From Chitinivibrionales bacterium (GTDB lineage Bacteria > Fibrobacterota > Chitinivibrionia > Chitinivibrionales > JANQEN01), in the NCBI GenBank assembly GCA_028278335.1, contig JANQEN010000210.1, forward strand, positions 35,765-99,764: a stretch of 64,000 nucleotides of DNA. Direction: 5' to 3'. Below, one piece after another: positions 1 through 64,000 of this stretch. Positions within the stretch are counted from its first letter, which is position 1, and each line of letters opens with the position of its first letter. The notes below the pieces were generated by a model. It ran no database searches. It saw only the letters and a list, made by a program, of their open reading frames with translations, and had not been told where the DNA came from. Both the position numbers and the translations under genes were made by a program.

Positions 1-503
1 TCCAAAATTGACTCTAAAGGCTTCATCATATCAGTAAAGAGCTCAACCATTTTTTCAAGTCGTATCTGATACTCGACTTGTAAAGTATCACCATCTTCAA
101 CTATGGTCGAGTCATTTCCCATGGTTAGGTCGATCTCCCAATCACCAACAACAAAATTCTTTTGTCGCAATTGAGCCCGACTATCACGGTGGATAAACCG
201 ATGATAACGACTCTTTATTTTTAACACAACATCAACATACCCGTTCTCATTGAGGGCAATAGACTTAATGGTACCCACCCGTTGCCCCAAAATACTTACG
301 GGTGTAGTCTTTTTTAAGCCTGAAGCAGTTTCACACCGAATGTAAAGTTCGATTCGCTTTTCAAAAATCTCAGCTTTTACTAAGGCAAAAATCAACAGAG
401 CCGGAATGATCAATAGTGGAAGTATCACAAAGAGACCAACAAAGAAATTCCTATGCCGATAATAAAAGGGATCTCTGGTTTGTCTAGAATCTATTGAATC
501 CAC
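1..503 (-). CDS. MCE/MlaD-family substrate-binding protein (3' part truncated by window edge; GTG start)
   Basis: Reverse-strand reading from GTG at 503 gives VDSIDSRQTRDPFYYRHRNFFVGLFVILPLLIIPALLIFALVKAEIF...SGLKKTTPVSILGQRVGTI, an N-terminal TM plus MCE domain; follows the ATPase and permease genes. Confidence 0.8.
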   Translation of the reverse strand, partial: MDSIDSRQTRDPFYYRHRNFFVGLFVILPLLIIPALLIFALVKAEIFEKRIELYIRCETASGLKKTTPVSILGQRVGTIKSIALNENGYVDVVLKIKSRYHRFIHRDSRAQLRQKNFVVGDWEIDLTMGNDSTIVEDGDTLQVEYQIRLEKMVELFTDMMKPLESIL

Positions 504-504
504 C

Positions 505-1242
505 TTAGCCTCTTTTACTGATAAACGACACAAATTCCGTGTCCTGTTGCTCTTGACGGAGCGTAGCGATATCTGGATATATGGTTGCCTCTCTATTATG
601 TAAAAAAAGAATCGGGCAACCCAATTGCTCAATTAAGCTAATTGTATGGTTTACAATAAGAATTGTCAAATTCGAGTGATTACAAAGATCCGTCAGTATG
701 TTAAAAATTCTCTGAGCCATTATCGGGTCCAACCCAGCAATCGGCTCATCCAAAAAGAGAAGTTTCGGCTGCATCACTAATGCCCGTGCAATAGCAACGA
801 TACGAGATTGGCCAACCGATAGAGCTTCCGGTAGTTTATGGGCGAGACGCACAATATCATAGATCTCCAAATGGTGTCGTACCTGGTTTTTTATCTCTCT
901 TTCATTTAAAGAGGTGTGATATCGTAGACAAAGAGCCAAATTATCAAAGACACTCATATTGCTTATTAGAGCATGTTGCTGAAAAACAAAGCCCATCTCC
1001 TGACGAACTTTATTCAAATCTCTTTGAGAGAAATTCTTAATACTCTTTTCATCCCAATACACATTGCCCTTATCCGGTTTTCTCAGTCCAGCACAGATCT
1101 CTAGCAGGGCGCTTTTACCACTCCCACTTTTTCCCAACACAAAAACATTTTGTCCTGGTTTGATACAAAAGCTCACGCCATTCAGCAAATGCTCGCCACC
1201 AATTGAGTAATCTATGTTATCTAATCGGAGTTGAAATGGCAT
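505..1242 (-). CDS. ABC transporter ATP-binding protein, MlaF-like
   Basis: Walker A GKSGSGKS, signature LSVGQ, Walker B LLFLDEP; likely start at internal Met (MPFQLRL) rather than ORF start 1266. Confidence 0.88.
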   Translation of the reverse strand: MPFQLRLDNIDYSIGGEHLLNGVSFCIKPGQNVFVLGKSGSGKSALLEICAGLRKPDKGNVYWDEKSIKNFSQRDLNKVRQEMGFVFQQHALISNMSVFDNLALCLRYHTSLNEREIKNQVRHHLEIYDIVRLAHKLPEALSVGQSRIVAIARALVMQPKLLFLDEPIAGLDPIMAQRIFNILTDLCNHSNLTILIVNHTISLIEQLGCPILFLHNREATIYPDIATLRQEQQDTEFVSFISKRG

Positions 1243-2008
1243 AGGAACCAACAGTAAGAATAACATTCGTAAGAATAGTCACTACAATAGAGCTCACCAC
1301 AGCTTTAAACACTGCCCGAGGAACAAATCGAACCGTGGAGACCATAAGTCCATAATAACAGCTAACAATCGCAATTACTCCACCAAAAAAAAGGCACTTC
1401 ACGGTGAAAACTACAATATCAATGATACTGAGTGCATGCAACACCTCATTAATAAAGGCAAAAAATTGCACTGGCACTAAGATTTTCGCTGCTAAAAGCC
1501 CACCAACGATTGCGACAATATCAAAGAAAACATTCAAACAGATTAGCGAAATCAACATTCCCAAAAATGCTGGTAGTACAAGGAAATGAACTAAATTAAT
1601 TCCCATGACCTTCAGGGCATCAATCTCTTTAGACACCTTCATTGTGCCAATATAAGCGGCAAGGGCAGCCCCAGAGCGCCCAATAACAACAAGGGAAGTA
1701 AAAAAGGGTCCAAGCTCCCGAATAACAGAAATTACCATTATTCTGCCAAAATATTCACTGGCACCAATTTCTGGCATATTGGTTGTGGCTTGAACAACAA
1801 TGATTATCCCACAGGATAATGCAATGAGCCCAACAAGGATCAGCGCATCAACTCCGGTAAAAAGGACTTGATCAATAAGCTGACGAAGGGATACATGTCG
1901 CCGACCACTCTTGGTAACAAGACAGATAAGGGTATCATAGGCAAGACCCATGATGTCAAAAATTTGTTGAAACCAAGCAATGATCTGCTTTCCTGTTTGA
2001 GAAATCAT
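1217..2008 (-). CDS. MlaE-family ABC transporter permease
   Basis: Multi-TM, MlaE-like (IRELGPFFTSLVVIGRSGAALAAYIGTMKVSKEIDALKVMGIN). Confidence 0.93.
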   Translation of the reverse strand: MISQTGKQIIAWFQQIFDIMGLAYDTLICLVTKSGRRHVSLRQLIDQVLFTGVDALILVGLIALSCGIIIVVQATTNMPEIGASEYFGRIMVISVIRELGPFFTSLVVIGRSGAALAAYIGTMKVSKEIDALKVMGINLVHFLVLPAFLGMLISLICLNVFFDIVAIVGGLLAAKILVPVQFFAFINEVLHALSIIDIVVFTVKCLFFGGVIAIVSCYYGLMVSTVRFVPRAVFKAVVSSIVVTILTNVILTVGSYAISTPIR

Positions 2009-2443
2009 AGCGCCCTCTCGGTCTCTTTATTTTCCCGTTGCACGAAAACTGGCGCTCTGATTATACAATATTTTCCCCCACTTTTTCTATAATTTCTGTA
2101 TATTATTCAAGGTAGGCGGGCAAGAAAATGTACTATTATAAAAACGCTATTTTGCCTATGGATCTGCATAAAGATATTTTTATAGTAACTAGTTTAAATC
2201 CTTGATGCTTTGAAAAGATAAATTTTTGGTTGCATTTTTATGTTTTATGCAAAAATGCATGTCCATTACTATCAATCTCATAGATTAGGGATTAAAAAGG
2301 TATAGTTTTCAAATATTTGTATTATATTATATATGAATAGCTATTTTTATTAAAGGATAGCTGGGGAGTAATAGAATTATATTTATACTTTCGAATTTTT
2401 ATCTTCAATTTTTCTCAACCACTTAATACCCAGGGGGGGACCA

Positions 2444-4189
2444 ATGTATTTTAAGAAGCCCTTAATCTTAGTCCTATGTCTTTGTGGATTTCTTTTTTCT
2501 GAAAGTTTAAGCAGCTACCAAAAGGCATGCAGCTCACTTGATAAGTTGGGCGAAGTCCGTTTTAAGTTTTCAATCAAATCACCGGCAGAATTGCTTAACC
2601 TCACCAATGAAATTTCATTGGACAAAATTACAACAAATGAGGTAATAGCTTATGCAAACCAGGAAGAGTTTGAAGCATTCCGGAAATACAATTACGAGTA
2701 TGAGGTATTGCCCTACAATGATCCTGTTGATGAGCCTAATCAGATGTCCGATTATGCTAATGTAACCTTTCCAAATTTTGACTGGACCAAGTATCCTACC
2801 TATTCTGGATACCTCAAAATTATGGAGGATTTGGAGAAAACCTATTCTGATAAGGTAAAGTTACATCAGATTGGAACCAGTGTTCGAAACAGAAAGCTTT
2901 TAGTTCTCAATGTTTCCAGCAATGTTGGTACTAAAGGAAATAAACCAAAGTTTCTTATGAATGCAGGTATTCATGGTAATGAGCTTGTACCCATTATGAA
3001 TATGATGCGCCTTGTTGATTGGCTTTGCTCAAAATATAGCTCCGATGCCAGAGCAAAGAGAATTCTTGATAGCATCGATATGTGGGTAAGCCCTATGCTC
3101 AACCCAGATGGAACCTATAAAGGCGGTAATAACGCCAGTGTTGTCTCCAATGCCCAGCGTTATAATAATAATCGCGTTGACTTGAACCGCAACTGGGCAC
3201 GTTTACCAGGTGCAGGCCAAACTCCCAGAGAAGAAAAGGAGACCACGGCCTTTTTAAAGTATGAAAAAAGCCATATCTGGGCAATGGGTATTGGCTGGCA
3301 TTCCGGAACAGAGGGTATCTCCTATCCTTGGTCCTCCTTTGGTCGTGCACACCCTGATAAAGCTTGGTATGAGTATGTTGGTGATCTGTATGCCAACCAA
3401 GCTCAAGCAGATGGCCCCAATGGATTTTTCGATGATATTCATAATGGTAATGGCCAGGGTTACTACCATCTCTATCCCGCGAAGGGAACTGCCAAGGATG
3501 CTATTTGCTTTTATCAGAACACTCGCACAAACTGTCACGAATCATCTACAACTAAGAATATGCCAGCAAGCCGGTTAAATAATTATTGGAATTATCATTT
3601 CAAGGCTACACTTAAATATGTCCAGGAAGCTCTTCATGGTATTCGGGGTGTTGTAAAGGATTCTGATACAAAAAAAGCGCTCCCAGCTAAGGTGTGGGTA
3701 GAGGGACATGATAAGAACCAAGATCGGTCCTATATATTTGCTGATACCACAAATAATGTGGGCAACTATCATCGCCTTATAATCGCAGGAACCTATAATC
3801 TGACTTTTTCCTGCGAAGCCTATAATTGTCAAAGCAAAACGGTCCGCAATATTCAAGTCAGAAATGGTAGAGCTACCTTTGTCGACGTTGAACTCGATTG
3901 TGACATCTCTCCGATTGGCCAAAGCGTCAAACTGACAAACAATGCAATTTCTATTAAAAAGACCAATAAGGGTATCGAGTTTACCTGCGGCAACAAAAAT
4001 ATTGTGGGTGCCTCAATTTATAATGTTAAGGGTAAGGTTGTTGCAAGCCTTTCAACCCGCCCTGGTATGAATCGTTTTGTATGGAATGGCAAAGGAAACA
4101 ATAATACAGCCGTGAGCAATGGCTGCTATTTAGTCACCCTTCAAACAACTAAGGGACAGCTTACAAAACGTTTCAATTTTGCCCACTAA
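2444..4189 (+). CDS. Secreted M14 zinc carboxypeptidase with regulatory-like and FlgD/T9SS-like C-terminal domains
   Basis: Signal peptide; HGNE zinc motif (NAGIHGNELVPIMN); NPDG; C-terminal SIYNVKGKVV...FVWNGKGNNNTAVSNGCYLVTLQTTKGQLTKRF. Confidence 0.9.
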   Translation: MYFKKPLILVLCLCGFLFSESLSSYQKACSSLDKLGEVRFKFSIKSPAELLNLTNEISLDKITTNEVIAYANQEEFEAFRKYNYEYEVLPYNDPVDEPNQMSDYANVTFPNFDWTKYPTYSGYLKIMEDLEKTYSDKVKLHQIGTSVRNRKLLVLNVSSNVGTKGNKPKFLMNAGIHGNELVPIMNMMRLVDWLCSKYSSDARAKRILDSIDMWVSPMLNPDGTYKGGNNASVVSNAQRYNNNRVDLNRNWARLPGAGQTPREEKETTAFLKYEKSHIWAMGIGWHSGTEGISYPWSSFGRAHPDKAWYEYVGDLYANQAQADGPNGFFDDIHNGNGQGYYHLYPAKGTAKDAICFYQNTRTNCHESSTTKNMPASRLNNYWNYHFKATLKYVQEALHGIRGVVKDSDTKKALPAKVWVEGHDKNQDRSYIFADTTNNVGNYHRLIIAGTYNLTFSCEAYNCQSKTVRNIQVRNGRATFVDVELDCDISPIGQSVKLTNNAISIKKTNKGIEFTCGNKNIVGASIYNVKGKVVASLSTRPGMNRFVWNGKGNNNTAVSNGCYLVTLQTTKGQLTKRFNFAH

Positions 4190-4211
4190 GACAACTTTGA
4201 TCTAAATAAAA

Positions 4212-4245
4212 AAAGGGTTGCCGAATTTCGGCAACCCTTTTTTTT
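4212..4245 (+). terminator. Rho-independent terminator of the M14 peptidase gene
   Basis: AAAGGGTTGCCG-AATTT-CGGCAACCCTTT followed by a T-run, 20 bp after the stop codon. Confidence 0.9.
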
Positions 4246-4407
4246 ACCCAGATTATACAGTAGGTGTAGATGCAGAAGTGCAAGATTACGATTTAGTAAG
4301 ACTTGAAAGTCTTAATGGGCATAGGATTACAGGCTACTTCCCAAGCGTACATCCGGTAAAAGTCGTGGTGTGCTTCTGCGCTACTTCCTATTGCAAAATC
4401 TGGGTTT
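4246..4407 (+). repeat. Palindromic MITE-like repeat copy 1 (~162 bp)
   Basis: ACCCAGATTATACAGTAGG...CTTCTGCGCTACTTCCTATTGCAAAATCTGGGTTT; shares ends and interior with the copies at 11131, 22831, 34425, 63595 and 63902. Confidence 0.9.
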
Positions 4408-4428
4408 AATTCCAGTAAAATTATTTTA

Positions 4429-5694
4429 CTATTTTTTACTTTTACCAGCTTCTGTACTTCTTTTTTTTGAAGCTGCAGGTAAATAGAGACGAAATGAAGC
4501 ACCCTGTCCTTCCAATGACTCTGCAGTAATTATACCCTCATGTTTGCTCATTATCGAATAAGAAGTTGCAAGTCCAAGACCAGATCCATCCTGTTTTGTG
4601 GTAAAAAAGGGATCAAATACTAGGGGCAAATCCTCTTTAGAAATACCAATACCATGATCCACAACTGTGACTTCCACATATTTGCCTGATTTCAGAGGTA
4701 AATTATCCTCGGGTTTAACACTTTTATTGCAGATTGCAATATCTATAGTGCCCCCCTCAGGCATCGCATGCCAGGCATTAATCAAAACATTCTCTATCAC
4801 CTGGGTAATTTGTGACTCATCAACTTCCACAGACCAAATTTCATTTTCAACCACATAGGAACATTCAATATTGGACCCACTGAGCACCAGTTGACTGGAT
4901 TTCTTAAAAATATCTGAAATTGAGGCGACTTTGCGAATCGGTTTTTTTGTCCTTGAAAAGGAGAGCAATTGTTGGGTAAGATTTTGACACCGCACCAAGG
5001 CATTCATTGCTTTTTCCATAGATTTAGTAATTTTTTCATTACAGAGACATCGCTCACGGGCTATTTCGATATACCCAAAGGCGATAGTAAGCAGATTCTT
5101 AAAATCATGAGCAATGCCACTGGCAATGAGTCCAATCGACTCTAAACGTTGTGCCTGAATATACTGCTGCTCTAATCGCTTCTTCTCCTCCTCTATCTTC
5201 TTTCGCTCGGTAATATCCCGAATAATACCGACAGAACCGACAAAATGCTTTCTTCCTTTTCCAGTGGTTGATTCTTCATATATACCAGTTGCGGCAACTT
5301 CACCAACGATACTCGGTGCTTCGGAGATAGTACCCTTCCTCTTCTCTGCTGTTTTCCACTTCTTTGGAACCAATCCAATCTCCAGCCACTTAGTCATCCG
5401 TCGACCTGAACGGCGTTCATCAAAGAGCTGTGGAGAATTTCTTCCACCCATATCGCTACCCTTTAATTTTTTAACCACATTAGATCGACTGACCTTTTCA
5501 ACCTCATCAGGATGAAGCAGCTCACTAAAATGTTTGCCCAGAAGCTCTTTTGGTTTATATCCCAAAAGCTTTATGTGATTGTTGACAAAGGTAAAACATC
5601 CCTCAGTATCCAATCGATAGACAATATCCGGAATAATTTCTAAAAGTTCACGATGTCCCTCTTCAATTCTTTCCTCAGTCTGTTTCTTTGTCAT
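4429..5694 (-). CDS. PAS-domain sensor histidine kinase
   Basis: PAS domain; HisKA (GIAHDFKNLLTI) and HATPase (DHGIGIS, GLGLATSYSIM) motifs. Confidence 0.92.
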   Translation of the reverse strand: MTKKQTEERIEEGHRELLEIIPDIVYRLDTEGCFTFVNNHIKLLGYKPKELLGKHFSELLHPDEVEKVSRSNVVKKLKGSDMGGRNSPQLFDERRSGRRMTKWLEIGLVPKKWKTAEKRKGTISEAPSIVGEVAATGIYEESTTGKGRKHFVGSVGIIRDITERKKIEEEKKRLEQQYIQAQRLESIGLIASGIAHDFKNLLTIAFGYIEIARERCLCNEKITKSMEKAMNALVRCQNLTQQLLSFSRTKKPIRKVASISDIFKKSSQLVLSGSNIECSYVVENEIWSVEVDESQITQVIENVLINAWHAMPEGGTIDIAICNKSVKPEDNLPLKSGKYVEVTVVDHGIGISKEDLPLVFDPFFTTKQDGSGLGLATSYSIMSKHEGIITAESLEGQGASFRLYLPAASKKRSTEAGKSKK

Positions 5695-6011
5695 ACCCTA
5701 TCCTTTAGTGAGGATCAGAAAGGCACTCCTGTTTGATTGTGTATAATTTAATTATAGACAATCATCCTTTTTGCCTCTCCTTATCTGCAACTTGTTGTAG
5801 CACACCACCATCAAAATCGACAGTTGCTTAAAAAGTAATTTCCAATTCCCTTGACCTCTGTAAAAGAATATACAAATTATATTCTCCTTTTGCCAACAGT
5901 TAGACTCTTAATTTACATTTTTTTATCTGGCTAACCATGAATTGATTGAATCCAACAAATTTCGATATAACTTTTTTGTTCGTAAACAGTAGTCCAAAAT
6001 TACTTTGTAAA

Positions 6012-6052
6012 AGAAAAAGGGCTAGGATTACTCTTTTAAATAATCATAGCCC
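6012..6052 (-). terminator. Rho-independent terminator downstream of aspS
   Basis: Reverse strand GGGCTATGATTATT...AGTAATCCTAGCCC followed by TTTTTCTTTT. Confidence 0.75.
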
Positions 6053-6079
6053 TAAACTGTATTAATTGTCAACTAAAAC

Positions 6080-7846
6080 TTAAAGAGGAAGATGCTTTAT
6101 GCGCAACTCCTTCAATTGTTCTGGGGTAACCTCTGCAGGTGCATTCATAAGAAGATCCTGAGCCCGCTGATTCATCGGGAAGGAGATTACCTCTCTAATA
6201 TTTGATGTTTCGGCAATTAACATGACAATACGATCAACTCCCGGTGCGATGCCTCCATGAGGAGGGGCTCCATAACTAAAGGCATTTATAAGAGCGGGGA
6301 ATTTGTCATCCACAACTGATTTGTCGTATCCAGCAATATCAAAAGCCTTATACATAATTTCCGGCTGATGATTACGAATAGCACCGCTGGAAAGCTCAAC
6401 ACCGTTGCAGACAATATCATATTGATAGGCAAGCACATCGAGCGGGTCCTTCTCTTCCAATGCTTTCATACCACCTTGCGGCATTGAAAAAGGATTGTGG
6501 GAAAAGATAACCTTATTGGTCTCTTCATCCAACTCGAACATTGGAAAATCAACAATCCAACAGAATTCAAAACGATTGTTATCAATGAGCTCTAAATCCT
6601 TGCCAAGCTTGGCACGTAAATCACCGGCAATTCGGGCCGCCTCTTTTTCAACATCTGCAATAAAAAAGACCACATCACCATTTTCAACACCATTAGCTTT
6701 GGCAATTGCAGCAACCTGTTCCTCATTCAGAAACTTAGCCAAGGGACCCTTAATCTTTTCCGGAGTCCAAACAAGATAGGCCAATCCCTTTGAGCCAATA
6801 GATTGGGCATATTCAACCAGTTTATCAAAATAGCTCCGTGGTTTATCAGCAATCTTTTTTACACCGATTGAGCGAACCACACCACCCGACTCAACTACTG
6901 ATTTAAATGCCTTAAATTGCGAATCGGTAAAGAGATCGGAAACATCCTTTATTTCGATAGGGATGCGCAAATCCGGTTTATCCGATCCATACTTAAGCAT
7001 GGCCTCGCGATAGGGAATGCGCGGAAATGGAGTGGCATTGAGGATTTTCTCGCTGAAGGTGCTAAAGGTCGAGACCATCACCTCTTCAACAACATTGAAA
7101 ACATCGTCCTGAGTTACAAAGGACATTTCCAAGTCTAATTGATAAAATTCTCCCGGTGAGCGGTCTGCTCGAGCATCTTCATCGCGAAAACAGGGAGCGA
7201 TCTGAAAATATCGATCAAAACCGGAGATCATAAGGAGCTGCTTAAACTGTTGTGGTGCCTGAGGTAGTGCATAAAATTTTCCTGGGTGCACCCGAGAAGG
7301 TACTAAGTAATCCCGTGCTCCCTCAGGTGAGGAACTGGTCAAAATGGGTGTCTGATATTCATTAAATCCCAGCTCAAACATTTTCTCACGAATATGAGAA
7401 ATAATTTTTGACCGGAGAATAATGTTGTCATGAATTTTTGCTCTTCGAAGGTCAAGGTAGCGATATTTAAGGCGAAGATCCTCAGGAACCTCCTCCTCTT
7501 GAAATACGGTAAAGGGAAGATTTGCACACTCACCGAGCACTTCGTACCCATTGGCATCTACTTCAACTTCACCAGTAGGCATTTTGGAATTGACATTCTC
7601 ATCTGAGCGATAGGCGACCTTTCCATCAAACCGTACAACGGTTTCCTTTGAAAGATGGCCAACTTGATATTGAAAATCCACAGTGGGATAGATAACGATT
7701 TGGGTAATACCATAGTGATCACGTAAATCGATAAACAGGACACCGCCATGATCTCGTCGATTATGGATCCAACCGGCCAAACGAACCTGTTCTCCTACAT
7801 GCTCTTTACGTAATTCACCACAGGTGTGGCTTCTAAATTCATGCAT
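6080..7846 (-). CDS. aspS: Aspartate--tRNA ligase
   Basis: Full-length class II Asp[64 protein letters not shown]. Confidence 0.97.
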
Positions 7847-8184
7847 AATTGTTAATCCTCAGTTACTGACAAACACATTACTATACAATTCAACCGGGTA
7901 AAAATAGTATTTGGCATGCCAACGCTGGTAAGGTTCTTGAAATCCTAGACCATGATACCACTGGATACTTGAGTATCATTTTGGCCTTCTTGGAAGTTAG
8001 AATCAGAGGAATACAGATAGCGTACTATCCTGTTTATTTATTATAGTTATTTAAATTGACAATATTTTGGTAACTCGGTATAATATCAATATATTAATTA
8101 CTAACAATTGTGTTGACAACTGCATAGTAGCCTTCTATTCATCCTGGACTTAATTTACAAAGGCTACTTATTTTCTTGATACCT

Positions 8185-9894
8185 ATGAAAAAATTTATCA
8201 CTGACCTCGATCATCAAAACATTGTGGAGTTGTTTGATTCCCTCTTTTCTAACTCCAGAGAAGGTATTATAATCACCAATGATCAACGGGAAATCATAGC
8301 GATAAATCCTGCATTTTCTAATATCACCCAATATACTGCAGAGGAAATAATTGGCCAAAAGCCCTCTTTCCTCTCTTCTGATCGTCACGAAAAAGATTTC
8401 TATGAAGATATGCAGTCCGATATCAAGAAAAAAGGGCGCTGGTCAGGAAACATCTGGGATCGACGTAAAAATGGTGAAGTTTTCCTCACCGAATTAACCA
8501 TTGTTGCAGTGCAACACGGTCCAGACCAAAAAGTCAACTATGTGGGAATACTCAATGATACTCCGAATATCGAAAACAACATAACTCAAAAGCAGAACCA
8601 CGACCCCTTAACCAACCTGCCAAATCGTATTCTTTTTCAGGAGCATTTCCAGTTTCTCCTGGCCCATGCCCGTCGAAATGATCAGATTTTAGCACTCCTT
8701 TTACTTGATATTGATCGTTTTAAAGTACTCAATGACACCTTGGGTTACAATGCCGGTGATATGATTTTAACGTACACTGCAGAACGACTTAAAGAGACTC
8801 TTCGTGAAGTGGATGTGGTATTTCGCTTAGGAAACGATGAATTTGCAATTATCTTGGAAGAGGTGGCTAAAGTCGAAGATACTGCAATTGTGGCAAAACG
8901 AATCTTTGAGGCCTTTAGCAAGCCCTTTAATTTAGCTTGTTATGAAAAGGATCTCTATCTTTCAACCAGTATCGGCATTAGTATTTTTCCGCAAGACGGA
9001 TCGCATTTTGAAGACCTTATTAAAAATGCCGAAGTTGCCATGTACCAGGCAAAAAAAGAGGAACAGAACAACTTCTGCCACTACTCACCTTCGATGAATG
9101 AGGCTACTTTAGAGCTTCTGACTATGGAACATCAGCTCCATAAGGCATTGGAGCAGAAGGAATTTATTGTTTACTACCAGCCAATTATTGATATCAGAGA
9201 AAACACCATTGTCGGTGCAGAAGCCCTTGCCCGTTGGCAACATCCAGAATTGGGATTGGTTCCCCCTTTCAAGTTTATCCCCATTGCAGAGGAGACCGGA
9301 CTCATCATTCCCATTGGTGAGTATATCATGGTTTCGGCCTGTAAGATGGCTCGTCACTGGCACTCCTTAGGATTTGACAATTTCCATATATCAGTCAATC
9401 TTTCAGCGCGGCAGTTTCAGCAACATGACCTGGTGGAAAAGATGGAAATTATTCTCATGGAGAGTAAACTTCCACCGAAGTTTTTAGAGTTAGAGATAAC
9501 TGAGAGTATTGGTATGCAGGATGCTGAAAACACGATAAAGATTCTCGAAGATATCAAGAAAAAGGGCATCTATATATCAATCGATGATTTTGGAACGGGC
9601 TACTCCTCACTAAGCTATCTCAAGCGCTTTCCAATCAACACCTTAAAGGTTGATCGCTCTTTTGTAAAAGACATCGGTATTAGCCTTGATAGTGAGACCA
9701 TTGTCTCAGTCATTATTACGATGGCCCATACCTTAAACCTTAAAGTAATAGCAGAAGGTGTAGAAACAGTTGATCAATTGGCCTTTCTAAAAGCCCATAA
9801 ATGTGATATGCTGCAGGGATATCTCTTTAGTAAACCAGTACCAGCAGAAGAGTTCGAAGCCCTTCTTAAAAAAACGCAAAAGTCCTCTAAATAG
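8185..9894 (+). CDS. PAS-GGDEF-EAL domain protein
   Basis: EAL-domain motifs EALARWQ and DDFGTGYSSLSYLKRFP; GGDEF position reads RLGNDEF (degenerate); PAS at N-terminus. ATG at 8185; the TTG at 8176 is the ORF-track start. Confidence 0.92.
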   Translation: MKKFITDLDHQNIVELFDSLFSNSREGIIITNDQREIIAINPAFSNITQYTAEEIIGQKPSFLSSDRHEKDFYEDMQSDIKKKGRWSGNIWDRRKNGEVFLTELTIVAVQHGPDQKVNYVGILNDTPNIENNITQKQNHDPLTNLPNRILFQEHFQFLLAHARRNDQILALLLLDIDRFKVLNDTLGYNAGDMILTYTAERLKETLREVDVVFRLGNDEFAIILEEVAKVEDTAIVAKRIFEAFSKPFNLACYEKDLYLSTSIGISIFPQDGSHFEDLIKNAEVAMYQAKKEEQNNFCHYSPSMNEATLELLTMEHQLHKALEQKEFIVYYQPIIDIRENTIVGAEALARWQHPELGLVPPFKFIPIAEETGLIIPIGEYIMVSACKMARHWHSLGFDNFHISVNLSARQFQQHDLVEKMEIILMESKLPPKFLELEITESIGMQDAENTIKILEDIKKKGIYISIDDFGTGYSSLSYLKRFPINTLKVDRSFVKDIGISLDSETIVSVIITMAHTLNLKVIAEGVETVDQLAFLKAHKCDMLQGYLFSKPVPAEEFEALLKKTQKSSK

Positions 9895-9903
9895 TTATTT
9901 TAC

Positions 9904-11031
9904 TTAGGGCAACGTCTTTCTAAACACAAAAGATTGTGGATTTATCTCTTTTTCCAAAGCAGGAAATTTCCATTGAGAAATCTCCTTTGCTATATTTTCA
10001 ATACGCCATTTTTTATCAATAGCTGAGCCGGACACATCAATCTTGAGATTTTCCACCACACCCTTCCAATTTACAGAGAAGGTCGCCTCAATTCTTGTTT
10101 TCTTACCCTTTTCTTTGACATCTGCAAATCGTTGAGCTGTAATAAAGAGAGGGCTATAGTATTTGGCAATGATCTCATCGACCATGGCTTCTTCTCGCTC
10201 CTGCAAAGTGATCGATTGATAATGACCTGTAAAGGCATCACGAATAAAATCATAGTAATCTATATCAGCCTTACATTGTCCAAAGGGTTGTCGGCTACTT
10301 TTATTATCCTCTAAAGAGTATGATGCAGAATCATCAACCGTAATATTTCTCAATCGATCGTAGAGCAACTCAATCAGCCCTTCAGGAAAAAATGAAGCAA
10401 TCGCATTGCTTGAAAAGGGATTTAATCGCTCCCCTTCAAATTCAAAGGTCGAGTCATTGAAAACCACATCAACCGAACGATCATAGGACTCTTTGACCAC
10501 CACATCGGCAATGACATCACTAAGTGCATCACTCGTATTAAGTCCAATATATTTCTGGATTTCACAGGTATCGTCACCATGAATCCATAGTTGATTAAAG
10601 GTTCTTAAAACACAGTTAAGTCCTCCAAGCTTGCCGGTGGACTTGGAAGAGGGATGAAGATAGGCATGCGTAGCATGGACAATGGATTTGGCTTCGCCTG
10701 TTGGCATTGTATAAAAAAACTCTTCAACACGCCAAATATAGCCATTTTCCTTAAGTTCAATTCGATCAACCTTTCTAAAATCACCACCCTCCTCAGAGCG
10801 AAATTCCCAAAATCCCGCCATTCTCTTTATTGTGCTATCTCTCTCCTCTTTTGAAAATTCAACTAAATCTTCATATTTTGACCCTGACTGCTCAAAGGCA
10901 AGGATAATATTGTTAATAAGGTCGGTCTGAGTCACCAGGTTGATAAACACCACAACAATAACCAAAGCAACAAGAATTACCGTGGCTCTTTGAAAGGGGT
11001 TTTTGCTTTTTGAGGAAAATTTTTTTGGCAT
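9904..11031 (-). CDS. Membrane-anchored protein of unknown function with AgmX/PglI-like C-terminus
   Basis: One N-terminal TM; C-terminus FSVNWKGVVENLKIDVSGSAIDKKWRIENIAKEISQWKFPAL resembles the AgmX/PglI C-terminal pattern. Confidence 0.6.
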   Translation of the reverse strand: MPKKFSSKSKNPFQRATVILVALVIVVVFINLVTQTDLINNIILAFEQSGSKYEDLVEFSKEERDSTIKRMAGFWEFRSEEGGDFRKVDRIELKENGYIWRVEEFFYTMPTGEAKSIVHATHAYLHPSSKSTGKLGGLNCVLRTFNQLWIHGDDTCEIQKYIGLNTSDALSDVIADVVVKESYDRSVDVVFNDSTFEFEGERLNPFSSNAIASFFPEGLIELLYDRLRNITVDDSASYSLEDNKSSRQPFGQCKADIDYYDFIRDAFTGHYQSITLQEREEAMVDEIIAKYYSPLFITAQRFADVKEKGKKTRIEATFSVNWKGVVENLKIDVSGSAIDKKWRIENIAKEISQWKFPALEKEINPQSFVFRKTLP

Positions 11032-11130
11032 GTTACGTCTCCTTATGTTCTGCTATAAAATATACTGGTAATTCGCCATATATATAAGGGATAATAAATT
11101 ATTTTACAGATCAAACAATCGATTTTTTAT

Positions 11131-11297
11131 CCCAGATTATGCAGTAGGAGTAGATGCAGAAGTGCAAGATTATGATTTAGTAAGACGTGAAGGCTATGAA
11201 GGGCAAATCTACAAGGTGATATGGCCGAAAAGCCTGAATGTCTTAATGGGCATAAGGTTGTGCTTCTGCGCTGCTTCCTATTCCATGATCTGGGTTT
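11131..11297 (+). repeat. Palindromic MITE-like repeat copy 2 (~167 bp)
   Basis: CCCAGATTATGCAGTAGGAGTAGATGCAGAAG...CTTCTGCGCTGCTTCCTATTCCATGATCTGGGTTT. Confidence 0.9.
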
Positions 11298-11346
11298 ATA
11301 TATAAAACACCGGATTCAGTTAAAATGTTTCAATGAAAGGATAAAA

Positions 11347-11898
11347 ATGGAAGAGGCAATACGAAAGATATTGATGGAGATTGGTGAAGACCCAAATCGC
11401 GAAGGCTTAGTGGACACACCAAGAAGAGTTAAAAAATCCTTTGAGCATCTATTAAAAGGATATACCATGAATCCGGAACAGATCATTGGAAGCGCTATCT
11501 TTCATGAGAACTGCAATAATATGATTATTGTCAAGGACATTGAACTCTACAGTATGTGCGAACATCATATGCTCCCCTTTTATGGCAAGTGCCATATTGG
11601 CTATATCTCGCACAATAAAGTATATGGCGTAAGTAAATTAGCCCGATTGGTTGACTGTTTTGCCCGCCGTCTTCAAGTGCAAGAACGTCTTACCCAACAG
11701 ATTGCCCAATCTATTCTTACGCCAATCGAAGCAGAAGGAGTTGGCGTCGTTATTGAAGCAAAGCATTTGTGCATGATGATGCGTGGTATTGAAAAACAGA
11801 ACTCTAAAATGATTACTTCTGCAATGCTTGGTAGTTTTCGCGATGAGATTGCAACTCGAAATGAGTTTTTGCGATTGATAGGATTGGAAAATCGTTAA
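11347..11898 (+). CDS. folE: GTP cyclohydrolase I
   Basis: [56 protein letters not shown] 11347 follows AAAGGAT; the ORF-track start at 11221 is inside the repeat. Confidence 0.95.
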
Positions 11899-11901
11899 TC
11901 C

Positions 11902-12231
11902 TTAACCAAGCTTCTCCAGCGTATCAATAATATGAAAGGTCTTATCAAGATTGGCGAAGCAGAAGATCTCATAAATCTGGCCTTGGGGAATGAGAAAGAG
12001 AAGCTCATTTCCCTGCTCCCGATAGTTTTTCCAACAATTTACGAACACACCGAGCCCACCACTGTCAACAAAACTTACTTTTTGTAAATCAACCACAGCC
12101 TTGTCTGCTGGTTGAGCTAGCTGCTCTTGAATGGCCTGTGATACTCTGGCCGTGTCTGCACCAGACATGCGTCCCTCTAACTCTATAACCGGTATTCCCT
12201 GATGATCTACTGTTTTGACATCTAAACCCAT
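11902..12231 (-). CDS. STAS-domain anti-sigma factor antagonist
   Basis: VVDLQKVSFVDSGGLGVFVN, with the conserved Ser. Confidence 0.88.
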   Translation of the reverse strand: MGLDVKTVDHQGIPVIELEGRMSGADTARVSQAIQEQLAQPADKAVVDLQKVSFVDSGGLGVFVNCWKNYREQGNELLFLIPQGQIYEIFCFANLDKTFHIIDTLEKLG

Positions 12232-12255
12232 AGTCGCTTCTCCAAAGATAGTTAA

Positions 12256-14004
12256 TTATTCAAAGGTTGGAATTTTCTGTAATAAATCACCCACCATCTG
12301 CTTGTTGACTCGCTTAATCCATTTGTTGACTCCGCTTGATGTGTCAATGGCAAAAAGGTGGGAGGCACTCTCTGCAGCCTCAACGTAGCTAATATTTGAA
12401 ATCAACTCCTTGATAATTGGGATATTTCTGGGGATGACGCTAAATCGTTTGAGGCCAATTCCTAAAAGAAGGATTGTATAGATTGGGTTACCGGCCATTT
12501 CCCCACAAATTGAGATGGAAGTGCCATTATCCTTGGAAATATCTATGGCTGTTTTGATAATTTTGATAAAGGCCGGCTCAATAGGATTGTAGAGGTGATT
12601 GACTTTGGGGTTGTTTCGATCAGCGGCACTAAGATACTGAAGTAAATCATTGGTACCAATGGAGGCGAAGTCAATCTCTCTGATAAAGGTATCCATCTCC
12701 AAAATTGCCAGTGGCACTTCAAAGAGCACACCACATTTAGGTACATCCATCTTTAATTTTTTTGACACCTCTTTGATCACTTCACGCGATTCGATCCACT
12801 CCTGCAAGGTAGTCACCATGGGGAACATGATCTTATAATTGTACTGCTGGCCTGCAATCATAATTGCTCTAAGCTGCATCTCAAAGAGATCTTTTCGTTC
12901 TAAGAGAATACGTATCGCCCGCCATCCCATAAAGGGATTGAACTCGGTTGGCATCTGGAAAAACTCGGGGATTTTATCACCCCCAATATCCATCATCCGA
13001 ACGACGCACTCCTTTTTTCCAATCTTTTTAAAAATAGACTTATAAAATTTTATCTGCTCTTCCTCAGAGGGAAACTCCTTCTTATTTGACAGAAGGTATT
13101 CGGTGCGCACCAGCCCAACACCATCGGCTCCATTGGCTGTGGCGTCGTTGATATCATCGGGCATAGAGATGTTTGCCAGCACCTCAATATGAACTCCATC
13201 GCGCGTGTAAACCGGACGATCCCACTTCTTTTTCAAGGTTTTCCGAACAACGGTTTCCTTTTTCTCCAACTCCACATATTTATTAATAACCGTTGGCGTT
13301 GGTCGAATAAAAACGGTTGCCTTGTCAGCATCAACAAGCAGTTCGTCTCCAGGGTGAATTCTCTCGGTGATGTTATGAATACCAGAGACAACAGGAATTG
13401 AATAAGAGCGAGCCAAAATTGCTGCATGGGATGTTTTGCCACCGCTGACGCTCACCACAGCTTTAATTTTGTGAACATCGTAGCTTAAGATGTCCGAGGG
13501 GGTAAAGGTACGGAGTACAACAAGGACAATGGAATCCAAAAAGGTCTTCTGTCGACCCTTGTTTTCATGGATATAGGTGATGAGTTTTTCACAAATCTCA
13601 ACCATATCACCACTTCGCTCTTTAAAATAGGAGGTTCCCGCAGCATTAAACCGTTTGATAAAGTCATTGGAGACCAGTCGTATTGACGTTTCCAAATCAA
13701 ACAGTTTTGTGGTGATAGTTTCAACCACCTGTCCAATAAACGCGGGGTCGTCAAGAATATGTTCGTAAATATTTAATATTGAGGCATCAAAACTTGAGGT
13801 TCCATCAAAATTTTTCTGATAGGAACGGTAATCCTCTTTTGCCCGTTCACGGATCTCATTGAAGCGCATGATATGATCACCCACGTCCTGTCGAGAGATC
13901 GACACAACCGACGATTGTTGCACGGCTCGCCCAACAATGTAGGCTTTTCCAAGACCCTTTCCTTCAACAACGGTGATACCCGATAATTTTCGTTCCTTTG
14001 TCAT
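12256..14004 (-). CDS. PEP-protein phosphotransferase (PTS Enzyme I family)
   Basis: GGKTSHAAILAR active-site His, RTEYL, MDIGGDK, GTNDLLQY, CGEMAGNP. Met at 14004 abuts the upstream stop codon. Confidence 0.93.
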   Translation of the reverse strand: MTKERKLSGITVVEGKGLGKAYIVGRAVQQSSVVSISRQDVGDHIMRFNEIRERAKEDYRSYQKNFDGTSSFDASILNIYEHILDDPAFIGQVVETITTKLFDLETSIRLVSNDFIKRFNAAGTSYFKERSGDMVEICEKLITYIHENKGRQKTFLDSIVLVVLRTFTPSDILSYDVHKIKAVVSVSGGKTSHAAILARSYSIPVVSGIHNITERIHPGDELLVDADKATVFIRPTPTVINKYVELEKKETVVRKTLKKKWDRPVYTRDGVHIEVLANISMPDDINDATANGADGVGLVRTEYLLSNKKEFPSEEEQIKFYKSIFKKIGKKECVVRMMDIGGDKIPEFFQMPTEFNPFMGWRAIRILLERKDLFEMQLRAIMIAGQQYNYKIMFPMVTTLQEWIESREVIKEVSKKLKMDVPKCGVLFEVPLAILEMDTFIREIDFASIGTNDLLQYLSAADRNNPKVNHLYNPIEPAFIKIIKTAIDISKDNGTSISICGEMAGNPIYTILLLGIGLKRFSVIPRNIPIIKELISNISYVEAAESASHLFAIDTSSGVNKWIKRVNKQMVGDLLQKIPTFE

Positions 14005-14006
14005 AT

Positions 14007-16394
14007 CTATACTACCTTCCAGATATCTTTTGAACACTGCATTACTGCACGATCACAGGAAAACCAGCCTAAACGAGCAATATTGAGCAAACACATGGAG
14101 AGCCATTTACTTCGCTCTTTGTATAATCCTTCGATAGATTTTTGCTTCTTCATGTAGTCGTCAAAGTCACGAAGCACACAAAAGATGTCAACGTCTTTTA
14201 ATGAGGCAATCAAAGGATTGATCATATTATGATTGGGAAAGGAGGGCAAAATCTCTTCCAAAAATGAGAATATCGCCTGGAGCTCTTTGCTTTTGTCAAT
14301 AATCTCATGGGGGTTATTTTGAGTCGTTGTGCCGATCAGAGAACTTTTTTTCCCAAAGATCACCATGTTCTCTTTTCCAACTTTCTCAATCATCTCAATA
14401 TTTGAGCCACTTTGACTGGCGATTGTAATTGCGCCATTAAGAGCAAATTTCATATTACTGGTACCGCTTGCTTCCCAACCGGGCGTAGAAATCTGCTCGG
14501 AAAGGTCTGCCGCAGGAACCGTATGCTCGGCCATACTCATCCCATAGTTGGGAATAAAAATAACTTTAATCTGATTTTTTGCCAGAGGATCGTTATTAAT
14601 TATTTGGATAATAATATGTATTAAATGAATGATCTGTTTTGCCAAAAAGTCTGCCGGTGCAGCACGGCCTCCAAAGATATGCGTTCTCTGTAATCCAATT
14701 TCTTTACCATCCCTAATTTTTAGGTATTGCGATATGATGTAAAAAAGCTGGAGTAATTGTCGCTTACAGGGATGTATTCTTCGACAATGAATGTCAAAAA
14801 ATGAGTTTGGATCAATCTCAATTCCATAGTACTTCTCTAACACCATACTTAAATTGCGTTTTGCCGTGTGCTTGACATCCTCAAATCGAATGAGAACCTC
14901 GCTATCATTGGCAAACTTTTCCAATTCACTGAGTTTATTGAAATCACCAACCGAATCTTCCTCTAAAAGTTCATTTAAGAGAAAGGTTAATGGCCTATTG
15001 GCAGAAAACAGCCATCGACGAAAGGTGATGCCGTTAGTCACACTCTGCAAATTCTTTTTTGTAAACTCAAAGACTCCGGGAAAAACTTTTTTCCGCAGCT
15101 GTTTTGTCTGCTCCTTAGAGACTCCATTGACAACAGAGGAACCAATAATCCCTAAATGGTCCATCTTTATCCGTTTGACCTCCTCCTCTTCGATAATAGA
15201 AAGGTCCTTTTTATGCTCTTTGGGTAATTCAACACTTCCACTACAATGCTTCAAATGCCAAGCATTGATATCTTCAATGATCTGAGTATGGCGAGGTAAA
15301 ATTTCATTCAACAGATAGAGGGGAAGTTTTTCATAGCTATCAGGTGAAATCGCATGGCTGGTATAGGAAAACACATTCCGTGTTATTCTCCAGGCATCTT
15401 TCCAATCTAGCTGTTCTCGGTCTAAAAGAAGACGCATCATCTCGGGGATTGCCATAGCACAGCGATTGCCATTGAGCTGAATGGCCACCTTCTTGTCAAG
15501 ATCTACAATACGAGAATTGTGCAATTTATAGCGACGAATAATATCTCTTAGCGAAGCAGAAGCAAGAAAATACTCCTGTTTAATACGCATTTCCGTTGCA
15601 CGATGCACATCTTCATCAGGGAATAGATAGTTGGTAATACGCCCTGTCTTAAACTTCTCCTCCACAGCTCTAATATAATCACCATGGTTCATATAATCCT
15701 GCAAAAACTGCTCGGAGGCCTGCGCAGACCAAAGGCGCAGTGTATGTACCGTGTCATTCTTATACCCGGCAATAGGAAAGTCGTAGGGAACTGCATTTAC
15801 ACTATCCGCAGGAAGCCAGTAGTCTCCATTATCAGGTGAGGGTTTAAGAGAGCCATGGAACTCTACGGTATTAGCATATTCTGGTCGTTTAATAAACCAT
15901 TGATGACTTTTATGCAACCAATCATAGGGCTGTTCTGTTTGCATGCCATCACGAATTTCCTGATTGAATAGGGCATAATCATAATTTAATCCATACCCCA
16001 TACCGGGAATACCAATAGACGCCATGGCATCTAAGATACAGGAAGCAAGACGCCCCTTTCCAGGATTTCCAAGATTGAGGTCAGCCTCTTGTCCATACAA
16101 CTCATCAAGAGAAAAACCGAGTCGCTCAGCTGCCTCTACCGTACTTTTTTCTAATCCCAAATTGATAATATTTTGTTTAAGGCTCTTACCAAAAACATAC
16201 TCTAAGGAGAGATAATAGACACGACGGGGGTTTCCTGAATGATATTTCTTTTGGGTTTCAATCCATTTATTGAGCATATGGCTTCGCACAGCATAGGAGA
16301 GTGCCATATACTTATCATGAGCGGTTGCAGTTGAATCATCCTTAGCCTGGATAAATCGCAAATAGCGAAAATAGAATTTTGATATATTCTCCAT
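14007..16394 (-). CDS. Glycogen/starch phosphorylase family protein with diverged catalytic motifs
   Basis: RRVYYLSLEYVFGKSL, SEQISTPGWEASGTSNMKFALNGAIT (PLP Lys retained); several motifs altered (see findings). Confidence 0.88.
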   Translation of the reverse strand: MENISKFYFRYLRFIQAKDDSTATAHDKYMALSYAVRSHMLNKWIETQKKYHSGNPRRVYYLSLEYVFGKSLKQNIINLGLEKSTVEAAERLGFSLDELYGQEADLNLGNPGKGRLASCILDAMASIGIPGMGYGLNYDYALFNQEIRDGMQTEQPYDWLHKSHQWFIKRPEYANTVEFHGSLKPSPDNGDYWLPADSVNAVPYDFPIAGYKNDTVHTLRLWSAQASEQFLQDYMNHGDYIRAVEEKFKTGRITNYLFPDEDVHRATEMRIKQEYFLASASLRDIIRRYKLHNSRIVDLDKKVAIQLNGNRCAMAIPEMMRLLLDREQLDWKDAWRITRNVFSYTSHAISPDSYEKLPLYLLNEILPRHTQIIEDINAWHLKHCSGSVELPKEHKKDLSIIEEEEVKRIKMDHLGIIGSSVVNGVSKEQTKQLRKKVFPGVFEFTKKNLQSVTNGITFRRWLFSANRPLTFLLNELLEEDSVGDFNKLSELEKFANDSEVLIRFEDVKHTAKRNLSMVLEKYYGIEIDPNSFFDIHCRRIHPCKRQLLQLFYIISQYLKIRDGKEIGLQRTHIFGGRAAPADFLAKQIIHLIHIIIQIINNDPLAKNQIKVIFIPNYGMSMAEHTVPAADLSEQISTPGWEASGTSNMKFALNGAITIASQSGSNIEMIEKVGKENMVIFGKKSSLIGTTTQNNPHEIIDKSKELQAIFSFLEEILPSFPNHNMINPLIASLKDVDIFCVLRDFDDYMKKQKSIEGLYKERSKWLSMCLLNIARLGWFSCDRAVMQCSKDIWKVV

Positions 16395-16769
16395 AGGTTC
16401 CTTTAAAACTGTACTGATATCAAAGGCATCTGTACCAAAATGTACAACGCTTCACAGGCTAAATGTGTTCACCACTGTAAAGAATAGCGTAGTAAAGCCG
16501 CTTCATATCGTTTATCGAGGGCATCGGGCAAAGCAAAGCAGCTGTAAATAGGTCTGATGCAGTCTCTGTGCTTACGTATGTTCAAATCAAATATCACTAT
16601 CAATATAATTTATTTTATCAACAACTTTCTCTAAATTATTGCTGTTATAGCCGTTATCTTCTCTGTACAAACTAAAAAAACTTCAAATCTATTAAAAAAT
16701 GTATGCTAATGTATTATTCACTTGTGTTTCATAAAAGAGGGCAATTATTTTTAAGGGCCACAAATCTAC

Positions 16770-16859
16770 GGAGGGGTGGCCGAGCGGCTTAAGGCAACGG
16801 TTTGCTAAACCGTCGTAGGGGCAACTCTACCGGAGGTTCAAATCCTCTCCCCTCCGCCA
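16770..16859 (+). tRNA. tRNA-Ser (anticodon GCT), CCA encoded
   Basis: Cloverleaf GGAGGGG...CCCCTCC, long variable arm, anticodon loop TTGCTAA, GGTTCAAATCC T-arm, 3' GCCA. Confidence 0.96.
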
Positions 16860-16861
16860 CC

Positions 16862-16903
16862 AAAAAGGTCACTGGGTAACCAAAAAAGGGTGGCCTTTTT
16901 TTA
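16862..16903 (+). terminator. Rho-independent terminator after tRNA-Ser
   Basis: AAAAAGGTCACT...GGGTGGCCTTTTTTT. Confidence 0.75.
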
Positions 16904-17028
16904 ATTCTTTTGAGTGAATCATACAGGCTATAACTGCAGTTTTTCTTCCATATACAGCTATAACAATGGTAATATTGTACAATAATGGACCTTAATCGTC
17001 AACAACGGATCGATTAACTAACGGTGGT

Positions 17029-17442
17029 TTATAAAAGTGACTCCAATGAGGTGATTACCTTAAGCACTGTTGTCAGCTTGGTAAACTCCAAGAGACGGTT
17101 CATATAGGCTTGAGGGTTATCATTTTCAGTGAGAAGGATCAATTCCCGCCCAGATTTCTGCATTAGTGTATGATAATAAAGAATAATGCCAAGTCCGGTG
17201 CTATCCATAAAGTCAGTCCGGGTAATATCTAAGATAATCTGATTGGTCTCTTTTTTATAAACACTCTCCAACTTTTTCTTCAACTTTTTCGAATCTACCC
17301 CGATAACTCTTCCGTCCAAATGGATTAAAGGGATATCATGAAACTTTTTCACTATCAGAGCTAAGGCCATGTGTATATCTCCTGCCAGTTCAAATGTACC
17401 GTGCTTTACCCTATCCTCCCCAGCATATTGGGCACCTATCAA
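17029..17442 (-). CDS. STAS-domain protein
   Basis: IILDITRTDFMDSTGLGIILYYH. Confidence 0.85.
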   Translation of the reverse strand: MIGAQYAGEDRVKHGTFELAGDIHMALALIVKKFHDIPLIHLDGRVIGVDSKKLKKKLESVYKKETNQIILDITRTDFMDSTGLGIILYYHTLMQKSGRELILLTENDNPQAYMNRLLEFTKLTTVLKVITSLESLL

Positions 17443-17457
17443 AAATTATATTATTAA

Positions 17458-18270
17458 TCAGCGCTTCCGATAATTTTTTGCCCCTCTGTCCACTGATTTG
17501 TTTTGGTGTTTTTCCTGTTTCTGTTTAAAACCCATTGCCTTAAGGGCGGCTACCTCCCGTTCAGACAATCTACGAAAAGCTCCTCGCTTTAAGGTGCCCA
17601 GTTTGATAGCGGCAAATCTGATTCGTTTGAGTCGAAGTACTGTATGCTCTAAACCCTCGATCATTCTTCGAATATGACGATTTTTACCCTCATACAAAAC
17701 AATCTCATACCAATATCCGCTTGCATAAACCCCCTCCAGCACCTGCACTGAGCCTGCCAAGAGATGTTGATTGTCGGAATAAACCCCATGATGAGTCATT
17801 GTCTCTATCTCTTCATTGGACAGGACCGAATCTACTCGAACATGGTACACCTTTTTAATGTGGTATCGAGGATGGGTCAAAGCATGAACAAGATCACCGT
17901 CATTGGTCATCAAAAGAAGTCCCTCGGAGTTTCTATCCAACCGACCAACATACTTAAGATGTATTGCATCAAAACCAGCCTCTTGAAGGGCGGTGTATAC
18001 TGTTTTTCTATTCTCTGGATCACGGGCTGTGACAACAACCCCCCTTGATTTATGGTAGGCTATATACTGTTTTTCTCGAATCACCTCTATGGTTTTCCCG
18101 TTGTATTGCACAACATCCCTGCCAGGAACAACCTTGGTCCCAAGAGTGGTAACGGTTTGCCCGTTGATTAAGATCTTCCCCGATTCTATCAGTCGATCAC
18201 AATCGCGTCGAGAGCCCAAACCACATTGAGCTAAAAAGCGGTTGAGCCGTAATGCTTCGATTTCTATCAT
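17458..18270 (-). CDS. rRNA pseudouridine synthase, RsuA/RluB family
   Basis: S4 domain (LRLNRFLAQCGLGSRRDCDRLI) and YVGRLDRNSEGLLLMTNDG, GKNRHIRRM. Confidence 0.94.
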   Translation of the reverse strand: MIEIEALRLNRFLAQCGLGSRRDCDRLIESGKILINGQTVTTLGTKVVPGRDVVQYNGKTIEVIREKQYIAYHKSRGVVVTARDPENRKTVYTALQEAGFDAIHLKYVGRLDRNSEGLLLMTNDGDLVHALTHPRYHIKKVYHVRVDSVLSNEEIETMTHHGVYSDNQHLLAGSVQVLEGVYASGYWYEIVLYEGKNRHIRRMIEGLEHTVLRLKRIRFAAIKLGTLKRGAFRRLSEREVAALKAMGFKQKQEKHQNKSVDRGAKNYRKR

Positions 18271-18271
18271 G

Positions 18272-19606
18272 TTACCTTTCTGTGAGAAGAGAAAATAGGG
18301 CCAATACTGAATCAACAACCAAAACCTTTTTTCTGGCTATTTTAGCAATTCTCTTTGCCGAGAATCCATCCAATGTATAGCCAAGATAGTTAAACATTAC
18401 CGCCGGAAGGATCACAGCTGTGTAATCTCCTTTAGTTTTTCCTATTGTAGAAATAATATCTCCTGCAGTCACCAGGCCGGCTACTGTCACCAGGGGACCA
18501 AAAAAAATATTTTCCACAACAGCCAAATCAATTCGGTGTTGCTTTAAATGTTGATTACATTCATCTATAATTTTATTGATAAAGGGTGCTGCGCTTTGGG
18601 CAGTTAAAACCAAATATCGTTTAAACGATGATTTCTTGCCATCACCCTTTGACAATGAGCTTTTCAGCTTTTTTTTACACTCTTTCCAGTCCTGCAGAAG
18701 CAATCGCACCAATCCAACCCCATTCTCAATTTGGGGATACTCTTCATAGTATCTATTTGATGGAATTGATTGCCCAGCCTTAATAAAAAACTCATCAGCA
18801 AGGAAGAGTCGCCGCGCTCCAGAGGCCTGTTGATCCTTTTCACTGATTGGATTGACCAGATCAATAATAGATTGTGCATTGCTCTTAGTTACTGGTGACA
18901 AAGGCTTCTTACGATGTTTGGTAAGCCCTACTGGAACAACAGCAATTGAAAGAAGCGAATCCTTAAACCCAAGAAGGTCTTTAAGCGTCTTTTTAAGGAC
19001 AGTCCCATCATTGATCCCTGGACAAACAACAATCTGTGTATGAAACTGAATACCACAATCAGCCAGTGTTTGCAGCTGTTCCATGATGAGGCCAGCCTTG
19101 GGATTGTTGATCATAGCTTTGCGCACCGAAGGATCAGTGGCATGTACAGAGACATAAAGTGGTGAGAGGCCAAGTTGGTCAATTTTTTGAAACGTACCTG
19201 CAGTAAAAGAGGTTAGAGTAATGTAATTACCATCCATAAAGGAGTACCGATAATCCTCATCCTTTACATAGAGATTTTTTCGCATACCCCTAGGAAGTTG
19301 ATCAATAAAGCAGAAAATGCATCTATTTTTGCATCGATCAACCACAGTTCTTCCAAAGGAGACGCCTAAAAACTCCCCCGGCTCTCGAAACACCAAAACT
19401 GTTCTTGTTTTGCCCCGTCTTTGTATGTGACACTCAAACTCATCGCAGGCAGCCTCAAAGGAGAAGTCAAGCTCATCGTGAATCGATGTGCCATTGACGA
19501 AACAAATTCGATCACCCTTTCGTACACCAGCCCGATAGAGTGGTGACTCAGACATGATCTTTTTTACTTCAATACCATCGCTGCTATTTTGTGCTTTTCG
19601 GTTCAT
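18272..19606 (-). CDS. DUF512 family protein (PDZ-like plus radical-SAM-like)
   Basis: N-terminal PDZ-like; CKNRCIFCFIDQLPRGMRKNLYVKDEDYRYSFMDGNYITLTS typical of the family. Confidence 0.9.
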   Translation of the reverse strand: MNRKAQNSSDGIEVKKIMSESPLYRAGVRKGDRICFVNGTSIHDELDFSFEAACDEFECHIQRRGKTRTVLVFREPGEFLGVSFGRTVVDRCKNRCIFCFIDQLPRGMRKNLYVKDEDYRYSFMDGNYITLTSFTAGTFQKIDQLGLSPLYVSVHATDPSVRKAMINNPKAGLIMEQLQTLADCGIQFHTQIVVCPGINDGTVLKKTLKDLLGFKDSLLSIAVVPVGLTKHRKKPLSPVTKSNAQSIIDLVNPISEKDQQASGARRLFLADEFFIKAGQSIPSNRYYEEYPQIENGVGLVRLLLQDWKECKKKLKSSLSKGDGKKSSFKRYLVLTAQSAAPFINKIIDECNQHLKQHRIDLAVVENIFFGPLVTVAGLVTAGDIISTIGKTKGDYTAVILPAVMFNYLGYTLDGFSAKRIAKIARKKVLVVDSVLALFSLLTER

Positions 19607-19666
19607 TAGTTCCTAATTCATCAGTGAATTGGGTATAAGTATATTACAATTTATAAATAGGAAAAT

Positions 19667-19700
19667 AAAAAAAGGGAATTGATTATTCATCAATTCCCTC
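19667..19700 (-). terminator. Rho-independent terminator of the 19726-19941 gene
   Basis: Reverse strand GGGAATTGATGAATAATCAATTCCC followed by TTTTTTTA. Confidence 0.8.
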
Positions 19701-19725
19701 AATAATTCTCTTGTTCTTCGATTTT

Positions 19726-19941
19726 TTACAGGAACATGTCCTTTATCTTGGACCAGTTGGAATTTTTAATATTCCGAACCTGTTTTCCCTTGACAGCAGC
19801 CTTCTTAGTTTTGGCAGTCTTGGTTGTCTGCATAGTAGCACTCTTTTGTGTGGTATTCTTTTTCTGCGCTGTATCATTTGCAGTGGCAGTGAATAACACA
19901 CTGGAGAGCCCAATTATAAGAAGTGTTCTAAAAAGTTTCAT
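19726..19941 (-). CDS. Small secreted basic protein of unknown function
   Basis: Signal peptide MKLFRTLLIIGLSSVLFTATAND then Lys/Thr/Gln-rich tail; followed by a terminator. Confidence 0.65.
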   Translation of the reverse strand: MKLFRTLLIIGLSSVLFTATANDTAQKKNTTQKSATMQTTKTAKTKKAAVKGKQVRNIKNSNWSKIKDMFL

Positions 19942-20073
19942 ACTATAAACCGTAATCTACGCCCTATCATTAACGTTACTATCCAATAATATACCAAAAT
20001 TACACCATTTTTGCGAAAAAAAAATAATTTTTTTTATTTAATAAGCCCAGAGACTACTCTTCCTAAAAAGATT

Positions 20074-20439
20074 CTATCCGAGATGTTCAATGAGTGTATC
20101 TCTTATTTCATTAAATAATAGCGGCTTATGAATGATGCCGTGGATTCCGTCGGCGGCAAGGATATGATTGTCCAGTCGACCCTTCCAACTGGTGATGACG
20201 AAAAATTTTGTAGCCGGACAGTTATCTCTAATCCAACGAGCAACACCGCGAGCTCCATTTTTTTTGACACAGAGTGCAGCAAACACAATGTTGAATGGCT
20301 TTGCCGAAAGCTCAGCAATCCCCTCTTCCGAAGAGCCAGCCTCAGAAACAGTACAGCCCAAACGGGCTAAGGCTTTCTTAAAGGAAGAACGAAGTCCGCA
20401 ATTTTCATCAATAACTAAGGCTTTAATAAAATATCCCAT
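20074..20439 (-). CDS. Degenerate response-regulator receiver protein
   Basis: IKALVIDENCGLRSSFKKALARLGCTVSEAGSSEEGI...NIVFAALCVKKNG...FFVITSW...GIIHKPL; receiver fold pattern with phospho-Asp position = Ala. Confidence 0.75.
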   Translation of the reverse strand: MGYFIKALVIDENCGLRSSFKKALARLGCTVSEAGSSEEGIAELSAKPFNIVFAALCVKKNGARGVARWIRDNCPATKFFVITSWKGRLDNHILAADGIHGIIHKPLLFNEIRDTLIEHLG

Positions 20440-20736
20440 AAGCAACCTAGATGTTGTAGCTATAAACATGCCAGGAAAGCATTTAAGCGCTTTATTTCCA
20501 TTAATATCAACAAATTGCACCCCATGGACCAAATTCGATCTTGTAATTCAAAATATATAAATGTAGTATATAAACCATATATTGTACAAAATTGCCCGAA
20601 TCGTGGGATTATTGGAAAGTAGGCAATGATCCATGTCATACTATATGGTTCTACAATGTATTTTAATAGGTAAGGTACACCCTTTGTCTGTGCAATAGAA
20701 AAATTGTATGGATCTTCGACTGGAAGGATACTCTCT

Positions 20737-21579
20737 ATGACTATCACCACCATATCTGTGATTTACATAATAGTGGGCTCTTTAGCACTAGTCTCAATCC
20801 TTTTGGCTATTATCACCTGGGTAAAGCTTGCCTCGACGACTGCTGCTATCAACGATTTACAAGATGAGCTAGATAAAAAGACCCGTACCATGGATGTGCG
20901 CCAACAGAAAAGCTATACTGATCCATCGGCAGATGGAATTGCATCGGGTCCCGTGGCACAGGTGTTTCCCCAAGCGGGTGATCAAAAAATTGAAATTGTT
21001 CGAAACGTCCGAAGTCAATTTGACACACCGGACATGCCGGTGGTCAGTCCTCAGAGCTCAACTGATCCACACACCATGCCAACCGCAACCTATGCCACAC
21101 AGCCACCTGTTGACAAAGAGAGTGATCATAAACAAACCATGCCTGTTATATCACCGGATTCCGTCGAACCTCAAGAGGAACCAGCACTCTCACCCGATGA
21201 AGGGATTATGTTTGCTACCAGCAATAAACCCGAGGATGATGTACTTGATGTTGTTGATGAGCCAACAACGGTTCCACCCCAACAACCGGTAAACAATAAT
21301 GTTCTTTCTATCCCACTCTACTCCCAATCCAGCAAAGACGCTGACTTTGCCCTATTGTGGAAAACTCTGACAGAAGCTCTTGACAAATCAAGAAACTTGC
21401 ATGTCACCATCGACTTTTCCAACATTCTTTTTCTCTATGAGAAGGAGATTGAATACCTTTTAAAAATCCACCAAATCGCCACAATAAAAGGGGCCCGCCT
21501 CTCATTTTCTAACTATAGCCAAGAACTGGCACAAATCATTTCCCAAGACACTACCTTAAAACAATATATAGGAGTTTAA
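20737..21579 (+). CDS. Membrane-anchored protein with STAS-like C-terminal domain
   Basis: N-terminal TM, Pro/acidic-rich linker, C-terminal LHVTIDFSNILFLYEKEIEYLLKIHQIATIKGARLSFSNYSQELAQII resembling STAS. Confidence 0.65.
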   Translation: MTITTISVIYIIVGSLALVSILLAIITWVKLASTTAAINDLQDELDKKTRTMDVRQQKSYTDPSADGIASGPVAQVFPQAGDQKIEIVRNVRSQFDTPDMPVVSPQSSTDPHTMPTATYATQPPVDKESDHKQTMPVISPDSVEPQEEPALSPDEGIMFATSNKPEDDVLDVVDEPTTVPPQQPVNNNVLSIPLYSQSSKDADFALLWKTLTEALDKSRNLHVTIDFSNILFLYEKEIEYLLKIHQIATIKGARLSFSNYSQELAQIISQDTTLKQYIGV

Positions 21580-21587
21580 TTTTATCT

Positions 21588-22571
21588 ATGCTCGTCTTAG
21601 GTTTAGAATCATCCTGTGATGAAACATCTATAGCATTACTGCAAAACAACTCCATCATTGCCAATAAAATTTACACACAGGAAGTACATTCTCAATATGG
21701 TGGTGTAGTACCCGAAATTGCTTCCCGCGCCCATATCGAGAAGGTCGACCGACTCTGCACTGCTGTTTTTGAGGAGAGTGGCCTAAAGACCACCGATGTT
21801 GAACTAATTGCTGTAACTGACAGCCCAGGACTTGCCGGTGCCCTCCTTGTGGGTATAAGCTTTGGTTTGGGATTACACACCAGTTATGGCATCCCCGTTA
21901 CCGGAGTGAATCATTTAGAGGGGCATATCCTCTCGGTACTCCTTGAAAATAGTGAAATCACCTTTCCCTTTCTTGCTTTGGTAGTTTCGGGCGGGCATAC
22001 AGCTATTTACCGTGTGGATGATTATGGTTGTTACATACGATTGGGACAGACCATTGACGATGCCGCAGGCGAAGCCTTTGACAAAATTGGAAAGCTATTG
22101 GGATTTCCCTATCCAGCCGGTCGGGAGATTGAAACCCAAGCACGTAGTTATCAATCTGAGGAATGTATCCCCTTTCCGGTGGCCCGTCTGTCAACACCAG
22201 GAATTGACTTTAGCTTTAGCGGATTAAAAACGGCAGTAAAGTATCATCTTGCAGAAAAAGATGAGACCTATATAAAAAATAACATCCCCTTGATATGTTA
22301 CTCCTTTCAAAAGACTATTATAACCTCACTGGTTAATAATATGGCCCGCGCTGTCGAAGAGACCGGTATCGAGCGTATTGCCTTGGTTGGTGGCGTCGCC
22401 TGCAACAAAACCCTTAGAGAAGCATTGGCAGCTCAATTTGATGATCGAGTCTACTTTCCCTCGCCTCTACTCTGCACAGACAATGCAGCAATGATTGCCA
22501 AAGCTGGGTACGAACGTTTTAAACGAAATGAGACTCGAATTCCCCGCATGAGTCCTAACAGTTCTTTTTGA
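21588..22571 (+). CDS. tsaD: tRNA N6-adenosine threonylcarbamoyltransferase
   Basis: LGLESSCDETSIALL, VNHLEGHILS, VVSGGHTAIY, GVACNKTLREAL. Confidence 0.97.
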   Translation: MLVLGLESSCDETSIALLQNNSIIANKIYTQEVHSQYGGVVPEIASRAHIEKVDRLCTAVFEESGLKTTDVELIAVTDSPGLAGALLVGISFGLGLHTSYGIPVTGVNHLEGHILSVLLENSEITFPFLALVVSGGHTAIYRVDDYGCYIRLGQTIDDAAGEAFDKIGKLLGFPYPAGREIETQARSYQSEECIPFPVARLSTPGIDFSFSGLKTAVKYHLAEKDETYIKNNIPLICYSFQKTIITSLVNNMARAVEETGIERIALVGGVACNKTLREALAAQFDDRVYFPSPLLCTDNAAMIAKAGYERFKRNETRIPRMSPNSSF

Positions 22572-22658
22572 CATTACTGAAAAAGTATCAAGATAGTTTA
22601 CATTTCTCCACGGTGATTTTATAATGAGAATGGCACCCCAAGCAAAAGCGAGGACTCT

Positions 22659-22811
22659 ATGACTATCTATGTAATAAGCGGCTTAGCCCTATTACTCTGT
22701 GTTTATATTCTCAGTCTCTGTGTTCAGTTGATTGGCATGGAAAAATCAATTACTAAAATTTCCTATATTGTTGAGCATAAAGTAGCAAGACTTTACAAAA
22801 GTGCTGAGTGA
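22659..22811 (+). CDS. Small single-TM protein, 50 aa (absent from ORF track)
   Basis: ATG to TGA reading MTIYVISGLALLLCVYILSLCVQLIGMEKSITKISYIVEHKVARLYKSAE. Confidence 0.5.
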   Translation: MTIYVISGLALLLCVYILSLCVQLIGMEKSITKISYIVEHKVARLYKSAE

Positions 22812-22830
22812 CCAACCTTACTGATTTTTT

Positions 22831-23040
22831 AACCCAGATTATGCAGTAGGAGAAGATGCAGAAGTGCAAGATTATGACTTAGTAAGACTTGAAGGTTTTG
22901 AAGGGCATATCTACAAGGTGATATGGCCGAAAAGCCTGAAAGTCTTGATAGACATCGGATTACAGGCTACTTCCCAAGCGTACATCCGGTCAAAGTCGTG
23001 GTGTGCTGCTGCGCAACTTCCTATTGCATAATCTGGGTTT
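22831..23040 (+). repeat. Palindromic MITE-like repeat copy 3 (longest, ~210 bp)
   Basis: AACCCAGATTATGCAGTAGGAGAAGATGCAGAAG...CTGCTGCGCAACTTCCTATTGCATAATCTGGGTTT; contains both internal blocks. Confidence 0.93.
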
Positions 23041-24103
23041 AAATAATCGAGTAACTCTTTAAATAAAAATAGAGTACCTCAAAGGTCACTTTCACAATAC
23101 TGATAATGGGTACTGCGATAACCATACCCAAGACACCACCCAGCTGTCCACCCACGGTCACCCCAATAATGACTATAAGCGGATGTAAATTGACACTCTT
23201 ACCAACAGCAATGGGGTACACAAAGGTTCCCTCTAAAAATTGGACAATAGCAAAGACAATCACAATGGAGAGAATTGACCACACCGTAATTCCCTCGGGA
23301 CTCATAAAGGCAACAAAAACAGCTGGAATAAAACCAATGATCGGCCCTAAATAGGGAATAAGATTACCCGCCCCAGCAACAATACCAATAACTAAAAAGT
23401 AAGGTAAACCAATAAGAGCAAGGCCAATGGAAGTCATAATCCCCACTGCTGCTGCATCAATAAGCTGGCCCCGTATAAAATATTTAAGCGCCGAAGTTAC
23501 CTTATCAAAGAGAAGAATGGTCATCTCGAAGTAGGTATTTGGCACCATTCGTAACAGAGCCTTATTGATCAAGTGACCATCGACTAAAAGAAAAAATGAG
23601 ACAATTGGTACAATAACAACGAGTGAGAGAATCGAAAAGAAACTTGACAGATGTGTTATTAGGGCATCAATATCAATACCACTATTTTGAGAAAGCCTTT
23701 CCTGCACAAAGGTCAAAAGATCGGGGATCTCGATTTCGGGAAACTTTTTTTCCAAAGTCTTCTGGGTCGCCACAATCATTGCTTCAACCTTCTCTTGGTA
23801 TTGGGGAAGGTCCTGGGCAAAGCTCTGGGCCTCATTAATCAATTTAGGTACAACAAATACGGCTGTACCAACAGCAATGAGTATAATAAAAACATAAATC
23901 CCTAAAATAATGGTGATCCTTCTTAGACCTTTAGCCTCTAAAAAATTTACCAGAGGATCTAAAAGTAGGGTTAATAAGACCGAGGCCAGCAAAGCACCAA
24001 ATAGCAGTTTACCCACATACAAGAGGGATATGATCACCACCACAACCAGAGCATAGTATCCAAATTTTACCAAAAGATGTGACGACGTTGCCTGCTTATT
24101 CAC
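23039..24103 (-). CDS. AI-2E family transporter (PerM-like)
   Basis: Multi-TM; GLPYFLVIGIVAGAGNLIPYLGPIIGFIPAV. GTG at 24103 likely. Confidence 0.9.
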   Translation of the reverse strand: MNKQATSSHLLVKFGYYALVVVVIISLLYVGKLLFGALLASVLLTLLLDPLVNFLEAKGLRRITIILGIYVFIILIAVGTAVFVVPKLINEAQSFAQDLPQYQEKVEAMIVATQKTLEKKFPEIEIPDLLTFVQERLSQNSGIDIDALITHLSSFFSILSLVVIVPIVSFFLLVDGHLINKALLRMVPNTYFEMTILLFDKVTSALKYFIRGQLIDAAAVGIMTSIGLALIGLPYFLVIGIVAGAGNLIPYLGPIIGFIPAVFVAFMSPEGITVWSILSIVIVFAIVQFLEGTFVYPIAVGKSVNLHPLIVIIGVTVGGQLGGVLGMVIAVPIISIVKVTFEVLYFYLKSYSII

Positions 24104-24635
24104 CGTTTTCACACTCCTTTTGACCCTCAATACTCCCCACACCCTGCAGTGCTTCAAGGTTTTCATTGGCCTTGACTAATCGCTTGCAAATCAGTCGAGA
24201 GATATTCTTTACAATTTTAGCCGCTAAACGAGGATTTCTATCAAAGACATTATCAAGGTCAGGTTTACAAAAGGCCAACAGGATCGTCTCTTTTTCTGCA
24301 ACCGCACTGGCACTGCGGGGGATCTCGTCGATGAGTGCCATTTCACCAAAAAAGTTACGCTCACCAATGGTGGCAAGTTTAAGAACCTGCCCCTCCTTTG
24401 TCTTTTTCTGTATCAGAACTTCTCCGCTCTTAATTATATACATACCGGCACCGGGCATATCCTCACCAAAGATAACTTCTCCTACACCAAAGCGTCGCTG
24501 ATGAATATTGCGCTCCACCATAACCAACTCCCAGTCACTTAAGCCTTCAAAGGCTGGAAGCTCTCGCATAAGCGCTATCTTGCTGCGTTTCTCCTTTGGT
24601 GGACCAAATATATATGACCAGACTGGATTATCCAC
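24096..24635 (-). CDS. Cyclic nucleotide-binding domain protein
   Basis: GEVIFGEDMPGAGMYIIKSGEVLI...GERNFFGEMALIDEIPRSASAVA. Confidence 0.9.
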   Translation of the reverse strand: MDNPVWSYIFGPPKEKRSKIALMRELPAFEGLSDWELVMVERNIHQRRFGVGEVIFGEDMPGAGMYIIKSGEVLIQKKTKEGQVLKLATIGERNFFGEMALIDEIPRSASAVAEKETILLAFCKPDLDNVFDRNPRLAAKIVKNISRLICKRLVKANENLEALQGVGSIEGQKECENGE

Positions 24636-24751
24636 TGTACCTCCACAGACAAAAAATGATCAAAAAGCTTCTTAAATTATACAGTTCAAGAGATGGCTCT
24701 TCCACTCTTTTTATCCTAAGTCTATAGGATTAAATCGAAGGAAGCAAGAAA

Positions 24752-25660
24752 TTATTCCTGAAGATCTCCAAACATGGCATCCACATAGGATTCTGCATCG
24801 AAATTTTGTAAATCCTCAACACCCTCACCAACACCAATTTTTCGGATGGGAATAGCAAACTTTTTTGCCAAGGCCAGTGCAATACCACCCTTTGCAGTAC
24901 CATCAAGTTTGGTGATAATGAGACCGGTAACCTCTAAAAGTTCATTAAAAACTTCTGCCTGTTTTATGGCGTTCTGTCCAATAGTCGCATCAATAACCAA
25001 CAGTACCTCATTGGGGGCATGGGCAATGTTTCTTTTAAGGACCCGATTAATCTTGTCAAGCTCGTTCATGAGGTTTTTCTTGTTATGCAGCCTTCCTGCT
25101 GTGTCAAGAATTAACACATCGGTTCCCCGTGCTTTGGCCGCCTCCAGGGCATCAAAGGCAACAGAGGCAGGATCTGCACCTTCATGTTGAGCAATGAATT
25201 CTGCGCCAGTTCTCTCTGCCCAGACCTTGAGCTGTTCGATTGCACCGGCACGAAAGGTATCCACCGCACCAAACATCACCTTTCTCTGTTCTAAGGCGTA
25301 TTCACGGGCAAGCTTTCCCACGGTTGTTGTCTTGCCGACGCCGTTAACACCAACTACCAAAATAACCCACGGTTTCGGCGGAAACTCATCGGGCTCTTTA
25401 GTGACGGTAAGCATCTCAACCATGATCTTCTTTAAGAGGGCATAGGCTTCCCCGGTCGTGGTTACTCCCTCCTGTGCAATCCGTTCTCGAAGAGTATCCA
25501 GAATATCCAGGGACAAATCCATACCAATATCAGCAGAGACCAGGGCGTCCTCCAATGATTCATAGAACTCCTCATCAAAAGTTCTGTTTACACCAACAAT
25601 CGAGCCAATTTGTGAACGTGTTTTGGACAATCCGCTTTTAAGCCGTGAAATTAATCCCAT
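24752..25660 (-). CDS. ftsY: Signal recognition particle receptor FtsY
   Basis: GVNGVGKTTTVGKLA, DTFRAGAIEQLKVWAERTG, DTAGRLHNKKNLMNEL, TKLDGTAKGG. Confidence 0.97.
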   Translation of the reverse strand: MGLISRLKSGLSKTRSQIGSIVGVNRTFDEEFYESLEDALVSADIGMDLSLDILDTLRERIAQEGVTTTGEAYALLKKIMVEMLTVTKEPDEFPPKPWVILVVGVNGVGKTTTVGKLAREYALEQRKVMFGAVDTFRAGAIEQLKVWAERTGAEFIAQHEGADPASVAFDALEAAKARGTDVLILDTAGRLHNKKNLMNELDKINRVLKRNIAHAPNEVLLVIDATIGQNAIKQAEVFNELLEVTGLIITKLDGTAKGGIALALAKKFAIPIRKIGVGEGVEDLQNFDAESYVDAMFGDLQE

Positions 25661-25804
25661 TACAATACCCTTCTGGAATTCTTATAAAAAGAGATCTGAT
25701 TTTACATAGTGTTCCGGTATATTAGGTTGGTGTAGCAGAACAGATCCAATAGGAACAATCCGTACCTCGACTAAAACCGGCGTAGTAAAATACTTTTTCC
25801 CCAA

Positions 25805-26677
25805 TCAGGAAAATAGCTCCATCAGGGATTCCAGGTCTTTTTTATTTTTGAGTGCATTGTTTGCTATGACCTTGAGGTACTCCTCCTCAAGACCGATCAT
25901 GGTGATGGAAGACTCATCAAATGCAGGGATAATTTCATTTTCAATGGTGTTCATCCCCAAAACATGGACAATAATATCGGCAATGTGGGTAATTGCAACA
26001 TTTCGTTTAAACATCTTAGTTTGCCGTGGGGTGTGATGATGCACTATAGGCATCACTAAGCTGGGTGGAAAATTCCACTGTTTGGCAACCATAGCGCCAA
26101 TGGTCATGTGGGAAATCTCCTCCTCCTCATTCACGTAGAGTGGGGTGTTTGTCGCGTTCGCCTTCTCATAGGAGGCGATCATACTATCCGGTGCATAGGT
26201 AGCTAACACCAGTTTACCAATATCATGAAGGATACCCGCACAGAAAAGCTCGCCAGGATCAATTGATTCATGGCGCTTAATAAGATGCTTGCCAATAGAT
26301 TCGCACACCAAGGCTACAATCACCGAATGCTGCCAAAAGCGTATGCGGTCAAAGGCACAATTTCGATCGTCCTTAAAGCTTGACAGAATAGATGACGAAA
26401 AAATGAGTGAGTGGATTCGTTTAATTCCTAATAGGACCACAGCATTCTGCAAAGAAGATACCGTTGAGGGCATACCAATATAAGCAGAATTGGCAAGGCG
26501 AAGCACCCGGCCCGCAATAGAGGGATCTAACCGGAGTACGTCAACCACATCCTTGGCCGAAGAGTTTTGGTCACCAATCACTTTGCTGATGCGCTGGACA
26601 ACCGGTGAAAGGCTTGGCAAGGTGTTTATCTTGTCAACTATTTGACGGCTGGAATATGAGGGGTTGACCTGATCCAT
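25805..26677 (-). CDS. HDOD domain protein
   Basis: LPSLSPVVQRISKVI...SIAGRVLRLANSAYIGMPSTVSSLQNAVVLLGIKRI...GILHDIGKLVL. Confidence 0.92.
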   Translation of the reverse strand: MDQVNPSYSSRQIVDKINTLPSLSPVVQRISKVIGDQNSSAKDVVDVLRLDPSIAGRVLRLANSAYIGMPSTVSSLQNAVVLLGIKRIHSLIFSSSILSSFKDDRNCAFDRIRFWQHSVIVALVCESIGKHLIKRHESIDPGELFCAGILHDIGKLVLATYAPDSMIASYEKANATNTPLYVNEEEEISHMTIGAMVAKQWNFPPSLVMPIVHHHTPRQTKMFKRNVAITHIADIIVHVLGMNTIENEIIPAFDESSITMIGLEEEYLKVIANNALKNKKDLESLMELFS

Positions 26678-26753
26678 GTTATAAGGGTTATGCTCTTTTG
26701 CTATTATTAAACATGCTATTGGTATACCAACAGCTGATTAGTTCTCTCTTTTA

Positions 26754-28064
26754 TTATTCAATAACCGGCTTGGCAAGGCAACTATTTTTTTCTGGCACAT
26801 ATTTCTCTAATTGTACTAACTGCCAGGAATTCTTTGCACCGGTAATATCTGGAAGAACAACCCGAATATAATTGCCGGTTATACCAGTACAGGGACTCTC
26901 CTTTTCAATAATAATTCGCTGGATAACTTTATCCTCTATCTGTTTTTCAATAAAGCGACTCCGAAGATCCATAAGAGTATCTCGCAATATCTCACTTCTT
27001 TCAGTTTTCTCCTTTTCCAAAACCTGATCAGGAAGATTTGTTGCATCAGTGCCAGGTCGCTTTGAATAGCGAAACACATGGCCATAGTTGAAGCCAAGAT
27101 ACTTAACCATTTCCATAGTCTTAAAAAACATCTCCTCTGTTTCCCCTGGAAAGCCCACAATAAAATCACCACCAATGGCACAAGAGGGAGACAGATCTTT
27201 TATAGAATGCAATCGCTTTACAAAAGTTTCATAAAGGGGAAACATTCTATTCATTCCAGTTAACACGGGAATACTTAAGCTCTGTACACTGAGATGCATC
27301 TGCTTACAAAGGCGCTCTTCATTGATAAATAATTGCAGGAGATTATCAGTACAGTCTCGTGGGTCAAGCGAGCTGAGACGGATTCTAAAATCACCGGTAA
27401 TGGTTAGTAGCTCCTCTAAAAGCGACACCAACCCATAGGAGCGATTATCGGCATACTGACCAATATGGGTACCGGTTATAACTATCTCCTTATAGCCAGC
27501 ATCTAAAACCCTTTTTGCCCGCAGCACAACCATCTTCGATGACACAGACCGAGAAGCACCCCGCAGAAGGGGCACAATGCAGTAGCTGCAGCGAAAATCA
27601 CACCCCTCTTGCACCTTTAAGGCAAATCGTGTTCTGCCTGCATCAGCAAAGGTTGTTATGGGGGTGTCACTGAGTGCTACCGAATCCAGCTCCCCTTTGT
27701 CCAAGGGATCACCATAGAGCCCTCCCTTTGTATCCTGTATAATCGAAGGGATGTCATTCTTTGCGCGGTTTCCCACAACCCAGCAGACCCGCTCAATGGC
27801 TAAAAGCTCCTTGGGCGATTGCTGCGCCAAACAGCCAGTCACGCAGAGTTTTGCCTGTCCATAGTTTCGAGAAAGTGATTGTAAAAGGCGACGTGTCTTT
27901 GATTCGGTTACACCGGTGACCGAGCAGGTGTTCACCACAATGATATCAGCATTGCCATGGCGGGTCGTAACAGTAAAGCCTTCTTGTTCTAGAGCTCGAC
28001 CAAGAGACTCTATCTCCTGTTGGTTTGTTCGACAGCCTATTGACTTAAAGGATACCCGCTTCAT
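26754..28064 (-). CDS. mtaB: tRNA (t6A37) methylthiotransferase MtaB
   Basis: N-terminal SIGCRTNQQEIESLG, NTCSVTGVTESKTRR, radical SAM CDFRCSYCIVPLLRG. Confidence 0.93.
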   Translation of the reverse strand: MKRVSFKSIGCRTNQQEIESLGRALEQEGFTVTTRHGNADIIVVNTCSVTGVTESKTRRLLQSLSRNYGQAKLCVTGCLAQQSPKELLAIERVCWVVGNRAKNDIPSIIQDTKGGLYGDPLDKGELDSVALSDTPITTFADAGRTRFALKVQEGCDFRCSYCIVPLLRGASRSVSSKMVVLRAKRVLDAGYKEIVITGTHIGQYADNRSYGLVSLLEELLTITGDFRIRLSSLDPRDCTDNLLQLFINEERLCKQMHLSVQSLSIPVLTGMNRMFPLYETFVKRLHSIKDLSPSCAIGGDFIVGFPGETEEMFFKTMEMVKYLGFNYGHVFRYSKRPGTDATNLPDQVLEKEKTERSEILRDTLMDLRSRFIEKQIEDKVIQRIIIEKESPCTGITGNYIRVVLPDITGAKNSWQLVQLEKYVPEKNSCLAKPVIE

Positions 28065-28080
28065 GGTACTGGTCTCTGGG

Positions 28081-29970
28081 TTAGGAACGTAAAAATCTTC
28101 GGGTCAATTCATCCAGGGTAATACGGATAAGCGTTGGTCGTCCATGGGGACAGATATAGGGATTTTGCGCAGCAAAAAGACTATTGATGAGAGTATGCAT
28201 CTCCTCTTTTTTTAATTCCTTACCAAATTTGATAGCCGCACCACAGGCAAAGGAGGCAGCAAATCGTTTCTCTGGATTGGACAATAACTCCTTGTCTTTC
28301 TCCTCCAACAAGCTGGTGACCATCTCTCGAATTGCCTCTTCAATAGTGGAAGAGGTTAAAAATCCCGTTGCTGGCATGGAGGAAACTGCAACACTCTTAC
28401 CACCAAAATCCTGTACATCAAAGCCCAGGGTATTAAAGTAATCCCGGGAAGCCAAGAGCACCTCTTTCTCCACGGGAATCATATCAAAAATAATGGGGAA
28501 GAGCAAACGTTGGGACTCACTCTTACCCTTTTTAAGGTCCTCTAAAGCCTCTTCATAGAGGATTCGCTCATGGGCAGCATGCTGATCAATAATTACAATC
28601 CCCTGTTTAATGGGAGCCAATATGTACATCCTATGGATCTGATAACAGGGTAAAAGAGCCCAGCCTTCATTGGGTGTTGGCAGAGGGTCATCATGGTTTT
28701 GCTCTAACTCACTGAGGCCGCTTTTCTGCTCCTTGGCCAAGGCCATAAAGGAGAGTGCGGTCTGCTCCGCCTCATGCTGATCCACACTTTTAGTTTTGTG
28801 CTTAGACGCAGAAATATTACCAAATAGATTTAGACCTTTTTCAGACTCCTCCTGAACAGATGCAGCAGAAGCCTGTTGCTTTTGGTACAGAGAAGTGGCA
28901 GATGATTCATCGTTACCAGATGGCGATTCACTCTCCTCTTCAGTCACCAGTTCTGGTGCAATATCAATAGCACCGGCTATTGAGCCGTGTACACTCTTGT
29001 AAATAAAACTAAAGAGCCCCCGCTCATCATCGAATTTTATCTTCTGTTTTGTGGGATGGATGTTCACATCAACCTTGGCAGGGTCAACATCTAAGATACA
29101 GAACCAGCAGGGACGCAGATTAGAAGCAATAAATCGAGAAAAGGCTTCACGGATTGCATAGAGTACCGAATCATTTTCAACGCTTCGAAGGTTCACATAG
29201 AGACTCTGATAGGGTGGCCGTGGCCGTGCTTCCTGCGGATCGGATATATAAATAGTTGCTGACATATCCCCATTTTCGCCAGAGCACCTGATCAGCTTCT
29301 TAGCGAATTCTGTGCCTGTTATTTGAGCAATCCGCTCATGGGGTGATGCAACCTCAGGCACATCAAGCACTGATTTTCCTTCAGCATAATAGGTAAAATG
29401 TACAGCCGGAAAGGGTATGACCAATTGCTCCAGCATGCGGGTTATGGCCATTCGCTCAGCCCGCCTACTCTTCATAAACTTTTTGCGCGCCGGCACATTA
29501 AAGAAAAGATCTTTGCAGGTGATTGTAGTACCCCGAGTCTGTTGCACGGGTATAATCTCAGAGAGAGTCCCTCCCTCTGAAGAAAGGCTGTAGCCCTCGC
29601 CATGATTAGTATCGCTTGTTGTAATAGTCACCCGACTAACCGCGGATATACTGGCTAAGGCTTCACCGCGAAATCCCATGCTTGCAATGGCAAAAAGATC
29701 ATCGGCATCCTCGATCTTGCTTGTTGCATGGGGAAGCAGGCTCTTTTGTAGGTCTTCACTACCCATGCCATGGCCGTTGTCACTGATTTTAATCAGGGAG
29801 AACCCAGCATCTTCGATCTGGATCTCAATTCGCGTTGCACCCGCATCCAAGGAGTTCTCCACAAGTTCCTTAACCACCGAGGCTGGCCGTTCAACCACCT
29901 CGCCAGCAGCAATTTTCTCCACAACCGATGGAGGGAGCACCTGTATATGTCGCGTATTCTCTGATGTCAT
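28081..29970 (-). CDS. mutL: DNA mismatch repair protein MutL
   Basis: IAAGEVVERPASVVKELVENSLDAGA, DNGHGM, MGFRGEALASI; C-terminal dimerization domain. Confidence 0.97.
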   Translation of the reverse strand: MTSENTRHIQVLPPSVVEKIAAGEVVERPASVVKELVENSLDAGATRIEIQIEDAGFSLIKISDNGHGMGSEDLQKSLLPHATSKIEDADDLFAIASMGFRGEALASISAVSRVTITTSDTNHGEGYSLSSEGGTLSEIIPVQQTRGTTITCKDLFFNVPARKKFMKSRRAERMAITRMLEQLVIPFPAVHFTYYAEGKSVLDVPEVASPHERIAQITGTEFAKKLIRCSGENGDMSATIYISDPQEARPRPPYQSLYVNLRSVENDSVLYAIREAFSRFIASNLRPCWFCILDVDPAKVDVNIHPTKQKIKFDDERGLFSFIYKSVHGSIAGAIDIAPELVTEEESESPSGNDESSATSLYQKQQASAASVQEESEKGLNLFGNISASKHKTKSVDQHEAEQTALSFMALAKEQKSGLSELEQNHDDPLPTPNEGWALLPCYQIHRMYILAPIKQGIVIIDQHAAHERILYEEALEDLKKGKSESQRLLFPIIFDMIPVEKEVLLASRDYFNTLGFDVQDFGGKSVAVSSMPATGFLTSSTIEEAIREMVTSLLEEKDKELLSNPEKRFAASFACGAAIKFGKELKKEEMHTLINSLFAAQNPYICPHGRPTLIRITLDELTRRFLRS

Positions 29971-30018
29971 AGGTTCATGTTCGGGGGGCTATCTTATGAA
30001 GGGCAGACAATTGGGAAA

Positions 30019-30102
30019 TGCGGAAGGGGGGACTTGAACCCCCACGATTTTGCAATCACTAGGTCCTGAACCTAGCGCGTCTACCAATTCCACCACTTCC
30101 GC
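30019..30102 (-). tRNA. tRNA-Leu (anticodon CAG), CCA not encoded
   Basis: Reverse strand GCGGAAGTGGTGGAATTGGTAGACGCGCTAGGTTCAGGACCTAG...GGGGGTTCAAGTCCCCCCTTCCGCA. Confidence 0.95.
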
Positions 30103-30152
30103 AGTGTCTTTTAAGTGCTATAAAATACATATAAAACAATTTTTAATGTAAT

Positions 30153-30306
30153 AAAAAAAGTCTCCGGGGGAGGTCCCCCACAGCAAGCTTCCTTCGCGCC
30201 TTTTAACTGCTTGCAACCGCAATAAAAGTTTCACCTAAACGGTGAACCTTTTCTCACGGGCAAGCAGATAATAAATCCACTCAGGTGATCTTGCTGATTC
30301 CCCCAA
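30153..30306 (-). ncRNA. Putative structured ncRNA, 6S-RNA-like rod (family not assigned)
   Basis: Reverse strand: AGCAAG/CTTGCT outer stem, CTGCTTGC/GCAAGCAG inner stem, AAAAGGTTCACC-GTTTA-GGTGAAACTTTT apical hairpin, GGGGGACCTCCCCC 3' hairpin then T7. Confidence 0.5.
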
Positions 30307-30435
30307 AACAGAAAAGATAATTACAATTGTATTCCGAATAATAGATAGACGGATTAGCTTGTTTACCTAAAGGGAAAGGTTATAATTTAAAGATATTAGA
30401 TTTGAAAAAATCATAAAGAATTATAAGGAGGTTGT

Positions 30436-30756
30436 ATGTATTGTTTGGTTTTTTATGTGCCGAAATCCCATTGTGAAGCGGTGAAGAATGCGCTCTTTTC
30501 TAAAGGAGCGGGTCGCTATGAAAAGTATGATCGCTGTGCCTGGCAGGTCGAAGGCGAAGGGCAGTATCGCCCTTTAGAGGGGAGTAATCCCTTTAAAGGT
30601 GAAACCGATAAGATCGAACGGGAACCGGAATATAAAGTTGAAATAATGGTCAAAAAGGAGATTATAAAAGAGATTCTGGAAACACTGATTACGGTTCACC
30701 CCTATGAAGAGGTTGCCTATTATGTGACTGAAGTTAAAACTTTTAGTGATGTTTAA
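30436..30756 (+). CDS. NIF3/YqfO C-terminal-like protein
   Basis: YCLVFYVPKSHCEAVKNALFSKGAGRYEKYDRCAWQVEGEGQYRPLEGSNPF...HPYEEVAYYV. Confidence 0.88.
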   Translation: MYCLVFYVPKSHCEAVKNALFSKGAGRYEKYDRCAWQVEGEGQYRPLEGSNPFKGETDKIEREPEYKVEIMVKKEIIKEILETLITVHPYEEVAYYVTEVKTFSDV

Positions 30757-30762
30757 TGGTTT

Positions 30763-31329
30763 TTACCAGTCAGGCTTGGCGTAAAAAATCATCCAAGGCT
30801 CTTTTGCTTTAATTAGAGTGATTGGTTCATCATAATTATACCTTGTGAGAGGCCTACCACGAAATTGATATTTCAAGAATACAATACTATCTTTAAAAAC
30901 TTTTCCATACATTATCCTATATTGCCCAAAATTTATAGGCACAAAAAACTCTGCAACTATTTCATCGTTAAAAAGTTTGTAATATCCAATCAAACCAGTA
31001 TGAAGGTTGTTCATATCTTTTATGGTTGGAAAATGGTTTTTTACTAACTGAGAATTATATGCTTGCCCAGAAGAAAAAAATCTATAAAATGTGTAGAGTG
31101 AATCACCTTTAATAAATTCTTGATTGAAATTTTGTCTTTTTGAAATATAAATGGCTTGGGTGTCGATAATTGTGCTTGAGAAGTCTCTAACTACATCTGT
31201 AAATTTAAATTTAGGCTTCTTTGGTCTAAACCCTCCCTCTTTTAATGGCTTTATACCAGTTAAAAAGCAAGAAGAGATGAACAATAAAGCAAAGCATACA
31301 AAACTAATTGGATGCTTATAATTTTTCAT
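30763..31329 (-). CDS. Putative lipoprotein of unknown function
   Basis: Lipobox-like ISSCFLTG after a hydrophobic N-terminus (MKNYKHPISFVCFALLFISSC). Confidence 0.65.
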   Translation of the reverse strand: MKNYKHPISFVCFALLFISSCFLTGIKPLKEGGFRPKKPKFKFTDVVRDFSSTIIDTQAIYISKRQNFNQEFIKGDSLYTFYRFFSSGQAYNSQLVKNHFPTIKDMNNLHTGLIGYYKLFNDEIVAEFFVPINFGQYRIMYGKVFKDSIVFLKYQFRGRPLTRYNYDEPITLIKAKEPWMIFYAKPDW

Positions 31330-31351
31330 TGTATATCTCCTAAAGACCCAT

Positions 31352-32119
31352 CTATACGTGAAAGTAGGTTCTCTTTTTTGCAATCGAATAGGCAATCAAA
31401 GCAACCAACGATAGCATACACCCATAGCACGCATAGACTATCGCCATTTCAGGTGGATTAGCTGCCAGCCTTTTTATAGTAATACCATATAATGCCCAAA
31501 TAGTCACCAGAGGGTATATGACATCCTTTTCCTTAATAATAAATAGGGAAGAAAGTATGCTTGCCACAATCACCATAATTACTGTCCAAGTTACTTCTGA
31601 AAAAGGGGCGCCTTTCCAGCCGAGATTCACCAATAGGGCTGTGGTATTTGCGATTGTTGCAACACTGATCCATCCAATATAAACACTAATAGCGGATGAT
31701 TCCATCACCTTTCCTTTGGTATTAGATGGTCTAGGTAAGTGATAAAGCTTAATTAGAAGAGCCAGCAGAGCAAGCATAATTATCAGTGATAAAAACACCA
31801 GCCTATAATGCCATGCAACTATCCATAATGCATTTGCAAGACAGGATAAACTGTAAAGGATTACCTTTTTTGAGGTTGTCTCTTTGTTTTTTATCAAATT
31901 ATAGGTTAAATAAAGAGTGAATATCAAAAGTTGAGAGTATATGAGTCCCCATATGGCAAAGGTGATGCCAGCAGGAACAAAGAGGTTGGGATACATATCG
32001 GAAAGCTGGCCAGTGTTGTATCCATTAATGGGTAAGATGTTTGCCAATGCATTAAGTGTTATCATAAATGCAAAAGAGAATAGAGTAGCAATGGCTAGTG
32101 CAATCGAATTTGTTTTCAT
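31352..32119 (-). CDS. TspO/MBR-related tryptophan-rich sensory-like membrane protein
   Basis: Multi-TM with FVPAGITFAIWGLIYSQL and NALWIVAWHYR patterns. Confidence 0.7.
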   Translation of the reverse strand: MKTNSIALAIATLFSFAFMITLNALANILPINGYNTGQLSDMYPNLFVPAGITFAIWGLIYSQLLIFTLYLTYNLIKNKETTSKKVILYSLSCLANALWIVAWHYRLVFLSLIIMLALLALLIKLYHLPRPSNTKGKVMESSAISVYIGWISVATIANTTALLVNLGWKGAPFSEVTWTVIMVIVASILSSLFIIKEKDVIYPLVTIWALYGITIKRLAANPPEMAIVYACYGCMLSLVALIAYSIAKKRTYFHV

Positions 32120-32353
32120 ATTTTATGACTTTCACCAGTTAATGGTAGGATAACTACATTTCCCAAAACAGAGTTAATATATCCAATTAATTAAATCAAA
32201 AATAATATGGGTGAAAAAAATACCCATAAATTCCTCATATATTTGTAGCTAAATAGCTCTATAAAATGTACACAAAAGCATATTACTTTTGTATACAAAT
32301 TCATGATGCTTTTATAGGCAAAGCCATCTTCATTTTGCATACATGTTTAAATA

Positions 32354-32480
32354 CATATTCGACCTATATAAAAATTTATAGCACGAATATATTTATTTAT
32401 AGGGCGAATAAAAAAATATATAGGGCCTATATTTTTATATACAGGGCGAACAAATTATTAAATCCGTCCTATATATGGAT
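32354..32480. repeat. AT-rich tandem array, period 21 bp, about 6 degenerate units
   Basis: Core positions 32360 CGACCTATA, 32381 GCACGAATA, 32402 GGGCGAATA, 32423 GGGCCTATA, 32444 GGGCGAACA, 32465 CGTCCTATA, each spaced 21 bp. Confidence 0.75.
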
Positions 32481-32675
32481 GATTTTGCTAACAAAGCCTA
32501 GATGTATTTGCTTACATTTTAAGGAACTGTTTGTAGGCAAGTGGAAGAATAATATGGATGCAAGTAGACAATCAATTTCTTGTCAAAAATTATAGCATAA
32601 TACTTGATGTTTTACTCAGTCATTGCATGCGAAGTATGATGTACCCAATATACGACAGCAAAAGGTAATGGAGTA

Positions 32676-33359
32676 CTATTTAATTTTGCTTCTTCTTATT
32701 AAATTGCCTTCCTTATAAATGACCATGTATTTATTTCCATCATGATACATTTCTATTGCCTCTCCATCTTTTCTTCCTAAATCAAAATGTTCAATTATTG
32801 TATCATGATCTTTAGTTATAGTCATTCCCTTCCCATGTTGAATTCCGTTTTGGAATTTTCCAACAAAAACAGTACCATTTGGCCAGGTAATTTGTCCAAC
32901 CCCATTCAAATTTCCATTGCTATAAACACCTTCATAAACTTCATTTAGACCATTTTTAAAAATCCCAGCACCTTCAAAAACATCATCTTTAAATTCCCCT
33001 TTATAAGAAGAACCATTGTTAAATTTAAATTCTCCAAACCCAGTTTTAATCCCATTCACAAAATCACCTTTGTAAACGTCACCATTTGCATAGTAATATT
33101 TTCCGAATCCATTAAATTGACCTTTTGAAAATTCTCCAACATACCTTTCTGAATTTGGATATTCCATAATCCCTTGACCATCACACAAACCATTTTTTAT
33201 TCCACCTATATAAATAGCCCCTGTTATGAGTTTAACACTATCCACTTTTAGTATTTTCTCTTGGTTGTTCGATATATGCGAATCATTCTTTGAACAATTG
33301 GTAAGCGTAAAAATGAAGCTAAGGGCACAAACAAAATTGATAGAAATGAATTTAATCAT
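32676..33359 (-). CDS. MORN-repeat lipoprotein
   Basis: Repeated YxGEFxxGxxxGxGxxxxxNG units; N-terminal lipobox LTNC. Confidence 0.88.
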   Translation of the reverse strand: MIKFISINFVCALSFIFTLTNCSKNDSHISNNQEKILKVDSVKLITGAIYIGGIKNGLCDGQGIMEYPNSERYVGEFSKGQFNGFGKYYYANGDVYKGDFVNGIKTGFGEFKFNNGSSYKGEFKDDVFEGAGIFKNGLNEVYEGVYSNGNLNGVGQITWPNGTVFVGKFQNGIQHGKGMTITKDHDTIIEHFDLGRKDGEAIEMYHDGNKYMVIYKEGNLIRRSKIK

Positions 33360-33799
33360 AAGATTACCTCTACTATTTTATCGAACAATACCAGCGAAAG
33401 AGACCTCTTCAATTATTGTAATTGAATTAAAAATTGTTAAGACATTACTATGTTTTTTCCAAACAATGCTTTGAAGAATCTATAGAGAATATAATAAAAA
33501 GTAAATTATTTGTTTTTCAATTGAATACTTTGATTTTGATATCAAATTGAACTTATTGAGATGTAAGAGCTTGATACGATCCAAGAGGGCAGAGCCAAAC
33601 GTAAAAGATAAGCATATTTCTTAGTCAGGACACTTGCGCGTCTTGTCAACATTTGGTACTATCAAAACTCCAATGCCCACTTTATCTCGCTGTGTTTAAA
33701 AAAAGTTGTGCAGAATATATTCATTTCAGAATTTCTTATATTATGTTAAAGTTTATGATTTTTTTAATAACATATAGAACGAGGGTGATTTACTAACGT

Positions 33800-34390
33800 A
33801 TGGATACTGAATTAATTATTAAAAATCTTCATACAATAGCATCTGTTCCGGATATTCAAATAAAAGAATATTTATCCAATTCTCAGATAAAATGTATCGC
33901 TAAAAAGGAATATTTTATTCGAGAGGGGGAGATTCCTTCAACATTTGCATTTGTAATTAAAGGGTTATTTCGATATTACTATATCAATGAAAAGGGTGTG
34001 GAATTTACCAAAGGTTTTTTTCCAGAGCAATCGTTTATCAGTTCATATAGTGCAATGATTCAAAATCGTGAATCCTATTTTACCGTGGAGGCGCTTGAGG
34101 ATTCTGAAATTCTAACCACCTCATATTCATCCTGGAAAAGACTATTAGAACAGGATGCCTGCTGGAAAAATCTTTTAATTGCACTTCTTGAAAAAGGGTA
34201 TTGTGTAAAAGAGAGTAGAGAACGAGAATTTTTATTGTTTGATGCTGAAACTCGATATAAAACATTTTTAAGCACCTATCCATTGTTGGAGAAACGTATT
34301 CCGCAACATATGATAGCCTCTTATCTGGGAATAACTCCAGTTGCCTTAAGCAGAACACGAAAAAAAATGGGAATCATTAACCCAGGTTAA
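33800..34390 (+). CDS. Crp/Fnr-family transcriptional regulator
   Basis: CNB-like FAFVIKGLFRYYYINEKGVEFTKGFFPEQSFISSYSAM; C-terminal HTH IASYLGITPVALSRTRKKMG. Confidence 0.88.
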   Translation: MDTELIIKNLHTIASVPDIQIKEYLSNSQIKCIAKKEYFIREGEIPSTFAFVIKGLFRYYYINEKGVEFTKGFFPEQSFISSYSAMIQNRESYFTVEALEDSEILTTSYSSWKRLLEQDACWKNLLIALLEKGYCVKESREREFLLFDAETRYKTFLSTYPLLEKRIPQHMIASYLGITPVALSRTRKKMGIINPG

Positions 34391-34424
34391 TGATTAAAAA
34401 TCATTGTCGTGGTATATTATCCAT

Positions 34425-34473
34425 AAACCCAGATTATGCAAAAGGAAGTAGCGCAGAAGCATAACCTGGGTTT
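34425..34473. repeat. Palindromic MITE-like repeat copy 4 (minimal, 49 bp)
   Basis: AAACCCAGATTATGCAAAAGGAAGTAGCGCAGAAGCATAACCTGGGTTT, ends only. Confidence 0.85.
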
Positions 34474-34510
34474 AGTAAGATTTTTCTGTTAAAACTTAGG
34501 AGGATATACT

Positions 34511-35248
34511 ATGAAATTACAAGAGAACGTAATTGTTATAACTGGTGGAAGTTCTGGGATTGGCATGCAACTAGCAAAAATGTTAACTCACATGAATAAT
34601 ACAGTAATAATCTGTGGGAGATCAAAAGAAAAATTAGAGTACGTTCAAAAAGAAATTCCTTCCTGTATGATATATCAATGTGATGTAAGCCAACAAGATG
34701 AACGAAAATCGTTTGTATCATGGATAAAAGAAAAATATCCACAGTGTAATATCCTTATTAACAATGCTGCAATTGCTCATACAGGAAATTTTTTCCATGA
34801 TAATTTTTCTATGGATCTTGCTCAAAAGGAGATTGCAACAAATTTGTTAGCGCCTTTGGAATTAACAAAAGAGTTCACTCCAATAATAGCTAAAAATCAA
34901 AATGCTAGAATTATTTTTGTTACCACAGGTCTTGTATATGCTCCCCGAGCAGTATATCCTATTTATTGCGCAACAAAATCAGCATTACATTCATTTACTC
35001 AGAGTTTACGATTTCAGGTAGGGGATTTGCCCATATCTATTCATGAGGTGCTTATGCCAGCGGTAAATACCCCTTTTCATCAAGGCAAACCTCCTAAGAT
35101 AGCGATATCTGTTGAAACGGCTGTTAGTGAAATGTGTAAAAAATTAGAAAAAGAACAATTGGAAATTCGTATTGGAGGAGTAAACCTATTATATATAGTC
35201 TCAAGGATTGCACCATCATTTGCTTTGCAAAAGGTTAATGCTTTATGA
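34511..35248 (+). CDS. Short-chain dehydrogenase/reductase (DltE-like)
   Basis: TGGSSGIG, NNAA, YCATKSA motifs. Confidence 0.9.
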   Translation: MKLQENVIVITGGSSGIGMQLAKMLTHMNNTVIICGRSKEKLEYVQKEIPSCMIYQCDVSQQDERKSFVSWIKEKYPQCNILINNAAIAHTGNFFHDNFSMDLAQKEIATNLLAPLELTKEFTPIIAKNQNARIIFVTTGLVYAPRAVYPIYCATKSALHSFTQSLRFQVGDLPISIHEVLMPAVNTPFHQGKPPKIAISVETAVSEMCKKLEKEQLEIRIGGVNLLYIVSRIAPSFALQKVNAL

Positions 35249-35592
35249 TAAAACTACACTCTGAATTATCGAGCAATATATTCAACTATGACACAACCTT
35301 ACCTACAAGGGAATACCCAGAAATAGTAAAATAGTAATAAAAATCACATAAACTTTAATACTATTTTTTACAGTTTTTCACTAATTTTTTTCGAATAATG
35401 TAATACGCCATTAGAATGCGACACATTCTTTAAAAGCACTTTACAAAAATGGTATACTATAATCAAATAATAGAACGGCTAAATATTGACAGTCATTAAT
35501 TATTACAACATTAACCATGGTAACAAATAAATTATCCCTCTTTTTTAAACAGCACCCAAAAATCTCCAATAAATATAAAAAGGTTAAGCACA

Positions 35593-37077
35593 ATGAAATT
35601 CTTACTTCTGGTCACATCAAATCTTTTACTCTATTGTTTAACTTCTACGGCCCTTTCAAACCCAGACACTTTATGGACCAGGACCTATGGAGGATCTAAA
35701 TATGATTGCTGCAATGGTATAAAACAAACAAGTGATAGTGGATATATACTCGTAGGAAGCACGGAGTCTTTCGGCCAAGGGCTCAATGATGTTTACCTTA
35801 TTCACATTGACAAAAAGGGCGATACATTATGGACAAATACATATGGTGGCAAAGATGAGGATTGGGGTAATAGTATTGGATTAACCAAGGATGGAGGATT
35901 TATCGTCGCAGGTAGGACCAAGTCGTTTAACACATCAACATCTGATGTTTACCTATTACGAATAAAGCCGGATGGCGATACTCTCTGGACAAAGACCTAT
36001 TATAAAAATGGTCTCTCTGCTGATGTGGGCCTTTCAACACAACAAACAATAGATGGTGGGTTTGTTATTTTAGGTTGGACAGATTATTTAAATGAGCATA
36101 AAGACATATACTTAATTAAAACAAATTCAAGTGGTGATACTTTATGGACAAAAATTTATCGACATCATGTAGGATCTAGTGACATAGGATATTCTATATA
36201 TGAAACAACAGATAGTGGATTTATAATTGCCGGTTCAACATCACCTTTTAACTCAGGTTTTACTGATCTCTACTTAATTAAGACTAATTCAAAAGGTGAT
36301 ACAACATGGACGAAAACTTATGGGGGATATTACTTTGAACAAGGTTTATCAGTGCAACAAACCCACGATGGTGGCTATATTATTGCTGGAAGCTCCCTGT
36401 CTTTCGGTGCAGGAAATCATGATGTTTATTTAGTTAAAACTGATGCAAAAGGTGATTCACTATGGACCAAAACTTATGGGGGTGGGGATATTGACTTTGG
36501 GTATTCTGTTCAACAAACCGTCGATAAGGGATATGTTATTACCGGAAAGACTAGCTCTTTTGGTAATGGAGGTGAAGATTTATACTTAATTAGAACAAAT
36601 GAAATGGGCTCTGTTTTATGGACGAAAACTTACGGGGGATTTACTTCCGAATGGGGAAAATCTATGTGTCTGGTTGGAGATGGGGGTATAATAATATCAG
36701 GCGTCTCATATTCATTTGGCAATGGAGGAGGAGATGTATACATTGTCCGAATGGATTCCAATTCAATTGGGATCAGAGTTGATAACTTCAACAATCCTTC
36801 TCTGTTAAATAACGTGTCTATATCTCATGATTATTTATCCCACATTGTATCTGTTTATTTTAATCTTTCTCTCTCCAGTCGCGTAAAGATTGAAGTGTTT
36901 CATGCAAATGGCAAACTAGTTAAAACTGTGGTTGATGATTTTTTTAGTCACGGTAATCATGTCACAAGGTGGAATATAAGACAGAATCGGGATAGTTATT
37001 TAAGTAATGGTACCTATATACTAAGATTTCGTTCAAAGGAAATGGCAATATCAAAAAAATTAACTATTTTTTACTAA
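35593..37077 (+). CDS. Secreted repeat protein (DTLWTKTYGG repeats, propeller-like) with FlgD/T9SS-like C-terminus
   Basis: Signal peptide; recurrent GDTLWTKTYGG...GGYIIAGSTSSFG...DVYLIKTD units; C-terminal SRVKIEVFHANGKLVKTV. Confidence 0.8.
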   Translation: MKFLLLVTSNLLLYCLTSTALSNPDTLWTRTYGGSKYDCCNGIKQTSDSGYILVGSTESFGQGLNDVYLIHIDKKGDTLWTNTYGGKDEDWGNSIGLTKDGGFIVAGRTKSFNTSTSDVYLLRIKPDGDTLWTKTYYKNGLSADVGLSTQQTIDGGFVILGWTDYLNEHKDIYLIKTNSSGDTLWTKIYRHHVGSSDIGYSIYETTDSGFIIAGSTSPFNSGFTDLYLIKTNSKGDTTWTKTYGGYYFEQGLSVQQTHDGGYIIAGSSLSFGAGNHDVYLVKTDAKGDSLWTKTYGGGDIDFGYSVQQTVDKGYVITGKTSSFGNGGEDLYLIRTNEMGSVLWTKTYGGFTSEWGKSMCLVGDGGIIISGVSYSFGNGGGDVYIVRMDSNSIGIRVDNFNNPSLLNNVSISHDYLSHIVSVYFNLSLSSRVKIEVFHANGKLVKTVVDDFFSHGNHVTRWNIRQNRDSYLSNGTYILRFRSKEMAISKKLTIFY

Positions 37078-37173
37078 TCAAATTTGTTATTTAAAGACAT
37101 CGCGAGTGCCCTACACAAGAAACTTAAACCATGTCACACACCTTAGATAATTTGAAAAAACTGAGATTATCTA

Positions 37174-37204
37174 TTGACTTTATGTACCATATTTGGTACA
37201 TTAT
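37174..37204 (+). promoter_or_regulatory. Putative promoter/operator of the TA operon
   Basis: TTGACT at 37174 and 18-bp inverted repeat TGTACCA-TATT-TGGTACA (37183-37200) immediately 5' of the toxin ATG at 37210. Confidence 0.6.
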
Positions 37205-37209
37205 AAATA

Positions 37210-37560
37210 ATGACACACTCAAAAATTCCTGATTTCATCCTTGGCGTACGCTTTTTTGAAACCGAAAGTGGCTCGGAACCAGTTAGAGACTGGCTTAAAT
37301 CTCTACCTATGGAATATAAAAAAACTATTGGTGAAGATATTAAAACTGTTCAATATGGCTGGCCACTTGGCATGCCTCTTGTAAGAAAGTTGGAACCCGG
37401 TTTATGGGAAGTAAGAATTAATTTAAAAGACGGTATCGCGCGGATAATTTTTACCGTTGTTGATGATATTATGCTTTTATTACATGGCTTTATTAAAAAA
37501 TCACAACAAACACCTAAGGAAGAATTGAAAACTGCCAAAAATAGAAAGAAAAGACTGTGA
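37210..37560 (+). CDS. RelE/HigB-like toxin (Gp49 family)
   Basis: FFETESGSEPVRDWLKSLP...GMPLVRKLEPGLWEVRI...ARIIFTV...LLLHGFIKKSQQTPKEELKTA. Confidence 0.9.
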   Translation: MTHSKIPDFILGVRFFETESGSEPVRDWLKSLPMEYKKTIGEDIKTVQYGWPLGMPLVRKLEPGLWEVRINLKDGIARIIFTVVDDIMLLLHGFIKKSQQTPKEELKTAKNRKKRL

Positions 37561-37568
37561 GGCACATT

Positions 37569-37856
37569 ATGGTTGCAAGAAACAAACATGTAGGATCTGA
37601 TTTTGACAAATTCTTAGAAGAAGAAAGTATTCGTGATGAAGTTGAAACTGTTGCTCTTAAAAGAGTGATTGCCTGGCAGCTTCAGAAAGAAATGAAGAGA
37701 CTGCACATTTCTAAAACGGTTATGGCAAAGAAAATGAAAACAAGCAGATCTGCTGTTGACCGTCTTTTTGATCCGGAAAATGAATCTATGACACTTCAAA
37801 CTTTAAATAAGGCAGCAACAGCATTGGGAAAAAAACTGAAAGTTGAATTTATTTAA
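37569..37856 (+). CDS. HigA-like XRE-family antitoxin
   Basis: HTH MKRLHISKTVMAKKMKTSRSAVDRLFDPEN; immediately follows the toxin. Confidence 0.9.
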   Translation: MVARNKHVGSDFDKFLEEESIRDEVETVALKRVIAWQLQKEMKRLHISKTVMAKKMKTSRSAVDRLFDPENESMTLQTLNKAATALGKKLKVEFI

Positions 37857-38071
37857 AAATATTCCGACCTTATCACCCAGATCAGAACATACAAATTCAT
37901 TCATCTTAAAACCTTAATCAGACCGAGCCTATATCACAATTATCTCCAGTCATGATATATTTTTATAGCTAAAGATTAGACTATTTATTACTTTTATATT
38001 TTACTGGCTGATTGTGTGAGTATCATGCTTCAGCTATTTTTTTTCCATATGATTGATACGGGAGCCTACTA

Positions 38072-38539
38072 ATGGATACCATTCCCATTACCCAAGAGGG
38101 ATACGACAAGCTCAACGAAGAATATAATCAACTCAAAAAGAAAGATCTGCCCGATATTATTAAAAAGGTGGCAGAGGCGCGCTCCCACGGTGATTTAAAG
38201 GAAAATGCCGAATACCATGCTGCCCGTGAGATGCAATCCTATATTCAAGGTCGTATTGCTTTTATAGAAGATCGGATCGCCCGTAGCCAGATCATGGCTC
38301 CTAATAAAGCAAAATCCGATACTATTATCTTTGGGAATACTGTAAAGATTTTAGACCTCGATTTCGATGAGGAAGAGGAGTATATTCTTGTTGGAGCTGC
38401 TGAGGCAGATCCTGCAGCAGGAAAGATATCCACAGCCTCACCTATTGGCAAGGGACTCATTGGAAAAAAGGTAGATGATATTGTCGAAGTTGAGACTCCG
38501 GGAGGAAAGCTACGCTTAAAAGTTTTGGACTTCTCCTAA
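38072..38539 (+). CDS. greA: Transcription elongation factor GreA
   Basis: PITQEGYDKLNEEYNQLKKKDLPDIIKKVAEARSHGDLKENAEYHAAREMQ. Confidence 0.95.
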   Translation: MDTIPITQEGYDKLNEEYNQLKKKDLPDIIKKVAEARSHGDLKENAEYHAAREMQSYIQGRIAFIEDRIARSQIMAPNKAKSDTIIFGNTVKILDLDFDEEEEYILVGAAEADPAAGKISTASPIGKGLIGKKVDDIVEVETPGGKLRLKVLDFS

Positions 38540-38590
38540 CACCTAGATACCATACCACATCAATGCCTTAACCCGAAAACAGGTGTAACC

Positions 38591-40390
38591 GTGTTTGACA
38601 ATGCTAACATTCGAAATTTTTGCATCATAGCTCACATAGACCATGGCAAATCGACCCTTGCTGACCGGTTTTTAGAGCTAACGAGCACCATTACAAAACG
38701 AAATATGCAAGAACAGGTCCTGGATAACATGGAGCTGGAACGGGAACGGGGAATTACAATCAAATCCCATCCCATTCGTATGCTCTATAGGGACAGCAAT
38801 AATCAGGAATACTGTCTAAACCTTATCGACACCCCGGGCCATGTGGACTTCTCCTACGAAGTGTCCCGGTCCCTTGCTGCCTGTGAGGGTGCCATTTTAG
38901 TTGTCGATGCCATCCAGGGTGTGGAAGCTCAAACGCTAAGTAATATCTATTTAGCTTTGGAAAACGACCTCACCATTATCCCGGTGATCAATAAAATTGA
39001 TCTTCCTGCAGCACGAGTACCGGAGATTAAAAAGCAAATCGTAGAACTTTTAGGTGTATCCGAAGAGGAGATACTCCCCTGTAGTGCTAAAACTGGCCTC
39101 GGTGTCCAGGAAGTCATTGAACAGGTCATTGAAACGATCCCTCCACCAAAAGGGGTTAGTGAAAAACCGCTTCAAGCCTTGGTCTTTGACTCAGTCTATG
39201 ACTCATTTCGTGGGGTAGTTGCCTATGTGCGAGTCTTCCAGGGAAGCCTCAAGCAGGGTGATCAGGTCTTTTTCTTCTCCAATGGCAGAGAGTATGAAGC
39301 CTCGGAGATTGGCTATTTTGAGATGGGAAGAATCTCCCAAAAGAGCCTTGATGTTGGTCAAGTAGGGTATGTCATTGCCAACATTAAAAGTCTAGGGGAC
39401 ATTGAGATCGGTGATACGATATCCCTTAAAAGAAATCCCGCAAAAGAGCCGATTGCCGGCTATCAAGAGGTTAAACCCATGGTGTTTAGCGGGCTCTATC
39501 CCATTGACAAGGCAGATTATGAAAACCTGCGCACTGCCCTGGATAAACTCAAATTGAACGACTCCTCCATAAGCTTTATTCCAGAGACTTCGGAGGCCTT
39601 GGGCTTTGGCTTTCGCGGTGGCTTCTTAGGATTACTCCACATGGAGATTATTCAAGAACGACTGCTCAGAGAGTATAATGTAAATATTATCACCACAATA
39701 CCCAACGTAAAGTATCGGGTAACCCTCACCTCCGGCGAGGAACAGTATATAGAAAATCCCAGCAAGCTCCCAGCGGCAAATCAGATCCAGAGCTTATGTG
39801 AACCCATTGCCAAAGTACAGATCGTTACTCCCACCGAATACATTGGCCCGATTATGAAACTCTGCGAAGAGAAACGGGGCTCCATGGACATCATGGAGTA
39901 TCTTGAATCGACCCGGGTCTGCTTAAATTATCACATACCCCTATCCGAGCTTATTGTGGACTTCTTTGACAAACTAAAGAGCTGCTCCCGTGGCTATGCT
40001 TCAATGGATTATGAATTTGCCCGCTATCAGCAAGAGGATCTGACCAAGCTCGACATCCTCATCAATGGGACTCCGGTTGATGCCTTTTCCACGATTATCC
40101 ATCGGGACAATGCCTACTCCTTTGGACAGAGTATTGCCTCACGCCTAAAAAAGCTTATTCCTCGTCAAATGTTTGATGTGTCGATTCAAGCCTCAATTGG
40201 AACCCGCGTTATTGCCCGAACATCTGTTAAGGCTTATAGAAAAGATGTTACCTCAAAATGCTATGGCGGAGATATCAGCCGAAAACGTAAATTATTAGAG
40301 AGACAGAAAGAGGGAAAAAAACGCATGAAACATGTGGGTAATGTGGAGATCCCTCAGGAAGCTTTTTTAGCGGTTTTAACCAGGGAATAA
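38591..40390 (+). CDS. lepA: Elongation factor 4 (LepA)
   Basis: NFCIIAHIDHGKSTLADRF, DTPGHVDFSYEVSRSLAACEGA; full-length with typical LepA C-terminus. Confidence 0.97.
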   Translation: MFDNANIRNFCIIAHIDHGKSTLADRFLELTSTITKRNMQEQVLDNMELERERGITIKSHPIRMLYRDSNNQEYCLNLIDTPGHVDFSYEVSRSLAACEGAILVVDAIQGVEAQTLSNIYLALENDLTIIPVINKIDLPAARVPEIKKQIVELLGVSEEEILPCSAKTGLGVQEVIEQVIETIPPPKGVSEKPLQALVFDSVYDSFRGVVAYVRVFQGSLKQGDQVFFFSNGREYEASEIGYFEMGRISQKSLDVGQVGYVIANIKSLGDIEIGDTISLKRNPAKEPIAGYQEVKPMVFSGLYPIDKADYENLRTALDKLKLNDSSISFIPETSEALGFGFRGGFLGLLHMEIIQERLLREYNVNIITTIPNVKYRVTLTSGEEQYIENPSKLPAANQIQSLCEPIAKVQIVTPTEYIGPIMKLCEEKRGSMDIMEYLESTRVCLNYHIPLSELIVDFFDKLKSCSRGYASMDYEFARYQQEDLTKLDILINGTPVDAFSTIIHRDNAYSFGQSIASRLKKLIPRQMFDVSIQASIGTRVIARTSVKAYRKDVTSKCYGGDISRKRKLLERQKEGKKRMKHVGNVEIPQEAFLAVLTRE

Positions 40391-40397
40391 TCTGGTC

Positions 40398-41339
40398 ATG
40401 GATAAAAACTTAGTCTTAGATTTACGGAGGACGCTCTATGGCGCCCTTAAACTCTTTGCAATCATTGCGGTCATAAGCGTTCTTTTAAAAGTGACTTGTT
40501 GTGACACCATAGCAATTAAAACCGACCAGATGGCACCTGCGGTAATTAAGGGTGACCGGGTTATCCTCTCTAAAAAACAGTATGCACTACCCTTTAAACT
40601 CTTTTTTAAACCGCAGTATGATAACATCGTGGTATTTCGTCACCCCCATGCCCATGAAGCTTTTGGCTGTTTGCGCATAGTGGGAATGCCCGGTGATACG
40701 ATTTCGATCAGCAACGGCCTTTATGCAACAAGTGGCAATAGAGAAATCGTAAAAAAATCTCCACAAGCTGTGGAAGACCTGGTTCCTGCTGAGTATTCAC
40801 CCCGGGATAACCTGCTTCCTCTATATATCCCAAAAAAGGGTGACACACTTTTACTTAACACACTCAGTATCCGAAACCTTCTCTTTCTTTACTCAATAAT
40901 TCAACAGGAGAATCCTGGAGGAAGCTTCATACTCAAACCACAGCTGGCCATAGACGACTCTGTTTATCCAGATTTTTTAATTAGCGATTTTATACACTAC
41001 ACAGGAAAATTCTCTGCCATTCCCGACACCCTCTATAATGACTGGATTTTTTGGAGTAATCTAAAAAATTACCTTACCATGACCCAAGAGAAGAAAAAAA
41101 TTGATCTCAGTTTTATCATTGAAAAAGAGGGCTCTGCTATCACTTCCTATACTATAAGGAATACGTTTTACTTTCTTCTCTCCGATGATTGGGATCGTGG
41201 GTATGACTCTCGATACTTTGGGCCGGTGCAAAAGAATCTTATAATTGGCAAGGCTTCTGCCATTCTCTGGTCCCTCCCCCCAGGAAAGAGAGGTGGTATA
41301 ACCATCAACATGAGAAGGATCTGTAAATTGATAAAATAG
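40398..41339 (+). CDS. Signal peptidase I-like protein lacking the Ser/Lys dyad
   Basis: IKTDQMAPAVIKGDRVILSKKQYALPF...NIVVFRHP...CLRIVGMPGD...DSRYFGPVQKNLIIGKA aligned by eye with the LepB family. Confidence 0.82.
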   Translation: MDKNLVLDLRRTLYGALKLFAIIAVISVLLKVTCCDTIAIKTDQMAPAVIKGDRVILSKKQYALPFKLFFKPQYDNIVVFRHPHAHEAFGCLRIVGMPGDTISISNGLYATSGNREIVKKSPQAVEDLVPAEYSPRDNLLPLYIPKKGDTLLLNTLSIRNLLFLYSIIQQENPGGSFILKPQLAIDDSVYPDFLISDFIHYTGKFSAIPDTLYNDWIFWSNLKNYLTMTQEKKKIDLSFIIEKEGSAITSYTIRNTFYFLLSDDWDRGYDSRYFGPVQKNLIIGKASAILWSLPPGKRGGITINMRRICKLIK

Positions 41340-41384
41340 CGGCAAACCATTATTATAGTCGCTATGAAGGGAAAAGTGATTTGA

Positions 41385-42137
41385 ATGAAACAGCTTAATT
41401 TAGACACCATTGTGGCGACCTTGGAGGGATTAGAAGAGACTATCATTTTTAAACTGATCGACCGGGCCCAGTTTAAGGTTAATCATTCAGTGTATGAACC
41501 GGGTAAAAGCGGTTTTGTTGATGCCGACAACTCGGCAAGTCTTTTTGAGCTCAGATTACGATATCATGAAGAGGCAGATGCACTCTTTGGTCGTTTTTGT
41601 GCACCAGAGGAGCGTCCCTTTTGCAAAGACCTTCCTATAAAAAAACGAGCAGTGACCCTACCTGAAACGGGCCTTGTTATTGATGATTATGACACCATCA
41701 ACCTCACTGAGGATATAAAAAAAATGTATATCCAGTCGATCCCGAAACTCTGTATTGCCGGAGACGATCAGCAGTATGGATCGAGTGTTGAACACGATGT
41801 GTATGCACTCCAGGCCATTGCACGACGGATCCACTTTGGCGCTTTATATGTGGCCGAATGTAAATATCAAAAAAATCCAGAGGTGTATCGGAAAATTATT
41901 GATCAGCATGATGAACAGGCTCTCTTGGAAACACTGACCCGAAAAGACGTTGAGCAGAAAATAATTGAGCGGGTTAAAAATAAGGTTGCCCATGTACAAT
42001 CAGGTATCAATCCCCAGGTTCGACGTAGCATTGATCCAGAGATCATTCTTAGGCTCTATGAAGAGCATATTATTCCTCTTACTAAAAAGGGTGAGATTGT
42101 ATATTTACTCCAACGAAAACCACAGGTTACTCCATAA
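41385..42137 (+). CDS. Chorismate mutase, eukaryotic (yeast ARO7)-type AroQ
   Basis: EETIIFKLIDRAQFKVNHSVYEPG, GSSVEHDVYALQAIARRIHFGALYVAECKYQ, IIPLTKKGEIVYLLQR match the eukaryotic-type family pattern. Confidence 0.85.
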   Translation: MKQLNLDTIVATLEGLEETIIFKLIDRAQFKVNHSVYEPGKSGFVDADNSASLFELRLRYHEEADALFGRFCAPEERPFCKDLPIKKRAVTLPETGLVIDDYDTINLTEDIKKMYIQSIPKLCIAGDDQQYGSSVEHDVYALQAIARRIHFGALYVAECKYQKNPEVYRKIIDQHDEQALLETLTRKDVEQKIIERVKNKVAHVQSGINPQVRRSIDPEIILRLYEEHIIPLTKKGEIVYLLQRKPQVTP

Positions 42138-42149
42138 GGCGGCACAATA

Positions 42150-43271
42150 ATGGATCAGGAACATCAGTTTAATCCCAAAACAATAGCACTATACAGTGTA
42201 GGTCTTTTAGGTGGCTCGATTGGTCTTGCCTTAAAGGAATCAGGCTACAAAGGAACCATCATCGGCCTCTCCTCACCCAACAGCCTTAAAGTGGCAACAT
42301 CGCTTGGTTGTATTGATGAGGGCTACAGTTATGATGAATTGAGTACCATTATTGACCGGGTCGATGTGATCTTTCTCTGTTCGCCTATTATCGCCATAAA
42401 GGAAACCCTTCAGAAGCTTTCGCAATTGAATCTGCCCAAGGGACTCATTGTAACCGATATTGGTAGTACCAAAAGCTCAATCACCAAGGTGGCCCAAAAT
42501 ACACTTCCCGATCATGTGGTCTTTATTGGTGGACATCCCATGGCAGGCTCAGAAAAGAGCGGGCCCGCTGCTTCAGACCCCTACCTCTTTGAAAACGCCA
42601 TTTATGTTTTGACCCCGACTGAAGAAAAATCTGAAAAGCTTAGCAAACCCTTTGCTCAGTTTCTAAGACAATACCTTGGTTGTCGCTCGATCTTTTTAGA
42701 TCCAGCAATTCATGATACTATCGCTGCAACGGTAAGTCATATTCCCCATATGCTTGCAGTGGCCTTGGTGAACCTTGCCCAAACAGTGGATGAGACTACC
42801 GAAGGTACCTTGGATCTTGCGGCGGGAGGATTTCGTGATCTCACCCGTATTGCCTCAGCACCCTATAAAATGTGGCACGACATCTTTCTAACCAACAAAG
42901 AAACCATAAAGCCTCTTTTAGATAAATGCATAGAATCTTTGATTGCCATGAAGGAAAATCTTGACAAGGATGCTCTGGGTGCAGCCTTTGATAGTGCTGC
43001 TGAAACCCGGTCCAATATCCCATTACATAATAAGGGATTTATTTCTCCACTCCACGAGGTGTTGGTTATTGTCAAGGATCAACCGGGGATCATTTCAACG
43101 ATCTCCACAAAGCTTGCTGAGGAAGAAATCAACATAAAGGATATCGAGATCTTGAAACTGAGGGAGGGTGAAGGTGGCACACTGCTCTTGGGTTTTGAAT
43201 CCTTTGATATTGCCAGCCAAGCGATTGATGTGCTCAACAGAATTGGTTTTTCTGCACGGGAGAGAGTGTAG
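42150..43271 (+). CDS. tyrA: Prephenate dehydrogenase with C-terminal ACT domain
   Basis: YSVGLLGGSIGLALKE, GGHPMAGSEKSGPAAS, VSHIPHMLA; C-terminal ACT (VLVIVKDQPGIISTISTKLAEEEINIKDIEIL). Confidence 0.92.
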   Translation: MDQEHQFNPKTIALYSVGLLGGSIGLALKESGYKGTIIGLSSPNSLKVATSLGCIDEGYSYDELSTIIDRVDVIFLCSPIIAIKETLQKLSQLNLPKGLIVTDIGSTKSSITKVAQNTLPDHVVFIGGHPMAGSEKSGPAASDPYLFENAIYVLTPTEEKSEKLSKPFAQFLRQYLGCRSIFLDPAIHDTIAATVSHIPHMLAVALVNLAQTVDETTEGTLDLAAGGFRDLTRIASAPYKMWHDIFLTNKETIKPLLDKCIESLIAMKENLDKDALGAAFDSAAETRSNIPLHNKGFISPLHEVLVIVKDQPGIISTISTKLAEEEINIKDIEILKLREGEGGTLLLGFESFDIASQAIDVLNRIGFSARERV

Positions 43272-43274
43272 GTC

Positions 43275-44621
43275 GTGATTACAACAAAACCGGCAAAGGA
43301 GATTGCTGGTAAGATTACCTTACCCACTAATCCAGACCTTGTTCTTCTGGGTATGTGTGCTGCCTGTGCCAGTAATAAAAAGATCTCCTTTCAATCGATC
43401 CAATCAACACCCCTTATTGAGCAGTATAAGGCACTCTTTGCAGAGCATCTTCAATGGCATGATGATGGTTCACAATTACATTGCACCCCCCAACAATCCT
43501 GTGATGATCCAATTTATATACCCTTTGCCACACTTCCCTTTGTCGATTTTATTGTTTTCTCTCTTTTGGCCTGTGGAAAAATCCTCATTGTAAAAGAGGT
43601 GACCGGAGAGCGAATCGGCTATTGGCAAGCTCGGGCGAAGCAGTTTTGTTGTACTATCAACGCTGAACCGCAGGATGAAAAAGTTCGACTCTGGCTTGGA
43701 GAATCAAATCTTTCCATACCCCAAGAAATGGTGGATGCCAATGATCTTTCAATCCTTTTTGGCTTGGCCTGGGGTTTACACCAAAGCATCTCCTTTGAGA
43801 TTGACTATCCGCTACAAACACCACTGCGCCACCTGGCAATAGCTTGTGGATACAACTGCGAAACAAAGAGCACGATTGATCGCTCTACCAAAGATCCTCT
43901 GGCACGACATATGCGATTCTTTACGCAGAAGACAAAAGGGAAAAAAGAGCAGAAACAATCCTTTATTGTCACTGCCGACTTTACCAATGAAAACGACGAG
44001 GCGATCCTTTTAGATATTCCCGGTGACGACATCCTGGCCTCTCTTTTGTTACTTGCAAAATCGCTTGTACAAAAGGGGCTGTTGGTCATGGCCAATGTGC
44101 CCTCAGAGCAGTGGGCCAGTAGTATGCTTAATCTCATCCGGAAAATGCAGTGCCCTGTAGGCATTCAGGATGAACGAGACTCCTCATTTGGTACGACTGC
44201 CATGGTGAGTCTCCAGAAATTCAAATTAGTGGGACGCAAGGTTGAGTGTACGCCACTTTCTAACTTTGAGCGGCAACTGCCTGCCATGGCGATCCTTGCC
44301 AACTTCGCTTCTGGCCAATCGGTGTTTCGCGGATTAGAGGGTCTGCGTCTTGATAATCCAGATCGCCTTAAACAACTCCTCCTCTCTATTGAAAAAATGG
44401 GCGGAAGACATGGTGAAATGCCCGATGGAGTTGTTATCGATGGTGGTCAGCCCAGTGATGGATTTGACCTTACTGAGCACTTCACTGTTTCGCTTAATGG
44501 ATCCTGTGCAATGGCTGGGTTAAAATGTAATGGCCAGACTGTGGTCGAAGACACACAGCTTTTACAACGTTGGCCAGACTTTAACTCACTGATCAATACA
44601 ATGTGTACTTTTCGAGAGTAG
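43275..44621 (+). CDS. EPSP synthase (AroA)-like protein with degenerate active-site motifs
   Basis: C-terminal FRGLEGLRLDNPDRLKQLLLSIEKMGGRHGEMPDGVVIDG...CAMAGLKCNGQTVVEDTQLLQRWPDFNSLI aligns by eye with EPSPS. Confidence 0.75.
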   Translation: MITTKPAKEIAGKITLPTNPDLVLLGMCAACASNKKISFQSIQSTPLIEQYKALFAEHLQWHDDGSQLHCTPQQSCDDPIYIPFATLPFVDFIVFSLLACGKILIVKEVTGERIGYWQARAKQFCCTINAEPQDEKVRLWLGESNLSIPQEMVDANDLSILFGLAWGLHQSISFEIDYPLQTPLRHLAIACGYNCETKSTIDRSTKDPLARHMRFFTQKTKGKKEQKQSFIVTADFTNENDEAILLDIPGDDILASLLLLAKSLVQKGLLVMANVPSEQWASSMLNLIRKMQCPVGIQDERDSSFGTTAMVSLQKFKLVGRKVECTPLSNFERQLPAMAILANFASGQSVFRGLEGLRLDNPDRLKQLLLSIEKMGGRHGEMPDGVVIDGGQPSDGFDLTEHFTVSLNGSCAMAGLKCNGQTVVEDTQLLQRWPDFNSLINTMCTFRE

Positions 44622-44667
44622 AAAACTCTCTTTTTAATATAGGAGCAACTTCCTCTAAGGATTTGCT

Positions 44668-45564
44668 GTGGAAAAAATTAATTCCTTTGGTATTGTCGCA
44701 TTTAAGTCGTCCAAGATTATCAATTCTGTTCTTCTCCGTATTCAATCCTGGTCGGAACAGGAGAAGATTCCTGTCCGCTTTCATCCCCGTCTGGTAAAAC
44801 AACTTCCCCCAGAGGCAAAGCTCTGTGAGTCTGAGCAAGCACTTATTGATGAGAGCGACGCCCTAATCTCTATTGGTGGAGATGGCAGTTTCCTCTCGGT
44901 GGCTCACATGGTCAAATTCACTAACAAGCCGGTGATTGGAATCAACCTTGGAGGCCTAGGTTTTCTTGCTGATATTGACCCGGAACATATGGAAAGCAAT
45001 CTTAACAAAATCCATCGCGGTGAATATCAGGTGTTTAATCGAATGGTTCTCCAGGCCTGTCTTGTTCGTAAGGGAGAGTTGAAGGAAACCTTCTTTGCGC
45101 TTAATGATATCTTTATCAATCGATATTCCATGCCAAAGCTAACCTCAATCTCTGCATGGTACGGTGATGAGTTTATAACCACCTTTCAGGCAGACGGTAT
45201 CATTATTGCCACCCCCAGCGGCTCAACAGCTTACTCGCTCTCTGCAGGTGGCCCTATTGTGGAGCCGAACCTACCGGCAATTATCATCAATCCCATATGC
45301 CCCCACTCTCTTACAGAGCGGCCGCTCATACTTCCCTCAAACAAACCGATTCGTTTGATCATCAACAAAAAGAACCCGGAGCTCCTCCTTAGCGCTGATG
45401 GACTTGACTCAATAAAGTTAAAAAACAATGATGAAATTCTCATTGCTGACAAAGGGGATACCACCACACTCATTCAGCTCCCTGATAATACCTATTTTAA
45501 ATCATTACGTAACAAACTCAGTTGGGGACAGGATTATCGACAATGGAGAAATCATAAAAAATGA
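44668..45564 (+). CDS. nadK: NAD kinase
   Basis: ISIGGDGSFLSVAHMV, GINLGGLGFLADI, GSTAYSLSAGGPIV. Confidence 0.95.
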   Translation: MEKINSFGIVAFKSSKIINSVLLRIQSWSEQEKIPVRFHPRLVKQLPPEAKLCESEQALIDESDALISIGGDGSFLSVAHMVKFTNKPVIGINLGGLGFLADIDPEHMESNLNKIHRGEYQVFNRMVLQACLVRKGELKETFFALNDIFINRYSMPKLTSISAWYGDEFITTFQADGIIIATPSGSTAYSLSAGGPIVEPNLPAIIINPICPHSLTERPLILPSNKPIRLIINKKNPELLLSADGLDSIKLKNNDEILIADKGDTTTLIQLPDNTYFKSLRNKLSWGQDYRQWRNHKK

Positions 45565-47249
45565 TTCGGGAGCTTTCCATTCGTAACCTTGCCATAATAG
45601 ATTCCCTCTCTCTGGAATTCTTTAAGGGTTTTTCTGTTTTTACTGGTGAGACCGGTGCTGGAAAATCAATTCTTATTGAAGCAATTGGCCTAATTCTCGG
45701 TGAGCGAGCCTCCTCTGAGCTGGTTCGCAGCGGCAATGACGAGTGTGAGATTACCGGTGTTTTCGAAGTAAATCCTCAGCAAAAACTGCTCGGTACCCTT
45801 TTACACGATGCAGATATTCGCTGTGAAGACAACACCCTTATCATTCGAAGAATTATTGCGCGGAATGGTAGAAATCGAGTGCATATCAATCAAACACCCA
45901 CCCCGCTGTCAACGCTAAAAGCGATTGGCGATCATCTGGTTGACCTGCACGGACAGCATGAACACCAGGCACTTTTAAAACCTGAGACTGCAAATCACCT
46001 TATCAACCAACTACCGACAGTCAAGCCACTCTGGGACAGCTACCAAGAGACCTTTACCACATATACTCATATTAAAGAGGAACTTGCTCAGTTTGATCGA
46101 AAAGTTGCACAGGATAAACAGATGCGAGATCTTATTGCCTTTCAGTATCAGGAGCTTAAAGAGATGGCACTCTCTCCAGATGAGGAGAGTGCCTTAGAAG
46201 AGGAATACACCTTGCTCTCTTCACACACCGATCGTATGGAGAGTATTGCCAGCATAGCCGCTGCAATTGACGGGAGCAATCAAACTGATTCATTGGATCG
46301 ACAGATTGCTACCATTAAGAAAAATTTAGAGAGCCTTGCAAAATTTGATACCACAGCCAATCCCTGGTTAGAGGATGTTGAGAACGCTCAAAATATGCTT
46401 TCTGAGTTAAGTGCATTCTGTAGCTCCTATTTAACTGATAGTGAGAACCAAGCAAATCCTCAACGACTGGAACAGATTAATAGTAGACTGGCAAAAATCC
46501 AACGACTTAAAAAGAAGTATCACTGCACCTTTACAGAGCTGTGCACAAAGGAGACGTCCCTCAAAAACCAACTCGACTCAATCGAAAACAGCGAATCCGA
46601 TCGGACCGAGCTGCTAAAACGGGTTACCAATCATGAAAATCAATGCCTTGACATTGCAAGAAAACTTAATGAAGCACGCTCAAAAGCCACGTTGGAATTT
46701 GATAGAGCTATCACAAAACAGATGACGCGCTTAGGTTTTACCGGAGGTTCCTGGCAAACCACCTTTGTACCCGAAGAGAAGCTTATGGCCAATGGGCTAG
46801 AGACGATTCTTTTTGAGGTGCGGACCAATGTGGGCGAGCCCTTCTTACCTCTTGCAAAGACCGCTTCCGGTGGTGAAATTTCGCGGCTTATGCTGGCAAT
46901 CAAAACAGTCCTTGCCTCCCAGGATACTATTCCCATTCTAATATTCGACGAGATCGACTCCGGTATTGGTGGACATCTGGCAAAGGAGGTCGCAGCTTCT
47001 CTCTATGCTCTTCGACAGTCACACCAGGTGCTGTGCATATCACATTTGCATCAAATCGCCTCGTTAGCGGACTCCCACTATCATGTGTATAAAAAAGCCG
47101 AGAAAAATCGTACAGTAACCCAGGTTGCCATTTTAAATGAAGAACAGCAGATTGAGGAGATCTCTCGAATGCTTGGTAGTGACTCCACCGTATCAAAGGA
47201 CCATGCACGAGAATTAGTACTACGAAAAAAGGAACTCTTTAAAAGTTAG
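45561..47249 (+). CDS. recN: DNA repair protein RecN
   Basis: IRNLAIIDSLSLEFFKGFSVFTGETGAGKSILIEAIGLILGERAS; DLHGQHEHQALL; FDEIDSGIGG. Confidence 0.97.
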   Translation: MIRELSIRNLAIIDSLSLEFFKGFSVFTGETGAGKSILIEAIGLILGERASSELVRSGNDECEITGVFEVNPQQKLLGTLLHDADIRCEDNTLIIRRIIARNGRNRVHINQTPTPLSTLKAIGDHLVDLHGQHEHQALLKPETANHLINQLPTVKPLWDSYQETFTTYTHIKEELAQFDRKVAQDKQMRDLIAFQYQELKEMALSPDEESALEEEYTLLSSHTDRMESIASIAAAIDGSNQTDSLDRQIATIKKNLESLAKFDTTANPWLEDVENAQNMLSELSAFCSSYLTDSENQANPQRLEQINSRLAKIQRLKKKYHCTFTELCTKETSLKNQLDSIENSESDRTELLKRVTNHENQCLDIARKLNEARSKATLEFDRAITKQMTRLGFTGGSWQTTFVPEEKLMANGLETILFEVRTNVGEPFLPLAKTASGGEISRLMLAIKTVLASQDTIPILIFDEIDSGIGGHLAKEVAASLYALRQSHQVLCISHLHQIASLADSHYHVYKKAEKNRTVTQVAILNEEQQIEEISRMLGSDSTVSKDHARELVLRKKELFKS

Positions 47250-49087
47250 TCAGCTTGAGCGTGATAACGTTCTTTATAGAAGAAAAGTTTTGGGTCGGTC
47301 ACTCTATAACGCTTACGGCCAAAGTGAATGCCCTGCTTTGAGGGGGTGTAAATACCATAGCCCACATGGACATGGGGCCCACTGGTACGACCGGTCATGC
47401 CGATAGTTCCCAGGGATTGTCCCTTTTTGATTTTATCACCGGAGTTTACATAACGTTTACCCATATGGGCAAAAAAGAGTACCATATTATCTTTAACAAC
47501 ACCAACCATTCTACCTGCTGAGGCGCTATTACGAAGATAGGCGACACCCTCAATTGGGGTAATAATTTCTGTGCCCAAGTCTGCAGCGACATCAATGCCA
47601 TAGTGTGGTGTGCCACCACCGGTGCCTCGCTCGCACCAATCCCCTGTAATATACGAGTGCTCATCGACAACCATGGCCATAAAGTATTTGTATACGGGGA
47701 TGAGCTTTTGCGACTTTGAGGAATTGATCGAAGCCGGGGGATAAAAGGCAACCACTGTGCCCTTAGGCACATGCATGGTTGCAGGTATTTTTTTCTCCGA
47801 AGGCATGCGGGTCATATTATGTATGGCAACAACCTCTTTGATATAGGTATTGATTTGTCTTCTACTGGGTACAATAGCACAGAATTGACAAATCGCATGC
47901 TTGGCAAGCTTAGTAATTGATTCACCATTGGTAAAGGTGTGCTCAAAGACGTTCTCTTTGTTCTCGACGAGCTGTTGCGGCACCATAGGCCGTGGGACAG
48001 AGAAGCTCGACACTGGTTCATTGAATAGAAAAATTGAAAGAATAATCAATGCAGCCAGAGCTTTAATCGTTGCTGGCATATACTGCTTAAAAGTAAAAAG
48101 CGGATGTCTGGCATGAGGATTTATCGGATTATTTAAAACATATTGCACATGTTTAGCTAACTTGTCGAAGGCTTTGGCTACAGCCGAGTATTGTCGATAC
48201 TCGTACACCGGTTTGCCCATATCCTGTGCATTATGTACTGTTGCTGACTCGGGAATTTCTAAATCAAATAGAATTGATTGAGGCAAGACCGACACTCCGG
48301 TACTATTGCTAAATACGACCTGCTCACAGAGGCTCTCTAAAAAGTACCGGTTCTCTTGCATGGTCCGCGTCTTTCCCTTGATCTTGGAGCTCTTTTTGCC
48401 AAAAACCTCATTTTTAATAATCCGTATCCGCACACGGGGATTACGCTGTGCTAACTTTTTAATATTCTTGAGGTAGTTGTAAAGACTCCGCGTAGAGAGA
48501 GCATTGAGTGTTACGGGAATCAAATTGAGGTCACTATGAATATAGAGGGTTCGTGTGAGCCGATTCCACACAGAGGGAGTGTCTAAAATGACATACTTAT
48601 AATATTTTCGACAGATCTGAAGGTTATAGACAAAATTATGAAAATGAAAAAAGTGGGTCCTATTAAAAAGGTCCGGTGTTGCCGGAACCAAATCTAATCC
48701 ATTTCCTATGGGTACAGCCAGAGATTTTACTGACCCAGCACCCACAATCTGAGGAAAAAGAGATGATTCACCCTTCCTAACAAAGGAGGTAACTCGTTGT
48801 TTTAAAGTCTCCTTTGGTGGTAGGTCATGATTCTCAGTGGTGAATCGACTATTAAAAAGATCCCAGGATGAGCTCTTGAATTTTAAAGGATCCTTGCCAT
48901 AGGCATGGGTAGCACTCCCCTGCACATCTAAATCGACAAGTAAGGTCGGTCCTCGCTTAGAAAGGGCTGCGGCCAGGTTGGTAGCCACTGTTGACTTACC
49001 GACCCCACCTTTGATATTGGCAACATGAATTATGCCACCATTATCATTCTCTGAGAAAAGAAGTTTCTTGCCCTTTTTATTCGTCAC
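47246..49087 (-). CDS. ParA/MinD-type ATPase - TM - LysM-like - M23 (LytM) peptidase fusion
   Basis: HVANIKGGVGKSTVATNLAAALSKRG (deviant Walker A), YKYVILDTPS (Walker B), TM ALAALIILSIFLF, LysM-like HTFTNGESITKLAKHAI...IPATMHVPKGTVVAFYP, M23 HYGIDVAAD / FFAHMGK / HVHVGYG, in one uninterrupted ORF. Confidence 0.92.
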   Translation of the reverse strand: MTNKKGKKLLFSENDNGGIIHVANIKGGVGKSTVATNLAAALSKRGPTLLVDLDVQGSATHAYGKDPLKFKSSSWDLFNSRFTTENHDLPPKETLKQRVTSFVRKGESSLFPQIVGAGSVKSLAVPIGNGLDLVPATPDLFNRTHFFHFHNFVYNLQICRKYYKYVILDTPSVWNRLTRTLYIHSDLNLIPVTLNALSTRSLYNYLKNIKKLAQRNPRVRIRIIKNEVFGKKSSKIKGKTRTMQENRYFLESLCEQVVFSNSTGVSVLPQSILFDLEIPESATVHNAQDMGKPVYEYRQYSAVAKAFDKLAKHVQYVLNNPINPHARHPLFTFKQYMPATIKALAALIILSIFLFNEPVSSFSVPRPMVPQQLVENKENVFEHTFTNGESITKLAKHAICQFCAIVPSRRQINTYIKEVVAIHNMTRMPSEKKIPATMHVPKGTVVAFYPPASINSSKSQKLIPVYKYFMAMVVDEHSYITGDWCERGTGGGTPHYGIDVAADLGTEIITPIEGVAYLRNSASAGRMVGVVKDNMVLFFAHMGKRYVNSGDKIKKGQSLGTIGMTGRTSGPHVHVGYGIYTPSKQGIHFGRKRYRVTDPKLFFYKERYHAQAD

Positions 49088-49107
49088 CGTTAGTGATCCT
49101 ACGGTTA

Positions 49108-49452
49108 TCAGTCAACTTCGGCTACAATATCATCAACCTCGACTGGTTTTACAATAATCTTATCCTGGTCTGTATTTAATCTATCGGCAAGTCCGGTGTA
49201 ATTCTCCGGTGCATTGTAATAAATAATTGGAATACTTTCAAAATCCTTAATACTATCAAAGTAGGTAAAGATCGATTTACTATGCTGAAGAGCTTCAACA
49301 TTCATTAAAATTCTATCCGGCGATGAGCTGTTAAGCGCTTCTAAGAATTCTCCTGTTGCCGAACAACCTATAACATCATGTCCCTTTTCCTGCAACAGAT
49401 TGGAAAATTCCTCTTTCCGAATTTTTGATTCCTCCAAAACAACCACCTTCAC
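49108..49452 (-). CDS. Pseudo-receiver (response regulator-like) protein
   Basis: MKVVVLEESKIRKEEFSNLLQEKGHDVIGCSATGEFLEAL...DRILMNVEAL...KIIVKPVEVDDI; phospho-Asp position is Asn. Confidence 0.82.
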   Translation of the reverse strand: MKVVVLEESKIRKEEFSNLLQEKGHDVIGCSATGEFLEALNSSSPDRILMNVEALQHSKSIFTYFDSIKDFESIPIIYYNAPENYTGLADRLNTDQDKIIVKPVEVDDIVAEVD

Positions 49453-50144
49453 AATAACTCCTCCTTTATAGCAAGCGGAAAATGAATTATAACATTTGTC
49501 CCCATCTCTGCGTCTTTCTCAACAGATACGGTTCCCTTATGTGCGTCAATCACATTCTTTACAAAAGAAAGCCCCAGACCAAGAGAGCCTTTTTTTCCAT
49601 ATGAAACAAAAGGTTTAAGAAGTGTTTCTTCTAGCTCTCCCGGTATTCCCGGACCATCATCAGAAACAGTCAAAACTGCCTGATGACCTTCATTTTTTAA
49701 ATTGACTGCTATGGTACCACCCTCTGAAAGGGCATCCTTAGCATTGCCAATAACTTTACTAATCGCCTTTAAAAGATTGATCCTATCACCAAAACAGTAT
49801 AGGTCTTCTTCCAACGAGGACACAACCTCTATGGAGCGCGATTTCATTATGTCAACAAATTCTTGGATTGTCTCATTGACAACCTCGGAAAGACAAACCT
49901 TTTCATGGGTAAACCGTAACGGCTCAGGAGCCGTGGCCCATGTCACCTCACTGCAAACCCCGTCGAATTTAACAAGCGATTCCTGAATAATGGAACAGTA
50001 AGTAAGTATTGATTCATCTTCCGTATTTTTCTCAATCAATTGAACAAATCCACTAATACCACTCAGTGGATTTTTCATATCATGTATTACTTTTGAAATG
50101 ATTTTATGTAGTAATTGTAATTGTTCTGTGTCCACGTCTCCCAC
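49449..50144 (-). CDS. Soluble histidine kinase without a recognisable sensor domain
   Basis: ISKVIHDMKNPLSGISGFVQLIE, GNAKDALSEGG, DDGPGIP, GLGLSFVKNVIDAH. Confidence 0.9.
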   Translation of the reverse strand: MGDVDTEQLQLLHKIISKVIHDMKNPLSGISGFVQLIEKNTEDESILTYCSIIQESLVKFDGVCSEVTWATAPEPLRFTHEKVCLSEVVNETIQEFVDIMKSRSIEVVSSLEEDLYCFGDRINLLKAISKVIGNAKDALSEGGTIAVNLKNEGHQAVLTVSDDGPGIPGELEETLLKPFVSYGKKGSLGLGLSFVKNVIDAHKGTVSVEKDAEMGTNVIIHFPLAIKEELL

Positions 50145-50249
50145 ACTATCTCAAATGCATGTTCTTTAATTATACTCAATTGTTGAAGAAAATTCAAACA
50201 ACTGCTATAACTACATTGAGAGAAAAGGAGATACAGAAAAATTACCTGA

Positions 50250-50924
50250 TTATAAGTGTGTTAATACAGCGAGAAGGCCTTCAGCCTTTTTACCATAATC
50301 TTGAGAAAGTGTGTCTGAAACCAGTTCATTGCAAAAGGTTTTTGCTTTTTCAGTATTACCGTTCTTTTTATTCAAAAGAGCCATCTTCCAGCGGACAGAG
50401 GGATGACGGTAGCGCACTGACACATCCTTAAGAGCGCGATTAAAATAGTCCATAGCTAAATCATCATTTCCCATGGCCTCATAGCAGGTAGCCAAAGCAA
50501 TAAGCGCTTCGCCTTGAATAAATCCTTTGCCATTCTTGTTGTTTACTGTTGATTCAAAGGAGGCTAAGGCCTCATCATAGCGACCATTGGCAAGATGGAT
50601 CTGCCCAACCAAATAGGCACTATAAGCTCCATGGGCAGTATTGCTAAATTCATCGGTTACACTGGAAAAAGCCTCTAAGGCATTATCCTCTTCAGCTGCT
50701 GCAAGATGAAGCATACCTCTTCCAAATCCCTCTTGGGCTCCTTCAAGCTTCTTCCGACCTAAATAGTTCATAACCTGAAATCCAGCCAAGATCAAAATAA
50801 TGACAATCAAAGCAGAAATAATTCTATTGCTGTTTGCCTTTAAGGCCTGCTGTGTTTTTGCGATAGACTCCAACACCGGATCATGACGCAATTCTTCCTT
50901 TTTTTTGTTGTATTTTATGTTCAA
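50250..50924 (-). CDS. TM-anchored TPR protein
   Basis: TM IISALIVIILILAGFQVM followed by TPR-like YDEALASFESTV and NDDLAMDYFNRALK. Confidence 0.8.
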   Translation of the reverse strand: MNIKYNKKKEELRHDPVLESIAKTQQALKANSNRIISALIVIILILAGFQVMNYLGRKKLEGAQEGFGRGMLHLAAAEEDNALEAFSSVTDEFSNTAHGAYSAYLVGQIHLANGRYDEALASFESTVNNKNGKGFIQGEALIALATCYEAMGNDDLAMDYFNRALKDVSVRYRHPSVRWKMALLNKKNGNTEKAKTFCNELVSDTLSQDYGKKAEGLLAVLTHL

Positions 50925-51469
50925 AGAAGCTCCTTGATCGAATTTAATACTATAATAGATAAAAATAATTAGTAAAAATGCTTCAAAAGAGCTATAAAAG
51001 TCAAGTCCTTCGGTTTAATTGCCCATACTTTTTTCAAATTAAACTCAATTCATCATAGATTCAGCTAGAATTTTACATGAAATTGGACCGATAATACAGA
51101 CGTATTAAACTATTCTCATACCTCATGGAAGATTTTTGATCATTTAACTATAGACATGCCCTTCAACCCATTCTAAATCATGCTCTTGCATTATATTATC
51201 TAATCTCCCCATAAAATGTGGATTAAAAAGAATGACATGCATCGCTTAGGCTAACACAAATTCAAAAGAGTCCCCCACCTTGATTACATTTTTCTGTTTC
51301 AAAGCAGGATAACCATAGACTCGATAATTTAAAATTATTTAAGAGAATAGTTTTATTGTAGCCTCTTTAATTATATAATAAACAATATGATACTTGGATG
51401 TATGGTCGTCCCAGTTAGGATTGTGTTGACTTTATTGAGCGACAAAACACCTTTTTCAAATTGAGTATT

Positions 51470-52960
51470 ATGAACGACAATAACGAACTGAAGAGCAGCT
51501 TTAAAGCACAGATCGACCGTCTTCAGCAGGACACCACCACATTAAAAAGTCAGATGATGACCAACTCATTGATTGATGAGTTGACCAAGGTGATGCATTC
51601 AAAAACAACTCCTGAGTCGATAATCAAAACTATCATGCTTGGCATAAATGAAATCGCAAGTTTTGATCGAGTCATTCTGTTTGAGATTGACAAAAAGAGC
51701 TTCTGTCTTAAGCCGCAGGCCTGGTTTGGGATTGACGAGTCAATACAGAAAGAGTATACCATCCCCCTTGGATTTGAGGGGGGTGAAATTACCGACGCCA
51801 TATTTCTCAACCGCCACTTGGTTGTTGAGGAGGTATTCCCTGAGGAAGACTTCTTTTATAAAACCTTTAACTCAAACTCATACCTAGTTATCCCCCTTAT
51901 TGGTAGAGTTCTTGCAACCCAATGGACACCGGGAAAGCTTAAAGGGAAATTTGAAGATACCCAGGAAACAATTTCAGAAAATGAGCGTCGTAAAAACCTA
52001 GTTCAATCAAAGGACTTCCAGACCATTGGCGTATTTTGGATCGATAGAAAGCAGACCAAGGCACCGGTAACGAGCGAGGACATCTCGACCCTCCTCTCTA
52101 TTATCAACCAATCGGCTATCATTCTTGACAACTTATCCATGTTTACGGCCTTGGAACAGGCCAATGTTGATTTACAAAAAGCTAACAAAAAACAACGGAT
52201 TGTCAACCGAGAACTGCGCAACGCCAATGCAAAAATCAATCGTGATTTACAGCATGCCCGTTCAATCCAACAGGGACTTCTTCCGCTGCATATACCGGAT
52301 ACTCCAGAACTGAGTATTAGGGCCTCCTATATACCAGCCGATGCAGTTGGCGGTGACTATTATGACGTCTTTGAGATTGCTCCAGGGGTCTATGGCATTA
52401 TTGTCGCTGATGTATCAGGACACGGGGTTTCCTCTGCACTCATTATGTCAATGGTCAAGGTACTCCTCAAGTCCTTAGTAAACACTGAAGACGGCCCACA
52501 AAAGACTCTGGAAAAAATTAACGACATCTTTATGAATGAAATCACCACTGACAATTTTATCACGGTCTTTTATGCTACCTTAGATACCAACGCCCATGTC
52601 ATGCATTTTACGTCCGCTGGGCATTGTCCAATATTTTTCTTTGACAAAAGCAACAAGACTTGTGAAAAAGTCAAGGCCGACGGTCTCTTTCTTGGTGTTT
52701 TTCCTGACATGATGCTTAAAGAGTCCGATTATCCTTATAAGCCAGGAAACATGCGCCTAATTCTCTATACCGATGGTTTGACAGAAGCAAGGAACCGCAA
52801 AGGTGACATGTATGACATTGACCGGTTGGAGCAGATCTCAATGGAAACCCTCGACAACACTACGGTCGAAACGAATAAAATGATCTTAGAGTCTCAACGA
52901 AAATTCTGTGGAAAAGTAAGAGCCAGTGATGACATAACCCTATTGGTCATCGATTTTTAA
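51470..52960 (+). CDS. GAF plus SpoIIE/PP2C-type serine phosphatase
   Basis: GAF-like N-terminus; LQHARSIQQGLLP, PADAVGGDYYDVFEI, IVADVSGHGVSSALIMSMVK, LYTDGLTEARN, DDITLLVIDF. Confidence 0.92.
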   Translation: MNDNNELKSSFKAQIDRLQQDTTTLKSQMMTNSLIDELTKVMHSKTTPESIIKTIMLGINEIASFDRVILFEIDKKSFCLKPQAWFGIDESIQKEYTIPLGFEGGEITDAIFLNRHLVVEEVFPEEDFFYKTFNSNSYLVIPLIGRVLATQWTPGKLKGKFEDTQETISENERRKNLVQSKDFQTIGVFWIDRKQTKAPVTSEDISTLLSIINQSAIILDNLSMFTALEQANVDLQKANKKQRIVNRELRNANAKINRDLQHARSIQQGLLPLHIPDTPELSIRASYIPADAVGGDYYDVFEIAPGVYGIIVADVSGHGVSSALIMSMVKVLLKSLVNTEDGPQKTLEKINDIFMNEITTDNFITVFYATLDTNAHVMHFTSAGHCPIFFFDKSNKTCEKVKADGLFLGVFPDMMLKESDYPYKPGNMRLILYTDGLTEARNRKGDMYDIDRLEQISMETLDNTTVETNKMILESQRKFCGKVRASDDITLLVIDF

Positions 52961-53066
52961 CTATCTTTTCATACGAATCTCATCCTACGGGTTCACTTTC
53001 CCCTTATTTTATAGTAAGAATTTCCATATAGTATTGCTTTGTAATTAATAAAAGCTATGATATAAT

Positions 53067-53175
53067 ATTATACCGCTTCTCAATAATTATGTCCTATGTT
53101 GTGTTGCGGTATAACTGTTTCTATTAGAGTTTTGTCAAAAATCATGGTACAAAACTTTTGAGAAACAGTATAATT
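53067..53175. repeat. Imperfect inverted-repeat element, ~109 bp
   Basis: ATTATACCGCTTCTCAATAATT (left) versus reverse complement of right end AATTATACTGTTTCTCAAAA; an internal GCGGTATAAC also complements the left end. Confidence 0.5.
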
Positions 53176-53221
53176 AAAAAATGTCGATCAATTCTTTGGA
53201 ACTACTATTATTCATTGCAAT

Positions 53222-53263
53222 AAAAAACCTCGAGTTGCATAAACCCGAGGTTATTTATTACTC
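53222..53263 (-). terminator. Rho-independent terminator of the 53284-54834 gene
   Basis: Reverse strand AACCTCGGGTTTATGCAACTCGAGGTTTTTT. Confidence 0.8.
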
Positions 53264-53283
53264 TTTATTTTGCTGGTATCTAA

Positions 53284-54834
53284 CTAAAAGCCATACCGCA
53301 TGGAGTAATTCATCACATTAGAAAATGAGGCCTCCTGATTATATCCATAGGAGACATCAAGAATGAGGTATTTCCCAAAGAAGGAGTCGGTCCTAATTTT
53401 AAGTCCAAAGCCACTAGTAACCTGCCAGGGAGTGTCAAAACCCTCCGATTTCTCAACACCAACACGGATGCGCATCACCCTAAAGATAATCCGCTCAATA
53501 CCGCAGGCACCCTTCCACACCTGATCAGCATAAACCGGGATGTGTCCTTCACAGATAAGAAAGGTCGCATAGTTTGCTTGGAAACTTCCACCCAAAATCA
53601 ATTCTGTTGGTTCGTTTTCAAAATATTTATGACTGGTTGACTCGTTGTTCCAGCGAATAACCGAAGGTGCGTTTTTAACCAAAATAGCACCGCGTATCTT
53701 TTCGGACACCTCTATTTGCATACCAAGGTTCAACCCAACACCGGTGGCACTCCCCTGCGTTGAACTTGGTGACAGATTGCTACCACCGCCAATCCGTTTA
53801 CTCAGTATCTTTACACTGGCGCCTATTGAAAAGGGCCGGAGAAAGGGAAATATGTTTTTAAAAAGGTCATTGACTTTATAAGAGATTCCTGTTACAAAAT
53901 AGACTTCCGACATGAGTCCCTCGTCATCGCCAGTATAGAGAAATCCCTGACCAAAGCCAACTTCACGAGAGGCTTTGTTTACAAAGGAGGCGGCAAAATT
54001 ATTAAGCCCAAAACGCGGCTGATAGCCAAAGGAAGCCTCACCACCGGAAGCCCAGGAAAGGCCTGCGGGATTATAAAATACTCCGTAGGCATCATCGGAA
54101 GCTGCAGCATAGGCATTGCCCAAGGCTGCAGGACGGGCAAACATTGGAATGAGATCAGCTCCAGTGCCTACACCACAACGAGATCTCTCCCAAGGATCGT
54201 AATTGGCAATAACCGGTTCACCTTCGACCGTATTGCCATTTATGAGTGTCCAAGCAACACCCGCAGCAATACAGGATCCCGCAGATATGTATAATTGTCG
54301 CCAATTATTGACCTGCTTGCCAAAATAGGTGTGCACATTAGTATCAAGATCATTATCAACATAGCCATGAAGCTTTTTTACAGCAACACTCACCACATCG
54401 GCCAGAGGAACACCAGGGTCACCTTCAATATTCACACTCTTAACCACTTTTCTGCTGGGAACGTCCATCAAGGTAAATTGTACGGCAAAAGTCTTTTCAG
54501 TTTTTTCAGCGCTCCCATATACCATACGGTCAAGCTGGAGAGCCCTTCCTACTGCACAGACACACTGCGGCTCACGGCAATACCGCGGGAATCGCTCCTG
54601 AATTTCTCCAAAGGCCTTTTCCATATTCACCTGAGAATAGATCTCATATAATCCCATCTCAGTTATACTTTTTTTTAGGTTCTCTAAGACCTCTTTTCCA
54701 AGTTTCTCGTCATTTCCACCCACTTCGGGATTTAAAACACCGATTCTGGTTTTTAATCCCTGCGATTCCTCCTGGGCACCAATCACCCCAACGAGACAGG
54801 CACATATTAGTATTGTTCGAACCACAATTCTCAT
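53284..54834 (-). CDS. Periplasmic TolB/CsgG-like N-terminus fused to PorV/UPF0164-like outer-membrane beta-barrel
   Basis: Signal peptide; TRIGVLNPEVGGNDEKLGKEVLENLKKSITEM...CVGRALQLDRMVYGSAEKTEKTFAVQFTLMDVPSRKVV-like region; FARPAALGNAYAAASDDAYGVFYNPAGLSW barrel signature. Confidence 0.75.
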   Translation of the reverse strand: MRIVVRTILICACLVGVIGAQEESQGLKTRIGVLNPEVGGNDEKLGKEVLENLKKSITEMGLYEIYSQVNMEKAFGEIQERFPRYCREPQCVCAVGRALQLDRMVYGSAEKTEKTFAVQFTLMDVPSRKVVKSVNIEGDPGVPLADVVSVAVKKLHGYVDNDLDTNVHTYFGKQVNNWRQLYISAGSCIAAGVAWTLINGNTVEGEPVIANYDPWERSRCGVGTGADLIPMFARPAALGNAYAAASDDAYGVFYNPAGLSWASGGEASFGYQPRFGLNNFAASFVNKASREVGFGQGFLYTGDDEGLMSEVYFVTGISYKVNDLFKNIFPFLRPFSIGASVKILSKRIGGGSNLSPSSTQGSATGVGLNLGMQIEVSEKIRGAILVKNAPSVIRWNNESTSHKYFENEPTELILGGSFQANYATFLICEGHIPVYADQVWKGACGIERIIFRVMRIRVGVEKSEGFDTPWQVTSGFGLKIRTDSFFGKYLILDVSYGYNQEASFSNVMNYSMRYGF

Positions 54835-54852
54835 GGTATCCTCCACAGTATT

Positions 54853-57800
54853 CTATTTAAAGAGAATAATCTGTTTCATGTATTTCTTTTCTTTTTTAGA
54901 ATCTTGTAACTTTAATATTAAGAAGTATCTACCGTTTCTACACATTCTTACCCCAGGGATGGCAATATCTGAAAGGCTGCCTGTTTCTGTTAGGGTGACC
55001 TCTCGATCTGTCGTCTTTCCATCCCACCAAATTCTATAGACCTTGCCACTGGTTGCATTCATCAACCGGGCAGACCACACCACATCACCAACAACATTAT
55101 GGATAGAGAGCTTAATTGACTTAAACTGCTTATCAAGATTAGATACAGCACTCACCTCGATACAGGTTCCATTTCGTGCGTTTGTGCCATACTCTGGTGT
55201 TGGTACAACATAGGGCGAAAAAGGATTTGGTTTAATGGTAAACTTTCTTACTCCTGTGCCAGAGGATCTTAGGATCAAGGCATAGCGAGAAAAGTGACTG
55301 GTACGAATAGTAACACTTGTCTCATCTGCTGAGAGCGCTGAGCTTTGAATAGGATCCCATTCCGCTCGCGCTTCATCCCACAATCCGACATACACCCGTC
55401 CAGCCTTGGCATCATCCAAATACTCGGAAGGAACATCTAATGCCACAATGATACTATCGGTACTGTCCTTATGAAGCGAAATAAGACTGTCCACATCGGT
55501 GATATCATAGGCAGTACCAACAACGTCAAACTTGACCTTCATGGGTACCCCAAAGAGTGTATCATGGGTTGAACTCGCAAAAATTCTATTGTCTAGCTTG
55601 GGGGTCTCCATAGAGAGCCGTGCCTGTTTTCCACTCTCAACCAACCCTCCAGGAAGAAGTATAGTACATCCTTCGCTACTCTTTACTGTATCCCCGGTTG
55701 GCGAAACTAAATATTGTACGGCAATACCATATTTCTTTGCCGTTGCGTCGTAAAAATTTCCAGTAACAGATCCAATGGTGGCACTGATCTTAGCCCTGCC
55801 AATAAAATTTTTCGCTGGAACATACACCCCATTTTGTATAGTCCCTACTTCGGGGGACAGGGTGTCCCAGGTAACAGTGACAGAGACTTCACTGCCACCT
55901 TTATCAATGCCCTTTGCCAAGAACTCTGCTTTGTCAACACCGGAGGTGGTAATAAAGCCTTCAGTTCCAGCGTCAACGCGGGCAATGGTCACACTATCTA
56001 AGGTATGGGGAGAAACCTTAAAGGGTATGAGCACCGTATCCTTTACTCCCGGTTTTATCGTTGTTGTCGTGGAGGGAACAAATACTGCTTGGAGCACGTT
56101 TATGGCTGCTCCTGTGCCTCCAGCTGGGGTAGCAACAACCGCTTCTATTGATTTGCTCACAAAGGTACAGGTGGTTGTTCCTGCAAAACTCCAAGAAACA
56201 TTTGCTGCAGTGACGGTTGTGGAGGGAGCAAAATTCGACCCATAATACCCTTTGAACATGAAGGAGATTTCTTGCTCTGCGGGAAAGGTCAAAGTGTCGT
56301 CAGCACCGGGTGTTACGGTTACTTTGGTTAAGGTGCTATTATCTGGCAAAATGTATGAGACAAAGGTCTCTTGCTTGTACCCATAGATATTGCTACCGAC
56401 AAAGAGTTTGAAGAAATATTCCATATAAGCGCCATCCTTTTGGGGCATTACATTTCCTGTGTACACACCAGGAACCCCTCCTGCTGCCAACGCCACAGAA
56501 TCGAAGGATTGAGCACTCACTTCTTTATAATAGACATACCCACTATCAACAACAGCGTTCTTAGCAGTAACAGAGAGCGTTACATAGCCTGATACAGGTT
56601 TAACAGAATCAACCGCATGATGCACTGCAGGAATGTTGACCGTATCAATATTAATCGAATCAGGACCAACAGCAAGCGTATAAGAATGATAGGCACAATC
56701 AATGATTGAATCGGCACTGGCATCAATACTCATCGTATATTGCCCTGTGCCAACCCCGCCAATACCAATGACCGGTGAAACATTTTTAACCATAGGAGAA
56801 AGGAGTTTAATAGTTGCATTGGTAAAGCTTTGTTGGCCATGCAACAGAATCCACTGAATAGCTTTAGATCCGCTCATCATATCCACATTAATTGACTTGA
56901 TAAAATTTCCGGTAGTAATTATCTTTGGAATACCATCACTAACCGTAATCATGTCGCTATTCTCAGACCGACCAAGCGTGTCAATTTGAAAAATTGAATC
57001 AACCACAAGACCATCTCGTCCAGCAACAATTTTATAAGCAGTACCAGCATCAGAATCTGGAATCCCACTTAATTCAAAGGAGCCGACTACATCACTGGTT
57101 GCAGACACCACAACCCTATTTGTTGCTGTGTCATAGAGACTGACTGTAACACCGGAGAGATCGGCCAGTGAACGACCAACGAGGCGAATGGTTCCCTTTA
57201 AACGGCCAAAAGCTTTTAGTGTTCCCTGAGTAGTATAGGTAAGCCCTGGTGCTGTGACAATCAGTTGCCCGGTGGTATCCTGCACATACCCCTGTGCCGA
57301 TGCGTATAACTTATAGGTCTTACCACCTTCAACACTAAGCGAAAAGTTACCATACACATTATCCGATTCGGTTACTGCTGTATCCGTTGGAGAGGCAGTA
57401 TTCACTGCAATGACCCGGGCCTTTGTAATCGGTGCATAGATAGCTGTGTAGGAATCATTCCAGGAGCGCCCCATTATCTCACCCTTGATAAGGGCTGCAC
57501 CTGCAGCCATTTTTATAGTTATCTGAGTCGAATTCAGAATATCAATAGAATTGCTATAAGAGGTGAACCCTACCTTAGTCGCCGATATGGTATAACTACC
57601 AGCTTTAACAGAAAAAGAGAAGGCACCACTCTGCGGTGTTGAGGGAAGCAAGCCAATGACATTACCATCGCTCATGAGCTGTACCTTTACACCAAGTAAG
57701 GGTTCATCACTATTATTCTTTACAATACCGGAAAGTGTGTAGGAGAGCTTTTCCAGTGTTATTGCAGAGGGCAAATTGACACTCTGACCAAAAATTACAG

Positions 57801-59460
57801 ACACCTCCTGGGCCAAGGAGTTCTCATATCCCTCCTTTAATGCAATTATCGACCAGTCAGCTTCATAACAACTGAGAACAAAGTTACCCAATGGATCGGT
57901 CTCAGCACTAACCGTATCGCCTCTATCAGAAATAGCAAGTACCGTTGCAAGATTAATTGCTTGAGCAGCCTTATCCTGCACCTTACCATAAATTGTAGCA
58001 TCTGGGCGTTTTAAGAAGAAGGTCTCTGAGATTGTATCGTTTTCTGTGATTGTGATAGTCTTTGATTGAGAAACAAAACCATCCTTTTTTGTAGTGATTT
58101 TATAGGTTCCTGGCGGTCGTTGCCGGAGTAAATAGCCATCATCATCAGTATAGAATAAGAGCGGTGCCTCTAAGGAGCCATCCAAAACCTCCAGCTTTAC
58201 CTCAACTAAACCGACGGCTTTGGTCAGTGATGTATCGCCAACTTCAATTTTTTCCTTTGTGTAAACGCGCATTCCACCAACCGGCGCATCATAGGTAAAT
58301 TTTGAAATGTCACCAGCAGTACCAGCGCCCTTTTTGTCAACAGCTATCACTTTCCAGGTGTAATCATTGTCAGTAAGAACCAGATTGGCATTTAAGGTAA
58401 CCGATCCGGTGTCATTGGTAAATCCACCGGCAGTAACCTCGGTGCTCCAAACAACCATTTGGGCTGTAACCCCCTCAAAGGTCTTGGTCACATAGATGTA
58501 AGCTTTGTACGTGTTGGCTAAGGAGTCCAGATTTGTCCATTTCAAGGTAATCATTGTTGAATCGGGATTTGCACTAATAGTATCCCCATTGGGTGAGACA
58601 TTGGCCGGTTTCTTTAAGGGTAGCCCTTTAATGGTAAAATTGGAGGGCATGTTAATCAGTATTGAGCTAAAGGCAGGATGGTTGCCGTAGTTATTTAACA
58701 CAACCCAACTATACTCCTGCCCAGGAGAGAGCGGTGGTGGGTCTGCTGTAATGGTTCCCGATGGATCTGGTTCTCCATATATCATTTGTGTATTGGCGGT
58801 TATAGCCTCCCAGATAATACTAAGCCCCTCTACAGTGAAGGAATCTAAATTGGGTTCGATCTTTTCATCGGACACAATAATATGGTAATAGGGCACACCG
58901 GGATTATTCTCCCACTGAAAGGTCGGGGTTAGATTTTCAATCTCTGCTAAATCTTCCGGAGCTGTTGGGGTAACCGGTTTGTCGGACTCGATGATCATCT
59001 TGATCTCATTGGAGAAAAAGGTTGTATCCAATAGCCCAATCTTAGTACGCCAGGCAATCATTACATAGTAAACACCGGCGCGCATGTTGTTTTCACCAGG
59101 TCGAAATTTGATTCCCCGTTGTGGTGGATTACCTTTAAAGAGGATATTATCCTGGGGGACATAACTGGTATCTTGATCTCTGATTATGGTATCGACAACT
59201 CGCTTGGTTACTGAGTCAGTATAGTTTTCGATAACCGAGCCACCCGGTGAAGTACTAAAATAAACTCGTCCCGAATCGGGAATAAGATCAGGATTGGTTG
59301 GATTTCTTGTTGCACCAGTCCATTTAAGCCAAACTGCCGTGTCCGATTTTAGCAAGGTGATCGGGAATTCTGTCAATATATAGGGCGTCGATTGGGTCAC
59401 CGCAAAAACCGATGTGCAAAAGAGCAGCAGCCCCATGGTCAAACGTCTAATCACAGTCAT
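54853..59460 (-). CDS. Large (1535 aa) secreted multi-domain protein with carboxypeptidase-regulatory-like repeats and FlgD/T9SS-like C-terminus
   Basis: Signal peptide; repeats of VKNNSDEPLLGVKVQLMSDG...GAFSFSVKAGSYTISATKVGF type; C-terminal FTIKPNPFSPYV...GRYFLILKLQDSKKEKKYMKQIILFK. Confidence 0.8.
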   Translation of the reverse strand: MTVIRRLTMGLLLFCTSVFAVTQSTPYILTEFPITLLKSDTAVWLKWTGATRNPTNPDLIPDSGRVYFSTSPGGSVIENYTDSVTKRVVDTIIRDQDTSYVPQDNILFKGNPPQRGIKFRPGENNMRAGVYYVMIAWRTKIGLLDTTFFSNEIKMIIESDKPVTPTAPEDLAEIENLTPTFQWENNPGVPYYHIIVSDEKIEPNLDSFTVEGLSIIWEAITANTQMIYGEPDPSGTITADPPPLSPGQEYSWVVLNNYGNHPAFSSILINMPSNFTIKGLPLKKPANVSPNGDTISANPDSTMITLKWTNLDSLANTYKAYIYVTKTFEGVTAQMVVWSTEVTAGGFTNDTGSVTLNANLVLTDNDYTWKVIAVDKKGAGTAGDISKFTYDAPVGGMRVYTKEKIEVGDTSLTKAVGLVEVKLEVLDGSLEAPLLFYTDDDGYLLRQRPPGTYKITTKKDGFVSQSKTITITENDTISETFFLKRPDATIYGKVQDKAAQAINLATVLAISDRGDTVSAETDPLGNFVLSCYEADWSIIALKEGYENSLAQEVSVIFGQSVNLPSAITLEKLSYTLSGIVKNNSDEPLLGVKVQLMSDGNVIGLLPSTPQSGAFSFSVKAGSYTISATKVGFTSYSNSIDILNSTQITIKMAAGAALIKGEIMGRSWNDSYTAIYAPITKARVIAVNTASPTDTAVTESDNVYGNFSLSVEGGKTYKLYASAQGYVQDTTGQLIVTAPGLTYTTQGTLKAFGRLKGTIRLVGRSLADLSGVTVSLYDTATNRVVVSATSDVVGSFELSGIPDSDAGTAYKIVAGRDGLVVDSIFQIDTLGRSENSDMITVSDGIPKIITTGNFIKSINVDMMSGSKAIQWILLHGQQSFTNATIKLLSPMVKNVSPVIGIGGVGTGQYTMSIDASADSIIDCAYHSYTLAVGPDSINIDTVNIPAVHHAVDSVKPVSGYVTLSVTAKNAVVDSGYVYYKEVSAQSFDSVALAAGGVPGVYTGNVMPQKDGAYMEYFFKLFVGSNIYGYKQETFVSYILPDNSTLTKVTVTPGADDTLTFPAEQEISFMFKGYYGSNFAPSTTVTAANVSWSFAGTTTCTFVSKSIEAVVATPAGGTGAAINVLQAVFVPSTTTTIKPGVKDTVLIPFKVSPHTLDSVTIARVDAGTEGFITTSGVDKAEFLAKGIDKGGSEVSVTVTWDTLSPEVGTIQNGVYVPAKNFIGRAKISATIGSVTGNFYDATAKKYGIAVQYLVSPTGDTVKSSEGCTILLPGGLVESGKQARLSMETPKLDNRIFASSTHDTLFGVPMKVKFDVVGTAYDITDVDSLISLHKDSTDSIIVALDVPSEYLDDAKAGRVYVGLWDEARAEWDPIQSSALSADETSVTIRTSHFSRYALILRSSGTGVRKFTIKPNPFSPYVVPTPEYGTNARNGTCIEVSAVSNLDKQFKSIKLSIHNVVGDVVWSARLMNATSGKVYRIWWDGKTTDREVTLTETGSLSDIAIPGVRMCRNGRYFLILKLQDSKKEKKYMKQIILFK

Positions 59461-59589
59461 GTAGTATCCTTTCGCCTATGTTTCTTTTAGTACTCTGTTT
59501 CCCGCCATCATCACACGAACTATTCTTCACAATTGGAAACATTCCATTCTATCGTAATGTTATTGAATAACCATATGCAAACGAGTTCA

Positions 59590-61032
59590 TTAGAAGTAAT
59601 AAACAATTCCGCCCTTTAATGCTGTTAGGGGCAAGAGATCCAACTCCACAAGAAGCTGCATCTTAGTTCCCACCAATGCACCAAAATTTAGAATTGGTGC
59701 CATCACACCATTGCCGAATTTGAGTTTCTCCAATGCCTCTAATCCAGAAAGAAGGTTCTCCTTATCTCTAAAGGCAAAGTCCAAAGAGAATATACCAATG
59801 TTAAAAAAGCTGTTATAAAAAGAACCGTGAAGTAAAATGACATTATCAACAAAGGCTTCAAATCGGAAATCCAAGGTGTCTGGATAATTAGTTGTATCTA
59901 AGATTGCCCCTTTGTCAGAGAAGGGATCAGAAAGTTCCATCCTAAGATTGCCAAATAGTTTTGTGTAGGAAAGAGAGAGCTTTTCTGGGAAAATATCAAA
60001 GCTAAGCGTGTGTGCCTGAGGAAGCTCCCAGACCATATTCTTTTGAGTACTGTATTCAACGCTATTGACATCATTCTTTTTAAAGCGGCTTAGATTATTA
60101 TTTTCCATCATGTACTTTGTCAAGGCATCTTGATCACCATTGAACCCATCGCTGAGCCCCTCATCCAATGAGAAGGTTTCTGGATCGATAAAAAATGGGA
60201 CCGAGTACTTGGCGGAGAGGAATCCCTTAGGCTCGGTTTTCATACCAAATCGTGAGACCAAGCCAAAACGCCAAAACTCTACTGCAAAGGTCGGTGTCCA
60301 TCGTTCAACTTCGTAATGCCCTTCAACAGAATTGTGTAAACTGTAATCAATGGGACCAGACATGGGTGTTTGCACGCCACCCTGGTCAACGATCACATTA
60401 AAATTTCCATAAATATCAAGATCGACCTTTCCCTTTAAATCAAAGGAGAAGGTGTGGCGATGCAAATTAAAGGCAAATCGTAGTTTGTCATTGACCTCAA
60501 AGGCATACCCAAAGGTCATGGTCTCCCACCCGATAGCAAGGTCTATGGGTACATTGACACCACCCCGTAAAAACACACCAAATTCACCTGTTGAACCAGT
60601 ACCGAATTCCAGGCGTGGCAAACTCAGATTATTCAAGTAACGGAGATACATCATCTGCAAATTTGAAAAGCTAAGCACACCCTTAAACATGGGAACATCA
60701 ACTTTGATAGATGCATTGGCATACTGTTTTGCCGAGGCTTCCGGTTCAAACTTTTCACCTTCCACAAAGTTTTCAGAAAGATCACTGGTCAAGCTAGAAG
60801 TAAAACTTTTGTCAACGCCATATTTTAAGGGTATATTGATACCAAAGTATCCCTTTGGATAATCAAAGGAGACGTCTAAGGGAGACTTAAGCCAGTCGTA
60901 GTTAAACCCTATAGAAAGCTGAGCATCAAATCCCGGAGGATAGATGTTGATGGTGTTTGTATCTTCCTGAGAGTAACCAAAGGAAAAACAGAGAAAAAAG
61001 AGCGTTGTTATACCGATGACTTTCTTCATCAC
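59590..61032 (-). CDS. Putative outer-membrane beta-barrel protein
   Basis: Signal peptide MMKKVIGITTLFFLCFSFGYS; amphipathic strand-rich sequence ending GGIVYYF. Confidence 0.6.
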   Translation of the reverse strand: MMKKVIGITTLFFLCFSFGYSQEDTNTINIYPPGFDAQLSIGFNYDWLKSPLDVSFDYPKGYFGINIPLKYGVDKSFTSSLTSDLSENFVEGEKFEPEASAKQYANASIKVDVPMFKGVLSFSNLQMMYLRYLNNLSLPRLEFGTGSTGEFGVFLRGGVNVPIDLAIGWETMTFGYAFEVNDKLRFAFNLHRHTFSFDLKGKVDLDIYGNFNVIVDQGGVQTPMSGPIDYSLHNSVEGHYEVERWTPTFAVEFWRFGLVSRFGMKTEPKGFLSAKYSVPFFIDPETFSLDEGLSDGFNGDQDALTKYMMENNNLSRFKKNDVNSVEYSTQKNMVWELPQAHTLSFDIFPEKLSLSYTKLFGNLRMELSDPFSDKGAILDTTNYPDTLDFRFEAFVDNVILLHGSFYNSFFNIGIFSLDFAFRDKENLLSGLEALEKLKFGNGVMAPILNFGALVGTKMQLLVELDLLPLTALKGGIVYYF

Positions 61033-61522
61033 ATGCCACCTTTAGTGAGATTGTCTATTTGTCGTTTACATCTGATTTCAATATCGCAAAAGTAACTATT
61101 TGCAAAAGTAAAGCTATTGTGAATGCTAAAGTTAGTTAGCCTAATTGTAACCTCATGCAATAGGAGTGTCAAGAAAAAATTAGGGCTCTCTTAGACCTTC
61201 AAAAAGTGCTGCATTGTTACTAGAATATTGCGTGAACAGTGATAAAACAGTATGTGTGCCCTTAGCTAGATGAACAATAATATATAGAAGGAAAAGTTAG
61301 GGTATTGCTAAATCACCCCACCAATTCGCATTTAATGATCCTAACAATATCTGAGATATTAGTCGTGATTCAGTTTTAATCATGAAAGACCTCTTCAACG
61401 GATAAACTCTTTAAAGAGCATTCACTCTTTCTATCATATAAGTTTTGTGTATGGGCTCAAAGGTTAGTACAGATTGGTTACTTCAGAAGTAATTGTGGCA
61501 AATTATTCTTGTAGAGCAACCA

Positions 61523-61828
61523 CTAATCTACATTGGCTTTCATAGAATCTGAGATTTTCTTTTTTAGCTCACTGGAATATTTAAAGAGTGGGACAACTCT
61601 TCTTGGTAAAGGAACCTCTTCTCCAGTTTTTGGATTACGGGCTGGTCTGGGCTTTCTAATCTTTGTATGAAAGGTTCCAAAACCTCGCACTTCAATTGTT
61701 TTAAACTCCTTTAGATACTCTGCTATTGTTTCTAAGAATTCTTCAACAACCACCTTAGTATCCGACTGTGTAAGGCCCGTATATTTTGATACAGACACAA
61801 CCAAATCATGTTTTGTAGTATTTGCCAC
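61523..61828 (-). CDS. HU/IHF-family DNA-binding protein
   Basis: DLVVSVSKYTGLTQSDTKVVVEEFLETIAEYLKEFKTIEVRGFGTFHTKIRKPRPARNPKTGEEV. Confidence 0.95.
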   Translation of the reverse strand: MANTTKHDLVVSVSKYTGLTQSDTKVVVEEFLETIAEYLKEFKTIEVRGFGTFHTKIRKPRPARNPKTGEEVPLPRRVVPLFKYSSELKKKISDSMKANVD

Positions 61829-61942
61829 AATACCTCCTGAAAGTAGATTTAATTTAAATATCCAATGAAATATATAAGAAAGTCAAGAAAAAAATAATTT
61901 TGCCTTAATTTTTAAGTATTCTCCACAGCAATTACCACTCTA

Positions 61943-62698
61943 TCAATTATCCGCTAAATGTAATACTTTATAAAACTTAACAAAATTCTTCTCTACAAAG
62001 GCGATATGAGATTGACAAAATTGATCCAGTTTCGCCGACACATCTTTCCTCTTGAACGTAGTCGTGACTTTGTTTGAAGGGATCCCTATTCCCTTGGTAA
62101 GCAAGTAGTAAATTGTGTAAAAAAAAGAGAGAAAACTGCGTGCTGTAAAGGGCGAGCTTAAGGAACAGACTCTCTCCAGCTGTCTAATCGATAGGCATGC
62201 ATAGTGTGCCCATAGTTGTTTATCCGTTATCGCGCTCTCGGTCAGTAATAAAAAATGTGAGAGATACTTTGTGTACCTTCCCTGTAAAAGATAGCCCAGT
62301 GTTGCTATTTTGCATATCTCATTAAAAATCAAACCACGCTGTTCCCTTTTTTTATCAAACACCTTTAAGGCACCACACTCGATAGCCTGCGATGCGGTCG
62401 TCATTGATTGTAAACCCGAACAGATAACCACAAAGGAAAAAGTGGCGTATTTCTTAATAAAGGCAAGACCCGTTGATTCCGCTCCATAGGGGATGTCCAT
62501 AATCCAACAGTGCCATATGACCTTTTTTGATTGAATCATCGCCTCTGCATCAGCAAAAGAGCTAACAAAGGTCACATTAAACAATGGAGAGACAAAGAGG
62601 TTCTTAACCATTTGTTTGAAATTTTGGTCATCATCAATCACTAATAGATTTATCCTATTTTCTAATGTGAGCAAAAGTTTTTGGTGAGCAGTATTCAT
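61943..62698 (-). CDS. Response regulator with uncharacterised C-terminal domain
   Basis: LLVIDDDQNFKQMVKNLF...WIMDIPYGAESTGLAFI...CGALKVFDKK; C-terminal half may be a diverged HTH (LSIRQLERVCSLSSPFTARSFLSFFYTI). Confidence 0.7.
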   Translation of the reverse strand: MNTAHQKLLLTLENRINLLVIDDDQNFKQMVKNLFVSPLFNVTFVSSFADAEAMIQSKKVIWHCWIMDIPYGAESTGLAFIKKYATFSFVVICSGLQSMTTASQAIECGALKVFDKKREQRGLIFNEICKIATLGYLLQGRYTKYLSHFLLLTESAITDKQLWAHYACLSIRQLERVCSLSSPFTARSFLSFFYTIYYLLTKGIGIPSNKVTTTFKRKDVSAKLDQFCQSHIAFVEKNFVKFYKVLHLADN

Positions 62699-62710
62699 AG
62701 AATCCCCTTT

Positions 62711-63541
62711 CTAAAGGCACACATTCAACGTTTGACCAACAGAGTGGCGGACTCTTGGAAACAACACCTCCTTTAAAAAATGTTTTGATTTGATAATTTT
62801 TTTTATGCCAATGAACAAAAGCGCTCTTCGCAGCAACCCATAGTAAGGATCAGTCTGATATTTCCGCAATAAATAGATCCGAGCCATTTTAAACCGAGTA
62901 TAATTGCTCGATATTTTTCGTGAGTCCTCAACCATGCTGTATACAATAAGAGGTTCTGGCGAATTAACGAGAGTGCATCCCTGCTTAATCAATCGAATGT
63001 AAAGGTCATAATCCTGTAAAGCTGGAATTGCACAATCAAAACCAGACACTTGGATTAACGCATCTCTTCGAACTATCACCGAAGAGGTGACACCAATGAA
63101 GTTATCTGCCATAATTGATCGACAGGGGCATTTAAAGTGGGGATGCTTAAAGGAATATCTATAGGTGCTCCTATTTGATGATTGAACATACTTTCCCGAA
63201 TAAAAAAGATCCGCTTGGTTCTGCCTAAGAAGAGGTAGCGCCGTTGCCAGTTTATTCTTTGTAAAGGTATCATCATCATCTAAAAATGCTATGTAGCGTG
63301 CTTGACTTTGTTGAATGCCATAGTTGCGTGCAAAATTCCCACCACAATTGCCCGACAAATGAAATACCTTCACCTGGGGTGTGGTTAAAGTACGAAGATA
63401 CCCTTTTGTATCATCTTGAGAACCATCATCAACAACAATAATCTCAAAGTTTTTATAGGATTGATCAAGGACACTGGCAATTGCCTTTTTAAGAGAGGCA
63501 CATCGATTATAGGTTGGGATTACTACGCTTACTGCTACCAT
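62711..63541 (-). CDS. Family 2 glycosyltransferase
   Basis: VSVVIPTYNRCASLKKAIASVLDQSYKNFEIIVVDDGSQDDT...ARYIAFLDDDD. Confidence 0.94.
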   Translation of the reverse strand: MVAVSVVIPTYNRCASLKKAIASVLDQSYKNFEIIVVDDGSQDDTKGYLRTLTTPQVKVFHLSGNCGGNFARNYGIQQSQARYIAFLDDDDTFTKNKLATALPLLRQNQADLFYSGKYVQSSNRSTYRYSFKHPHFKCPCRSIMADNFIGVTSSVIVRRDALIQVSGFDCAIPALQDYDLYIRLIKQGCTLVNSPEPLIVYSMVEDSRKISSNYTRFKMARIYLLRKYQTDPYYGLLRRALLFIGIKKIIKSKHFLKEVLFPRVRHSVGQTLNVCL

Positions 63542-63594
63542 TTTATCTCCCTATAATTCAGAAAGTTAATTCGATTGTTGCAACACCTCATGTT

Positions 63595-63758
63595 TAACCC
63601 AGATTATGTAATAGGAAGTAGCGTAGAAGCACACCACGACGTTGACCGGATGTACGCTTGGGAAGTAGCCTGCAATCCTATGCCCATTAAGACTTTCAAG
63701 TCCTACTAAATCATAATCTTGCACTTCTGCATCTACTCCTACTGCATAGACTGGGTTT
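63595..63758 (-). repeat. Palindromic MITE-like repeat copy 5 (inverted orientation)
   Basis: AACCCAGATTATGTAATAGGAAGTAGCGTAGAAGCACACCACGACG...CTTCTGCATCTACTCCTACTGCATAGACTGGGTTT. Confidence 0.9.
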
Positions 63759-63901
63759 AATCAACCATCGATATCTATAAAGAAATATAGGGAGAAGGGC
63801 CACAATCTTCTCTCAGTAAACCAGCCAAAAATGGAGAAAGTGTTTTCTTCGAGAAAACAGTAGAACACCGACAATCTTCTCTATCAACACAAAAACCTTT
63901 G

Positions 63902-64000
63902 AACCCAGATTATGCAGTAGGAGTAGATGCAGAAGTGCAAGATTATGATTTAGTAAGACTTGAAGGTTTTGAAGGGCATATCTACAAGGTGATATGGCCG
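63902..64000 (+). repeat. Palindromic MITE-like repeat copy 6 (truncated by window end)
   Basis: AACCCAGATTATGCAGTAGGAGTAGATGCAGAAGTGCAAGATTATGATTTAGTAAGACTTGAAGGTTTTGAAGGGCATATCTACAAGGTGATATGGCCG. Confidence 0.9.

What the first reader, a model, noticed from the sequence alone, without database searches (positions are those of the whole stretch)
40398..41339. Signal peptidase I homologue after lepA lacks both catalytic Ser and Lys
Seen: the family motif PSGSM.PTL.xGD reads IKTDQMAPAVIKGD (Ser to Gln at about 40527-40529), and (Y)IKRVIGLPGD reads GCLRIVGMPGD (Lys to Leu). The downstream DSRxxGPV...IIGKA box is kept. Established: LepB uses a Ser-Lys dyad, and lepA-lepB adjacency is common. Inference: a catalytically dead paralogue with another role (substrate binding or regulation of the true peptidase).
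Basis: partly seen in the sequence, partly recalled or inferred. Interest (0 to 1): 0.68.

Follow-up and report, generated by a model that had tools for sequence, protein, structure and literature searches.

The report
Catalytically dead signal peptidase paralogue
A gene beside lepA encodes a copy of the enzyme that trims exported proteins; it has lost both cutting residues, yet it has been kept under selection across a bacterial phylum while a second, intact copy sits elsewhere in the genome, so it probably does a job that needs no cutting.

Summary
ORF 40398-41339 (313 aa) is a type I signal peptidase homologue (Pfam PF10502, E 4.6e-22). Gln44 stands at E. coli LepB Ser90 and Leu92 at Lys145; the residue matching Ser278 is Gly. 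The same genome holds one intact LepB (contig C119). The copy is not decaying: 28 of 40 genomes searched in the order carry the orthologue. Gln is kept in 27 of 28 and Leu in 26 of 28, dN/dS is 0.14-0.30, and the former catalytic boxes are more conserved than the rest. Fibrobacter-type copies usually keep Ser but have Arg for Lys (42 of 42 read); three other families show Val/Leu, Gly/Lys and Ala/Gly. A tree puts all lepA-adjacent copies on one side of a supported branch, apart from intact copies. Best reading: an ancient non-catalytic paralogue that binds exported peptides or partners without cleaving them, comparable to S. pyogenes SipA (dead, needed for pilus assembly). Loss of the dyad is shown; loss of activity follows; the binding role is inferred. 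Some lineages lack the gene, so it is not universally essential.

The parts
40398..41339 (+). non-catalytic signal peptidase I paralogue, 313 aa
   Evidence: ORF; PF10502 and TIGR02227 above cut-off; model pLDDT 83.7, best solved match E. coli LepB
40404..40499 (+). N-terminal helix, residues 3-34, predicted membrane anchor
   Evidence: AlphaFold secondary structure H3-34; position as in the intact paralogue
40527..40529 (+). Gln44 in place of catalytic Ser (LepB Ser90)
   Evidence: alignments; Gln in 27 of 28 orthologues
40671..40673 (+). Leu92 in place of catalytic Lys (LepB Lys145)
   Evidence: alignments; Leu in 26 of 28 orthologues
40785..41084 (+). inserted domain, residues 130-229, shared with the intact paralogue and the Fibrobacter-type copies
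   Evidence: alignment A1, intact copy sequence, profile comparison A1-A2
41172..41225 (+). retained box E (FLLSDDWDRGYDSRYFGP, residues 259-276); Gly268 at 41199-41201 replaces LepB Ser278
38591..40390 (+). lepA (EF4), conserved upstream neighbour
   Evidence: LepA_C Pfam hit; beside the dead copy in all 20 context loci

Best explanation
The gene encodes an ancient non-catalytic paralogue of signal peptidase I. Shown by sequence: both dyad residues and a supporting serine are replaced, the rest of the active-site boxes are kept under selection, an intact LepB is encoded elsewhere, and the same lepA-linked paralogue has lost one or both dyad residues across the phylum. Predicted: the fold is that of LepB. 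Inferred: the protein sits in the inner membrane with its signal-peptidase domain in the periplasm and uses the old peptide cleft, or the surface around it, to hold a stretch of exported or membrane protein without cutting it, acting as a chaperone, adaptor or assembly factor as SipA is thought to do.
For: Dyad lost. Intact copy in the same genome and in 25 of the 28 carriers, the other three being 68-90% complete. Orthologues beside lepA in the order. Pairwise dN/dS 0.14-0.30 (intact copy 0.05-0.16; Fibrobacter-type 0.07-0.11). Former boxes B, D and E carry more information than the average column (3.05 against 2.37 bits; 0.6% of circular shifts as high). LepB-like fold; E. coli LepB is the top PDB match (E 7.4e-9), SipA also found (1.0e-4). 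All lepA-adjacent copies on one side of a 100/98 branch; a duplication inside the order is rejected (AU p 0.002). SipA precedent.
Against: No binding partner or phenotype is known. Some strand residues matching the LepB cleft vary (positions 39, 41, 90, 91), so peptide binding in the old manner is not certain. The gene is missing from several near-complete genomes. Its neighbours are housekeeping genes that point to no pathway. In Fibrobacter-type copies Ser remains, so absence of activity there rests on Lys being Arg.
Confidence: 0.5

Rival explanations
1. Regulatory partner of LepB: the dead paralogue pairs with the intact peptidase and changes its activity, stability or substrate choice, without binding substrates alone.
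For: Nearly all carriers also encode intact LepB and both proteins share the same inserted domain. Non-catalytic paralogues that regulate the active enzyme are common among pseudoenzymes (own knowledge).
Against: LepB is universal, so co-occurrence says nothing; the two genes are on different contigs; no interaction data.
Confidence: 0.27
2. Peptidase with an altered catalytic group, for example around Gln44 or a conserved Asp or Ser, that still cleaves a special substrate.
For: Gln44 is almost fixed and several polar residues (Asp53, Arg93, Ser134, Asp137, Asp270, Ser271, Arg272) are invariant.
Against: No conserved Lys or His near the site; Ser278 equivalent also lost; sister families carry unrelated residues at the same places; SipA mutants at the dyad positions kept function.
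Confidence: 0.06
3. A relic drifting to loss: the copy became dispensable after duplication and is being lost lineage by lineage.
For: Absent from several lineages; one divergent copy in G018 and Ser-box deletions in one genus-level group, g34; longer branches than the intact copy.
Against: Kept as a full ORF in 28 of 40 genomes of the order and in about 90 Fibrobacter-type genomes; dN/dS well below 1; box residues conserved above average.
Confidence: 0.1

Closest known systems
Streptococcus pyogenes SipA (PDB 4n31)
   Same: Signal peptidase I fold with both dyad residues replaced (Asp, Gly) and no detectable peptidase activity (PMC4049620)
   Different: SipA is a pilus assembly factor of a Gram-positive and its dyad-position residues are not conserved between species; here the gene is lepA-linked in a diderm phylum, carries a large insert, and Gln and Leu are nearly fixed within the order
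Staphylococcus aureus SpsA
   Same: Signal peptidase I homologue lacking the two catalytic residues, in a genome with an active essential SpsB (PMC12445088)
   Different: SpsA is described as dispensable; no orthology to the present family was tested
LepB, type I signal peptidase of family S26 (E. coli 1b12/1t7d; intact copy of this genome, L001)
   Same: Fold, membrane anchor, conserved boxes, lepA adjacency as in E. coli
   Different: Ser90, Lys145 and Ser278 equivalents are Gln, Leu and Gly

Membership tests
Type I signal peptidase (S26A), as an enzyme | S26 sequence family and fold | tested here: met
   PF10502, TIGR02227 above cut-offs; Foldseek of the predicted model to LepB E 7.4e-9
Type I signal peptidase (S26A), as an enzyme | Catalytic Ser in box B | tested here: not met
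   Gln44; Gln in 27 of 28 orthologues
Type I signal peptidase (S26A), as an enzyme | General-base Lys in box D | tested here: not met
   Leu92; Leu in 26 of 28, Tyr and Met in the others
Type I signal peptidase (S26A), as an enzyme | Cleaves signal peptides | not testable with these tools
   needs an assay
Non-catalytic signal peptidase-like proteins (SipA, SpsA kind) | Signal peptidase fold without the Ser-Lys dyad, with an intact peptidase elsewhere in the genome | tested here: met
Non-catalytic signal peptidase-like proteins (SipA, SpsA kind) | Orthology to SipA, or role in sortase-dependent pilus assembly | not tested
   similarity to SipA was only seen at the level of the common fold; the surrounding genes are housekeeping

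The most novel reading that the evidence does not exclude
A phylum-wide non-catalytic signal peptidase subunit or export adaptor, born from one duplication at or before the base of Fibrobacterota, whose dyad was broken by different substitutions in different branches because its job needs the cleft but not the cut.
Probability: 0.4. Interest if true: 0.7.

Novelty: new variant of a known kind. Interest (0 to 1): 0.55.

Why it matters
Dead signal peptidases are known from a few Gram-positives, where one (SipA) is essential for pilus assembly and another (SpsA) is dispensable. A lepA-linked, ancient, conserved family in a diderm phylum would suggest that non-catalytic use of this fold is broader than thought. 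It also warns that lepA-lepB synteny and family hits misname the gene: annotation as signal peptidase I would be wrong, and the true peptidase is the other copy. Fibrobacter succinogenes may offer a test organism if gene deletion is feasible there.

Tried and rejected
Alternative dyad: searched conserved polar residues over 27 orthologues; no Lys or His suitable as a base. Recent duplication within the order: rejected by AU test, p 0.002. Link to type IX secretion: SprA was found in all 168 genomes of the phylum, carriers and non-carriers alike, so presence/absence can neither support nor exclude it. Functional hint from neighbours: lepA upstream and trp/aro/nadK/recN downstream are housekeeping. 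Literature: five searches found SipA and SpsA; no report of this family turned up in the listed results, in a library that lacks most subscription papers. An early reading of G043 as Phe at the Ser position was wrong; the aligned residue is Gly.

Full report
Observation. The ORF 40398-41339 (+) follows lepA (38591-40390) with a 7-base gap and encodes 313 aa. It is a signal peptidase I homologue by Pfam PF10502 (79.2 bits, cut-off 22.9) and NCBIfam TIGR02227 (82.6 bits, cut-off 47). Alignment to E. coli LepB chains puts Gln44 (CAG, 40527-40529) on Ser90 and Leu92 (TTG, 40671-40673) on Lys145. In the retained box E the sequence FLLSDDWDRGYDSRYFGP aligns with FMMGDNRDNSADSRYWGF, so Gly272 and Ser278 are replaced as well (residue numbers and roles of LepB from established knowledge).

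A second, intact copy. The same genome has one other PF10502 gene in the sequence held: contig C119, 424 aa, with KIPTGSMENSLLAGD and DYIKRCVAGPGQ, so Ser and Lys are present. All 40 copies of this second type read from the phylum keep Ser and Lys. Of the 28 genomes in the order with the dead copy, 25 also yielded an intact copy; the other three (G027, G033, G038) are 90, 70 and 68% complete.

Conservation in the order. 28 of the 40 genomes of the order searched, the window's own included, carry the copy; the 27 others are 31-40% identical to the window protein. Ser is replaced by Gln in 27 and Leu in one; Lys is replaced by Leu in 26, Tyr in one and Met in one. The 20 context loci read, 18 from the order and two from sister families, all have the gene directly beside lepA. 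In two genomes of one genus it has been inverted but stays beside lepA. Pairwise dN/dS is 0.14-0.30 for the dead copy against 0.05-0.16 for the intact one (Nei-Gojobori, some pairs near saturation). Columns of boxes B, D and E carry 3.05 bits on average against 2.37 for all columns, reached by 0.6% of circular shifts. This is selection, not decay.

Beyond the order. In Fibrobacter-type genomes (family code f8) the gene beside lepA is also an S26 homologue, found by profile in about 90 genomes with strong scores. In 42 copies of this type read from f8, Lys is Arg in all and Ser is kept in 39; the rest have Asp or Ala. In one genus-level group, g34, and one related genome the Ser box is deleted, and no lepA was seen in the short stretches fetched. 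Three further families show Val/Leu (G041), Gly/Lys (G043) and Ala/Gly (G158), all beside lepA. In two families (f11, f14) nothing similar follows lepA. Profile comparison joins the two types over 251 columns, insert included (probability 98.9, E 1.2e-17). Because G043 keeps Lys while Fibrobacter-type copies keep Ser, the dyad was either broken separately in different branches, or a residue was regained; the tree needs at least four changes of the Ser state and two of the Lys state.

Origin. In a careful tree of 67 proteins, all lepA-adjacent copies (and one divergent relative, L035) fall on one side of a branch with support 100/98, and intact copies of the phylum plus peptidases from outside it fall on the other. 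Intact copies of the phylum form one group (98/93). Holding the dead and intact copies of the window's order together is rejected (AU p 0.002). If the tree is rooted on the outside peptidases, the simplest reading is one duplication at or before the base of the phylum. The dead copies have long branches, so attraction between them cannot be excluded. That class lies in Fibrobacterota, so the phylum name is indirect but likely.

Structure. AlphaFold with 27 aligned sequences gives mean pLDDT 83.7 with a helix at 3-34. Foldseek against the PDB gives E. coli LepB first (E 7.4e-9), then S. aureus SpsB and S. pyogenes SipA. TM-scores are moderate (about 0.5 normalised by LepB, 0.67-0.70 normalised by SipA) and the overall rmsd values are large, so the match supports the fold family, not a detailed superposition.

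Mechanism. Shown by sequence: the dyad is gone and the box residues are held. Inferred: no signal peptide cleavage; a periplasm-facing domain anchored in the inner membrane that binds a peptide or partner. SipA is the working analogy: its cleft is conserved, residues at and near the dyad positions can be mutated without visible effect, and it is essential for pilus polymerisation, yet binding could not be shown in vitro (PMC4049620). One difference speaks for continued use of the head of the cleft here: Gln44, Met45, Pro47, Leu92 and Arg93 are nearly or fully invariant within the order.

Verdict. The finding stands and is wider than reported. It is a new variant of a known kind, the non-catalytic signal peptidase-like proteins. 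Confidence is high that the copy lacks the catalytic dyad and is under selection, and moderate for the binding role.

Noticed in passing
41385-42137: Chorismate mutase matches the plant and yeast type model TIGR01802 above its cut-off (189.2 against 170.9 bits) although this is a bacterium; homologues occur in most context loci of the order.
   Followed up: partly
L106, L108-L111, L113, L146, L151 (alignment A2): Fibrobacter-type lepA-adjacent copies carry four invariant cysteines (C65, C70, C251, C257 of the first row), a possible pair of disulfides or a metal site, absent from the window's type.
   Followed up: no
L171:8353-9258: A Bacteroidota genome has a tandem second signal peptidase with Asp for Ser and Gln for Lys (NDM, FIQR), apparently an independent dead copy.
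   Followed up: no
L075-L087 downstream of the dead copy: In most relatives genes that look like trpB and trpA (recognised by eye) lie between the dead copy and the chorismate mutase; in the window they are absent from this place.
   Followed up: partly
37210-37856: Adjacent small genes that by eye resemble a RelE-type toxin and an HTH antitoxin, upstream of greA.
   Followed up: no
35593-37077: Repeat protein whose C-terminus by eye resembles a type IX secretion sorting tail; SprA is found in every genome of the phylum searched.
   Followed up: partly
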